NCBI RefSeq assembly: GCF_016765695.1
Contig: NZ_JAETGO010000022.1
Coordinates: 1-45,253, forward strand
Source: Sporosalibacterium faouarense
Lineage (GTDB): Bacteria; Bacillota; Clostridia; Tissierellales; VENL01
DNA length: 45,253 nt
Direction of reading: 5' to 3'
Under the pieces are notes generated by a model, which saw nothing but the letters and a program-made list of their open reading frames with translations, searched no databases and had not been told where the DNA came from. Numbering within the stretch: position 1 is the stretch's first letter; each line of letters opens with the position of its first letter. Below, in pieces: positions 1 to 45,253 of this stretch. The position numbers were made by a program, and so were the translations under genes.

Positions 1-40
1 GAAATAAATTGTATTACATGTGTTTAATTTATCTCTACGC

Positions 41-60
41 TGTTTATTTTTCAAAGACCA
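41..60 (-). promoter_or_regulatory. boxA-like antitermination element of an rRNA leader
   Basis: Read on the minus strand this is TGGTCTTTGAAAAATAAACA, close to the TCTTTGAAAACTAAACA-type element that lies just upstream of 16S rRNA in many Firmicutes. It lies downstream of two strong tandem promoters, and no gene intervenes before the left edge. The 16S gene itself is not in the window, so the assignment is an inference from the leader. Confidence 0.65.
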
Positions 61-94
61 ATGCCGACTTATTTTTTTCTCGCCGACTCTTATT

Positions 95-123
95 ACTATA
101 CCAAATTTAAAATCGTTTGTCAA
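95..123 (-). promoter_or_regulatory. rRNA-type promoter P2 (proximal)
   Basis: On the minus strand a perfect TTGACA (118-123) is followed after 17 bases by TATAGT (95-100). The sequence after the -10 (AAGAGTCGGC) closely resembles that after P1 (AAGAGTCGTC), as in tandem rrn promoters. Transcription runs off the left edge. Confidence 0.8.
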
Positions 124-246
124 GTAAGTTTTGGTTTTTTTCTAAACTTTTTTTAAGTTTTTTCTCATCTCAAAACTTTCTGCATTGAGTAATTTACTTA
201 ATCTGATTCGAAATCGCCATACCGTCGCCTTGTGACGACTCTTAAT

Positions 247-275
247 ACTATAGCAGGTTTCTCTTTGAATGTCAA
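247..275 (-). promoter_or_regulatory. rRNA-type promoter P1 (distal)
   Basis: On the minus strand a perfect TTGACA (270-275) is followed after 17 bases by TATAGT (247-252). The same hexamers and spacing recur at 95-123. Between the two promoters (124-246) I see no gene. From 276 to about 475 the sequence is AT-rich with no recognisable gene; A/T-rich blocks upstream of the -35 would suit an UP element. Confidence 0.8.
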
Positions 276-475
276 CATATTTTTTAACTTTATTTTCAGC
301 TAATTTGTTTTTTATATTATGTATAATGTAAGAACACTTATAATATTATTTGATTTTTTAATTTAATTATACATTTAATTATATATTTGCTACGGTTGCA
401 TATTTACAACTTAAATGTATTTTCTCTAAATTCAATCAGAGGAATGATTTATTTTAGTTGCTTTTTAATTAAATT

Positions 476-554
476 AAATAGTAAAGTGACTGAATTTCAT
501 AGTCACATAGAAATAAAGAATGACAGTGAAATCTGTGTATGTTCATTCACTGTC
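476..554 (-). terminator. tandem terminator-like hairpins after the GH18 gene
   Basis: The first hairpin pairs 522-530 with 546-554 (GACAGTGAA/TTCACTGTC). The second pairs 486-491 with 501-506 (GTGACT/AGTCAC) and is followed on the minus strand by a T-rich stretch. They lie 12 bases beyond the GH18 stop codon and separate it from the putative rRNA promoters. Confidence 0.6.
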
Positions 555-565
555 TTCTAAAATAT

Positions 566-2221
566 CTATTTTAAGTTTTCATTAATTACTTCCCAAATTG
601 TCTCCTTCTCATAACCTCTTCTCCATGATGCTACTCCACTCAAATCATACTTTTCAATCAAATCAATTCTTCCTTTAATTGAACTTTCATCTTCTAACCA
701 TATTCTATTAAGAGTATTTCCAACATTATATTCACTATAGTACTGTCTGGTAATATCATCCCAAACTATATCACCATTATATTTATCAATCAACTCAAAT
801 GATCTATTCATAGTAACTGCAGCAGATGTTACCTTTACTTCACCATCTACCTGTTGCTCTTTCCATACTCTAGTATAGAATGGAACCCCTAATATTACCT
901 TTTCACTAGGCACCTCATCTAATAAAGTTTCTATTCCATACTCTACCCAAGGTAATGATGCTACTGACCCACTTATTCCACCATTTGCCCAATGTTCATC
1001 ATATGCCATTAATATTAAATAATCTACAAGTTTGCCTAACTTTTCTCTATCATAGCATAGTGACCAATTTGGACTTAATGATTTTATAGTGATATCCATT
1101 GAAAGGATAAGATTATTCTCTCTAGCTATTGGACTTAATTCCTTAACAAACTGAGTTAACATATCTTTATCTTTCAGATAAACATTTTCAAAATCAAGGT
1201 TTATTCCTTCTAAATTGTATTTTAAAGCTAATTCCAAAATATTCTTTATAACCTGCTCTCTTAACTTGGCACTATTTAGAATTGTATTTGTCAAGTCAGG
1301 ATCAAAATCATTACTAAATAATCCCCATATTTCATACCCATTATTATGGGCCCATTCAATATATTCTTTGCTACCTTTATCTCTTATGTCTCCACTAGTA
1401 TTTTTAATATTAAACCATGTAGGTGATATAACATCTAATCCATCAACTTTTTCTAGTTTATCAACTGATGGAGTTATATTATATACATATTCCCAGGTTA
1501 AATTAATTTTGTTTTGTGGCTTCCTTATATTGTCTTTTTCCTTTTTCTTATAAACAATCTTTTTATTAAGCTTAATATTTTTATTTTCTATATATCCAAA
1601 AAATCCTCTTGAAGTTCTTATAAGAGTCCAATTATCATCTTCGTGATATACATATACTTTTTCATTTTCATTTACAATATCCTTTACTTCACTCCAGATA
1701 CTTTCTTTACCTCTCAGTCTAGATTTTTCTATAGACTGTGCCGTTCTCATAATAGTACCATCTTTATCTATTACTAGTATGTTAGTTAAATCAACAAACG
1801 TAGTTTGATAATTAGCATATTTATCAATTAACTTTATATTAATTAAAGGTTGTCCATTTTTAACTAATAATAAATCACTATTTTCTACTTCTCCATCATT
1901 TATCTTTATTGTAGAAGTATTACCATACAACCTAATAACTTTTTCTCCATCATAATATACAATTGTTTTATCTTTGTTATCCCAAATAATATCAAGATTT
2001 AAGTTCTTTTTTAAAACATCAATCCCTATATATAATGAACCATTTTCTTTCACAGGGTCAACACCGTATTTAATTTCTTCTCCATCAATGATTAATTTGA
2101 TATTATTAGAAACTGTATAGGTGGGTTGTGCAAACAAATTAGTATGTGCAACTAATACGTATACTGAAATAATACTTAAGCTCATTAATATAAAGAATAC
2201 TACAAATAATTTTTTTATCAC
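566..2221 (-). CDS. secreted GH18 family glycoside hydrolase (YaaH/SleL-like) with stalk and SH3-like domains
   Basis: This is a probable cell-wall or spore-cortex N-acetylglucosaminidase of glycoside hydrolase family 18. Residues 1-31 form a signal peptide or anchor. Residues about 35-150 resemble the copper-amine-oxidase N-terminal stalk domain common in clostridial surface proteins, about 155-220 look like an SH3 domain, and 240-551 are the GH18 barrel. The signature EGINLDFEN (338-346) has the catalytic acid at Glu345, and MAYDEHW (405-411) is the usual second motif. The start is GTG behind GGGGG. The gene stands alone, ending in tandem hairpins. The family matches spore germination and peptidoglycan hydrolases; the exact substrate is not visible from sequence. 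Confidence 0.85.
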   Translation of the reverse strand: MIKKLFVVFFILMSLSIISVYVLVAHTNLFAQPTYTVSNNIKLIIDGEEIKYGVDPVKENGSLYIGIDVLKKNLNLDIIWDNKDKTIVYYDGEKVIRLYGNTSTIKINDGEVENSDLLLVKNGQPLINIKLIDKYANYQTTFVDLTNILVIDKDGTIMRTAQSIEKSRLRGKESIWSEVKDIVNENEKVYVYHEDDNWTLIRTSRGFFGYIENKNIKLNKKIVYKKKEKDNIRKPQNKINLTWEYVYNITPSVDKLEKVDGLDVISPTWFNIKNTSGDIRDKGSKEYIEWAHNNGYEIWGLFSNDFDPDLTNTILNSAKLREQVIKNILELALKYNLEGINLDFENVYLKDKDMLTQFVKELSPIARENNLILSMDITIKSLSPNWSLCYDREKLGKLVDYLILMAYDEHWANGGISGSVASLPWVEYGIETLLDEVPSEKVILGVPFYTRVWKEQQVDGEVKVTSAAVTMNRSFELIDKYNGDIVWDDITRQYYSEYNVGNTLNRIWLEDESSIKGRIDLIEKYDLSGVASWRRGYEKETIWEVINENLK

Positions 2222-2385
2222 ATTATAACCCCCAACTATTATGATCTTATATTAATATTATACAGTATTTGTGGACAAGTTTATAATGTAATAATATGGA
2301 TTATGCTTATTCATAAATAATATATCTCTTAAAAGAAATAATATCCTTGCCCTTTATCAGTTAAGACTTGACTATCTACTTAAAT

Positions 2386-2426
2386 TTAAAAAATAAAAAA
2401 TGACAACTTGAATAAATCAAATTGTC
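2386..2426 (-). terminator. rho-independent terminator of the ferredoxin gene
   Basis: A stem of 2402-2411 with 2417-2426 (GACAATTTGA/TCAAGTTGTC on the minus strand, one mismatch) is followed by ATTTTTTATTTTTT. It lies about 70 bases after the ferredoxin stop codon. Confidence 0.8.
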
Positions 2427-2498
2427 CAAAGATATTTTATTAAAAGAGTAATATTGTTTTTTAGAATGTAATATTTAAAATTTCATAGAAGTGTTCTT

Positions 2499-2705
2499 TT
2501 ATTTATTTATAATATTAACAGCTCCATGTGGACAGTATCTTACACATTTTTCACATCCAATACAGATATCATGGTCTACTTTTGGTGTTTTAGCTTTAAA
2601 AAAACCTAGCTTTTCTTGTTTAATTGCATTAACTGGACATGACTTAACAACTGGACAAAATGGTGATTGATCACACCTTGTTTCATTTATAATCGCTTTT
2701 TTCAT
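2499..2705 (-). CDS. small 4Fe-4S ferredoxin-like protein
   Basis: A 68-residue soluble electron carrier or iron-sulfur protein. The second half has a canonical cluster motif, CIGCEKCVRYCP, with cysteines 48, 51, 54 and 58. The first half carries Cys11, Cys17 and Cys23 in a C-x5-C-x5-C arrangement instead of CxxCxxC, so the first cluster would be non-canonical or absent. The start is ATG behind a strong AGGAGGTG. It is monocistronic, bracketed by its own promoter and terminator. The promoter overlaps a 19-base palindrome of CsoR/CstR type, suggesting control by copper or reactive sulfur species. Its redox partner is unknown; IorAB next door is a candidate. Confidence 0.85.
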   Translation of the reverse strand: MKKAIINETRCDQSPFCPVVKSCPVNAIKQEKLGFFKAKTPKVDHDICIGCEKCVRYCPHGAVNIINK

Positions 2706-2719
2706 CTTTACACCTCCTT

Positions 2720-2738
2720 TATACCCCTACGGGGTATA
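2720..2738 (-). promoter_or_regulatory. CsoR/CstR-family-like operator palindrome
   Basis: TATACCCCTACGGGGTATA is an inverted repeat with 8-base arms around TAC. It lies between the -10 box (2744-2749) and the ribosome binding site of the ferredoxin gene, about where transcription starts. Sites with ATACCCC...GGGGTAT arms are typical of the CsoR/CstR (DUF156) repressor family. No such repressor is encoded in this window. Confidence 0.65.
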
Positions 2739-2743
2739 TTTTT

Positions 2744-2772
2744 ATTATAACATATGTCATTTATAATTCAAA
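2744..2772 (-). promoter_or_regulatory. promoter of the ferredoxin gene
   Basis: On the minus strand a perfect TATAAT (2744-2749) is preceded after 17 bases by a weak -35, TTTGAA (2767-2772). The palindrome immediately downstream would occlude it when bound by a repressor. Confidence 0.6.
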
Positions 2773-2831
2773 CTTAAAATTATTATTAATTGAAGAATTT
2801 GTATATTTGCAAATCAAGTATATTGCTGAAA

Positions 2832-2862
2832 AATTTCGTTCAAGCTGAAGAATTTCGTTCAA
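2832..2862. repeat. short tandem direct repeat
   Basis: AATTTCGTTCAA occurs at 2832-2843 and again at 2851-2862, 19 bases apart, nearly two helical turns. It is in the intergenic stretch 2773-3088, which otherwise shows no gene or structured RNA that I recognise. It may be a protein-binding site or chance. Confidence 0.35.
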
Positions 2863-3088
2863 ACCGAAATTTTTAATTTTGTGTGAATCACTTAGTCAAA
2901 AAAGCAATCAGTTAATATAAATAGAGAAATGGGAAGAGTCATTTTTACCTTGCATAAAGCAGTAAAGTAGCTGAATTGTAGTGTAATGAGAACATGATCT
3001 TACATAAGATTTCAATACATAATCTCTTCATTTATTAAGAGTAGGATAGCGCTTAAAGTCATTAATTATAATAATGAAAATTAAAAAT

Positions 3089-3190
3089 AAGCCCATGATT
3101 TAAATGATATGTTCACCTTATGACTATGATAGATAGTTATAATAATAAAACTATCTATCATAAGAATGAACATATCAAAATCATGGGCTT
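3089..3190 (-). terminator. very long imperfect palindrome acting as terminator of iorAB
   Basis: A 102-base hairpin. The outer arms are 3089-3100 with 3179-3190 (AAGCCCATGATT), the middle arms 3107-3115 with 3167-3175, and the inner arms a perfect 14-base pairing of 3125-3138 with 3149-3162 around an AT loop. On the minus strand it is followed by TTATTTTTAATTTTC and lies 57 bases after the iorB stop. The size is unusual for a simple terminator and is also compatible with a MITE-like element. Confidence 0.7.
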
Positions 3191-3246
3191 TTCTTAATCT
3201 AATATTATATAATCAAATATCTGTATATTATTTAAAGAGATATGCT

Positions 3247-3822
3247 TTAAACTAATTCCTTACCTTTGTTAAAAGCTTTAATATTAATATCTACAAATCT
3301 CTCTTTTACTACCTCTCCAATTACTTTTTCCCAATCAATATTATCAAGATTTAAAGCTTTAACTAAACTTCCAAGCATTACAATATTTTGAGTTTTAATA
3401 TTACCAAGTTCTTTTGCAACCTCGACAGCATTTATCACTGTAATGTCAACTTTAGCTTTTAAATCTTCAATAACATTTTTAGGATATTCAGCTTCACCTA
3501 TTAATACAGGTACTGAAGGAACAGCATGGTCATTAGCAACTACAACGCCTTCTGGTTTCAAATAGTCTATCCATCTTTCTGCTTCCATTTTTTCAAAAGC
3601 AACTATTATATCAGCTTGCCCTTTTCCTATAATAGGTGAATAAACTTTATCACCAAACCTCACCTGTGTAGTAACACTGCCCCCACGTTGGGCCATACCA
3701 TGAACCTCAGACATTTTCACATCGTAACCAGCACTAATAAGTCCTGTAGCCAATACTTTACTAGCTAAAACTGTACCTTGACCACCTACACCTACTAATA
3801 ATATATTTTTAGTTTCTGCCAT
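3247..3822 (-). CDS. iorB: indolepyruvate ferredoxin oxidoreductase, beta subunit
   Basis: Gamma-type catalytic subunit of the 2-oxoacid:ferredoxin oxidoreductase family. With IorA it oxidatively decarboxylates aryl pyruvates to aryl-acetyl-CoA and reduces ferredoxin. I set the start at the ATG at 3822 (MAETKNILLVGVGGQGTVLA) because the nucleotide-binding GVGGQG motif sits at the expected distance. The longer frame upstream overlaps iorA and has no family residues. The product is 191 residues, normal for IorB. GGTGGG lies upstream inside the end of iorA, so the two genes are nearly contiguous and translationally coupled. A large hairpin ends the unit. Confidence 0.93.
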   Translation of the reverse strand: MAETKNILLVGVGGQGTVLASKVLATGLISAGYDVKMSEVHGMAQRGGSVTTQVRFGDKVYSPIIGKGQADIIVAFEKMEAERWIDYLKPEGVVVANDHAVPSVPVLIGEAEYPKNVIEDLKAKVDITVINAVEVAKELGNIKTQNIVMLGSLVKALNLDNIDWEKVIGEVVKERFVDINIKAFNKGKELV

Positions 3823-3823
3823 T

Positions 3824-5599
3824 TTATTCACCCACCTTTTTAATTGCATCAAATGGACAAATTTGAAGACAGACGTCACATCCAACGCACATAGTTTCGT
3901 CAATAATTGCTCCAATACCCTTTTCAAAAGATATTGCAGGACATCCTGCTTTTAAGCAGATTTTACATTCTTTACATGCTTCACTATCTACAACACATTC
4001 CTTTCGATTTAATCCATACTTATCAATTTCATCTTGTTTTGATTTTTTTAATACGCAAGGATACTCAGTTATAATTACAACTGGCTCATCTGTGTTTATT
4101 GCTTTTTCAATAGCTTTTTTTGTTTGATCTAAATCTAATGGGTTTACCTTTTCAATATGTTTAACTCCAATAGCTTCACATACTTTTACAATATCTATTT
4201 GTTCAGCTGGTTCTCCCATCAATGTATATCCAGTACCAGGATTCTCTTGATGCCCTGTCATACCAGTGATTCTATTATCAAGGATAATTGTAGCAGCATT
4301 TCCTTTGTTATAAACTATATCAACCAAGCCAGTGATTCCTGAGTGGAAGAAAGTAGAATCTCCAATAACTCCAAATACCTTTACTCCCTCTCTTCCATTT
4401 ATTTCATTAGCTTTAGCAAATCCGTGTCCTGCACTAATACTAGCACCCATACAAATACATGTATCCATAGTTGATAATGGTGGTGCAGATCCTAAAGTAT
4501 AACATCCAATATCACCTGTAACAACTACGTTTTTCTTTTTACTCAATTCATAGAATAACCCTCTATGAGGACATCCTGCACACATAGTCGGAGGTCTTCC
4601 TACTACATTATCTTCATTTTTCTCTACAGTTTTACTCTTCTTACCTAAGATTGCCTCAGCAATTATATCAGGATTTAACTCTCCTATATTAGGAATAATT
4701 TCTTTTCCAATTACATCTATTCCCATTGCTTTAATCTCAGTTTCTAAGTATGGTTCCAATTCTTCTATCACATATAATTTATCAACTTCATCAGCAAATT
4801 TTCTTATCATAGCCTTTGGAAGTGGGAAAGTGAATCCAAGCTTTAGATATGATACTGTATCACCAAAAACTTCCTTAGCATACTGATAAGCTACCCCTGA
4901 AGTTATTACCCCAATTTTTTTATCGTTCCATTCAAATCTATTTAAAGAACTGTTATTACTATATTCCTCAAGCCTTTTTAACTTATCTTCTACAACAACA
5001 TGTAACTTTTTACCATTTGCTGGAGTAGCAACATACTTAGGAATATTTTTATTGTATTCCTTCATTGGAACCGATTGTCTATCATCAATCTCCACTAATC
5101 CTTTACTATGACAAATTCTTGTAGTTAATCTAAATAAAATAGGTATATCAAATTTCTCACTTATTTCATATGCTTCCTTAACAAAGTCTTTAGCTTCTTG
5201 ACTATCACTAGGCTCAATTAATGCAATCTTAGAAGCTCTTGCATAATACCTATTGTCCTGTTCATTTTGAGAACTATGCATACCTGGGTCATCAGCTGAA
5301 ATTATAATACATCCCCCATTTACTCCAGTGTAACCAAATGTGAATAATGGGTCAGCTGCAACATTTATCCCTACGTGCTTCATAGCTGCTAAAGTTCTAG
5401 CCCCAGCTATAGATCCTCCAATTGCTACTTCTAAGGCAACCTTCTCATTTGGCGCCCATTCTGAATATATTTCTTTATAATTTGCTACGTTTTCTAGTAT
5501 TTCAGTACTAGGAGTTCCCGGATAAGCAGAAGCTAAAGTCACACCAGCTTCATAAGCTCCACGGGCAACTGCTTCATTACCTGTCAAAAGCTTTTTCAT
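3824..5599 (-). CDS. iorA: indolepyruvate ferredoxin oxidoreductase, alpha subunit
   Basis: Large TPP-dependent subunit of indolepyruvate:ferredoxin oxidoreductase, used by anaerobes to ferment aromatic amino acids. The 591 residues match the family's usual length. The N-terminal pyrimidine domain begins at MKKLLTGNEAVARGAYEAG. The TPP-binding core includes GDIGCYTLG and GDSTFFHSG. The C-terminus carries two 4Fe-4S motifs, CKECKICLKAGCP and CVGCDVCLQICP, within about the last 50 residues. The gene directly precedes iorB and follows the phosphotransacylase gene by 114 bases. Confidence 0.95.
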   Translation of the reverse strand: MKKLLTGNEAVARGAYEAGVTLASAYPGTPSTEILENVANYKEIYSEWAPNEKVALEVAIGGSIAGARTLAAMKHVGINVAADPLFTFGYTGVNGGCIIISADDPGMHSSQNEQDNRYYARASKIALIEPSDSQEAKDFVKEAYEISEKFDIPILFRLTTRICHSKGLVEIDDRQSVPMKEYNKNIPKYVATPANGKKLHVVVEDKLKRLEEYSNNSSLNRFEWNDKKIGVITSGVAYQYAKEVFGDTVSYLKLGFTFPLPKAMIRKFADEVDKLYVIEELEPYLETEIKAMGIDVIGKEIIPNIGELNPDIIAEAILGKKSKTVEKNEDNVVGRPPTMCAGCPHRGLFYELSKKKNVVVTGDIGCYTLGSAPPLSTMDTCICMGASISAGHGFAKANEINGREGVKVFGVIGDSTFFHSGITGLVDIVYNKGNAATIILDNRITGMTGHQENPGTGYTLMGEPAEQIDIVKVCEAIGVKHIEKVNPLDLDQTKKAIEKAINTDEPVVIITEYPCVLKKSKQDEIDKYGLNRKECVVDSEACKECKICLKAGCPAISFEKGIGAIIDETMCVGCDVCLQICPFDAIKKVGE

Positions 5600-5656
5600 A
5601 TATTACACCCCTTTATAATTTTTAATAAATTTTATAAACAGTAATATAATTAAATC

Positions 5657-5703
5657 AATACCTAGTCCCACAAAATTAAATAACCATCAAGCTTCTAGGT
5701 ATT
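5657..5703 (-). terminator. weak terminator-like hairpin between ptb and iorA
   Basis: AATACCTAG (5657-5665) can pair with CTAGGTATT (5695-5703) across a 29-base loop, just after the stop of the phosphotransacylase. The following minus-strand sequence is only moderately T-rich. It may give partial termination, so that iorAB is expressed less than ptb. Confidence 0.4.
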
Positions 5704-5713
5704 CATTTTACAC

Positions 5714-6622
5714 TTATTTGTATGCTGCAATTAAACTTCCTAATGCAATGGAATTCAATTTAGCTTCATGGGTATCTGCTCTTGAAACTAAAACTACTGG
5801 AGCTTTTGCACCCATTATAATTCCTGCTGATTCAGCATTGGCAAAGTAAGTAAGACTTTTACCGATACCATTTCCCGTTTCTATATTAGGAACTAAAAGT
5901 ATATCAGCATCTCCAGCTACCTCACTTTCAAACCCTTTCGTTTCTGCTGCCTCTCTAGATACAGCCAGGTCTAATGCGAGAGGTCCATCTATAATAACAC
6001 CTTCTTCAAATTCACCTGCTTCACACATTTGCTTGATTTTATCTGCTTCTACGGTTGCAGGCATCTTAGGATTAACTTTTTCTTTAGCTGCTAAAACAGC
6101 AATTTTAACTTTGTCATTGCCAAGTGATTTTACAACTTTAGCCGCATTTTTAGCAATTTTAACTTTATCATCTAAGCTCGGTGCTAAATTCATTCCGCCA
6201 TCTGTTAAGTAAACTAGTTTATGATATGTTGGAACTTCATAAACCATAACATGACTAAGTAAGCTATCTGTTCTTAATCCATAATCCTTGTTAAGTACTT
6301 GCTTTAATAATATTGAAGTGTCTATAAGTCCCTTCATAATAAAATCTGCTTTCCCACTACTTACATACTTTACAGATATCTCTGCTGCTTCAACTAACTC
6401 TGTAGCCTCAATCTTTTCATACTCATTAATATTTACATTGATTTGTTTTGCAATTTCTTCTGTTTTTGCTATATCTCCAACTAAAATTGGCTCGATAATT
6501 TTCATTTCAGCAGCTTCAACCACCGCTTTCAATACTTCTTCATCCTGACAAGCTGCAACAACGAGTTTTCTAGTAGTTTGTTCTTGTGCCTTTTCTAAAA
6601 GTTCATTTAAAGATTTTATCAC
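5714..6622 (-). CDS. ptb: phosphate butyryl/acetyltransferase family protein
   Basis: A cytoplasmic enzyme that exchanges CoA for phosphate on an acyl-CoA, giving an acyl-phosphate for ATP formation. The 302 residues match phosphate butyryltransferase, and the C-terminal half has the typical phosphotransacylase layout (for example GNGIGKSLTYFANAESAG near residue 250). The start is GTG at 6622 behind GGAGGAG. Its position just before iorAB suggests that its substrate may be the arylacetyl- or branched acyl-CoA made by that enzyme rather than butyryl-CoA. No acyl kinase is nearby. Substrate cannot be read from sequence. Confidence 0.85.
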   Translation of the reverse strand: MIKSLNELLEKAQEQTTRKLVVAACQDEEVLKAVVEAAEMKIIEPILVGDIAKTEEIAKQINVNINEYEKIEATELVEAAEISVKYVSSGKADFIMKGLIDTSILLKQVLNKDYGLRTDSLLSHVMVYEVPTYHKLVYLTDGGMNLAPSLDDKVKIAKNAAKVVKSLGNDKVKIAVLAAKEKVNPKMPATVEADKIKQMCEAGEFEEGVIIDGPLALDLAVSREAAETKGFESEVAGDADILLVPNIETGNGIGKSLTYFANAESAGIIMGAKAPVVLVSRADTHEAKLNSIALGSLIAAYK

Positions 6623-6688
6623 ACACTCTCCTCCTTTATATTAAGCTAATAAAAATTAGTTTATAAAAGAAAACATTTTCCCATCAAC

Positions 6689-6718
6689 ATTCTATCATAT
6701 AAATATCTGTTTGTTCAA
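6689..6718 (-). promoter_or_regulatory. promoter of ptb (iorAB)
   Basis: On the minus strand TTGAAC (6713-6718) is followed after 18 bases by TAGAAT (6689-6694), about 65 bases before the GTG start. The rest of the 393-base gap 6623-7015 is AT-rich and shows no gene. Confidence 0.55.
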
Positions 6719-6998
6719 AATATATCAAATATTTAATAAAAATCAAAATATTCTATAAAATCAAACTTTTTTAGTCTTTGATTATAAAAACAGAATACAA
6801 TATTAACTAAATTATATATTGTACTTCTCCATTTATGTACTCAAGCAATTTAAATTATGACTTTCTTATAAGATCAGACCCCTATAAGATAAAAATTGAA
6901 TTTATTGAGTCTTTATCTTTATAGAACCAATTGATTATATAGTTAACAATATTACTTTCATCTTTAAATTAATATTTTCTTAACTCTTAAATTTTGCA

Positions 6999-7030
6999 AA
7001 AAAAGAGAAGGAATTTTAATTCCTACTCTT
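6999..7030 (-). terminator. terminator of the GNAT/radical SAM/TPR operon
   Basis: AAGAG..GGAATT (7003-7015) pairs with AATTCC..CTCTT (7018-7030), with a two-base internal mismatch, and is followed by a run of T on the minus strand. The stem overlaps the stop codon of the TPR gene. Confidence 0.75.
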
Positions 7031-8158
7031 AATTATTTGGTCAAGATGTTTTTTGCATGAAATAGTAATTTCATCTTCTGAATTTATACTATAAGCTTTC
7101 TCTATATCACTCTTTGCCTTTTCTATATTGCCTTGCTGTAGATAAGTCATTCCCCTATTACATAATATTTCATAATCTCTAGGTTTAATATTTAATGCTT
7201 CATCAAATTTCTCAATTGCTTTTTCTTGATTGTTTTCCATTGCTAAACAAAGCCCTAACTCATTCAAAGTATCTACTTGTTCTGGTTGAAGAACTAGCAC
7301 CTTCTCAAATCGAGTCTTAGCTTCACCATACTGCTCTGTTTGTCTATATGCTAACCCTATCATAAAATTTAAATTCCACCAGTCAGGATATATCTTTTCT
7401 AAGGGAAGTAATTTCTCCAAACCACCTAGAGGATTACCTCTTAATACCTCAGAATATCCTTCTTCATAAGTAACTTGGTCCTTTATCTCAGATAATTGTT
7501 GCTTAACTTCAAGCAGTGCATCTTTACTCTCCTCATACTCAAGAAATTTCTCCCACATTATCTTACTTTTTCTGAATTGATTCTGATGCTTGTAATGATA
7601 TCCTAGCTTATAATATCCAATAGCAAAACTTGGGTCAATATCAACAATTTCCTCGAAATATTTAGTGGATTCATGTAGAAATTTATTTCCTTTTTTCATT
7701 TCTTTATTCTTGAAATATTGCCTTGCTTTTTCCTCAAGTGCCAAAGCAAAATTATATAATCCGCTTATGTTTCCAGAATTCATATTTACTACAGCACTAA
7801 AATAAACTAGTCCTTCTTCTAACTTATTGTCTTCAACTAATTTTAATCCCATTGCTAATATAATCTCTTCGATATTTTCATCATAACTATAGAGTATCTC
7901 TATGTACTCATCAGTATGCTTAAAGTCTGGATCTACTCCTAAAATATAAATCATACCTTCAATAATGGATTTCATTTGAATTTCTTGCTGAGCTTTACCT
8001 TCCTTAATCTCATTTACCAATTCATCTATAACCATAGGAAGAGGAAGTTCATTAGAAATTTTATATCCATTTACATTAACATCTGACCCCTTCTTTAATT
8101 GTATAAAAGAAAGATTTTCTGACTTATTTCTTAAATATTGATTTACTCCTTGTATCAC
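7016..8158 (-). CDS. tetratricopeptide repeat protein
   Basis: A 380-residue soluble protein built from TPR helices and probably a scaffold for protein-protein contacts. The first 100 residues are not obviously repetitive; from about 105 to 370 the helical hairpins recur, for example EAKTRFEKVLVLQPEQVDTL and EKAIEKFDEALNIKPRDYEI near the C-terminus. There is no signal peptide or membrane segment. The start is GTG (8156-8158) behind AGGGTG. It is the last gene of a five-gene operon with 14 bases to the preceding acetyltransferase. The partner is unknown. Confidence 0.8.
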   Translation of the reverse strand: MIQGVNQYLRNKSENLSFIQLKKGSDVNVNGYKISNELPLPMVIDELVNEIKEGKAQQEIQMKSIIEGMIYILGVDPDFKHTDEYIEILYSYDENIEEIILAMGLKLVEDNKLEEGLVYFSAVVNMNSGNISGLYNFALALEEKARQYFKNKEMKKGNKFLHESTKYFEEIVDIDPSFAIGYYKLGYHYKHQNQFRKSKIMWEKFLEYEESKDALLEVKQQLSEIKDQVTYEEGYSEVLRGNPLGGLEKLLPLEKIYPDWWNLNFMIGLAYRQTEQYGEAKTRFEKVLVLQPEQVDTLNELGLCLAMENNQEKAIEKFDEALNIKPRDYEILCNRGMTYLQQGNIEKAKSDIEKAYSINSEDEITISCKKHLDQIIKSRN

Positions 8159-8172
8159 ATTATCACCCTAAA

Positions 8173-8658
8173 CTAAAGTATTTTATGAAAAATTAAATCA
8201 TCAACATATCTTTCTACATCTTCTTCATAATGATGCATATGAACACAACCAGAAGATGTAAAGCCACATTTTAGAATAGTACTAACCGATGCAGCATTAT
8301 TGCTGTATATATACGCTCTTGCAATCTTTACTCCAATTTCTTTCAACTCACTTAAAGAGTATTTAGTTAGATTTTGAGCAATTTTATGACCTCTATATTT
8401 TTTATTTGTAGCGGCAGTCAAGAAGCACGAATGATCTCTACCAACTTTACCTTGTTTACCTCTTAGTACTCCTAATACCTCTCCATCATAATCAGCTACA
8501 AAAACATGCATTCTTTCATCATTAAGCCAACTTTCTATTTCTTCTTTTTTTTCTACCTCACTAAAAGAAACTTCCGCTCCTTCATGATTTAAATCTCTAA
8601 AGAAAGCAATTAATTGGTCTATATCGTCTTTTCTCAATCTTCTATATTTTATTATCAT
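8173..8658 (-). CDS. GNAT family N-acetyltransferase
   Basis: A 161-residue acetyl-CoA-dependent acyltransferase. I use the ATG at 8658 (MIIKYRRLRKDD), with GGAGGGGG just upstream; five residues of longer frame would encode the ribosome binding site. The acetyl-CoA loop is KYRGHKIAQNL, near residue 92, a Q/RxxGxG/A-like motif with HK in place of the usual GxG. The C-terminal strand pattern (AASVSTILKCGF) is typical of the family. It lies between a membrane protein gene and the TPR gene. Substrate unknown. Confidence 0.82.
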   Translation of the reverse strand: MIIKYRRLRKDDIDQLIAFFRDLNHEGAEVSFSEVEKKEEIESWLNDERMHVFVADYDGEVLGVLRGKQGKVGRDHSCFLTAATNKKYRGHKIAQNLTKYSLSELKEIGVKIARAYIYSNNAASVSTILKCGFTSSGCVHMHHYEEDVERYVDDLIFHKIL

Positions 8659-8691
8659 TTTATCCCCCTCCAACTAACCAAACACAAATAT

Positions 8692-9483
8692 TTATTTGTA
8701 CATATTCCTCATAAACATTCTTTTTCTTCTTGTACTTGTACTCAAAATTTCAAATAAAACTCCTCTATAGATCATAGTAAAAGAGAATATTATCTGTGCC
8801 AATAAATACATTAATATGCTCATTGGTGAGAAATTAAAGCTAAATCCAATATTAAAAGTAAAGAAATCACTTATAATCACACCTGTACTTAAATAAAGGA
8901 TACCAAATAAAATCACATTAGGTATAAACCACTCTATCCAGTTTTCTTTAACAAAATCAAAAGCATATTTAATGCTATCAGCAGGCTGATAATGTTTTTG
9001 ATATACTGTTTCAGGAAGTGGATTAATCAGAATGAGAACCAACAAACTAACTATTATATTCAGTAACCGCGTATCTAAAACGCCTGATAATAATCCCGCT
9101 AATAATGGTGCCAATATAGCACTATACACTAATTCCGCAACCCATCCGATAAAAAAGATGGTCCATAGCTTTCTCATATAAGCAGTAAATCCATCTTTAA
9201 AATCCTGAAAAGTAAGTCTTTCATTCTTAACAACATTGTATAGCAAGTAAAGATAATTTGATGTAAGTGCAATTGTAGCTGCAAATAGCAATATTCCTAC
9301 AACAAATCTAAGTATAAAATTACCTAAGAATACACTTAAAACTAACCCAACTATTAGACTCAAAGTAGAATATACAAAGCCAGTAAATATAATTGGCCAG
9401 TTTTTAACTAGTAACTTTGATGTTTTCTTAAATGCACTTTTGTTCATATAAAATAAATCTGTAAAAATGTTCAAAACCTTCAC
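8692..9483 (-). CDS. multi-pass membrane protein of unknown function
   Basis: I do not recognise the family with certainty. The 263 residues contain about six hydrophobic segments, roughly at 29-50, 56-80, 107-135, 138-155, 185-205 and 220-245, with a basic C-terminal tail (RRKRMFMRN). It resembles poorly characterised clostridial integral membrane proteins with glycerophosphoryl-diester-phosphodiesterase-type membrane domains, but no catalytic residues are seen. Its start codon overlaps the end of the radical SAM gene by four bases (ATGA), so the two are translationally coupled. Confidence 0.8.
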   Translation of the reverse strand: MKVLNIFTDLFYMNKSAFKKTSKLLVKNWPIIFTGFVYSTLSLIVGLVLSVFLGNFILRFVVGILLFAATIALTSNYLYLLYNVVKNERLTFQDFKDGFTAYMRKLWTIFFIGWVAELVYSAILAPLLAGLLSGVLDTRLLNIIVSLLVLILINPLPETVYQKHYQPADSIKYAFDFVKENWIEWFIPNVILFGILYLSTGVIISDFFTFNIGFSFNFSPMSILMYLLAQIIFSFTMIYRGVLFEILSTSTRRKRMFMRNMYK

Positions 9484-11273
9484 TCCCCATCTTGTAATCT
9501 GTGGAATTCTTTAGTTACATCAAAAGTCTTACATTTATTTAATGTACTATTTTTATAAACAAATAATATTACTCTATCGTTAGATAAATTATCTTCCAGT
9601 TTAAAGTCATTATTGATTAATTTAAAAACATCTATAGAAAACTCTTCAAAATGTACGTCCTTAATTATTTCTTTAACAGACTCACCTTTATAATTAGATA
9701 AATGTCTCTCGATATTTTCTTCTTCTCTTAAAAACTCATGTCTAGACTTCTGAATTTCTATATTACTCTCTCTAGCAAGATATTTGGGTAGATTTGTACT
9801 CTTATTATTTAATAAGTAGTCAAACTTTAAGACTTCATTAAAGATATTTTCATGAGAACCTACATTAACTTTAAAAAATTCGTAAAGAATTTTGTACAAA
9901 TTCTTTTTGCTATGAGCCCTAGTATGATAATTCCTACCTTCCCAGTATATACTAAAATCTTCATAAAAATCAAACGCTGTCTTATAAAAATTCTTTATTA
10001 TAAAGCCTAAAGAATACTTGAAATTATCCTCATTTCCATACTTTTCTACTAAGTCTTCAATAACCTTAAGCTTTAATATCTCTTTATAACTTATATAGTT
10101 GTTTTCCAATACTTCATATGGCGGTTTATCTAAGAACTTAAACCCATATTTTTCTCTATCCATTCTTAATTCAGATCCTTTTAATAACTTTAGAAATCCT
10201 AATTGTAATTTTTCAGGTTCCATGCTATATACATCATTAAATGATTTCTTAAATGTTTCATAATCCTCATAGGGCAATCCTGCTATTAAATCCAAATGCT
10301 GATGAATATTTTTATTATCTCTTACCTTTTTAACAACCTTTCTAAGTACATCCAAATCAGTTTTTCTACTAATTGCTTCAATAGTACTGCTATTAGTCGA
10401 CTGTACTCCTATTTCAAATTGAAAAAGGCCTTCGGGTACATTCTTTAGAAACTCTAAAACTTCTTCATCTAGCAAATGTGCAGTTACTTCAAAATGAAAA
10501 TTTATATCATTTTTATAATTCTTTGTTTCTTCAATCAAAAACCTCATTATGTCTAATGCATATTCCTTTCTTGCATTAAATGTTCTATCTACAAACTTAA
10601 CCTGCCTTACCTCTGCTTCAATTAACTTTTTAAGATCACTTTTAACTCTTTTTAAAGAAAAGAATCTAACTCCATTGATAGTAGATGATAAACAAAATCT
10701 ACAATTAAAAGGACATCCTCTTGAACTTTCAAAATAAACTATTTTGTTTTTATATTCATTTAAATCTTCTTTAAAGGGAGATGGTATATCATCTAAGTTA
10801 TCTATTAAAGGTCTTGGTGCATTCTCAATGATTCTTGAGTTCTCTCTATATATAAGACCTTGTATATTATTAAGATTTTGTTTGCCATTTTCTAAAGAAA
10901 CCATTAAGTCTTTAAAGGTTTCTTCTCCTTCGCCATATATAATATAATCTATATACTTATAATCTTCTAAAACTTTATATCCATCGAAGGATACCTCTGG
11001 TCCACCAAATATTATCTTTATTTCTGGCTTGACCATCTTTAGAGTCTCTGCAATCTGTAATGTATTCTCAATATTCCATATATAACATGAAAATGCCACA
11101 ACATCTGTATCTAACTTTACGATTTCCCCGGCAATAAAATCTGGATTTTGATTAATTGTAAACTCCTTAACCATGATATTAGAAAAGCTATTCTCACAAT
11201 AGCTTTTTAAGTATCTAATTGATAGGGATGAGTGTATGTATTTTGAATTTAAAGTTGTTAGTAAAATCTTCAT
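9480..11273 (-). CDS. B12-binding domain radical SAM protein with DUF4080-like C-terminus
   Basis: A cytoplasmic iron-sulfur enzyme that cleaves S-adenosylmethionine to make a radical. Residues 1-140 form a cobalamin-binding-like Rossmann domain (AFSCYIWNIENTLQIA, IIFGGPEVSFDG). The radical SAM cluster motif CPFNCRFC gives Cys187, Cys191 and Cys194. The long C-terminal region, about 370-597, matches the DUF4080 type. I use the ATG at 11273 (MKILLTTLNSKYIHSS), the family's normal start; the upstream extension overlaps the previous gene's end. The classical DxHxxG cobalamin motif is not evident, so B12 binding is uncertain. The reaction is unknown. Confidence 0.88.
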   Translation of the reverse strand: MKILLTTLNSKYIHSSLSIRYLKSYCENSFSNIMVKEFTINQNPDFIAGEIVKLDTDVVAFSCYIWNIENTLQIAETLKMVKPEIKIIFGGPEVSFDGYKVLEDYKYIDYIIYGEGEETFKDLMVSLENGKQNLNNIQGLIYRENSRIIENAPRPLIDNLDDIPSPFKEDLNEYKNKIVYFESSRGCPFNCRFCLSSTINGVRFFSLKRVKSDLKKLIEAEVRQVKFVDRTFNARKEYALDIMRFLIEETKNYKNDINFHFEVTAHLLDEEVLEFLKNVPEGLFQFEIGVQSTNSSTIEAISRKTDLDVLRKVVKKVRDNKNIHQHLDLIAGLPYEDYETFKKSFNDVYSMEPEKLQLGFLKLLKGSELRMDREKYGFKFLDKPPYEVLENNYISYKEILKLKVIEDLVEKYGNEDNFKYSLGFIIKNFYKTAFDFYEDFSIYWEGRNYHTRAHSKKNLYKILYEFFKVNVGSHENIFNEVLKFDYLLNNKSTNLPKYLARESNIEIQKSRHEFLREEENIERHLSNYKGESVKEIIKDVHFEEFSIDVFKLINNDFKLEDNLSNDRVILFVYKNSTLNKCKTFDVTKEFHRLQDGE

Positions 11274-11290
11274 TGTTAACCTTCTTTCTA

Positions 11291-12031
11291 TTACTTGCTT
11301 ACCCCAAACCACATTACTTCGCAATATTTTTTAAATCCGATGGATTTTGCTAGTGATATTGAAGCATCGTTATTTGTAACTATGTGTACAAATGGAGTCC
11401 CATTATTGTTTATAACCTTTTTTGCTAAATCTATACTCACTGAAGCTGCTAGACCTCTTCCTCTATACTCTTTCTTAGTATACATTATGCCCATTGTGCC
11501 ATCTTCTCTTACTAAAGCCCAAGAAATTGGATTACCTTTATCATCAAATATAGCCGAGGTTTCTCTTTGAATTATACATTGCTTAATATATTCAAATGAT
11601 TCTTCATCCTTATATGTATAAAACTCATTAACTATTTCTACATCCTCTAATCTAAGAGATTTAACTTCATGCTGTAGCTTAGATGTGTCTAAATCCTCTT
11701 TGTTCATATAAAATAAGTAGCAAGGCTCTTCCCATTCTATTTTCTTTGATTCTTTAATCATATCATAATATTTTTTTAAAACTCCTGAAAACCCTTCTGT
11801 TTTCCTGAATTCCATACTATTTAACATTTTTAGAGCTATTTTATCATTTAAAGAATAAGGAATATTCCATTCACCACATCTTAGAATAAATCCTTTTGGA
11901 TTAGATATATCATCTACTAGTATCTCCCAATTTTCTTCGTTTTCCATCATCTTTGCTGCATTTAAAGTTGCAATTTTGTCATTCTGAAGTATATTTTCGA
12001 TTACTCTTCTATCAGTTGTTTTATCCATCAT
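11291..12031 (-). CDS. GNAT family acetyltransferase (FR47/GLYAT-like)
   Basis: A 246-residue two-domain acyltransferase. The N-terminal half (to about 125) is a degenerate acyltransferase-like domain. The C-terminal half has the acetyl-CoA signature YRGRGLAASVSIDLAK near residue 190 and ends with IGFKKYCEVMW, like FR47/glycine N-acyltransferase-type GNATs. The start is ATG, with GGGGG upstream. It heads a five-gene operon (acetyltransferase, radical SAM, membrane protein, acetyltransferase, TPR), with 17 bases to the next gene. Two acetyltransferases in one operon with a radical SAM enzyme hint at a modification pathway, but nothing identifies the substrate. Confidence 0.82.
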   Translation of the reverse strand: MMDKTTDRRVIENILQNDKIATLNAAKMMENEENWEILVDDISNPKGFILRCGEWNIPYSLNDKIALKMLNSMEFRKTEGFSGVLKKYYDMIKESKKIEWEEPCYLFYMNKEDLDTSKLQHEVKSLRLEDVEIVNEFYTYKDEESFEYIKQCIIQRETSAIFDDKGNPISWALVREDGTMGIMYTKKEYRGRGLAASVSIDLAKKVINNNGTPFVHIVTNNDASISLAKSIGFKKYCEVMWFGVSK

Positions 12032-12083
12032 ATATCCCCCTAATCAATAATTATATAGCTATTTTTTTTATATTCTATCTGTA

Positions 12084-12092
12084 ATTATAACA
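12084..12092 (-). promoter_or_regulatory. extended -10 promoter of the five-gene operon
   Basis: On the minus strand TGTTATAAT (TG-N-TATAAT) lies about 53 bases before the first start codon and directly after the terminator of the upstream leucine-rich-repeat gene. No good -35 is present. Confidence 0.5.
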
Positions 12093-12102
12093 TAATCTTA
12101 AA

Positions 12103-12132
12103 CAATAAAAGAGACAATATTGCTATTGTCTC
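12103..12132 (-). terminator. terminator of the amidase/LRR operon
   Basis: GAGACAATA (12111-12119) pairs perfectly with TATTGTCTC (12124-12132) with a 4-base loop, followed by TTTTATT on the minus strand, 9 bases past the LRR stop codon. Confidence 0.88.
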
Positions 12133-12140
12133 TCCCTGTA

Positions 12141-13859
12141 TTAATACAAGCTATTTAAATCCAAGGTTTCATCTGAATGATGAAACTCTATAACTTTAAC
12201 TTCATCAATATATTTATCAAAGGTAATAGTTTCAATCCCATATGGAGGGTTATGTGCCCCTGTAAAGGTTTCAACTCTTACCTTTATCCTATATCCATTT
12301 AATTTTTTGATTTCCAGGACATTGGCATTCATATAAGCTCTACTTTCTCCATAGTACTCATCAATGGCTTCACATATATATGGTGATAGCATAGAGATAA
12401 TAAAATCCTCATATTGTGACTGATAAAAAAAGTAATTAGGGACGGGATTGCCTTGGAAATCAAAATCACCTAATTTAGGTAATTTCCACAATGGAGTTAT
12501 GTCTTCAACCTGATTATTCCTAATATCTAACACCTCTAAGTTCCTTAATCTGGTCAATTGAGATATATCAGATATTTTATTATTACTTAACCTAAGATGG
12601 CTTAAATTGACTAAGCTAGATAATTCTTTAATATCATCAATTAAATTTCTTTCCAAATTTAATTTGTTCAAGCTATCCAATTTTTCTATTCCTTTGATTT
12701 CAGTTAAAATATTTCCACTTAAATCAAGTTCTTTTAATTGAGGTAATCCTTCCAGTTTTTCTAAACTATTAATAAAATTATCCTCTGCATACACATATTT
12801 TAATTTATTACTGTTGTTTAAAGCAGTTATGTCTAATATCAGATTACTACTAATATCAATGGTCTCTAGATTTTTTAATTTTTTTAAAGACTTAATATCA
12901 GTAACATTATTACCTGATAATCCTAGTACCTTAATATTTGTATGATTACTTAATAAATCTAAATTAGAGATTTTATTGTAATCTAGAATAAGAAATTTCA
13001 AGTTTTTTAGATTATGTAATGGTTTTATATCTTCTATTTTGTTTGTCCCTAAATCCAGATTTTTAAGATTTACCAGCCTTTCTAATGAGCTTATATCTGT
13101 AATATCATTACTCCCTAGATCTAATGTATTTAAAGCATACAGTTCCTTTAACCCTTCCACATCAATCACTTGGTTTTTGACCAAGATTAAACAGTGCAGA
13201 TTTTTTAATTCTTTTAATGAAGAGATTTCTTTAATATGATTATAGCTTAAATCTAATTCCTTAATTTTAATAAGATTTTTTAGAGACTCAATATCTCTAA
13301 TTTCATTTCTATATAGGTCCAAATGTTCTAAATTAGTTAAGTATTCTAAAGAACTAATATTATCTATATTATTTACTCTTAGCCTTAGATCAACTAGATT
13401 TGTTAAAGACTTAATTGAAGTGATATCTGCAATTTTGTTATAGCTAAGGTCTAATTTAACAAGATTAGTTAAATCCTTAATATTCTCTATATCCCTTATA
13501 CCACAAGAATGTACAGTTAGTTCTTTCAAACCACTTAAATGTTCTATCCCTGTCAAATCGATATAGTCAACTCTATTGATTTCTAACTCAGTTATATCCT
13601 CTACCTCTCTCTTATATAATTTTCCTGTGGGTTTAAGTATCATAGCTCTAATTATCTGTTCTACTCTGGGATCACAAAAGAATATTTCTTCACCTTCATC
13701 ATACAATGCTTTTATCTGCCTATCGTACTCTCTATTACTATCTTGCTCATTAAGTATCGTATTTTTATTCTTTTGCATTTCAATTCCTAAAATTATACTC
13801 AAGGATACTATTATCAATAGTAAAACTAATAATACAGATAATATTAGTTGTCTATTCAT
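12141..13859 (-). CDS. membrane-anchored leucine-rich repeat protein (internalin/SDS22-like)
   Basis: A 572-residue protein with an N-terminal hydrophobic anchor (residues 5-26) and an outside portion. From about 90 to 470 there are roughly 17 leucine-rich repeats of 21-22 residues with the pattern LxxLxxLxLxxNxIxDI; individual repeats read LDLSYNKIADI, LDLGSNDITDI, LDIRNNQVEDI. A further domain of about 90 residues follows and ends with a DUF-like beta region. No LPXTG motif is present, so it is probably held by the N-terminal anchor. It starts 13 bases after the amidase gene. It is likely a surface binding protein; its ligand is unknown. Confidence 0.88.
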   Translation of the reverse strand: MNRQLILSVLLVLLLIIVSLSIILGIEMQKNKNTILNEQDSNREYDRQIKALYDEGEEIFFCDPRVEQIIRAMILKPTGKLYKREVEDITELEINRVDYIDLTGIEHLSGLKELTVHSCGIRDIENIKDLTNLVKLDLSYNKIADITSIKSLTNLVDLRLRVNNIDNISSLEYLTNLEHLDLYRNEIRDIESLKNLIKIKELDLSYNHIKEISSLKELKNLHCLILVKNQVIDVEGLKELYALNTLDLGSNDITDISSLERLVNLKNLDLGTNKIEDIKPLHNLKNLKFLILDYNKISNLDLLSNHTNIKVLGLSGNNVTDIKSLKKLKNLETIDISSNLILDITALNNSNKLKYVYAEDNFINSLEKLEGLPQLKELDLSGNILTEIKGIEKLDSLNKLNLERNLIDDIKELSSLVNLSHLRLSNNKISDISQLTRLRNLEVLDIRNNQVEDITPLWKLPKLGDFDFQGNPVPNYFFYQSQYEDFIISMLSPYICEAIDEYYGESRAYMNANVLEIKKLNGYRIKVRVETFTGAHNPPYGIETITFDKYIDEVKVIEFHHSDETLDLNSLY

Positions 13860-13872
13860 AATTCCTCCTTCT

Positions 13873-14397
13873 CTACTTCTTATAGCCTAAAATATGAATA
13901 TATCTAATATTTTCATAAACATAATTAGATAATGGATAATCAAATCTATCATAGGTATGAGCTGCAATAAAGATATTTTCAGGTTTCCTAGGTTCTTCTA
14001 TTCGTATTATAACTGGAGTATGATCAAAGCCATCATCAATACCAAAGTTTAGTTGAATTAAATCACCTACTTCAACTTCATTTATATCACTGATCTTTAC
14101 AATAGGTCCTCTACTATCATTATTAATTAAAAAATTATATAAATACTCTACTCCAGTCCATGCAGGTGCCCTATTATTAGCACTATAATAATACCATCCC
14201 TGCCACTTCCCACCATTCATTTTACATCCGCCAGCATGTAATACTTGAGATGCAAAATTAGTACAATCCCCTCCAATATGTTGAAAATCATAATATTTAG
14301 GATTTCTACTTAATGCCCATCTCTTTGCATAGTTATATGCAGCTTTTCTATTGTAAGGAAATAATCCTGTTTTACTTTCTACAAAGTTTTTACTCAT
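13873..14397 (-). CDS. putative amidase domain protein (amidase_6 type)
   Basis: A 174-residue NlpC/P60-like cysteine amidase domain protein. The motif GGDCTNFASQVL carries the likely catalytic Cys45, and DHTPVI carries the likely His126, both in the order usual for the putative amidase domain. I place the start at the ATG at 14397, seven bases from AGGGGG; an ATG two codons earlier is too close to it. There is no signal peptide, although family members are often secreted, so this one may act inside the cell, in the spore, or be released by another route. It forms an operon with the leucine-rich-repeat protein downstream. Confidence 0.85.
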   Translation of the reverse strand: MSKNFVESKTGLFPYNRKAAYNYAKRWALSRNPKYYDFQHIGGDCTNFASQVLHAGGCKMNGGKWQGWYYYSANNRAPAWTGVEYLYNFLINNDSRGPIVKISDINEVEVGDLIQLNFGIDDGFDHTPVIIRIEEPRKPENIFIAAHTYDRFDYPLSNYVYENIRYIHILGYKK

Positions 14398-14506
14398 ATA
14401 CATACCCCCTTAGTTTATTTTATGAATCCTCTTGATTATTAGAATAATAAGAATGAGGTATATAATAGTAAAATAGATTTTGATTTTATTATGTAATTCA
14501 AATTAC

Positions 14507-15886
14507 CTATACTCTTTTATGCTTCCATTTTCCTCTCTTAAACCACCAAGCAATAATACCTGCTTCTACAATAACTGAGCCACTTATTGCTATCCATACT
14601 CCATTAGCTCCCCATCCTAGAACTTGACTAAATATCAAGGCAAAGGGAAGCTTAAATCCCCAGTTTGCAACAAGTGATGCTACCATAGGAGGGGCTGTAT
14701 TTCCTGCCCCTATAAAAGCACCACCATAAACTATTGGAAAAACTACAAACATTAATCCCAAATACGTTATTCTTAAGTAGTTCATACCTATTTGAACGAC
14801 TTCCATATCATTTCTTATAAATGCCAACATTATAAATTTCGGAAGTAAAAAATAAGCTACAGCAAAAACCACCATATTCAGTGCAGCTAGCTTGATGCCA
14901 TCTTTAACTACTTCTTCGGCCTCTTTAAAATCTTTTTTTCCAAGATTCTGTCCCACTAAAACCGAAATAGCCATATTTAACCCTGTTAAAAATATAAAAA
15001 CTAAATTAAACATACGTCCACCAATTGTAAAAGCAGCAACTGCTTTGGTTCCTGAATAACCTGCAATTGTAAACATTGCTAGACCAGTAATAGGTCTAGA
15101 AATTGCTTGTATAGCTGAAAAGAAACCAATTTTAATAATTCTACCTATAGTTTTAAAACTAATTCTAAAGTTCCTTATCATTTTATGAATATTTCCATCA
15201 AATACCTTCTTAGCAATAGTTAGAAACATAAGTATAAATGCCACTATATTTGATATTGCCGTCGCTACTGCAGCACCTTTAAACCCTAATCCATCAAATG
15301 TATGTAGTCCGTAAATTAATATTGGATCTAATATGATATTAATAATATTCATTATAATAAATATCATCATAGGACCTTTAGAATCTCCTGTAGCTTGTAA
15401 AATAGCTCTACCAGTAAGATTGAAAAATGTAAATGGAACTCCAATGAGAACTATTCTAAAATATGTAAGTGCATAACCTTCAACTGCTTTTTCCATTCCA
15501 AAAAGATATAAAATTTCTTGTGAAAAAAAATAACCTAAAATTGTAATTATAGTACCGATACAGAATGCTAGAAAAAGAGCTTGTTCAGTTATTACAAAGG
15601 TTCCTTGTTCGTCTCCTTCTCCAGTTTTTCTAGAAATAAGAGCTATTCCCCCTGCAGCAATCAGCTGAGAAAACATTATTATTACACCTAAAGTAGATGT
15701 ACTATAACCTGTTGCTGCTATCGCTTCAGTTATTCCCAAGTTTGAAATAAACCACATATCTACCATTTGCAATAATGTCTGCAAGATTTGACTCATCATC
15801 AATGGCCATGCTAGTGTCCATATTAATCTAATTCGTTTCTGATTTACTAAATCATTTATCATTTCTTCACCAACTTTTCCTATCAT
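14507..15886 (-). CDS. MATE family efflux transporter
   Basis: A 459-residue integral membrane antiporter of the multidrug and toxic compound extrusion family (NorM/DinF type), normally exporting organic cations with Na+ or H+ influx. The profile shows twelve hydrophobic segments. Family motifs include SQILQTLLQMVDMWFIS near the N-terminus and the corresponding FSAIQAISRPITG at the second half, reflecting the two six-helix repeats. I choose the ATG at 15886, eight bases from GAGGG; an internal ATG at 15862 is a possible alternative. It is monocistronic and divergent from the plus-strand gene at 15997. Confidence 0.9.
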   Translation of the reverse strand: MIGKVGEEMINDLVNQKRIRLIWTLAWPLMMSQILQTLLQMVDMWFISNLGITEAIAATGYSTSTLGVIIMFSQLIAAGGIALISRKTGEGDEQGTFVITEQALFLAFCIGTIITILGYFFSQEILYLFGMEKAVEGYALTYFRIVLIGVPFTFFNLTGRAILQATGDSKGPMMIFIIMNIINIILDPILIYGLHTFDGLGFKGAAVATAISNIVAFILMFLTIAKKVFDGNIHKMIRNFRISFKTIGRIIKIGFFSAIQAISRPITGLAMFTIAGYSGTKAVAAFTIGGRMFNLVFIFLTGLNMAISVLVGQNLGKKDFKEAEEVVKDGIKLAALNMVVFAVAYFLLPKFIMLAFIRNDMEVVQIGMNYLRITYLGLMFVVFPIVYGGAFIGAGNTAPPMVASLVANWGFKLPFALIFSQVLGWGANGVWIAISGSVIVEAGIIAWWFKRGKWKHKRV

Positions 15887-15909
15887 TTTCTTAACCCTCA
15901 AATACAAAT

Positions 15910-15918
15910 ATTATATCA
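15910..15918 (-). promoter_or_regulatory. extended -10 promoter of the MATE gene
   Basis: On the minus strand TGATATAAT (TG-N-TATAAT) lies about 24 bases before the chosen start. It is back to back with a plus-strand extended -10 at 15956-15964. Confidence 0.5.
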
Positions 15919-15955
15919 TATTTTATAAAACAAATTATAATAAATGTAAAATATA

Positions 15956-15964
15956 TGTTATAAT
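15956..15964 (+). promoter_or_regulatory. extended -10 promoter of the plus-strand pair
   Basis: TGTTATAAT, a TG-N-TATAAT extended -10, lies 33 bases before the start of the gene at 15997. No convincing -35 is seen. Confidence 0.5.
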
Positions 15965-15996
15965 ATTCCTATAAAATAGTATTCGGAGGTATGTGT

Positions 15997-16494
15997 ATGT
16001 CCTATATGACGATTAGACAAATACGACATCAAATGTGTATGAATAAGTTAAGAGATTTGGGTTGTAACGTTGTTAATGTGCAAGGCGTTATGTATTATGT
16101 CACATATAACTTTGAAGATTTAGAGATTTCTTACATGTATCATATTAATCCTGATAATACATATGATTTAGAAAGAATTAAGCCTTACGTTGTGTCGGCA
16201 GGCACATTAAAAACTGAAGAGGAAATAGTTAATATCATTAAAATAGATATTGATCAGTTTAAAAATGCTAAAAGAAGTAAAAACTTTAAAGACTTTATTG
16301 ATGTAGACACAGAATTATCCAATGCAGTAAGGGCTTTTGAGGACTTATTTCTTTACTATAATATCTCAAAAGAAGATACAAATCTTATCAAGACTTCAAT
16401 TCATAATTTTAAGGAACTATTAATGAAGGTTAGGGATAGAAGTCAAAGAGTATTCTACGAAAAAGACCCTGATAGCTTTAAGGATGATAAATAA
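15997..16494 (+). CDS. hypothetical protein, plus-strand
   Basis: I do not recognise this 165-residue soluble protein. I use the ATG at 15997, seven bases from GGAGG; an ATG at 15991 is too close to it. The first 60 residues are predicted alpha/beta with a tyrosine-rich strand (MYYVTYNFEDLEISYMYHIN); the remainder is helical and charged, ending in a basic-acidic tail. There are no membrane segments, signal peptide or zinc motif. It is followed after 38 bases by a 66-residue protein on the same strand, and together they form the only plus-strand island in this half of the window. Confidence 0.75.
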   Translation: MSYMTIRQIRHQMCMNKLRDLGCNVVNVQGVMYYVTYNFEDLEISYMYHINPDNTYDLERIKPYVVSAGTLKTEEEIVNIIKIDIDQFKNAKRSKNFKDFIDVDTELSNAVRAFEDLFLYYNISKEDTNLIKTSIHNFKELLMKVRDRSQRVFYEKDPDSFKDDK

Positions 16495-16532
16495 CTAAAC
16501 AACATTTGAAGTAATATGAAAGGAGTATATGA

Positions 16533-16733
16533 ATGCAGAAGTTTGACAGAATATCTATTGCAGAAATATCAAAACAGGATATGGCTATGATTATTGACGC
16601 CCTAGAGTTTGCAGGAAATAAAGGAAATAAGATTGAGTATTTATCTCTACGCAATAATATTATCAAGGAATTAAGTGAACTTGCTGAAAGTAGTGAAGAT
16701 GAATTCATAAAATATCTGAAAAGTTGTATTTAA
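16533..16733 (+). CDS. small hypothetical helical protein
   Basis: A 66-residue protein with a good ribosome binding site (AAAGGAG) before its ATG. It is predicted to be mostly helical and acidic at the C-terminus (ELAESSEDEFIKYL). It has no recognisable family. The close spacing to the upstream plus-strand gene and the shared terminator at 16751-16792 suggest one transcript. Whether the two interact is unknown. Confidence 0.7.
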   Translation: MQKFDRISIAEISKQDMAMIIDALEFAGNKGNKIEYLSLRNNIIKELSELAESSEDEFIKYLKSCI

Positions 16734-16750
16734 ATAAAAGTTATATATTT

Positions 16751-16792
16751 TATACCCCCCTCTTATTAGATATCTAATAAGAGGGGGGTATA
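16751..16792. terminator. perfect 42-base palindrome, bidirectional terminator
   Basis: The 21-base arms are exact reverse complements centred at 16771/16772, with a CCCCCC/GGGGGG block in the stem. The palindrome sits between convergent genes (plus-strand gene ending 16733, minus-strand gene ending 16808). On the plus strand ATTTTT follows. The minus-strand flank is AT-rich, so it probably terminates both directions. Confidence 0.8.
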
Positions 16793-16807
16793 ATTTTTAA
16801 ACTGCTT

Positions 16808-17899
16808 TTATTTGTTTCCTAATGATCTAAAAAATCTATACGTCCCTGCCTTAGTCTTAATATAACTAATTAAAAAGCTTCTATAATTCTCCTTTTTTAC
16901 CACTTTACATGTATTTAAGAGAGTATGATTAAATGTATCTCCCTCGTTAAAAGAGAATACATCTGGCATAAAATAATCTTCTACAATCAAGCTTTCAGGA
17001 CTTATCCTACTTTTCCTTAACTTATATAAATAACTTCCTAGATTTGTAATGAAACTCTTATCTTTATAATTGCCAACAAAGTGGTTGGTATCCAAAGCCC
17101 CTCTTAACCCTGCTAAAAAATAGTGATTTGTTGATTCTAGTTCTGAGTCTTCTTTCCTTAAATCATCTTCTCCTAAACTTAAATTATGATTCAGAATTTC
17201 TAAGGACTGCTTCAAAGTTTGAAAGTCATTTCCTAAATACAATCCATTCAATATATTTATTAAAGATATTCGTTTTCTCTCAAAATCAATTGCATAATTT
17301 CCTTCATATGTATCTAATATAAATAGGAAATCAGTGCTGTATTTATCAATAAAATCTTTTTGAGAGAAATGAATTATTTCTTCTTTAATGTCCTCTAATA
17401 TACATTCATAGTCAGTTATCCCATCTAAAATCTCTTGTAATAGCTTAGATAAGACTAAACATTCAAGTATTGTGTTTATATTACCAGTAACACAAACTAA
17501 GTTTTTCAAAATTTGATCTTTAGTCGTCTCCCAGTTTGAATTTGAAGCTACCAAAGGAAATATTCTGCAATAAGAAGAATTATCTGTCTCGTCCCAATAT
17601 ATGTTCGAAGATTTTCTAGTTAGTGCATTTAGCAATGCTTTATTATATCCATGTCTATAGCTATGCCATAACTTCAATTCTTCCTCGAATCTTTTATAAT
17701 CAATTACTGTACCAATAATTTCATTAGAAGGTATTAGAGATTTAATCGTAATGATAACTAATTCAGTTAGATATGACCATTGACCATCTAAATTCTTAGT
17801 TTCATTAGCTCTATCTCTATTTTTTATATATTCCCCATATTTTACTGTATCCTCATAGCATCCATTGTCTATAAATCTTTTTATTATCTCTTCCTGCAT
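16808..17899 (-). CDS. hypothetical protein, possibly degenerate ADP-ribosylglycohydrolase-like
   Basis: A 363-residue soluble, largely helical protein. The segment CRIFPLVASNSNWETTKDQI near residue 110 and the following helices resemble the MR-x-xP-x-G region of ADP-ribosylglycohydrolases, and GLRGALDTNHFVGNY near 285 resembles the family's C-terminal GxxAGAxxG motif. The metal-binding Asp pairs and the usual TH motif are absent, so if related it is probably inactive or altered. This family link is only my reading of short motifs. It starts with ATG behind GGAG. It stands alone between two terminators. Confidence 0.6.
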   Translation of the reverse strand: MQEEIIKRFIDNGCYEDTVKYGEYIKNRDRANETKNLDGQWSYLTELVIITIKSLIPSNEIIGTVIDYKRFEEELKLWHSYRHGYNKALLNALTRKSSNIYWDETDNSSYCRIFPLVASNSNWETTKDQILKNLVCVTGNINTILECLVLSKLLQEILDGITDYECILEDIKEEIIHFSQKDFIDKYSTDFLFILDTYEGNYAIDFERKRISLINILNGLYLGNDFQTLKQSLEILNHNLSLGEDDLRKEDSELESTNHYFLAGLRGALDTNHFVGNYKDKSFITNLGSYLYKLRKSRISPESLIVEDYFMPDVFSFNEGDTFNHTLLNTCKVVKKENYRSFLISYIKTKAGTYRFFRSLGNK

Positions 17900-17951
17900 G
17901 TAAACACTCCTTAAATCTAACTATACTTAGTATAACAAAATTTATTGTTTT

Positions 17952-18007
17952 AAAAAAGAGGGGCTACCAAACAATGATTTTAAAATCATTGTATAGCAAC
18001 TCCTCTC
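17952..18007 (-). terminator. terminator of the ECF sigma operon
   Basis: A long stem runs from 17958 to 18007 (GAGG...CCTC with ACAATGATTTT/AAAATCATTGT in the middle and two small bulges), followed by TTTTTT on the minus strand. It ends the sigma/anti-sigma/B-box operon 15 bases past the last stop. Confidence 0.88.
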
Positions 18008-18021
18008 AAATAATTGGCTAT

Positions 18022-18714
18022 TTATGCTTCAACATCACCTTTTTTATGCTTCTTCAGCATCCAAACACCACCAATAATAAGTAGAGCAGGTAAAACTGAG
18101 CTTCTGACCATTCTAATTATATCATAATATATTCTTCCCATGTTCCCGATGTATGATAATCTACTTGCTAATTCATCAAAGAATATTATTCCACCAAATA
18201 TTATTAGGCCTATACCTACATAATAAAGATTAATATTCTTAAGATTAATGTCTAAAATTAAATTATCTTCAACTGATTCTCCTGATTGTAGCCTTTTTCT
18301 AAGGTGATAGCAATCAAAAACACTATAGAACCATATTATAACTGCAAATGCAGTAAAAATCTCACTTGAGAACAGAGAAGAAGATAAGGCAATAGTTAAA
18401 AAGAATCCAATCATAATCTGTATCCCCATTTTCATAAAACCTAGATACATATGACCTGCGCCTGGGATAAATGATAGCACAGTTGACCAAAATTTACTTA
18501 TATTTCTTCCTTGATAGTCCCTACCTTTCTTATGTGAATTAATATTATCTTCTTCTATACTTTGATTTTTAATTACTACTAATCCTCGTTCATTCGCACA
18601 TTCTAAACAGATGATATCTCCATTATTGTTCACTGCGCAATCTTTGCATACACTAGCTCCACAGTCCTGACAAATGAACTTAGCTTTAACATTATCGTGA
18701 TTAATACATTTCAC
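18022..18714 (-). CDS. B-box zinc finger membrane protein
   Basis: The 230-residue protein starts with a B-box-type zinc finger: CxxH...CxxC...CxxC...CxxC within its first 41 residues (CINH, CQDC, CKDC, CLEC). A hydrophobic region follows, beginning FIPGAGHMYLGFMKMG near residue 85 as in TM2-like proteins. Four to five membrane segments follow, and the C-terminus (LLIIGGVWMLKK) recalls LiaI/LiaF-type helices. I use the GTG at 18714, seven bases from GGAGG. It is the last gene of the ECF sigma operon. It may anchor or modulate the sigma/anti-sigma switch, but this is inferred from position only. Confidence 0.82.
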   Translation of the reverse strand: MKCINHDNVKAKFICQDCGASVCKDCAVNNNGDIICLECANERGLVVIKNQSIEEDNINSHKKGRDYQGRNISKFWSTVLSFIPGAGHMYLGFMKMGIQIMIGFFLTIALSSSLFSSEIFTAFAVIIWFYSVFDCYHLRKRLQSGESVEDNLILDINLKNINLYYVGIGLIIFGGIIFFDELASRLSYIGNMGRIYYDIIRMVRSSVLPALLIIGGVWMLKKHKKGDVEA

Positions 18715-18727
18715 TAGAATTCCTCCT

Positions 18728-19201
18728 TTAATCATTTTGTTTTGTTGCCCAATATTCTGATATATATGTTAACCCCTGAGACATTTTACCAAATGGATTA
18801 GTTATTGTCTGACTTATCCCAATCGGCCCTCTAAAAAATACTGATGAAAACTCCTTAAGCCCAGAATCTAGATGTGAAGTATTAAGTGCAACTATAAGCA
18901 ATCCTGCCGCCACTAGACTGAGACCGATTTTACTAGTACTAGTAAAGAATCTAAATTTTGGTGATTTAATAGAATGAATTTTTTCTTCTTCAATTTTTCC
19001 AATTATATTATTAGTAAAATCTGGTGGCGGTGTAACAATTTTATGCTCAGAAAGAATGCTAAAAAGATTTTCATACTCTACATATTCCCCTTTACAAATA
19101 TTACATGCTTCAAGATGCTTATCAATATTAAATAGTTCAATATCTGAAAGTCTCTTTTCAAAGTATAGATCAATCTTCTCTATGACTTGTTTACACTTCA
19201 T
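18728..19201 (-). CDS. anti-sigma factor with zf-HC2 domain
   Basis: A 157-residue membrane-spanning regulator of the ECF sigma factor encoded upstream. Residues 1-45 form a zf-HC2 anti-sigma domain with Cys3, His29, Cys33 and Cys36 (HLEACNIC), the HxxxCxxC zinc motif. One membrane helix lies at about 91-108, and a short C-terminal part of about 50 residues would face outside. It overlaps the sigma gene by 11 bases, so both should be made in fixed proportion. Confidence 0.88.
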   Translation of the reverse strand: MKCKQVIEKIDLYFEKRLSDIELFNIDKHLEACNICKGEYVEYENLFSILSEHKIVTPPPDFTNNIIGKIEEEKIHSIKSPKFRFFTSTSKIGLSLVAAGLLIVALNTSHLDSGLKEFSSVFFRGPIGISQTITNPFGKMSQGLTYISEYWATKQND

Positions 19202-19778
19202 TTTTCATCACCTCCACATCTAATTTTTTAAGTTGATTCTTTAGTATCTTTCTGGCTCTATAAAGCCTAGTTTCAACAGTTTTTTTTGGTATATCCAAAG
19301 CCTCTGCTATTTCCTCGTAACTCATATCATTAAAATGATACATAATCACCACATTTTTATAAATATCCGACATTTCATATATAGTTTTATGTATCTCTTT
19401 GTGCTTCTCTAAATCTATAACTTTTCTCTCAGGCTCCTTATCAGTATCACGTAACTCTTCTATCTGCATTCTATCTAAATATTCATCTAATACATCAAAG
19501 CTTGTTAGCTTAGTCTTTGATTTCTTTCTTTTCCAATCAAGACAAGTGTTAACACCAACCCTATATATCCATGTAGATAATTTACTGTTCCCCTTGAATC
19601 CCTTAATCTCCTTATACACTTTTAAGAAAATCTCTTGAGCTAGATCTTGAGATTCAATATAATCATTGGTGTATTTATATGCCATAGAAAATATTCTGTT
19701 TTTATACATATCAACTAGCTGGGCAAATACTTGTTTATTCTGTTTTTTTAGCTCGGCTATAATATGCTCTTCGTTCAT
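19191..19778 (-). CDS. ECF-type RNA polymerase sigma factor
   Basis: A 195-residue group 4 sigma-70 protein. Region 2 spans about 15-90, including the core-binding segment DLAQEIFLKVYKEIKGF; region 4 spans about 130-190 with the helix-turn-helix YEEIAEALDIPKKTVETRLY. I use the ATG at 19778 (MNEEHIIAELKK), well spaced from AGGTGG; a GTG further up lies in that site. It is second in a four-gene operon after a beta-solenoid membrane protein and directly before its anti-sigma factor. Autoregulation through a CGTC-type promoter at 21164-21192 is suggested. Confidence 0.92.
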   Translation of the reverse strand: MNEEHIIAELKKQNKQVFAQLVDMYKNRIFSMAYKYTNDYIESQDLAQEIFLKVYKEIKGFKGNSKLSTWIYRVGVNTCLDWKRKKSKTKLTSFDVLDEYLDRMQIEELRDTDKEPERKVIDLEKHKEIHKTIYEMSDIYKNVVIMYHFNDMSYEEIAEALDIPKKTVETRLYRARKILKNQLKKLDVEVMKNEV

Positions 19779-19808
19779 TATTGTCACCACCTAATTATGG
19801 AACAGCGA

Positions 19809-21116
19809 TTATCTAATATTTATTTCTATATTACCATTTTTTGTTTCTATTTGAATTTCAACTTCACTTTCTCCCAATTTGCCATCTAAACTATTCTCAG
19901 TTACATCCTCATTAATTTCTAAATCAAAATCAGTATATATTTCTCCGTGCTTTGTATATGCAGAAATTTTTCCCTCTTGGTCTTCAAGCAAATCTATATC
20001 AATATCCCCGAACTCATTGACTATATCAATGTCTCCCTCGATAATATCTTCTGCCCTAACTAAGATTTTGCCATGTCTATTCCTTATATCAATCTCTTTA
20101 TTGGCATCTTTTACTTCTACGTCACCATATTGACTTACAATTTCAACATTTCCATCTATATTATCTACGTAGATTTTATCATGGGAATTTTCTATTTCTA
20201 AATCTCCTTTTACTTCTTCTATATTAATAGCATCATAAGAATTTCTAACTAAGATATTACCATCAACTTTTTTAATATTCACTTCTCCATGCTTATTAAT
20301 AATTTTTACATCTTGTGTCACTTTTTCAACTTCTACTCTATCATAACTATTTGTTACATCAACACTTCCATTGATGCTTCTCAACTCCACCTGACCATGC
20401 TCATTTTCAATTTTAACATTTTTGTTTATTTCCTCTATACTTACATCTCCATAACCATTTTCAACCTCTACTTCAACATCAGGTGGCGTCTGAATGAATA
20501 AAGAAACTCTAATATTACCTATTGTATTATTCCCATTATATGTTTCTACCATCGACTCAATATCTATACGATCTTCCCTTTCACTTATTTCAATAAGCTT
20601 CTCTGATATTTCATCAGCATATTCCTGATCGTTGTAATCCATAGATATCTCTGCTAAAACTTTTATCTTATCTCCTTTTGTTTTTTCTATCTTCACATTT
20701 CCATAAATATTATCAATTGTAATTTTATCTCTATTATTTAATATAATTTCATAATCTTTCGAATAGGTCGAGCTATGACTATAAAAAGGATTTCTACCAT
20801 TAAAGATATTTGATAAATTAAACCTAAATGGTGTAATAGAGAAGCTAACTGTTGATACTACTGAAGTTATTACAATTACAATGATTAATAACACAACACT
20901 TATGCCATCAATAGATGCCTTCACATCTTGGTCTTTCCTATCAAATATTATTTTACTAATTATTATTTCTAAGCCAAATATAATAATAATCGACGGCCAA
21001 AGTAATGAACTTATTAATCTACTATTAAGTTCCAAAAAATTATTGGCTAGGAGAAACCCGCCTAATGCAATTAGCGTAATTGCCAAGGTTATTATTCCAA
21101 TTTTTCTTCGTTTCAT
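19809..21116 (-). CDS. LiaF-like membrane protein with DUF4097-type beta-solenoid
   Basis: A 435-residue membrane protein. Three hydrophobic segments occupy residues 7-105, the first two like the LiaI/LiaF transmembrane unit. The C-terminal part from about 125 to 430 is a right-handed beta-solenoid of the DUF4097 type, in which turns of about 18 residues alternate an HG and a YD corner: IENEHGQVEL, VTNSYDRVEV, IINKHGEVNI, VRNSYDAINI. The start follows AAAGGAGG. It is the first gene of the sigma operon, 30 bases before the sigma gene. It may be the envelope sensor, or the main target of the sigma factor; the sequence does not decide. Confidence 0.86.
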   Translation of the reverse strand: MKRRKIGIITLAITLIALGGFLLANNFLELNSRLISSLLWPSIIIIFGLEIIISKIIFDRKDQDVKASIDGISVVLLIIVIVITSVVSTVSFSITPFRFNLSNIFNGRNPFYSHSSTYSKDYEIILNNRDKITIDNIYGNVKIEKTKGDKIKVLAEISMDYNDQEYADEISEKLIEISEREDRIDIESMVETYNGNNTIGNIRVSLFIQTPPDVEVEVENGYGDVSIEEINKNVKIENEHGQVELRSINGSVDVTNSYDRVEVEKVTQDVKIINKHGEVNIKKVDGNILVRNSYDAINIEEVKGDLEIENSHDKIYVDNIDGNVEIVSQYGDVEVKDANKEIDIRNRHGKILVRAEDIIEGDIDIVNEFGDIDIDLLEDQEGKISAYTKHGEIYTDFDLEINEDVTENSLDGKLGESEVEIQIETKNGNIEINIR

Positions 21117-21163
21117 AAACTACCTCCTTTATCTTTCTTTATTTATTTACCTCTCATTAATTA

Positions 21164-21192
21164 TAGACGATTACTTTTTATAAAACCCTTCA
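21164..21192 (-). promoter_or_regulatory. candidate ECF sigma promoter of the sigma operon
   Basis: On the minus strand TGAAGG (21187-21192) is followed after 17 bases by CGTC (21166-21169) and TATAAT-like sequence. Firmicute ECF promoters typically pair a GAAAC-like -35 with a CGTC/CGTA -10. An analogous TGGAAC-17-CGTC lies upstream of the PrcB lipoprotein gene. A vegetative TATAAT (21160-21165) overlaps, so this is suggestive only. Confidence 0.45.
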
Positions 21193-21358
21193 AATCCTAT
21201 AATTTTTTTATTAAAATTCAAAAATAAAGTATAAAATTTAATAGAAAACTACTTCACAAATTATAGCTGATATGTACTCTTAAAAAAATATGTATTTTAA
21301 AAATATGATTTTTTCTTTGTTTAAACAAGTTTACATAGTTTGAGTTATCTTTTAATCA

Positions 21359-21387
21359 AAAAAAAAGAGAAGGTGTGCGACCTTCTC
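21359..21387 (-). terminator. terminator of the lytic transglycosylase gene
   Basis: GAGAAGGT (21367-21374) pairs with ACCTTCTC (21380-21387), followed on the minus strand by eight T residues. It lies 20 bases after the stop codon. Confidence 0.92.
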
Positions 21388-21406
21388 TTCTTTCTATATA
21401 ATCACA

Positions 21407-22060
21407 CTAATAAGTGTGTTGTTTAGATTGAAAATCATTATAAAATTCATTTCTAAACTCAAGAACTCTATTTGAATAAGAGCTTATAGCTGGGTTTTGC
21501 CTAGTGCTCCTAGAGGCCATATACTTCTTAAGTCCATATGCTCCTCTGTTATAAGCTGTTAGTACCTTATGTACGTCATTATCAAATATTTTATTTAGAT
21601 ACTTAAGCTGAGTAGTGAACAATTTAATATTATATCTAGGTATAAACAACATATCAGGTTCATACTCTAAATCTAAGTTCTCAGCAATAGGTCTTGCAGT
21701 ATTCTCCATTAATTGTCCCAAGCCTCTCTCTCCTAATGAGCCTACTGCCCTTGTATCAAATCTACTTTCTAACTTCATTAATCCTAATACTAAAAATACA
21801 TCTAATTCCTTTGATTCACATTCTTCTAATAAAAATTTTGAGTCTTCCTTTGAAAGCCCAGAAGCATCTGAAATGAAATCTATCTTATTATTGTCGTCTC
21901 TATAAATATATGCCATAATTTCATCAACACTAGCCTGATCAAATATTATTCCCGTAGTATATAATCTATCTTCTGCATCAGAATGCTTAGCTCCGTATAC
22001 ATTACTACTTAATAACAGAGTCATAAATGGAATTAAGATGTATAAAAGTTTCTTTTTCAT
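21407..22060 (-). CDS. secreted lytic transglycosylase (Slt/MltC-like domain)
   Basis: A 217-residue exported peptidoglycan lytic transglycosylase that would cleave glycan strands with formation of anhydro-muropeptides. A signal peptide spans 1-23 (MKKKLLYILIPF...YGA). The catalytic domain has MKLESRFDT with the acid Glu98, the ESR motif followed by GLGQLM near 113, and AYNRGAYG near 172, the usual order of family 1. I use the ATG at 22060 because it gives a clean signal peptide and follows GGAAG. It is monocistronic with its own strong promoter and terminator. Confidence 0.88.
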   Translation of the reverse strand: MKKKLLYILIPFMTLLLSSNVYGAKHSDAEDRLYTTGIIFDQASVDEIMAYIYRDDNNKIDFISDASGLSKEDSKFLLEECESKELDVFLVLGLMKLESRFDTRAVGSLGERGLGQLMENTARPIAENLDLEYEPDMLFIPRYNIKLFTTQLKYLNKIFDNDVHKVLTAYNRGAYGLKKYMASRSTRQNPAISSYSNRVLEFRNEFYNDFQSKQHTY

Positions 22061-22097
22061 TATTTTCACTTCCTTTCCATTTTTTCGCACGAGACTC

Positions 22098-22126
22098 ATT
22101 ATATAAATAAATAATCATGCCGTCAA
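22098..22126 (-). promoter_or_regulatory. strong promoter of the lytic transglycosylase gene
   Basis: On the minus strand TTGACG (22121-22126) is followed after 17 bases by a perfect TATAAT (22098-22103), 37 bases before the start codon. Confidence 0.8.
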
Positions 22127-22268
22127 GTTTGTTACATTTAATTAACTATTGGTTAATGCTGTAAAATATTCAAATAATAACATTTTCTTCTTTTATTTCT
22201 TAGAATGAAGCCAATAATTGATTTTTCAATGTCTTTAAAAATATTTTAAAAGTTATTTTTGTGCAAAT

Positions 22269-22298
22269 GAAAAAAGACATCTTGAGATGTCTTTTTTC
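22269..22298 (-). terminator. terminator of argS
   Basis: GACATCT pairs with AGATGTC (22276-22282 with 22285-22291), flanked by six A and six T residues, so it can act in both directions. It lies about 25 bases after the argS stop codon. Confidence 0.85.
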
Positions 22299-22322
22299 AT
22301 TTATACCTAAATATTAAATTTT

Positions 22323-24023
22323 CTACATTTTTTCTGGAGCTTCCATTCCTAATAATCCTAACCCAGTTTTAATAACATTCTTTACTGAATATACTAAAAG
22401 CAGTCTTGCCTTTTTAAGTTCTTCATCATCCACTAATATTGGACAATCATGATAGAACTTATTAAATGCTTGAGCTATATCTGTAATATGTCTTGTTATA
22501 TAGGAAGGTTCATTTTTTTCCATTGCATTTATAACCACATCAGGCAATGACTCCAATAATCTAACTACCTCAACTGATTCATCATTTACTAAAAGACTAT
22601 AGTCTATATCATCAGTTATATTTAACTCTGCTTTATCCAGTACACTATTAGCTCTAGCATGGGTGTATTGAACATATGGTCCTGTTTCTCCTTGGAAACT
22701 TAATGTACGTTCCCATGAGAATTCATAGTCTTTAATTCTATTATGATATAACTCTTGGAAAACTACTGCCCCAACACCAACCTGCTCAGCAACCTTTTCT
22801 TTATTTTCTAGGTTTGGATTTCTTTCTTCAATTATCTTCTTAGTTTGTTCAACAGCTTTGTTTAAAACATCTTCAAGAAAAACTACTCTTCCTTTTCTTG
22901 TTGACATAGTTCCTTCTTCTAAACTAACCATGCCAAAAGGAACATGAATACAATCCTGCGCCCACTCATAATCGAGAAGTTCAATTATCTTAAACCATTG
23001 TTGGAAATGAAGGTTTTGTTGAGCTCCAACCACATATATATTTTTATAAAAATTATAGGTTTCTTTTCTATAAACTGCAGCAGCAATATCTCTAGTTATA
23101 TATAATGTAGAGCCATCACTTTTTTTAATCAATGCAGGCGGCATATCATAAGGCTCTAAATCAACTATTTCTGCCCCTTGAGATTTTGTCAATATACCTT
23201 TTTTCTCCATCATATCTAAAACTCTAGGCATTTTATCTGAATAAAAGCTCTCTCCTGCAAAGGAATCAAATTTAATATTTAACATATTATACACTCTGTT
23301 AAATTCTTTAAGACTAACTTCTCTAATCCATTTCCATAATTCTACTGCCTCTTCATTTTCGTTCTCTAACTTAGTAAACCAGTTTCTTGCTTGGTCATCA
23401 AGATCCTGATTTTTCTCTGCTTCCTCATGGAATTTAATATAAAGCTTAAGTAACTCAGGAATTGGATTACATTCTATGGTTTCTCTATCTCCCCATTCCT
23501 TGTAAGCTACAATCAGCTTTCCAAATTGAGTTCCATAATCTCCTAAGTGATTTACAGCTATAGCATTAAATCCTAAAAACTTATAAATATTATATAGTGC
23601 ATGACCAATGACTGTAGTTCTAATATGACCAATGTGGAAAGGCTTGGCTATATTGGGCGAAGAAAACTCAACAATTACATTTTTATCTTCTCCTATGTTC
23701 GTTGACCCAAATTTTTCTTTCTTAGCAAACACTTCCTTTAAAACAGATTCTACAAGTTTCTCTTTATTAATAAAAAAATTCACGTAAGGACCTGCATTTT
23801 CAATCTTTTCGAAAAACTTATTTTCCTTCATTATTCCAGCTAATTCTTCTGCTATAATGTTTGGGGATTTTCTAAAAGCCTTTGCTAATTTAAAGCATGG
23901 CATTGCATAGTCACCCATATCAAAATTGGGTGGGATTTCAATTAATTCTTCCACTTCTTTTTGACTTAAATTTTCAACTTGACTGCTAACTAGTTTAGCT
24001 ATTTCACTCTTAAAATTAATCAT
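22323..24023 (-). CDS. argS: arginyl-tRNA synthetase
   Basis: A class I aminoacyl-tRNA synthetase charging tRNA-Arg with arginine. Full length at 566 residues. The N-terminal Arg_S additional domain covers about 1-85. The HIGH motif is HIGH at 130-133 (KPFHIGHIRTT), and the KMSKS-equivalent loop is MSTRKG near 385, as usual in Clostridia. The C-terminal DALR anticodon-binding domain covers about 450-566. The start follows GGAGGAAG. Expression is controlled by the T-box leader immediately upstream, so it should rise when tRNA-Arg is uncharged. Confidence 0.97.
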   Translation of the reverse strand: MINFKSEIAKLVSSQVENLSQKEVEELIEIPPNFDMGDYAMPCFKLAKAFRKSPNIIAEELAGIMKENKFFEKIENAGPYVNFFINKEKLVESVLKEVFAKKEKFGSTNIGEDKNVIVEFSSPNIAKPFHIGHIRTTVIGHALYNIYKFLGFNAIAVNHLGDYGTQFGKLIVAYKEWGDRETIECNPIPELLKLYIKFHEEAEKNQDLDDQARNWFTKLENENEEAVELWKWIREVSLKEFNRVYNMLNIKFDSFAGESFYSDKMPRVLDMMEKKGILTKSQGAEIVDLEPYDMPPALIKKSDGSTLYITRDIAAAVYRKETYNFYKNIYVVGAQQNLHFQQWFKIIELLDYEWAQDCIHVPFGMVSLEEGTMSTRKGRVVFLEDVLNKAVEQTKKIIEERNPNLENKEKVAEQVGVGAVVFQELYHNRIKDYEFSWERTLSFQGETGPYVQYTHARANSVLDKAELNITDDIDYSLLVNDESVEVVRLLESLPDVVINAMEKNEPSYITRHITDIAQAFNKFYHDCPILVDDEELKKARLLLVYSVKNVIKTGLGLLGMEAPEKM

Positions 24024-24074
24024 ATTCTTCCTCCTTATTCCATAATATTAAAATTTACACTAGCTTTAATCAAT

Positions 24075-24338
24075 AAAAAAACCTCGTCTCTATAAAATAG
24101 AGACGAGGTATATTCCCGTGTTACCACTCTAATTGATATAATTTTAATTTAAATAATTTATAATTATATCCACTCATTCACTTTAACGGCAGCAACCGGC
24201 TCATCTTCTTTATGATAAGCTTCTCCGAGGCTCTCTTCAAATACACTCATGTGTTAGGCTTGCACCATCCCTAACTCGCTATAACAAATTTTGTATATTT
24301 TACTTTCCTCTTCATGAAATTTCACAATCTTCTATTGA
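24075..24338 (-). ncRNA. T-box leader of argS
   Basis: The minus-strand leader contains the T-box core AGTGGTAACACGGG (about 24113-24126), which keeps the invariant UGGN bulge though not the common GGTACCGCG form. A terminator follows it: 24081-24092 pairs with 24098-24109 and a T run. The Stem I region has AGGAAAGTA near the start and a GGGATGGTGCAAGCC segment. An AGA triplet, an arginine codon, lies in the expected specifier region around 24232-24236, on the segment GAAGAGAGCC; the exact bulge would need folding. Uncharged tRNA-Arg should favour readthrough. Confidence 0.9.
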
Positions 24339-24344
24339 CTCGTT

Positions 24345-24373
24345 ATTATATCATATTATGTTTTCCAAAACAA
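24345..24373 (-). promoter_or_regulatory. promoter of the argS T-box transcript
   Basis: On the minus strand a perfect TATAAT (24345-24350) is preceded after 17 bases by TTGTTT (24368-24373). The -35 lies only about 14 bases beyond the stop of the upstream PrcB-type gene, and no terminator is seen between them, so read-through into the leader is possible. Confidence 0.55.
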
Positions 24374-24386
24374 GTTTTAATATTCA

Positions 24387-25307
24387 TTATTTATTGAGGT
24401 AGTAACCAGGCTCTTTTCTTATATCTATTATAACTAGCTGTCCTTGCCCATTTTCAGCATATGTGAAAGATATTGTACTACCATCAGGTATTGCTCCATC
24501 TTCTATTAAAGATTTTGCACTATCAGTAAGTCTATATGCTTTAGTTTCACCATCTACTTTAATTTCAATAGAATTAACGTCTATCTGTCCAACATATTCA
24601 CCAATTACTATATCAGCAATTGAACCATCTTCATCTACCTTATTAACCTTAGTCAATACTAATTCTCCTGTTGAACTATCTTCATAGTAGAAAAATTCCA
24701 CAGTATCATTTTCATTAATTCCTTTAAATGCTTCATTAGTTACATCAAAGTACTCTTTTGATTCATCTGTAAGTCCAAATGATTTACTTTCATCATCTAC
24801 ATATATTTCTATTGAATCTGAGTCCAATTTTCCCATATACACCCCTAATGCATTCTTTTCATCTACAGGATTAAATGTTTCAATATTTTTCTCAAATTCG
24901 CCTAAAACTACTTTTCTTTCGTCTTCCTCAATTTTAATTAATTCAAATGGATAAGTTATAGCTTCAGTAACCATATCTCCAGCTTTAGGTCCATTAAGAA
25001 CTCCATTTACCTTAATTGCATCTTCTTCTCCTACAACTGAAGTCACCTCAACAGAATATCCACCTGTATTTTGTTTGCCTCCACCAAGTATTATATAAGT
25101 ATATCCATCATAAGCTTCAGAAGCAAATACGCCTTCTTTTTCTGAGTTATTTGCAACCCATTGACTTAAATCATCATTTTCTATCGTTGAAGGATCAACT
25201 ATATCATACTCTAGTTCACCTAATTGAGCGTCTTTATTTCCACATCCTACTGCTAGTCCTAGAATTAAAACTGTTACAAATAAAAGTGACAATGTTCTTT
25301 TATACAT
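24387..25307 (-). CDS. PrcB-type lipoprotein with two beta repeats
   Basis: An exported lipoprotein of 306 residues with signal peptide and lipobox ending LAVGC at Cys22. Residues about 50-130 match the protease-complex-subunit PrcB C-terminal domain (GGYSVEVTSV and YPFELIKI). Two related beta domains follow, about 150-225 and 230-300, each with a -G-x-x-D-x-x-SIEI-x-VD-x-E-x-K-x-x-x-LTD- pattern. The start follows GGAGGAG. Its upstream region has a candidate ECF promoter. PrcB domains accompany protease complexes in some bacteria; no protease gene adjoins here. Confidence 0.8.
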   Translation of the reverse strand: MYKRTLSLLFVTVLILGLAVGCGNKDAQLGELEYDIVDPSTIENDDLSQWVANNSEKEGVFASEAYDGYTYIILGGGKQNTGGYSVEVTSVVGEEDAIKVNGVLNGPKAGDMVTEAITYPFELIKIEEDERKVVLGEFEKNIETFNPVDEKNALGVYMGKLDSDSIEIYVDDESKSFGLTDESKEYFDVTNEAFKGINENDTVEFFYYEDSSTGELVLTKVNKVDEDGSIADIVIGEYVGQIDVNSIEIKVDGETKAYRLTDSAKSLIEDGAIPDGSTISFTYAENGQGQLVIIDIRKEPGYYLNK

Positions 25308-25340
25308 ATTTCTCCTCCTTTTTACATTACTTATGTTTAA

Positions 25341-25367
25341 GACGTAACCTAATAAGATAATGTTCCA
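25341..25367 (-). promoter_or_regulatory. candidate ECF sigma promoter of the PrcB-type gene
   Basis: On the minus strand TGGAAC (25362-25367) is followed after exactly 17 bases by CGTC (25341-25344), about 35 bases before the start codon. The match to the candidate at 21164-21192 in both motif and spacing suggests the same sigma factor. Confidence 0.4.
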
Positions 25368-25384
25368 TATTGTTTCTCACTTAA

Positions 25385-25564
25385 TTAAAGCTTACCTTTA
25401 ATATGCTTTCTCATTTGTTCCAAAGGGACACTGTATAGGATTGTCCAATTTAAACAATTGTCGCAAAAACCAATTATATAAACCTTATCATCTTTAATTC
25501 TAATTTTTCTTCTATCCTCTCTATCCTTGATCTCAAATCCACAAAATTTACATCTCCAATTCAT
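25385..25564 (-). CDS. small zinc-ribbon-like protein
   Basis: A 59-residue protein not reached by usual 60-residue cut-offs. It starts MNWRCKFCGFEIKDRED and has two CxxC pairs, CKFC at residues 5-8 and CDNC at residues 34-37, so it should bind zinc as a rubredoxin- or zinc-ribbon-like fold. The ATG lies within a couple of bases of the stop codon of the DUF523 gene, and an AAGGAAG site sits inside the end of that gene, so translation is coupled. The gene ends with AAGCTTTAA. It has no recognised family or partner. Confidence 0.82.
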   Translation of the reverse strand: MNWRCKFCGFEIKDREDRRKIRIKDDKVYIIGFCDNCLNWTILYSVPLEQMRKHIKGKL

Positions 25565-25565
25565 A

Positions 25566-26042
25566 TTAATCTTCCTTTTTATCAGTAGATTTTATACTTT
25601 TAAGTAATTCATCTGGTAGATTTTCTTCAGAATAGATCTTTATCCCTTTTTTATGAAGCAGTTCAGCTGCTAAGCCATTTCCTTTTACTTTATTACCTGA
25701 AAAGGATCCATCATAAATTTTACCAAAACCACATGAAGGGCTTCTTGCTTTTAATATAGCTGTATTTACTCCTGCTATCTCTGCAATTCTTAGAGTTTCT
25801 TGAGCCCCTTTTAAAAAGCTTTTAGTTACATCTTGTCCTTTATTATTAAGTACCCTACTACTGCCATCTTTACACTTAATAATTTCTGCTGGGTTTCTGG
25901 GAGTAGTTAATCCACCCAATTGCTCTGGACAAACCAAAATAGCTTTTCCTACTTTAACTAGTTCTTCTATTTCTTCTATTAAATTATCTTTACCATCATA
26001 CCTACAGCTTACTCCTGCAAGACATGCACTAACAATATACAT
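25566..26042 (-). CDS. DUF523 domain protein
   Basis: A 158-residue cytoplasmic protein of the DUF523 family, often with conserved cysteines. The characteristic N-terminus MYIVSACLAGVSCRYDGKDN and the later LGGLTTPRNPAEI and ARSPSCGFGKIYDG segments are all present. The three conserved Cys (7, 13 and the one in SPSCGFG) probably bind metal or take part in redox. Function is unknown. It is 13 bases downstream of mutS2 and overlaps translation signals with the small zinc-ribbon gene. Confidence 0.88.
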   Translation of the reverse strand: MYIVSACLAGVSCRYDGKDNLIEEIEELVKVGKAILVCPEQLGGLTTPRNPAEIIKCKDGSSRVLNNKGQDVTKSFLKGAQETLRIAEIAGVNTAILKARSPSCGFGKIYDGSFSGNKVKGNGLAAELLHKKGIKIYSEENLPDELLKSIKSTDKKED

Positions 26043-26054
26043 TAAATCACCTAC

Positions 26055-28433
26055 TTATTTAATCTCAACTACTGTTACTCCAGTTCCTCCCTCACCATGC
26101 TTACCAAGTCTATAAGACTTAACATGTCTATGGGTTTTTAATAACTGCTTAATGCCTTCCCTTAACACACCAGTTCCCTTACCATGTATAATATATACTT
26201 GACCTAATCCAGCAATATAAACATCATCTAAGAACTTATCCACATCTAGAATTGCCTCTTCTAAGTTTTTTCCTCTAAGGTCTATTTCATTCTTGATAGA
26301 TTTAGACTTAGCTCTAATCATAGTCTTTGTTTTAGCTGATGTTGCTGACTGACTATTATCCTTAGCCTTTTCAACAGTAGATATATGGGCATTTACTTTC
26401 ATAATTCCTACTTGTACCACTAGATTACCGTCTGAGTCAGGCGGATTAATAACTGTGCCAACTTGATTCAAGTTTATAAGCTTTACAGTTTCTCCTTCTT
26501 TGACATTCTTAGGAGGTTTTTTACTCTTCTTAGAAAGAACATTTTCAACTAAATCTCCTTCAATATCATCTAACTTAGTCTTTAATTTATCCTTTGCCTC
26601 TTGTAGCTTCTTTCTCCTATCTTTTTCAATCTCAGATGAAATATTTTTAATTTCATCAACTATATACTCTGCTTCTGCCTTTGCTTCCTTTACTATTTTT
26701 CTTGCTTCACTCTTTGCTTCCCTAATAAGTCTTTGCTTCATTGCATCAATCTTTTCTTTTTCCTTATCAAGGTTAGCCTTTAATTTATTTACCTCTTCCT
26801 TTAATCTTTCAGATTCTTCTCTGTTTTCTTCACTTATTCTTCTATCCTTTTCAATACTAGCTAATACATCTTCAAATTCTACATTTTCTTTAGATAATAG
26901 TTCCTTTGCATCATTAATTATGAAGTCTTGAAGTCCCAATCTCATAGATATTTCAAAAGCATTTGATTTACCAGGAACTCCTATTAAAAGCTTATATGTT
27001 GGACTTAAAGTTTCAACATCGAATTCAACCGATGCATTTTCTATTCCTTCAGTAGTTAATGCATAAATCTTAAGCTCGCTATAGTGAGTTGTAGCAATAG
27101 TCCTTATTTTCTTACCATGAAGATAATTAAGAATAGCCATTGCTAGTGCAGCACCCTCTGTTGGATCAGTACCTGCTCCCAACTCATCAAAAAGCACTAA
27201 ACTATTTTCATCAACATTTTTCAATATCTCAACTATATTAGTCATATGAGATGAAAAAGTACTTAAACTCTGCTCTATACTTTGTTCATCCCCAATATCT
27301 GCAAATAAATTATCAAAGACTGCCATTTGTGTACCATATTCAGCTGGAACTTGTAGTCCTGCTTGAGCCATTAATGTAAATAAACCAACAGTCTTTAAAG
27401 TTACTGTTTTACCACCAGTGTTCGGTCCTGTTATCATTAGAGTGGTAAAGTCTTCACCAATATGAATATTAGTTGGTACTACTTCTTTTTCTTTCAATAA
27501 TGGATGGCGTCCTGCTTTTATTTTTATATAGCCACTATCATTTAATAATGGTTTTGTTCCATTCATTTCTAGTGAAAGCTTAGCCTTGGCAAATACAAAG
27601 TCTAAATGAGAGAGCTGCTTCTGATTTTCTCTGATTCCATGACCTTCGACAGCTACCATCTCTGTCAACTCTGCTAAAATTCTCTCAATTTCAGCCTTTT
27701 CCTTTAGCTTTAACTCTTTTAAGTCATTGTTTAACTCAACAATTGCCATAGGTTCAATAAACAGTGTAGCTCCACTAGAAGATTGATCGTGTACTAATCC
27801 TGGGAAATTAGGTTTATACTCTTGTTTGACTGGAACAACAAACCTATCCTCCCTGATAGTTATAAGTGCATCTTGAAGGTATTTTCTATTAGTAGACGAA
27901 TTTATAATAGAATTTAATTTATTTCTTATAGCACTATTTTTAGAATGAATCTGTCTCCTGATATTTTTAAGTGTAGTGCTTGCATTATCAGAGATTTCTT
28001 CTTCACTTATTATAGCATTGAATATGCTCTCCTCTATATCCTTATAAGAATTCAAACTTAATATAACATCTTGTAGTATTTCATACTTTGAATCTTTATC
28101 TTGTTTATCTTGTTTTATAAAGCTTCTTAATCTTCTTGCTGCTCTTAACGTATCGGCAATCCTTAATAAGTTTCCAGGCATAAGCGATGACCCTATTTCA
28201 GCCCTTTTCACTTCACTCAGTACATCATGGATTCCACCTAGTGGTGGTCTTCCTCTTCTAATAATGATATTTACTGCTTCATGAGTTTCTTTTTGAATAT
28301 ATTCAACCTCTTTAATTTCTGTACTTGGCATAAGTTTTTCTGCTACCTGCTTTCCTAGCTGAGATTCAGCCTTTTCTACGAGCATTCTCTTTATCTTGTC
28401 ATACTCAAGTACCCTTAAGGTTTTTGAATTCAT
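26055..28433 (-). CDS. mutS2: MutS2 ATPase/endonuclease
   Basis: A 792-residue homolog of the MutS2 family, which suppresses recombination or clears collided ribosomes (RqcU). The N-terminal core includes SSGATLFIEP near 219. The ATPase has Walker A GPNTGGKT at 336-343 and Walker B LVLFDELGAGTD near 415. A coiled-coil spans about 520-635 (EEVNKLKANLDKEKEKI), and the C-terminal Smr nuclease domain runs from about 715 to 792 with EIDLRGKNLEEA and HGKGTGVLREG. All usual domains are present. The start follows GGAGGG. It lies 39 bases downstream of the U32 gene. Confidence 0.95.
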   Translation of the reverse strand: MNSKTLRVLEYDKIKRMLVEKAESQLGKQVAEKLMPSTEIKEVEYIQKETHEAVNIIIRRGRPPLGGIHDVLSEVKRAEIGSSLMPGNLLRIADTLRAARRLRSFIKQDKQDKDSKYEILQDVILSLNSYKDIEESIFNAIISEEEISDNASTTLKNIRRQIHSKNSAIRNKLNSIINSSTNRKYLQDALITIREDRFVVPVKQEYKPNFPGLVHDQSSSGATLFIEPMAIVELNNDLKELKLKEKAEIERILAELTEMVAVEGHGIRENQKQLSHLDFVFAKAKLSLEMNGTKPLLNDSGYIKIKAGRHPLLKEKEVVPTNIHIGEDFTTLMITGPNTGGKTVTLKTVGLFTLMAQAGLQVPAEYGTQMAVFDNLFADIGDEQSIEQSLSTFSSHMTNIVEILKNVDENSLVLFDELGAGTDPTEGAALAMAILNYLHGKKIRTIATTHYSELKIYALTTEGIENASVEFDVETLSPTYKLLIGVPGKSNAFEISMRLGLQDFIINDAKELLSKENVEFEDVLASIEKDRRISEENREESERLKEEVNKLKANLDKEKEKIDAMKQRLIREAKSEARKIVKEAKAEAEYIVDEIKNISSEIEKDRRKKLQEAKDKLKTKLDDIEGDLVENVLSKKSKKPPKNVKEGETVKLINLNQVGTVINPPDSDGNLVVQVGIMKVNAHISTVEKAKDNSQSATSAKTKTMIRAKSKSIKNEIDLRGKNLEEAILDVDKFLDDVYIAGLGQVYIIHGKGTGVLREGIKQLLKTHRHVKSYRLGKHGEGGTGVTVVEIK

Positions 28434-28471
28434 ATAATTCCCTCCTAAAAACTTTCTGTCCCATATATTTG

Positions 28472-30958
28472 TTATAAAACCCCTCTAAAATAGTGCCCTT
28501 TAGTTATTCCATTTGCTAAATTAGATTTGTATTTATTAACAAATTCCTTTGCTTCTTTAATAGATATATGGCCCTTGCTAAAATCGTAATATATATTCTG
28601 TATCTCAGGTATTTCTTCATTTTCAAAAGTAAAATCTAATCGTAATAAGCTTGCGCCATTCTCATAAATCTCTTTCAAATGCTCCACAACCATTATTGGT
28701 TGACTGTTGTATATTATACTAGTTTCTCCTGTTCTCTCCGCTCTAAATATGATTCCTTTTCTATCCTTTAATCCGAAGCCTTGTGCAAAGTTACATTTTT
28801 CACAATCTCCCTTTAAATCACATTTCTTAGCAATTGAAAATGGACAGTGCTTCATTATCATTAATGGTAGATAACCATATACCAAAGCTTCACTTTCCAT
28901 TATATCATAGGAGCATATTTCCTTTAACTGTTCCATTCTAAGTTCTGGTGATAAGGTACCACTATTCATTCCATATTCTCTAAACATCTTTAAAGTTGAT
29001 GTGTTAAAAATATTCAATCCAATATCACCATGAATTTTTTTATTAAAATTATCTCTAACATATTTCAATACTCCTAAATTTCCAACCTTAAATCCATCAA
29101 TAAGATGAATATCAATATTACTTATTTTATTATTAATAGTTTCAAAATCTTTATTACTAATAATCCTGTCTAAATCTAAATAAACTTCCTTATCATATTC
29201 CTTTACTGATTTAATAATACTATTTAAATTATCCATTAAAGGCAAGTATATTCTATCTAGCTTCCCCATATCAAGATTCTTAAACTGCTCAAATCTACTT
29301 ATACTCACACTTATTTTTTTAGATCTATTACTTCCATTTTTAATCACATCAGACGAATAGTCGAATAATTTGTCTACTCTATCATGCAAGTCACTAATTT
29401 TAATAGTCCTTCTATTGTTAATTTTTTCTCTTTTCTTAATTAAAAGCTCTACTGCCTTTCTTCTGAGTTTATTTAGTACACTGATTGAAACCATAGCATC
29501 ATTATCTAATTTAATATCAATCTTATCTAGTATAAAGGGAGTATTTCCTAACTTAGACATCTGCTCATTAATTTTCTCATAGCTTAAAGATACTTTTCTA
29601 GCTTTCTCTACTAATTCTTCACTTTCAATATTGATATGATTTTTAGAATCTCCAATATATAGCTTAATAGGCTTACCGATAGTGACATCAATAGCCATAA
29701 ATATTGGGATATTAATTTTGTTTTCTCTATTATTATAAGTTTTCTGAGCCCTTTCTAATAGCTCTGTATCTGATGTTTTATAAACCTTTAATTTTGAACT
29801 GATACCATTAATTTTATTAATAGCAATAGTTTCTCCTGCAAGACCTTGATTTACTAAAGCTGTTCTTTTATATATTTTATTAAGTATTAGTCCTTCATTC
29901 TTACCATTTAAGGTATGAATCTCTATTCCATCACCTTGTCTTACATTGTCCTTAAGAGATATGTAGGTATACTTTTTATCAGATTTTATTACATCGCCTA
30001 TATATATGCCTCTATTATTAGGTTTATCATAGGAGATATAGCTTTCGCCCTTCTCATCCATTATAAATCCTTTAGTAAATCCCCTATTAAATATCTGTAG
30101 TATGTCTTTTTTATCCTTTTCAGTTACTCCACTATTATCCTTACCTACCATTATACTTTCTAAAGCCTTTTTATAGCTACTTACAATTACCGCAACATAT
30201 TCTGGTCGCTTCATTCTTCCTTCAATCTTTAATGAAGTTAGTCCACTATCAATAATTTGCTCTAAATAACCAATAGTATTTAAATCCTTTGGACTTAATA
30301 AATATTTCTCACTGAATTTTTCGTTTATGGGTTTACCATTATGAAATTTAACAGCAGTATATGCCATCCTACATGGTTGAGCACATCTTCCCCTATTGCC
30401 GCTTCTTCCACCGATGATACTGCTCATTAAACATTGCCCCGAATAAGAAATACATAAAGCACCATGAACAAAACCCTCAAGTTCAAGATCAGTTTTTTCA
30501 TCTATATCCTTTATTTCTTCAACAGATAATTCCCTAGCTAAGACTACTCTTTGGAAGTCTATATCCTCAAGGAATTTTACTCCCATATAATTATTAATAG
30601 TCATTTGGGTACTTGAGTGGATTTCAAAATCGGGTAATAGCTCTTTTATAATCCTTACTAATCCAACATCTTGCACTATTAAGGCGTCAACATCTATATT
30701 ATATAAAAATAGAATATAATCTATTACTTTCTTTAATTCATTATCAGATAACAATATATTCACTGTTACATAAACTCTAACATTTTTACTATGAGCATAC
30801 CTAACTCCTTCTTCTAGCTGTTTATTATCAAAATTGGATGCATATTGTCTAGCATTGAAGAGTTTACCTCCTAAATATACAGCATTGGCCCCATTTTCGA
30901 CAGCTGCATGTAAAGCCTCTATACTGCCAACTGGAGCTAATATTTCTATATTATTCAT
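28472..30958 (-). CDS. U32 family peptidase-like protein with DUF3656 domain
   Basis: A large member (828 residues) of the family that includes TrhP/YegQ (tRNA 5-hydroxyuridine) and RlhA (23S rRNA hydroxylation). The N-terminal barrel carries ILAPVGSIEALHAAVENGA and the conserved iron-sulfur cysteines Cys169, Cys176, Cys192 and Cys196 (GRCAQPC). The middle (about 385-500) is the collagenase-like DUF3656 domain. A C-terminal second U32-like half contains CPFSIAKKC and CEKCNFAQG. It is more likely a tRNA or rRNA hydroxylase than a protease, judging by these relatives. Start follows AAGGAGATG. Confidence 0.88.
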   Translation of the reverse strand: MNNIEILAPVGSIEALHAAVENGANAVYLGGKLFNARQYASNFDNKQLEEGVRYAHSKNVRVYVTVNILLSDNELKKVIDYILFLYNIDVDALIVQDVGLVRIIKELLPDFEIHSSTQMTINNYMGVKFLEDIDFQRVVLARELSVEEIKDIDEKTDLELEGFVHGALCISYSGQCLMSSIIGGRSGNRGRCAQPCRMAYTAVKFHNGKPINEKFSEKYLLSPKDLNTIGYLEQIIDSGLTSLKIEGRMKRPEYVAVIVSSYKKALESIMVGKDNSGVTEKDKKDILQIFNRGFTKGFIMDEKGESYISYDKPNNRGIYIGDVIKSDKKYTYISLKDNVRQGDGIEIHTLNGKNEGLILNKIYKRTALVNQGLAGETIAINKINGISSKLKVYKTSDTELLERAQKTYNNRENKINIPIFMAIDVTIGKPIKLYIGDSKNHINIESEELVEKARKVSLSYEKINEQMSKLGNTPFILDKIDIKLDNDAMVSISVLNKLRRKAVELLIKKREKINNRRTIKISDLHDRVDKLFDYSSDVIKNGSNRSKKISVSISRFEQFKNLDMGKLDRIYLPLMDNLNSIIKSVKEYDKEVYLDLDRIISNKDFETINNKISNIDIHLIDGFKVGNLGVLKYVRDNFNKKIHGDIGLNIFNTSTLKMFREYGMNSGTLSPELRMEQLKEICSYDIMESEALVYGYLPLMIMKHCPFSIAKKCDLKGDCEKCNFAQGFGLKDRKGIIFRAERTGETSIIYNSQPIMVVEHLKEIYENGASLLRLDFTFENEEIPEIQNIYYDFSKGHISIKEAKEFVNKYKSNLANGITKGHYFRGVL

Positions 30959-30975
30959 AATTACATCTCCTTAGT

Positions 30976-31004
30976 CAAAAAATAAAAGAGTAGAAAACTA
31001 CTCT
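30976..31004 (-). terminator. hairpin between zapA and the U32 gene
   Basis: GAGTAG (30988-30993) pairs with CTACTC (30998-31003) over a four-base loop and is followed on the minus strand by TTTTATTTTTTG. It may end the zapA transcript or attenuate entry into the U32 gene, whose start is 18 bases on. Confidence 0.6.
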
Positions 31005-31088
31005 CTACTTTAAGCTTCTCATACCAATATATTATTGTTAAGATACCTATTCAAGTTAGCCTTATAATAATAATCTTTCTATTTATGT

Positions 31089-31661
31089 CTATTTTATTCC
31101 TTTTTTAGTATTTGTTGTCTCTTCTTCATCAAGGGTTCTCAAAAACTCATCAAGCTCTTTTTTAGTCTGAACTAATTCTAGTTGGTTTTCAAAAAGCTTA
31201 TTCTGAAGCTCACTGATTATTTTCTCTGATTTCTCTATCTCTTCTTCCTTAATATCCAAAGCTTGTTCATATTTTTTTAACTTTTTATTCTTTATTTCTA
31301 GTTCTTTTCGTAGCTCTTGAAGCTCACTTTCATATTCTGCACAGGTACTAGTTATCTCAGCCTTTTCTTCTTGAAAACTCTGAGCATACACCCTTAATTC
31401 TTCTAATTCTTCCAAGGGCTCCTTTACACTTTCCTTTAATTCAGTCAACTCTACATGAGCATTGTAAAATTTATCAGCTATATTAAATGCAGCCAAGGTA
31501 GCAGCCATTGATTGACTTAGCTTTTTATTTTTTAATTGAGTCCCTTGTATTTCCTCATCAACAAAATCGGCTATATGTCGAATATACTCCTCTGATTCTT
31601 CACCAATAACAGTAATTTCTTGACCATTTATTTTAACTACAACCTTCTTGCGCTCTGTCAT
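31089..31661 (-). CDS. zapA: cell division protein ZapA
   Basis: A 190-residue cytoplasmic FtsZ-associated protein that cross-links FtsZ filaments. The N-terminal ZapA domain (about 1-75) has the family pattern VVVKINGQEITVIGEESEEY and AATLAAFNIADKFYN. A long charged coiled-coil fills about 80-185 (EEKAEITSTCAEYESELQEL). It is longer than E. coli ZapA, as typical for Firmicutes. In this block zapA usually precedes the U32 and mutS2 genes, as seen here. The start follows AAAGGAGAGG. Confidence 0.9.
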   Translation of the reverse strand: MTERKKVVVKINGQEITVIGEESEEYIRHIADFVDEEIQGTQLKNKKLSQSMAATLAAFNIADKFYNAHVELTELKESVKEPLEELEELRVYAQSFQEEKAEITSTCAEYESELQELRKELEIKNKKLKKYEQALDIKEEEIEKSEKIISELQNKLFENQLELVQTKKELDEFLRTLDEEETTNTKKGIK

Positions 31662-31995
31662 AGATAATCCTCTCCTTTAAATCTATAACTATCCATTTTA
31701 TACAATTTTAATCAAATTTATTTTTAAAACGTTTTTTCATGACCTACTATATACTATTTCGCTTTATTTCAAGTATTTCCTTCCAACTACAAAGAAAATT
31801 TATAGTTCAATAATTATTTTATCAGATAAAAAAATAATTTGAAAGGTATTATTTGGGAATGCTATTATTTTTATTTTATTCATTTTTAATAAATACACTA
31901 GACTGACAGCTTATGGAATTATATGTATATTTCATGTTTTTCTATTGGTTTGGTAATATTTTCATATTATAATAATAATATAAGGGGGAGTTTAG
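31662..31995. other. divergent intergenic region between zapA and a lipoprotein gene
   Basis: These 334 AT-rich bases separate zapA (minus) from the plus-strand gene at 31996. A partly self-complementary A/T stretch lies at about 31811-31845 (AATTATTTTATC against GATAAAAAAATAATT). Apart from a plus-strand promoter at 31945-31973 I see no gene, RNA or conserved motif. Confidence 0.5.
31945..31973 (+). promoter_or_regulatory. promoter of the plus-strand lipoprotein gene
   Basis: TTGGTT (31945-31950) is followed after 17 bases by a perfect TATAAT (31968-31973), 22 bases before the ATG, with GGGGGAG as ribosome binding site. Confidence 0.65.
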
Positions 31996-32535
31996 ATGAA
32001 TAAAAAGCTTATTTTACTTGGCATCTTAATTATTTTACTAATGGCTATCTCTTTTACAGGTTGTACAGCTAAGAAAGCTGAATATGCTAAGGACCTAGAA
32101 GAGCTAACACCTCAGCAATATCACTCCAAGGAAATCTCTGAATTCATAAAAGAAAAAGAAAAGATTTATACAGCAATTATGATTTTTAATTACATCACTA
32201 TAGGTTTTGCTTTTGGTTTAGTAATAAAATACCTATTAATAGATAATGAATTGGAATCTCAGTACAGACTGTCAATAGTCTTAGTTAATTCTTTAGCAAT
32301 TGTAGCAACGGTGGTTTCCTTCGATTCAGTACAGTTTGCATCATTCTTTGTAAACAAATATGGTCAGATACCCTATCCTACTTTCAATATATTGATATTT
32401 GAATTAATAGCTGGAATTATAATAGTATTTTCAATATGGTTAATCAAGTATATGAAGAAAAAAACTGAAGAACATTCAAAAAATCTGAAATTACATTCAG
32501 ATGATGAGAATTGGGAAGCATGGTGGAATAAGTAA
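31996..32535 (+). CDS. lipoprotein-like membrane protein, unknown
   Basis: A 179-residue protein with a lipobox SFTGC at Cys23 after a hydrophobic signal peptide. After an acidic region come three further hydrophobic segments at about 56-72, 85-105 and 125-150, then a charged C-terminus with EHSKNLKLHSDDENWEAWWNK. A signal-peptidase-II lipobox with several membrane helices is uncommon, so the Cys may be incidental. No family recognised. It is convergent with a small membrane protein gene across a shared terminator. Confidence 0.72.
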   Translation: MNKKLILLGILIILLMAISFTGCTAKKAEYAKDLEELTPQQYHSKEISEFIKEKEKIYTAIMIFNYITIGFAFGLVIKYLLIDNELESQYRLSIVLVNSLAIVATVVSFDSVQFASFFVNKYGQIPYPTFNILIFELIAGIIIVFSIWLIKYMKKKTEEHSKNLKLHSDDENWEAWWNK

Positions 32536-32565
32536 CGAATCTCAAATTATCATAAAATTTTTATT

Positions 32566-32597
32566 AGTAATGGCGTCATATAAATGACGCCATTACT
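32566..32597. terminator. bidirectional terminator
   Basis: AGTAATGGCGTCAT (32566-32579) pairs perfectly with ATGACGCCATTACT (32584-32597), a 14-base stem with a 4-base loop. It lies between a plus-strand gene ending at 32535 and a minus-strand gene ending at 32615. The plus side has TTGCTTTCTATTTT. Confidence 0.85.
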
Positions 32598-32614
32598 TTG
32601 CTTTCTATTTTCTT

Positions 32615-32875
32615 TTATTTTATCTTTTCTAATATTCTTAACTTGTCTTCTAATTCACTAGTCTTCTTTTTAAGCTTAAATATGCTATGTGCTGACCATA
32701 TTACATAGATAAATAAAGCGATTTTAACGATAAATTTTACTATGGTAATAATAGAGTTTGCTATATTAAAAGTTGGATCTGTATACCCACCTATAAACAA
32801 CATTGTTAATATAAATAAGCTTATAAGTATAGTTGAAATAAGAATAGGATACTCTTCAAGTATTGATTTTTTCAT
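32615..32875 (-). CDS. small membrane protein
   Basis: An 86-residue protein with two membrane segments (about 10-30 and 42-64) and a basic-acidic helix at the C-terminus (KLKKKTSELEDKLRILEKIK), probably in the cytoplasm and able to form a coiled-coil. Start ATG follows AGGAGG. It lies 12 bases after the DUF6199-like lipoprotein gene and probably shares its transcript. No family recognised. Confidence 0.7.
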   Translation of the reverse strand: MKKSILEEYPILISTILISLFILTMLFIGGYTDPTFNIANSIITIVKFIVKIALFIYVIWSAHSIFKLKKKTSELEDKLRILEKIK

Positions 32876-32887
32876 TTAAGACCTCCT

Positions 32888-33496
32888 TTAAAAACTAGTT
32901 ATAATAATTATTACAGAAAAAATTATCAATCCTATTCCTATTAATCTTGTAACTCCTAAATACAACTCACTTGGCTCAGCACTCTTAAACATCCATCCTT
33001 TAGATAAATGAAAGGAAAGTTGCGGAGCTATTATATTGATTAACCCTGCTATTATTAAAAATGGAACCCAAAATATACTGATAGAATCTTCATTTCTATT
33101 TTTATTATTACTGGTACTGAAGGTAGTATAAATGTCTTTCAAAATTTTATCCGTTTTTGCTGTTAACTCCATATTAGCATTAGCACTAATACCACTTTCA
33201 TGTACTGTGGCTTCATCTCCATTTGGAAATTTAACTTTTATAGCATTTCTATCTTTCTCTATTTCATAATATTCTTGTTTTGAAACTATCATTTTAAATT
33301 TATTTCTTGATGATTCACTTAAAACTATCTCAATAGTAGAGTCATCCTCTGCCCTATATAATTTACTATTATTATCCTGACTCTCTAAATCATAATATTT
33401 GTTATTAAAATATATCCAGTCAGTATTTTCCTTGCTTGAACAACCGGATAACAGTAAAATACTAATCAATAAAACTATACTAAATATTTTCTTCAA
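32888..33496 (-). CDS. DUF6199-like lipoprotein
   Basis: A 202-residue protein with signal peptide and lipobox (LLLSGC, Cys19). The region about 25-120 has no known pattern. A C-terminal hydrophobic tail (about 145-202) includes WMFKSAEPSELYLGVTRLIG, which resembles the short DUF6199-type membrane unit; this match is from memory of the family and is moderate. The start is TTG at 33496, the right distance from GGGGGAG; the in-frame GTG further upstream overlaps the ribosome binding site. It is followed by a small membrane protein. Confidence 0.65.
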   Translation of the reverse strand: MKKIFSIVLLISILLLSGCSSKENTDWIYFNNKYYDLESQDNNSKLYRAEDDSTIEIVLSESSRNKFKMIVSKQEYYEIEKDRNAIKVKFPNGDEATVHESGISANANMELTAKTDKILKDIYTTFSTSNNKNRNEDSISIFWVPFLIIAGLINIIAPQLSFHLSKGWMFKSAEPSELYLGVTRLIGIGLIIFSVIIIITSF

Positions 33497-33518
33497 TTTG
33501 TCTCCCCCCACATAGTCA

Positions 33519-33527
33519 ATTATAACA
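33519..33527 (-). promoter_or_regulatory. extended -10 promoter
   Basis: On the minus strand TGTTATAAT lies 23 bases before the TTG start of the DUF6199-like gene. The rest of the 310-base gap 33497-33806 is AT-rich, with one hairpin at 33718-33756. Confidence 0.5.
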
Positions 33528-33717
33528 AATAAAACATCCTTTTATTATTTGTGCTCAATTAACTATTTTTTGATTATTTATTAGTTCATTACATGATAAC
33601 ATTACTTTATCATCTCTTCAATCTTATCTATTCTCTTATTAAGTTTACAAGCTCTCCCTAATCTATATTAATAAATTCTTCACAAGCTGAAATTAACATA
33701 TTCCTTGTCAAAATAGT

Positions 33718-33756
33718 AAAGGAAACTGCAAATTGAAGATTTATGCAATTTCCTTT
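33718..33756 (-). terminator. hairpin after the 325-residue membrane protein gene
   Basis: AAAGGAAA (33718-33725) pairs with TTTCCTTT (33749-33756), and an inner TGCA/TGCA follows after one mismatch. It is 51 bases beyond the stop of the gene at 33807. The downstream minus-strand T tract is weak. Confidence 0.45.
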
Positions 33757-33806
33757 ATAAGTTTAATACTCTGTTCTACTACATCTCAAATCAACTACAA
33801 TATTGC

Positions 33807-34784
33807 TTAGTTTTTTTGTAATTCAGCAATGATTTTCTTTGTTAATTCATTAGAAATATGTGTTTTATATAGTAATGCTTCTTTAATCTCTCTATCGTAT
33901 ACATCTATTAAAGTAAGTCCATCCTCATAAAGATCAATAAAATATATGCGAAAAGATTCATTATTAGCAGTTTTAAGTTTTGAACCGTAGTCTAAGTAAA
34001 TAGAATAATGAGGATATCTATTGTCGTTTTTTATAGAATAGTCAAAATACTCGAATCCTCTTAGATTATCAAGTTTCTTGGCTTGTAATTCACTTACTAA
34101 TTGCATAATTAATTTTTCATCTTTTATTGTAACTTCTTTATCTTCTCTCAAGCTTTCAAGAATTTCACTAGTGTTATATGATTTATGCTCTTCAACTTTA
34201 TTTATAGTTATAGAATCAGGTGCCCCTAATCTACTTATATCCAATGTTTTATGCTCGACAAACAGTTTATTATTTGGAAATATAAACATAACAATGCTTA
34301 ATGCGAACATAAAAAGTGAGCCAGCAATTCTCCATCCTTTTTTGCCTTTTTTATTGTCTTTGATTATTTTTTTTATATTCTTATACTGTAAACAAATGAC
34401 AAAGACTGCAATTAATATGCTTACTATTTGATAATTTAAATGTAAAAACTCTTCTCCAGAATTAAATATTTCATAACTATTTATAAAAATAGCAACTAAC
34501 AATATAGAATAAACAATGATTTTTACGATTTCTTTAAATTCTACATGTTCACCTTTATTTGATTTTATAATTAACTTCACTAGAGGCTCAATAACCATAA
34601 ATACAAGGCTTGCTAAAAGCAAAGAATAAATTAAATAGTTAACTTGAGGTTGTATAAATGCAAAGTATAAGAAAGACATACCTAAAACTACTCCCAAAAT
34701 TATAGTAACCAGACTTTTAGATTTATCATTATCCTCGTTATTATTCAAATTAGTTTCTTTATTTTCTTCGTTGATATTAACCAC
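33807..34784 (-). CDS. multi-pass membrane protein with extracellular domain, unknown
   Basis: A 325-residue protein. The first 24 residues are charged and low complexity. Five hydrophobic segments at about 25-45, 48-72, 87-105, 118-135 and 150-170 are followed by a soluble domain of about 150 residues ending at the C-terminus. No family recognised. The start is uncertain: the listed GTG (34782-34784) has only AAAAGAG in front of it, and the AGAGGTGG site overlaps it. It lies 37 bases downstream of the APH-like gene, with no terminator seen between them. Confidence 0.65.
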   Translation of the reverse strand: MVNINEENKETNLNNNEDNDKSKSLVTIILGVVLGMSFLYFAFIQPQVNYLIYSLLLASLVFMVIEPLVKLIIKSNKGEHVEFKEIVKIIVYSILLVAIFINSYEIFNSGEEFLHLNYQIVSILIAVFVICLQYKNIKKIIKDNKKGKKGWRIAGSLFMFALSIVMFIFPNNKLFVEHKTLDISRLGAPDSITINKVEEHKSYNTSEILESLREDKEVTIKDEKLIMQLVSELQAKKLDNLRGFEYFDYSIKNDNRYPHYSIYLDYGSKLKTANNESFRIYFIDLYEDGLTLIDVYDREIKEALLYKTHISNELTKKIIAELQKN

Positions 34785-34821
34785 CTCTTTTCATTCTATC
34801 TCATATTAATATAAATGTGGT

Positions 34822-35799
34822 TTATATATTCTTTAAACCATCTAATTCCTTAAGCTTTTCTATTTGCTCTATCATACTATTATAATTTAAATAATACCAC
34901 TTTGTTAGCTTCCAGTCTTTTATAATATGAGCTAATACAATATTTGCATAATTCCAAAGCTTTGAACAGTTATAGTCAATCTTAAATTCATTCCATGAAA
35001 TTTCAAATGAGGATTCATCACATAATGATTGATAATAAGTAGCTAGTATATCTTCCTCCCACCTACTATCAACCCATAAGCTTCCTTTATCATTCTTATA
35101 ATCTCCTAAAAGCCTTCCAATGTCCTGTGAATAACACCCAATACATGCATGCTCCCAGTCAATAAATTTAATCTGTTTATCATTATTAATTATATTTATA
35201 GGTAATAAATCGTCATGAATTAAAACTTGTGGTTGACCTCTTAATCTCTTTGCTGCCAATTTTAATACTTTAATAGTATCTGTATTTAAAGTTTTAGTTT
35301 TCCCTTTGTTTATTAAGTTCTCTATTTTATCAAGTTTATCCATTAGCATTTCATTATTGTTCATTACCTTGGAATAATCTTTTGATCTCAAATCTAAATT
35401 TAAAAACTTGCAGTGTAGCTTTGCTAGCTCATTTCCAACTCTACAATAAGTACTTAAATTCCCTTCTCGTAAAGTCTTACCTTCAATAAATTCTAGTAAA
35501 AACCATGTCTTACCACCATCAGCAATAATTTTACCTTTATAATTAGGAACTGGAAGTGATTTTTCGCGAAGAAATTTCTCATATATAATTGCTTCATAGT
35601 CATTTTGAGATTTTTTCAGTATGTATTCATTAGATTTAGTACGAACAAAGTATACATTATATTTTTTATTTAATTCTCCATCCTCTAACCTTTTCAACTC
35701 AATCACGTCTTTACTATCATAATCATAAATTAAACAATCTACTATTTTATCTATACCTTCGTCTAAAATACAATCTTTTTTACTATCAGTAATCACCAT
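34822..35799 (-). CDS. APH/choline-kinase-like phosphotransferase
   Basis: A 325-residue kinase of the aminoglycoside/choline phosphotransferase superfamily. The catalytic loop is HDDLLPIN (His195, Asp197, Asn202), and FIDWEHA (Asp214, Glu216) is the metal-binding motif in place of DFG. The N-terminal lobe has a Lys in YILKKS near 62, and EFIEGKTLR is the family's adjacent motif. It follows an acetyltransferase gene by one base and could be part of a two-gene resistance-like or sugar/amino-alcohol-modifying operon. Substrate is not evident. Confidence 0.85.
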   Translation of the reverse strand: MVITDSKKDCILDEGIDKIVDCLIYDYDSKDVIELKRLEDGELNKKYNVYFVRTKSNEYILKKSQNDYEAIIYEKFLREKSLPVPNYKGKIIADGGKTWFLLEFIEGKTLREGNLSTYCRVGNELAKLHCKFLNLDLRSKDYSKVMNNNEMLMDKLDKIENLINKGKTKTLNTDTIKVLKLAAKRLRGQPQVLIHDDLLPINIINNDKQIKFIDWEHACIGCYSQDIGRLLGDYKNDKGSLWVDSRWEEDILATYYQSLCDESSFEISWNEFKIDYNCSKLWNYANIVLAHIIKDWKLTKWYYLNYNSMIEQIEKLKELDGLKNI

Positions 35800-35800
35800 T

Positions 35801-36400
35801 TTATTCCTTTCTAAGAGATAAATCTTGAAATTTCTTTTCGTTTTCTATAAACTCTTCCTTTGTCAATCCATATAGTATTATGTCATGGTATCTACCATCT
35901 GTATATACCATTTGGCGTTGAACGCCTTCTTGTACACAACCTACTTTTTTAAGCATTGTAGGAGAAGCAATATTAGTTTCTAGCACTGACCCATAGTACT
36001 TATTTAATCTACGTTCAAAGAATGCATATCTTAACAGTATTCTCATTGCTGCAGTACCATAGCCCTTTCCCCTATAATCACGACCAACCTGCATACCTAT
36101 ACTAAATGTACCATTTCTCTCATCAATAGAATTTAAGTTTAATGCTCCAACATTTGTTCCATCTAAGGTTTCTATAGTAAACATATATCTATTCGTTTCA
36201 GTATTAAAATTAACAAACTTATTTACTCCTTCCTGCTCTAATTCTAAAGAAGTAGGAAGTTCGATTTGGTATTGTAGCTTTCTTCTTGCTTCGCTATCAA
36301 ACATATTGTAATAGCTTTCTTCCCAATCTTCTGGCAACATTGGACGCAAGCGTATCTTTGCACTTTGCCAATAATACTTATCATATTTTATTTCCTTCAT
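35801..36400 (-). CDS. GNAT acetyltransferase, RimJ/RimL type
   Basis: A 199-residue acetyl-CoA-dependent N-acyltransferase. The signature GRDYRGKGYGTAAMRILLRY near 125-145 is the Q/RxxGxG acetyl-CoA loop, and LNKYYGSVLETNIASPTMLK, KKVGCVQEGVQRQMVY and DIILYGLTKEEF follow in the order expected for RimJ/RimL or spermidine-type enzymes. I use the ATG at 36400 (MKEIKYDKYY), well spaced from GGGGTGAG; the longer frame upstream lacks one. It precedes the kinase gene by one base. Substrate unknown. Confidence 0.85.
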   Translation of the reverse strand: MKEIKYDKYYWQSAKIRLRPMLPEDWEESYYNMFDSEARRKLQYQIELPTSLELEQEGVNKFVNFNTETNRYMFTIETLDGTNVGALNLNSIDERNGTFSIGMQVGRDYRGKGYGTAAMRILLRYAFFERRLNKYYGSVLETNIASPTMLKKVGCVQEGVQRQMVYTDGRYHDIILYGLTKEEFIENEKKFQDLSLRKE

Positions 36401-36693
36401 AATCTCACCCCTAAAATTACTTATATATTCTTCCCTTTTTCTTAACATGCTACCAAATAATTATAACATTCCACCTTAAAGAAAAATGTCGGAATATGTT
36501 TTTTTATACAATTTAATACTCATCATCTATTACAATAAAGTACTTATAATTTTATTTTAATATAAAGTTATTTTTTTACCAATATCAACATACTAAAAGG
36601 TCCATTTAACTTATTAGAATGTCATTATTAAGATATTAAGTGAAGATTTATATACTTTCTTAGTCTGACTATTAGCTAGAATTTATTTCAAAT

Positions 36694-36725
36694 ATAAAAA
36701 AACCAACAGAAAACTGCTGGTTTTT
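36694..36725 (-). terminator. terminator of pheST
   Basis: AACCAACAG and CTGCTGGTT form a stem with a 4-base loop and one mismatch (36700-36722), followed on the minus strand by TTTTTTTAT. It lies 41 bases past the pheT stop. The rest of the 36401-36693 gap is AT-rich and shows nothing recognisable. Confidence 0.8.
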
Positions 36726-36766
36726 TTATTGCTCTATATCATTTACAAAAATTATAATCGGCTATA

Positions 36767-39166
36767 TTATGCTCTCAATTCTGCGTTTAAATTTTCTTTA
36801 AGAGCTTTTACTATTGGGTCATGAACTTTAGCTATTTCTTCATCAGTTAATGTCTTATCCAATGACCTATAAGTAATTGAATACGCCACACTTTTCTTTC
36901 CTTCAGGTATTTGGTCTCCTGTATATATATCAAATAACTCTATACCTTCAACTAATTTATTTCCATTATCCCAAATGATTTTCTCGATATCTTTAACTAA
37001 AATATCTTTATCTAATACTAAAGCTATATCTCTTGAAATGGCAGGATATTTAGGTAGTTCTTTATACTTTCTTTCTAAATTCGAGAGTATTCCTATTATT
37101 TCAAGGTCTAGCTCTGCAATATATATTCTTTCCTTCATTCCATAGTTCTCTAATACATCAGGGTGAACTTCACCAATAGTACCTAACACATGATTATTCT
37201 TAGTTATATTAGCAGTTCTTCCAGGATGGAACGTAACATAGTTTTCTTCTCTTAAATACTCTTGATTAGTAATACCAAGTCTCTTAAGCATAGAGTCTAC
37301 AATACCTTTAATATCAAAATAATCAACTTTTCCATACATTCCAATACATAAAGTTTTATTTTCATATGGTAAAGACTTAACTGGTACAGATGTTGGTCGG
37401 AAGATATTTCCTATCTCAAAAGCCCAAGCTCTATCAACATCATACTTATAGTTCCTAGTTAAAACTTCAAGCATATTAGGAACTAAAGTAGTTCTCATAA
37501 CACTAAAGTCTTCACCTAGTGGATTCATAATCTCAACATATTGTCTTTTCAAACTACCTTTTGGAAGATTAACTTTATCATATACCTTCGGACTCACGAA
37601 TGAATAAGTAGTTATCTCATTTAATCCAAGCCCCACTAGTATATCAGTAATATTATCTTCTATTCTTCTAGCTGTTGATTTTTCTCCCTTGGTTAATGTG
37701 CCTACTAAAGGTACTGGTGGTATCTTGTCAAAGCCATAAATTCTACCTATTTCTTCGATAAGATCAGCTTCCTGCTCCACATCCTGTCTAAATGTTGGAA
37801 CCGTAACCTCGATATTCTCACCATTTACTTTAGACTCAAGTCCTAACCTATTAAGAGTTTCCATCATTTGATCAGCCGCTAAATCAATATCAAGCATATT
37901 ATTCACTCTGAATGGTCTTAAATCTATTACCTTCTCTTTAGCAACAGACTTATATATGTCTATGTTCCCAGCTACAACAGTTCCTGCTCCAATTTCTTCA
38001 ATTAATTGACAAACTCTGTTACATGCTTCATTAGCTAGATTAGAATCTAACCCTTTTTCATACCTAGATGATGCATCTGTTCTTAACCCTAAGGCTCTAG
38101 AAGTGAGTCTAACACTTCTTCCATTAAAGTTGGCAGATTCAATAAGAATAGTCTTGGTTTCTTCACTTACTTCACTATTTGCTCCACCCATTACTCCTGC
38201 AACTGCAATAGGCTTCTCATTGTCAGCAATTACAAGCATTGAATCATTTAGTTCCCTTTCAACGTCATCAAGGGTTTCAATTTTTTCACTCCCTGTGGCT
38301 CTTCTAACTGTAACCTTTTTGCCTTTTATATTTTCTAAATCAAATGCATGTAGTGGTTGCCCAAGCTCAATCATTACGTAATTTGTGATATCAACTATAT
38401 TATTAATTGGCCTTACGCCTGCTTCTGCAAGCTTTCTTCTAAGCCACAATGGAGAAGGTTTCACATCAATATCCTTAACTACCCTAGCATAGTATCTAGG
38501 ACATAATTCTTCGTCCTTTACTTCAATTCCATTTACATATTGATCTATTTGGTCTACTTCATTTTCTATTTTTATCTGAGGGCACTCTAAGTCCCTATTT
38601 AACGTTGCAGCTGTTTCTCTAGCCATACCTACTATACTTAGACAATCAGGTCTATTTGGAGTAATCTCAAAGTCTATTACTACTGAATTAAGTCCCATTA
38701 CTTCCTTGATGTCCTGTCCTAGAGGATACTCTTTATCTAGTATGTAGATACCATTCTTTAGTTCTTTTATTATCAATCCCTCATCTATCCCTAATTCTTC
38801 TGCTGAGCATAACATTCCAAATGAAGGCTCTCCTCTTAGTTTAGATTTCTTAATCTTCATTCCATTTGGTAACTTAGCTCCTACCAATGCAACAGGAACA
38901 TAGTCACCTTCATTAATATTCGTAGCTCCAGTAACAATTTGAAGCTTTTCTTCACCAACATCTATTGTAGTAATAACTAGCTTATCAGCGTTTGGATGAC
39001 TAACTATCTTTTCAATTTTTCCAACAACTACATTATTTACTCCTTTATCTATTTCTTCTATAGAATCAACATGGGAACCTGACATTGTAAGTCTATCAGC
39101 TAACTCTTTAGTATCTATACCATCTATATTAACATACTCTTTTAGCCATTTTACTGGTATTAGCAT
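36767..39166 (-). CDS. pheT: phenylalanyl-tRNA synthetase, beta subunit
   Basis: The beta chain of the (alpha-beta)2 class II phenylalanyl-tRNA synthetase; it holds the editing site. The 799 residues match the bacterial family. Domains in order: OB-fold tRNA-binding domain about 40-150 (VVVGKIEKIVSHPNADKL), B1/B3/B4 editing domains 200-400, B5 about 405-475, catalytic-like core 480-680, and a C-terminal FDX-ACB anticodon-binding domain from 705. I use the ATG at 39166 (MLIPVKWLKEYVN), the family's usual start; the six upstream codons encode the ribosome binding site. It follows pheS by 141 bases. Confidence 0.96.
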   Translation of the reverse strand: MLIPVKWLKEYVNIDGIDTKELADRLTMSGSHVDSIEEIDKGVNNVVVGKIEKIVSHPNADKLVITTIDVGEEKLQIVTGATNINEGDYVPVALVGAKLPNGMKIKKSKLRGEPSFGMLCSAEELGIDEGLIIKELKNGIYILDKEYPLGQDIKEVMGLNSVVIDFEITPNRPDCLSIVGMARETAATLNRDLECPQIKIENEVDQIDQYVNGIEVKDEELCPRYYARVVKDIDVKPSPLWLRRKLAEAGVRPINNIVDITNYVMIELGQPLHAFDLENIKGKKVTVRRATGSEKIETLDDVERELNDSMLVIADNEKPIAVAGVMGGANSEVSEETKTILIESANFNGRSVRLTSRALGLRTDASSRYEKGLDSNLANEACNRVCQLIEEIGAGTVVAGNIDIYKSVAKEKVIDLRPFRVNNMLDIDLAADQMMETLNRLGLESKVNGENIEVTVPTFRQDVEQEADLIEEIGRIYGFDKIPPVPLVGTLTKGEKSTARRIEDNITDILVGLGLNEITTYSFVSPKVYDKVNLPKGSLKRQYVEIMNPLGEDFSVMRTTLVPNMLEVLTRNYKYDVDRAWAFEIGNIFRPTSVPVKSLPYENKTLCIGMYGKVDYFDIKGIVDSMLKRLGITNQEYLREENYVTFHPGRTANITKNNHVLGTIGEVHPDVLENYGMKERIYIAELDLEIIGILSNLERKYKELPKYPAISRDIALVLDKDILVKDIEKIIWDNGNKLVEGIELFDIYTGDQIPEGKKSVAYSITYRSLDKTLTDEEIAKVHDPIVKALKENLNAELRA

Positions 39167-39307
39167 TCTATCCCTTCCTTTCAAACTTAATATATATTAC
39201 CTTTATAATCTAATGTACAGTAAATATACCTTAGACAAGATATATCATGAACTTTAGACAATTTAATACATAGTCTAATATTTAATATACAAAAATATTA
39301 AATATAA

Positions 39308-40330
39308 CTAAAATTGATTTAAGAATCTCATATCATTTTCAAATAGCAACCTGATATTATTAATTCCATATTTCACCATGGCTATTCTATCTACTCCTAA
39401 CCCAAATGCAAATCCACTATATTCTTCTGGATCAATTCCACAATTTCTTAAAACATTTGGATGAACCATACCGCATCCTAATAGCTCCATATCCCATCCA
39501 GTTCCATGACATGAAGTACATCCTTCACCTCTACATTTTAAGCAAGAAACATCTACCTCTGCACTAGGCTCAGTGAATGGGAAGTGATGAGGTCTAAATC
39601 TAGTTTTCATATCCTCTCCAAAAAGCTCTTTAATAAACATATCTATTGTGTGTTTTAAATTAGCAATAGTAATATTCTTATCAATAACTAGTCCCTCAAG
39701 CTGATGGAACATAGGTGAATGGGTATCATCTACATCATCAAATCTAAAGGTTCTTCCAGCAGAAACTATCTTAAATGGTGGCTTCCTCTGCTTCATCACT
39801 CTAATTTGTACTGGTGAAGTATGGGTTCTTAAAAGAATATTATCAGTTATATAAAATGTATCTGATAAATCCCTTGAAGGATGGTTTTCAGGTGAATTTA
39901 ATGCATCGAAATTATTATGAACAGTCTCAATCTCAGGTCCTTCAACCACATCAAATCCCATATTCATAAACACATTTTCTAATTCTTCCTTCACCTTTAA
40001 TAGAGGGTGCCTATGACCTATTACTTTTGTTTTACCAGGCATAGAAATATCAATTTTCTCAGCCTTAAGTCTTGCCTTCTTTTTTGCTTCCTTGAAATCA
40101 GATTTAACTTGATTTAATTGACCTTCAATAGCTTCTCTAACTTCATTTGCTAATTGACCAATAACTGGTCTTTCCTCCTTAGACAACTTACCCATGCCTC
40201 GAAGAACTTGTGTTAATTCACCCTTCTTGCCAAGATATTTCACTCTAATATTATCTAATTCTTCCAAATTAGATGACTGTTTAATGGCATCAAGAGCATT
40301 TTCCATTATGTTTTGCAATTTTTCCTTCAT
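39308..40330 (-). CDS. pheS: phenylalanyl-tRNA synthetase, alpha subunit
   Basis: The catalytic alpha chain of the class II PheRS, ligating phenylalanine to tRNA-Phe. The 340 residues include the N-terminal coiled-coil, motif 1 and 2 regions (the latter in RTHTSPVQIRVM), the four-Cys zinc motif CLKCRGEGCTSC typical of Gram-positive PheS, and motif 3 GLGVDRIAMVKYGI near the C-terminus. I use the ATG at 40330 (MKEKLQNIMEN) behind AAAGGAG. Transcription is governed by the T-box leader upstream. Confidence 0.96.
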   Translation of the reverse strand: MKEKLQNIMENALDAIKQSSNLEELDNIRVKYLGKKGELTQVLRGMGKLSKEERPVIGQLANEVREAIEGQLNQVKSDFKEAKKKARLKAEKIDISMPGKTKVIGHRHPLLKVKEELENVFMNMGFDVVEGPEIETVHNNFDALNSPENHPSRDLSDTFYITDNILLRTHTSPVQIRVMKQRKPPFKIVSAGRTFRFDDVDDTHSPMFHQLEGLVIDKNITIANLKHTIDMFIKELFGEDMKTRFRPHHFPFTEPSAEVDVSCLKCRGEGCTSCHGTGWDMELLGCGMVHPNVLRNCGIDPEEYSGFAFGLGVDRIAMVKYGINNIRLLFENDMRFLNQF

Positions 40331-40423
40331 AAATAAAACTCCTTTCTGATTAAAATTTAATATTTTTATTTTTTGATGCATCAAATCAACTATTTATGTA
40401 AACAAAAAATAAATTATAAATAT

Positions 40424-40687
40424 AAAAAACCTTCATCCCAAAAAAGGGACGAAGGTATAATCCGCGGTACCACCCTTATAGCTTTTAAATATATATCTAT
40501 AAAGCCACTTAACAATAACAATAACGGCCATTATGCCGGCATAAGCCTACTAATACTTTCAGCTTAGCAGTTCAAGAGTGAACTTCAGTATTTTCCAACC
40601 TAAAGATGCTTTCAGCCTTTGGCACCTTTTCTCTAAAGGACTCCAATACCTACTCTCTCTATCAAAACCTTTAAATATTCAAATGTA
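40424..40687 (-). ncRNA. T-box leader of pheST
   Basis: The minus-strand leader has the canonical core TATAAGGGTGGTACCGCGGA (40461-40480). It is followed by the terminator stem ACCTTC-TCCC/GGGA-GAAGGT with one mismatch (40429-40456) and a T run. AGAGAGAGTAGGTA near the 5' side and GGCTGAAAGCATCTTTAGG are Stem I parts. A TTC (Phe) triplet lies at 40580-40582 in GAAGTTCACTC, in the specifier position. Uncharged tRNA-Phe should increase readthrough into pheST. Confidence 0.93.
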
Positions 40688-40777
40688 TTAATTTAACAGC
40701 AATTTCCTATACATCAAATACGCAGCAATAGATCCCGTTAAACTAAAAATTTTCCAGTAAAAATTAGCATCTACCAT
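40688..40777 (-). CDS. yqzL: YqzL-like small protein
   Basis: A 29-residue protein, MVDANFYWKIFSLTGSI..., resembling the short YqzL family of Firmicutes, whose members share an F-W-x-x-F-x-x-T-G-S/N-I pattern and are often found around these genes. The start is ATG at 40777 behind AGGGGTG. The stop at 40688 lies within a base or so of the T-box leader. It appears to be the first coding unit of the transcript that enters the pheST T-box. Role unknown. Confidence 0.72.
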   Translation of the reverse strand: MVDANFYWKIFSLTGSIAAYLMYRKLLLN

Positions 40778-40809
40778 AGGCGAACACCCCTTCAGTGCTA
40801 TTTATATAA

Positions 40810-40838
40810 ATTATAGCATGGGGTATTTTAAAATACAA
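40810..40838 (-). promoter_or_regulatory. promoter of yqzL and the pheST leader
   Basis: On the minus strand TTGTAT (40833-40838) is followed after 17 bases by TATAAT (40810-40815), with an extended TGC before the -10 (TGCTATAAT). It lies 33 bases upstream of the yqzL start. No other strong promoter was seen in front of the T-box, so it probably drives the whole unit. Confidence 0.7.
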
Positions 40839-40850
40839 GTAATATGTAAA

Positions 40851-41669
40851 CTAAATTTGCATTTTTTTGCAATCTTGTCTTTGTCTACTTGCTTCATACA
40901 TAACTATACCTGAGGCTATCGCTGCATTTAAGGACTCTGCCTCTCCTTTCATGGGAATCTTAGTACTATAGTCTGATATTTCTATAACTCTATCAGACAC
41001 TCCAGAGGCTTCATTTCCTATAATCAAAGCAAAGTCTTGTTTAAAATCTATATTATAGCAATAATCACTAGACTCTAAGGATGTAGATATTATTTTTATC
41101 TCTTCCTTTTTTAAAGAAGCAATAATGTCTTCTATATCGCCTTCAAATGCCAGAGGGATATGAAAAATTGAACCCATAGTTGATCTTATAGTTTTGGGAT
41201 TAAATACATCTACACATCCCTTAGTTACAACTATTCCATTTGCTCCTAATGCATCAGCAGTGCGTATTATAGTTCCCATATTTCCAGGGTCCCTTAATTC
41301 ATCCAATATTACTAAAAAATTATTGTTTTTTAGTACAACATCCTTAAGGGAGCTTAATTTAAATTTTACTACCGCAATAATACCTTGTGGATTTTCAGTA
41401 TCTGATATTTCATTTAGTAGCTTATCAGGTATATTATATGCATTTTCAAAATTTTTAATCTCATCAAATAATTCGCATCCTCCATTAATATCAAATAAAG
41501 CATCGGAATAGAGGAAAAATTCAATATCTGCTTTAGAGATTAACCCTTCTTCAACTGCCTTCAATCCTTCTACAAAGTAGTTCGCTGATTTCCATCTTGC
41601 TTTTTTTCTATGTAAAGATTTTACATGCTTTATAAGTGAGTTTGAAGAGCTAGTTATCTTGCGTTCCAT
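40851..41669 (-). CDS. SpoU/TrmH-family RNA 2'-O-methyltransferase
   Basis: A 272-residue SPOUT methyltransferase that transfers methyl from S-adenosylmethionine to ribose 2'-OH of rRNA or tRNA. An N-terminal substrate-binding domain of about 100 residues (MERKITSSSNSLIKHVKSLH) precedes the knot domain with motifs NPKTIRSTMGSIFHIPLA, LIIGNEASGV and IPMKGEAESLNAAIASGIVM. Its position directly before pheST is common in this group. Whether it is RlmB-like or a tRNA enzyme is not decided. Start follows AGGTG. Confidence 0.9.
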   Translation of the reverse strand: MERKITSSSNSLIKHVKSLHRKKARWKSANYFVEGLKAVEEGLISKADIEFFLYSDALFDINGGCELFDEIKNFENAYNIPDKLLNEISDTENPQGIIAVVKFKLSSLKDVVLKNNNFLVILDELRDPGNMGTIIRTADALGANGIVVTKGCVDVFNPKTIRSTMGSIFHIPLAFEGDIEDIIASLKKEEIKIISTSLESSDYCYNIDFKQDFALIIGNEASGVSDRVIEISDYSTKIPMKGEAESLNAAIASGIVMYEASRQRQDCKKMQI

Positions 41670-41685
41670 TAATTACACCTCATTA

Positions 41686-42333
41686 TTATCTTCTTTCAAG
41701 TTTTCTCAAATCTTCATTACTACCGATTACTATAAGTACATCTCCTTCTCTAATAACATCATCGCCATATGGTGTTATATTAATATCATTGCCATGCTTT
41801 ATAGCCATAACATTTATACCATATTTCGTCGGAAGTCCAATTTCCTTTAATGCTTTACCTACCCACTCTTTATTAGTTGAAATTTCTACGATACTATAGT
41901 CAGGAGCAAGTTCTATGTAATCTAGTATATTAGTTGAAACTAAATTGTGTGCAACTCGTAAACCCATTTCTCTTTCTGGAAATACTACCCTATCTGCTCC
42001 TATTTTCTTTAAAACCTTACCATGCAAATCATTATGAGCCTTAGCTATAACTGTTTTTACACCCAGTTCCTTCGCTATTAGTGTAGCCATAATAGATGCT
42101 TGAATATCAGATGCAATACTAACAACTGCAACATCAAAGTTCCTTATTCCTAAAGTTCTCAATGCATTCTCATCAATAGCATCTGCCGCTACTGCGTGAG
42201 TTACATGATCAGATAAATCCTGTATCTTTTCTTCATCTTTATCAATAGCTAATACATCATATCCAAGACTATAAAGACTTGTAGCAACACTAGCTCCAAA
42301 CCTTCCACAGCCTATGACAACAAATTGTTTCAT
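41686..42333 (-). CDS. ktrA: K+ uptake regulatory subunit KtrA/TrkA
   Basis: A 215-residue cytoplasmic RCK protein that forms the octameric ring gating the KtrB channel. The N-terminal Rossmann domain begins VIGCGRFGASVATSL (the GxGxxG nucleotide motif) and has the acidic AIDKDEEK at the end of strand 2, typical of NAD(H)/ATP binding. The TrkA_C domain follows from about 135. The start codon lies 12 bases beyond the ktrB stop, so the two are co-translated. The gene is followed after 16 bases by the methyltransferase. Confidence 0.93.
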   Translation of the reverse strand: MKQFVVIGCGRFGASVATSLYSLGYDVLAIDKDEEKIQDLSDHVTHAVAADAIDENALRTLGIRNFDVAVVSIASDIQASIMATLIAKELGVKTVIAKAHNDLHGKVLKKIGADRVVFPEREMGLRVAHNLVSTNILDYIELAPDYSIVEISTNKEWVGKALKEIGLPTKYGINVMAIKHGNDINITPYGDDVIREGDVLIVIGSNEDLRKLERR

Positions 42334-42345
42334 ATTTTCACCATC

Positions 42346-43710
42346 CTATCCAACTAAAATTCTTTCCTCTGGATATCTAAAGTTACCTTTCTTGCGCTTT
42401 CTTCTCTTTGCAAAGGCAAAGGCCAGAGTTAGTGGTCCTACTCTACCAATAAACATAGTAAAGGTTATTATAAGTCTTCCTAAAACCGATAAATCAGATG
42501 TTATTCCTCTACTTAACCCTACAGTTCCAAATGCTGAAGTAGCTTCAAATAATACATCTAAGAATGAAGCATCACTCCCACCTTCTGTAATAGATAACAT
42601 CATAGTAACTAAAATAACTATTGCCAATCCTATTCCTATAACTGCTAATGATCTCAATACTAAATCATTAGGAATTCTCTTTTTAAAAAGTTGTATATCC
42701 TCATTACCCATGATAACCGATGCCATTCCTAATACTAGAGCACCAATAGTAGTCGTCTTTATTCCACCTGCTGTAGAACTTGGTGAACCACCAATAAACA
42801 TAAATATGATAATTAAGAATGCAGTTGCATCACGAATAGAACCCATATTAACACTATTAAATCCTGCTGTTCTTGGAACTAATGATTGGAACCAAGATGC
42901 AAGAATCTTTCCTTTAAAAGATAAATTTCCTAACGTTTCAGGATTACTATACTCTATTATAAACACTAATATAAATCCAAGTAATAATAAAATCCCTGAA
43001 ATTAATAGTACCAATTTTGTATGTAAAGAAAATCTTTTGAATCTCTTATTATTTGTAATGTCTATGTAAACAGTATATCCTAATCCTCCAATTATAACTA
43101 ATAAGCCTATAACAATGTTTACTACAAAGTCAGACACAAATGTCTCCATACTAGTTCCAATTAAATCAAATCCTGCATTACAAAATGCTGATATTGAGTG
43201 GAATATTGAAAAGCTTATCCCTTTTAAGTATCCATACTTAGGTATAAATCTAGTTGCTAATAAAATGGCTCCTATCCCCTCTATGGTAAACGTAGAAATG
43301 ATAATATACTTAATCAACTTAACCACTCCTGAAAGGGTAAAGTGATTTAGCTCCTCTTGGATTATAAGTCTTTCTTTTAATGTAATTCTCTTTCCTAAAA
43401 TTAATGCTATCAAAGTAGCCATAGTCATAAAGCCTAGACCTCCAATTTGGATCAAGACCAATATTACTACCTTCCCAAATATAGTCCAATGAGCTGCAGT
43501 ATTCACTACTATAAGTCCAGTAACGCACACCGCTGAAGCGGAAGTAAATAATGAATCAATCAGCCCTATACTTTTACCACTTTGAGATGCAATGGGTAGA
43601 TTAAGTAATGTAGCACCAATTAAAATCAGCCCTGCAAAACCTAATACAAGGGTCTGAGCTGGATTTAGTTTTAATTGATTTCCTTTGTCTTTTGAGTTTA
43701 TTGCTATCAT
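42346..43710 (-). CDS. ktrB: K+ uptake channel subunit KtrB/TrkH
   Basis: A 454-residue membrane protein of the Trk/Ktr/HKT potassium transporter family. It is made of four M1-P-M2 repeats; the pore segments are visible as TSASAVCVTGLIVV, SAFCNAGFDL, PRTAGFNSV and TSAFGTVGLS, each carrying the filter glycine. Start ATG at 43710 follows a GGGG site. Its extended -10 promoter lies at 43762-43770. It probably exchanges K+ (Na+ coupled) with KtrA as regulator. Confidence 0.93.
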   Translation of the reverse strand: MIAINSKDKGNQLKLNPAQTLVLGFAGLILIGATLLNLPIASQSGKSIGLIDSLFTSASAVCVTGLIVVNTAAHWTIFGKVVILVLIQIGGLGFMTMATLIALILGKRITLKERLIIQEELNHFTLSGVVKLIKYIIISTFTIEGIGAILLATRFIPKYGYLKGISFSIFHSISAFCNAGFDLIGTSMETFVSDFVVNIVIGLLVIIGGLGYTVYIDITNNKRFKRFSLHTKLVLLISGILLLLGFILVFIIEYSNPETLGNLSFKGKILASWFQSLVPRTAGFNSVNMGSIRDATAFLIIIFMFIGGSPSSTAGGIKTTTIGALVLGMASVIMGNEDIQLFKKRIPNDLVLRSLAVIGIGLAIVILVTMMLSITEGGSDASFLDVLFEATSAFGTVGLSRGITSDLSVLGRLIITFTMFIGRVGPLTLAFAFAKRRKRKKGNFRYPEERILVG

Positions 43711-43761
43711 CCCCTAGCATAATAAAATATTTGTTTTCCAAATTTAAATAACTATTTTTAT

Positions 43762-43770
43762 ATTATACCA
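43762..43770 (-). promoter_or_regulatory. extended -10 promoter of ktrBA
   Basis: On the minus strand TGGTATAAT (TG-N-TATAAT) lies about 50 bases before the ktrB start, after the rplT terminator. Confidence 0.6.
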
Positions 43771-43806
43771 CTTTAGTCATAAGTTTAAAAGGTAATATAG
43801 CTTCAT

Positions 43807-43833
43807 AAAAAAAAGTCCCGAAATCGGAACTTT
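43807..43833 (-). terminator. terminator of the infC-rpmI-rplT operon
   Basis: AAAGT-CCG (43812-43820) pairs with CGG-ACTTT (43825-43833) with one mismatch, followed on the minus strand by eight T residues. It overlaps the rplT stop codon. Confidence 0.85.
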
Positions 43834-44183
43834 TAGTTACTTTTTGATATTTCAACTAATTTAGCAAATCCTTGTGGATCATAGATTGCCATTTCTGATA
43901 ACATTTTTCTATTTATATCAATGTTTGCCTTTTTAAGTCCATTAATGAACCTACTATAAGACATACCATTTTGTCTAGCAGCAGCATTAATTCTAGTTAT
44001 CCAAAGCTTTCTAAAATCTCTCTTTCTAAGTTTTCTACCAATGAATGCATAATTTAATGATTTCATTACTGCTTGATTTGCTGGTTTGAAAAGCTTACTC
44101 TTTGCTCCATAATAACCTTTAGCAAGCTTCAATACTTTCTTATGCTTCTTTTTCGCGTTTATTGCCTTCTTTACTCTAGCCAT
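43833..44183 (-). CDS. rplT: 50S ribosomal protein L20
   Basis: A 116-residue basic rRNA-binding protein of the large subunit, which also represses its own operon by binding the leader in Firmicutes. The family start [20 protein letters not shown] is followed by [10 protein letters not shown] and the conserved [20 protein letters not shown]. The last gene of the operon, 29 bases after rpmI; its terminator overlaps its stop codon. Start follows GGAGGTAG. Confidence 0.97.
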
Positions 44184-44212
44184 TGTAGTCTACCTCCCTT
44201 ATCCTGTTTATA

Positions 44213-44413
44213 TTAATATGGTAACATTACCTTTACTTTTTTCTCATCAGCCTTGCTTACTAAAGTCGCTTTTCTTATATTTCTAACTCTCTTAGGACTA
44301 CGAGTTGATTTTCCAATAAAGTGATTACTGTGCATTCTACTTCTTTTAATCTTTCCAGTTCCAGTTTTCTTATATCTTTTTGCAGCAGCTTTACGTGTCT
44401 TCATTTTTGGCAT
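44213..44413 (-). CDS. rpmI: 50S ribosomal protein L35
   Basis: A 66-residue basic ribosomal protein with the family start [20 protein letters not shown] and the conserved [18 protein letters not shown]. Full length. It lies between infC and rplT as in nearly all bacteria, 21 bases after infC, and starts with ATG behind GAGGAGG. Confidence 0.97.
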
Positions 44414-44434
44414 ATTATTTCCTCCTCTCAGTTC

Positions 44435-44947
44435 TTACTGTGATTTTTTAGGAGATAAAAACATAATCATATTTCTACCTTCCATTTTAGCTCTTTTCTC
44501 TATAACTCCAACTTCTGAAGTTTTTTCAGCAAAGTCCTTTAGTACTTCTCTACCTAGTTCAGTATGACCTAGTTCTCTACCTCTAAATCTTACTGTTACT
44601 TTAACTTTATCTTCATTTTTTAAGAACTTTATTGCTTGCTTAGCTTTAACATTTAAATCGTGTTCCTCAATGTTAGGACTTAATCTTACTTCCTTAACAT
44701 TAATGATTTTTTGATTCTTCTTAGCTTCTTTTTCTTTCTTCTGCATTTCGTACTTATATTTACCATAGTCCATGATTCTACATACTGCTGGTCTAGCGTT
44801 TGGAGCAACCTTAACTAAATCTAATCTCTTATCATTAGCAATCTTTTGCGCTTCCTTTGTAGCCATAATCCCTACCTGCTCGCCATCAGCACCTATTAAT
44901 CTCACTTCTCTATCTCTAATTTGCTCATTAATCTGAAGATCTTTAAT
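44435..44947 (-). CDS. infC: translation initiation factor IF-3 with an ATT start
   Basis: A 170-residue factor that binds the 30S subunit and proof-reads start codons. The N-terminal domain has [20 protein letters not shown], and the C-terminal domain has [19 protein letters not shown] place the start at ATT (44945-44947), nine bases from AGGAGG (44955-44962). In-frame ATG codons exist only far upstream inside the leader, where the sequence is not IF-3-like. An ATT start is known for infC in other bacteria and underlies IF-3 autoregulation. Operon infC-rpmI-rplT. Confidence 0.93.
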
Positions 44948-44962
44948 ACTATGACACCTCCT

Positions 44963-45148
44963 ATATTTTTTAACTAAATAACAAAAAGCGGACAGTATAA
45001 CCATCCGCTTCAAATAACATTGCAAAAAGAACATAACTAGTCATTCACAACTAGTATAAAATTCATATTAACCTTATTAGCCATGCCATAAGGTGAGAAG
45101 CGGATACTTCTACTTTGTTTTAATTATTATTAACTAAAGTACATATCG
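44963..45148 (-). ncRNA. L20-type leader (attenuator) of infC-rpmI-rplT
   Basis: The minus-strand leader has a first TCCGCTT (45098-45104), then AAGCGGA (45004-45010), then TCCGCTT (44986-44992). The last two form a terminator (11-base loop, followed by TTTTTGTTATTT), while the first can pair with the middle one to prevent it. CTTCTCACCTTATGGCATGG just after the first copy resembles the L20 leader of Firmicutes. Binding of L20 would favour termination. Confidence 0.85.
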
Positions 45149-45154
45149 TAGTAC

Positions 45155-45183
45155 ATTATATGCTAAAATTTAAATGTTGTCAA
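45155..45183 (-). promoter_or_regulatory. consensus promoter of the infC operon
   Basis: On the minus strand a perfect TTGACA (45178-45183) is followed after exactly 17 bases by a perfect TATAAT (45155-45160). The start of transcription would fall near 45148. Confidence 0.9.
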
Positions 45184-45200
45184 CAAAAAGTTTTATCTTT

Positions 45201-45253
45201 TGATAAGACTCCCACTTCTATAAGTGGGAGAGAAGATTTCTCTTCAGGTGGAG
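45201..45253 (-). mobile_element. possible end of an IS200/IS605-type element
   Basis: A 9-base stem (CTCCCACTT 45209-45217 with AAGTGGGAG 45222-45230) is followed on the minus strand by GTCTTATCA, and preceded by CTCCACCTGAAGAGAAATCT. This resembles the hairpin right ends of IS200/IS605-type elements, whose tnpB gene would lie outside the window to the right. A terminator of an upstream gene is the main alternative. The call rests on memory of such ends only. Confidence 0.35.

Follow-up and report, generated by a model that had tools for sequence, protein, structure and literature searches.

ECF sigma factors are usually described as members of two-gene pairs in which the anti-sigma factor does the sensing alone. 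In the SigW/RsiW pair of Bacillus subtilis, SigW uses promoters of the type TGAAAC-N16-CGTA, RsiW is subject to proteolysis by PrsW/RasP, and the yvlABCD genes are among those under SigW control. The SigW-type and the Lia/Psp-type envelope-stress systems have been studied separately, and the operon described here joins them.

A connection of this kind was hinted at by Ravi et al. 2024 (PMC11237479), the accessible part of which lists Toastrack/LiaI-LiaF-TM/B-box neighbourhoods and mentions an 'operonically linked sigma factor'. The four-gene context shown in that part is centred on DUF2089 (ZnR-HTH-SHOCT), unlike the present operon; a domain search found no DUF2089 gene at our locus, and a DUF2089-type context exists as a separate locus on another contig of the same genome. 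The same part speaks neither of promoters nor of two gene orders, and the term 'anti-sigma' occurs 0 times in the main text of the article. As far as the accessible portions of the four articles consulted go, the gene combination is touched on in PMC11237479 only, and PMC9239133, PMC7406223 and PMC7438776 are without it. The sequence-only reading, which had proposed an undescribed signalling module, was therefore too strong as regards the kind of system, since ties between Toastrack/LiaF proteins and sigma factors had already been hinted at.

Organization of the operon

The locus lies in a 45,253-nucleotide stretch of the Sporosalibacterium faouarense genome (contig NZ_JAETGO010000022.1), referred to below as the window. 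Its four ORFs, here called SOL, SIG, ANTI and BBOX, were all found on the minus strand in the place and order first read from the sequence, and form an operon bounded by an ECF-type promoter and a terminator-like hairpin (Table 1). SOL and SIG are separated by 18 bases, SIG and ANTI overlap by 11 bases, and ANTI and BBOX either overlap or lie 13 bases apart, depending on the start chosen for BBOX. The likely start of BBOX is the GTG at 18714, preceded by AAAGGAGG, and that of SIG is the ATG at 19778, as placed by alignment.

Table 1. Features of the operon (positions refer to the window)
Feature	Position	Strand	Description
Promoter, ECF-type TGAAGGG-N16-CGTCTA	21164-21192	minus	putative autoregulatory promoter, 5' of the first gene SOL
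SOL, 435 aa	19809-21116	minus	three-TM LiaI-LiaF-like N-terminus, putative beta-solenoid of 18-residue coils, LiaG/Toastrack-like end
SIG, 199 aa	19191-19790	minus	SigW-type ECF sigma factor (Pfam and profile against PDB)
ANTI, 157 aa	18728-19201	minus	zf-HC2 anti-sigma factor, one TM helix, short outer tail
BBOX, 237-aa ORF	18022-18735 (18022-18714 with the likely start)	minus	N-terminal B-box zinc finger, TM2-like segment, C-terminal LiaF-like TM pair
Terminator-like hairpin and U-run	17956-18007	minus	directly 3' of the last gene; fold -27.6 kcal/mol, z -6.3

The sigma factor and its anti-sigma factor

SIG is an ECF (group IV sigma-70) factor consisting of regions 2 and 4 with only a linker between them, matched above the cut-offs by Sigma70_r2 (PF04542, 63.6 bits, E 1.5e-17) and r4_2 (PF08281, 57.7 bits, E 9.4e-16). 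The best PDB match of its profile is SigW (5wuq_A, E 2.2e-48). ANTI had been read as a zf-HC2 anti-sigma factor, and PF13490 agrees with a score just above the cut-off (22.3 versus 22.2). An HxxxCxxC zinc domain followed by a TM helix places the protein among the class I (zf-HC2) membrane anti-sigma factors; the motif is found in 57 of 62 relatives, and hydropathy gives one TM segment, present in the window protein, in 14 of 15 ANTI proteins. The only PDB match of the ANTI profile with E up to 0.01 is RsiW (5wuq_C, E 8.7e-14). A PrsW homologue in the same genome (E 9.7e-45) would fit proteolysis of ANTI, although it could serve another sigma pair of that genome instead.

The pair thus resembles SigW/RsiW in combining an ECF sigma factor with an RsiW-like, single-TM zf-HC2 anti-sigma factor, in its promoter-like site with an N16 spacer and a CGT -10 element, and in the PrsW homologue. 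It differs in that SIG scores below the SigW equivalog cut-offs (146.1 versus 209 for NF007223 and 125.8 versus 243.1 for TIGR02948), in the operon's TGAAGGG -35 element, and in having two Lia-like membrane genes built into the operon.

Distribution and gene order

A scan of genome contigs with the single SOL protein found no relative, and a profile scan with the closer alignment set A5 gave three named relatives. In the order Tissierellales 59 of 249 genomes have a SOL match, as do 55 of the 391 genomes sampled from the class Clostridia; the module recurs across the class but is far from universal. Among 76 annotated SOL loci, 68 contain SIG, 62 contain SIG and ANTI, and 59 contain all four genes, in support of a conserved signalling module. 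The linkage is reciprocal: within Tissierellales, SIG lies within 4 kb of SOL for 57 of 62 SOL matches, and SOL within 4 kb of SIG for 57 of 66 SIG matches, one further SIG belonging to a complete module on inspection.

Two gene orders were found about equally often among the loci with SIG, order A (SOL-SIG-ANTI-BBOX) in 33 and order B (SIG-ANTI-TM2-SOL) in 36. The sigma tree is cleanly divided by gene order (33 versus 35, support 100/98), and this match between the two orders and a single split indicates that the same parts survived rearrangement. Conservation of the order in relatives, a check named beforehand, was seen at the 16 Tissierellales loci with a long SOL (window included), of which 15 have SOL-SIG-ANTI and 14 all four genes. 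The solenoid-first arrangement emphasized by the sequence-only reading therefore holds for order A but is not the only one.

The genes might also stand together by chance or as part of one conserved chromosomal neighbourhood of Tissierellales, as in most order-A loci of that order a gene of 566-584 amino acids (argS by eye) precedes the module by one or two genes, and an unknown but conserved gene comes after it. We consider this most improbable, and it is contradicted by the different neighbours of the order-B modules and of the modules from other taxonomic orders, by the permutation of gene order with retention of the same parts, and by the frequency of a promoter-like site before the first gene, which is far above the control (see below).

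In one genome (G017) SOL occurs without SIG, ANTI and BBOX, which suits an effector better than a sensor. It is quite possible, if somewhat short of an even chance, that SOL and the TM2 protein act purely as effectors, being co-induced and stabilising the envelope in the way proposed for LiaI/LiaH or YvlB, and that ANTI alone senses the stress, through proteolysis. The promoter-proximal position of SOL in order A, which would give it the highest dose, agrees with such a role, as does the interaction of B. subtilis YvlB with PspA/LiaH in a two-hybrid network, reported in the accessible part of PMC9239133. The linkage of SOL to one sigma group, seen from the side of SIG, is however tighter than effectors need, and the outer tail of ANTI, about 50 residues long, leaves little room for sensing alone.

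The two membrane proteins

The LiaF-like helices first noticed in SOL were recovered as a match to PF18917 (LiaI-LiaF-like TM; E 2.8e-5), though below the cut-off (24.6 versus 27), and this region is found in 14 of the 15 SOL proteins of alignment A1 (the window protein and 14 relatives). Window SOL also falls short of the LiaF family in PF22570 (21.1 versus 27) and has no PF09922 match. Residues 304-432 match NCBIfam LiaG partially (E 3.3e-12), with a score of 46.2 against an equivalog cut-off of 285, and Toastrack/DUF4097 (PF13349) is not matched by window SOL but by 2 of the 15 A1 members (best 3.5e-15). SOL thus shares the LiaI-LiaF-like TM region and a LiaG-like C-terminal stretch with LiaF and LiaG of the LiaFSR system, and differs from them in its three TM helices, its long repetitive solenoid and its scores below the curated cut-offs; the present operon also lacks two-component genes.

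The alternation of HG and YD corners about every 18 residues, from which a regular surface had been deduced, is real: between residues 222 and 348 a corner occurs every 18 residues (YG, HG, YD, HG, YD, HD, YG, HG), with looser spacing past residue 348, and self-identity peaks at lags 36 (0.232) and 18 (0.181), both above the 99.9% value of shuffled sequences (0.168). In the A1 alignment, all solenoid gaps of more than 6 columns are multiples of 18. A search of solved structures with the SOL sequence alone gave no match. The SOL profile gave one chance-level match and another, spread over 5 stretches, to the chain of a LIM-domain protein (9e5c, E 3.3e-13); the latter was set aside because a repeat was aligned against a repeat.

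All 15 A1 proteins show three TM segments by hydropathy, and in 14 of them K/R residues are more numerous on the predicted inside, the remaining protein being a tie; the solenoid is therefore predicted to lie outside the cell. This location is less sure in order B, as 7 of 10 proteins show two TM segments instead of three. SOL could accordingly be imagined as a dedicated sensor whose outer HG/YD faces bind a ligand (antimicrobial peptide, lipid II or wall fragment) and signal through the TM helices to ANTI, a role that the outside location and the regular coil, with a copy number varying in steps of 18 residues, would favour. We nevertheless hold it to be rather unlikely, as nine modules that retain the sigma factor keep only the TM part of SOL and most order-B SOL proteins carry a short non-repetitive domain. 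As a description of the module in general, the solenoid of the sequence-only reading is therefore not supported. The variation by whole coils is also scaffold-like, as an effector might be, whereas the nine TM-only proteins suggest a membrane partner and not a protective coat.

The B-box membrane protein placed last in the operon was confirmed at the window locus, where zf-B_box (PF00643) scores 24.9 on the 237-aa ORF against a cut-off of 24.1, but the finger is not general, the B-box-type Cys pattern being found in 15 of 66 relatives. To judge from these sequences, the finger is an optional add-on, and the constant part appears to be the TM2 segment with the LiaF-like TM pair. TM2 itself (PF05154) is absent from window BBOX and present in 2 of the 14 members of BBOX alignment A4, of which 8 match DUF6677. 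Evidence that the TM pair of SOL and the one at the C-terminus of BBOX are homologous is weak (hhalign probability 41%, E 2.8e-4, with one cut of the alignment and 8% with another), with 17% for the anti-sigma control.

The promoter and the proposed mode of action

The CGTC-type promoter from which autoregulation had been suggested is present upstream of SOL. It is the only match with 0 to 2 mismatches in the window, and the genome as a whole has no second site with 0 or 1 mismatch; its footprint is conserved 5' of SOL in relatives. Of the 69 modules, window included, that contain SOL as well as SIG, 45 have the pattern TGNAGNN-N15-17-CGT 5' of the first gene, versus 18 of 474 control upstream regions, a frequency that fits autoregulation; by gene order it occurs in 16 of 33 (A) and 29 of 36 (B). 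The -35 element reads TGAAG in 16 of 16 order-A sites, and TGCAG in 22 of 29 order-B sites with TGAAG in the remaining 7, and thus seems to track the sigma clade in part. At several modules without a site, the gene start is misplaced or a single base differs.

The reciprocal linkage of SOL and SIG, the shared split of the sigma tree, the promoter sites, the PDB matches to SigW and RsiW and the PrsW homologue lead us to believe, with a probability of roughly 70%, that a SigW/RsiW-type pair forms the core of an envelope-stress operon which regulates itself, and that the two Lia/Psp-like membrane partners belong to the module and are transcribed together with it. Most likely, the operon switches itself on upon damage to the cell envelope. 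In the resting cell, ANTI, held in the membrane by its one helix, would bind SIG through its cytoplasmic zinc domain, while SOL and the TM2/LiaF-like protein would sit beside ANTI, probably in a complex with it, and set its sensitivity, SOL perhaps taking part in the sensing. Disturbance of the membrane or wall, the presumed signal, would lead to destruction of ANTI, with a PrsW-type protease probably acting first and a site-2 protease second. The freed SIG would then transcribe its own operon, starting at the TGAAGGG-N16-CGTC promoter, and the additional membrane proteins may both buffer the damage and complete the feedback loop.

More tentatively, and with the odds somewhat against it, the module may be a clostridial three-part ECF receptor. 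Two TM proteins, one LiaF-like and one TM2/LiaF-like, would together gate the SigW/RsiW pair, and an exchangeable outer domain (a long solenoid of 18-residue coils, a short domain or none) would tune sensing; the operon would have been rearranged as a unit, and the lineages would have rewritten their autoregulatory promoters in step with the sigma factor. A Lia/Psp-like pair of membrane proteins is tightly linked to one clostridial sigma group, and the footprinted promoter together with the natural series of SOL forms offers a test of how membrane partners tune an anti-sigma factor.

Candidate sites outside the module

A scan with a sigma-70 promoter pattern found 33 sites versus 22.7 expected, too many of them by chance to be of use. 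The search for a wider regulon in 17 genomes, with up to 1 mismatch, gave 26 matches to the operon promoter, 12 at modules and 14 elsewhere; because the reversed-pattern control gave 16, the latter are not above chance by number. Targets outside the operon are thus leads only. The four exact off-module matches represent two sites common to the close relatives G010 and G026, one before an Rce1-like protease gene (identified by Pfam for the G010 copy only) and one before an HlyD-like gene (by eye). A site with one mismatch precedes an HlyD-type gene (by Pfam) in genome G038, that of Thermohalobacter berrensis CTT3, a relative that has the module, and further candidates were seen in G026, before a glycosyltransferase-like gene (by eye), and in G001.

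Genetic organization and distribution of the module

In the window, contig C28 of a 4.1-Mb genome assembled in 99 contigs, the G+C content is 27-34% in 2-kb steps. The module comprises SOL (a LiaI-LiaF-like transmembrane N-terminus and a beta-solenoid), SIG (an ECF sigma factor), ANTI (a zf-HC2 anti-sigma factor) and BBOX (a B-box finger and a TM2/LiaF-like transmembrane protein), an arrangement designated order A. SOL and SIG are 18 bases apart, and SIG and ANTI overlap by 11 bases.

Coordinates of the module and of the other features discussed
Feature	Sequence	Position	Strand	Remarks
SOL	window	19809-21116	minus	first gene transcribed
SIG	window	19191-19790	minus	second gene transcribed
ANTI	window	18728-19201	minus	third gene transcribed
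BBOX	window	18022-18735	minus	fourth gene transcribed
Hairpin and U-run	window	17956-18007		3' of BBOX, the last gene; fold -27.6 kcal/mol, z -6.3; strong
363-aa gene	window	16808-17899	minus	downstream of the module
Small lytic-transglycosylase-like gene	window	21407-22099	minus	upstream of the module promoter; PF01464, E 4.6e-18
Second SigW-like ECF operon (L194)	contig C87, same genome	2667-5833
DUF2089 locus (L051)	contig C73, same genome	4060-6268
Intervening gene of an f39 module	L150	3132-3788		HAD-type hydrolase

The 363-aa gene downstream of the module shows 31-49% identity across 12 aligned relatives, and no convincing family was found for it among Pfam and NCBIfam. At the position of the lytic-transglycosylase-like gene, genes of 212-243 aa, compared by position and size only, are present in 8 of 15 order-A Tissierellales relatives.

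A SOL match was found in 27 of 60 relatives (E up to 1e-3), and the SOL profile also matched a Tissierellales MAG, a Thermohalobacteraceae MAG and Thermohalobacter berrensis CTT3. The SOL N-terminal profile matched 59 of 249 Tissierellales genomes at 62 places (E up to 1e-5), the majority of the genomes searched being without a match. The neighbourhood was read at 37 of these places (the window, L035-L050 and L116-L135), the remaining 25 being represented by coordinates only. Among the 16 matches with a long SOL, including the window, SOL, SIG and ANTI follow in this order at 15, with BBOX as well at 14; the exceptions are a contig that stops after ANTI and a locus of genome G017 devoid of SIG, ANTI and BBOX. 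At the remaining loci examined, L050 and L116-L135 (21 in all), the order is SIG-ANTI-TM2-SOL (order B, TM2 being the counterpart of BBOX), except for L122, which starts within the TM2 gene at the start of its contig.

In a class-wide sample, 55 of 391 genomes contained a SOL match, at 56 places, of which 40 were fetched, 2 were already in the set and 14 low-scoring ones were left out. Besides the window, 76 SOL loci were annotated: 68 with SIG, 62 with SIG and ANTI, 63 with SIG and BBOX and 59 with all four genes, counts which rest on a search profile made from order-A proteins and which, with close relatives included, do not represent independent events. At least three of the eight loci without SIG lie at contig ends (L122, L152 and L178). 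Six loci have SIG but no ANTI match; in two the contig ends there, and the position after SIG is taken by a gene of 90-187 aa in L166, L174, L175 and L183, with an HxxxCxxC motif in two of the four.

The association was also examined from the side of the sigma factor. A sigma profile gave 66 matches in 60 of 248 Tissierellales genomes (E up to 1e-45); a SOL match lay within 4 kb of 57 of them, and 57 of the 62 SOL matches had a sigma match within 4 kb. Both were present in 58 genomes, and the SOL-SIG association is reciprocal within the Tissierellales. Of the nine sigma matches lacking a nearby SOL, one (G207) belongs to a whole module on inspection, and in G217 SOL is on another contig. The other seven score at most 165.4 bits, some module sigma factors scoring as low as 157.8; one of them, L194 of the window's genome, is part of a different operon. 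The five SOL matches without a nearby sigma include those of G017 and G217.

In a tree of 68 module sigma factors, a single branch (support 100/98) separates all 33 order-A from all 35 order-B rows, i.e. one change, versus 22.9 on average for shuffled labels; L148, whose sigma factor looks broken, was omitted by the length filter. A single move of SOL between the operon ends therefore suffices, the parts having stayed together. SOL length is not tied to gene order, since three order-B modules (L145, L146 and L148) encode a long SOL (364-468 aa). In four order-B modules (L118, L120, L121 and L130), a second, divergent ECF sigma gene (~160 aa) and an anti-sigma-like gene of 292-299 aa directly adjoin the module.

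Predicted features of the module proteins

The N-terminus of SOL resembles the LiaI-LiaF transmembrane region, with a PF18917 match below the Pfam cut-off (E 2.8e-5) that recurs in 14 of 15 aligned SOL proteins, the window counted (E up to 0.01). At the C-terminal end SOL is similar to LiaG (E 3.3e-12), with a score far under the cut-off of that model. The solenoid between these ends has self-identity maxima at lags 36 and 18, in agreement with the alternation of H and Y corners described in the sequence-only reading. Gaps of more than 6 columns in the aligned solenoids measure 18, 36, 90 or 108 residues, and whole coils have therefore been gained and lost. Hydropathy indicates three transmembrane segments in all 15 proteins. 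K/R residues favour the predicted inner loops in 14 of them and are balanced in one, and by this simple prediction the solenoid would be extracytoplasmic. The same scan gave two segments in 7 and three in 3 of 10 aligned order-B SOL proteins.

SIG contains both core domains of ECF sigma factors (Pfam). SigW is its closest match among solved structures (profile E 2.2e-48), but its score is below the SigW equivalog cut-off, so that SIG is a relative of SigW and not SigW itself. With a threshold of E 0.01, the ANTI profile matched RsiW (E 8.7e-14) and no other solved structure. In BBOX, a B-box finger marginally above the cut-off is followed by a TM2-like segment and two more transmembrane helices. 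The B-box cysteine pattern occurs in 15 of 66 BBOX-type proteins, all in order A.

By analogy with SigW/RsiW, and given a PrsW homologue in the window's genome (E 9.7e-45), the module may act by sensing and proteolysis. Two observations speak against simply reading the solenoid as the sensor: nine modules retain only the transmembrane part of SOL (ORF of 102-157 aa), and G017 retains SOL without a sigma factor. The constant core consists of SIG, ANTI, the TM2/LiaF-like protein and the SOL transmembrane helices, to which the B-box and the solenoid are variable additions.

Related loci and previous descriptions

No description of the SOL-SIG-ANTI-BBOX operon was found in the open-access text consulted. 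Ravi et al. 2024 (PMC11237479) describe Toastrack, LiaI-LiaF-TM and B-box proteins in neighbourhoods with a linked sigma factor. The DUF2089 context of that study resembles L051, where a DUF2089 gene precedes two genes, one for a SHOCT-Toastrack protein and another for a further SHOCT-like protein. L194, another case of an ECF sigma factor paired with a Toastrack-type protein, encodes a sigma factor, a zf-HC2 anti-sigma factor, a protein with weak similarity to bactofilins (PF04519, E 0.046) and a Toast_rack_N protein.

Promoter-like sites and candidate regulon

For the three C. difficile ECF sigma factors, consensus sequences remained to be identified according to PMC7438776. In the loci examined, TGAAGGG-N16-CGTC was found upstream of SOL in most Tissierellales order-A loci, and TGCAGTA-N16-CGTT mostly upstream of SIG in those of order B. 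A more general pattern, TGNAGNN-N15-17-CGT, stands upstream of the leading gene in 16 of 33 order-A and 29 of 36 order-B modules (window included) and in none of 8 loci without SIG, and upstream of 18 of 474 other mechanically called ORFs of the same loci. The -35 element starts with TGAAG at all 16 order-A sites, and with TGCAG at 22 and TGAAG at the other 7 of the 29 order-B sites. Among the misses, the motif precedes the real start of the gene in L124, L130, L132 and L173, L040 and L044 differ from it by one base, and none was seen in the upstream regions of L045 and L049. This footprint is strong evidence, short of proof, for a putative autoregulation of the module.

In the window's genome, the promoter pattern with up to one mismatch occurs once, at the operon; with up to two mismatches it gave 2 sites, versus 3 for the reversed control. 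Across 17 genomes, up to one mismatch yielded 26 matches versus 16 for the reversed pattern; since 12 of the 26 are module promoters, the 14 elsewhere do not exceed the control. The best leads among these 14 are exact sites common to G010 and G026, before genes for an Rce1-like protease and an HlyD-like protein, and a one-mismatch site before an HlyD-type gene in G038, which would fit envelope defence.

Many modules of family f39 seem by eye to use a different ECF-like motif. Seven of them (L150, L151, L154, L156, L158, L177 and L179) carry a gene of 217-231 aa between SOL and SIG, and the one tested, in L150, encodes a HAD-type hydrolase. Further downstream in the modules with this intervening gene is a site of the TGAAG type whose -10 element reads CGT, apparently before SIG.
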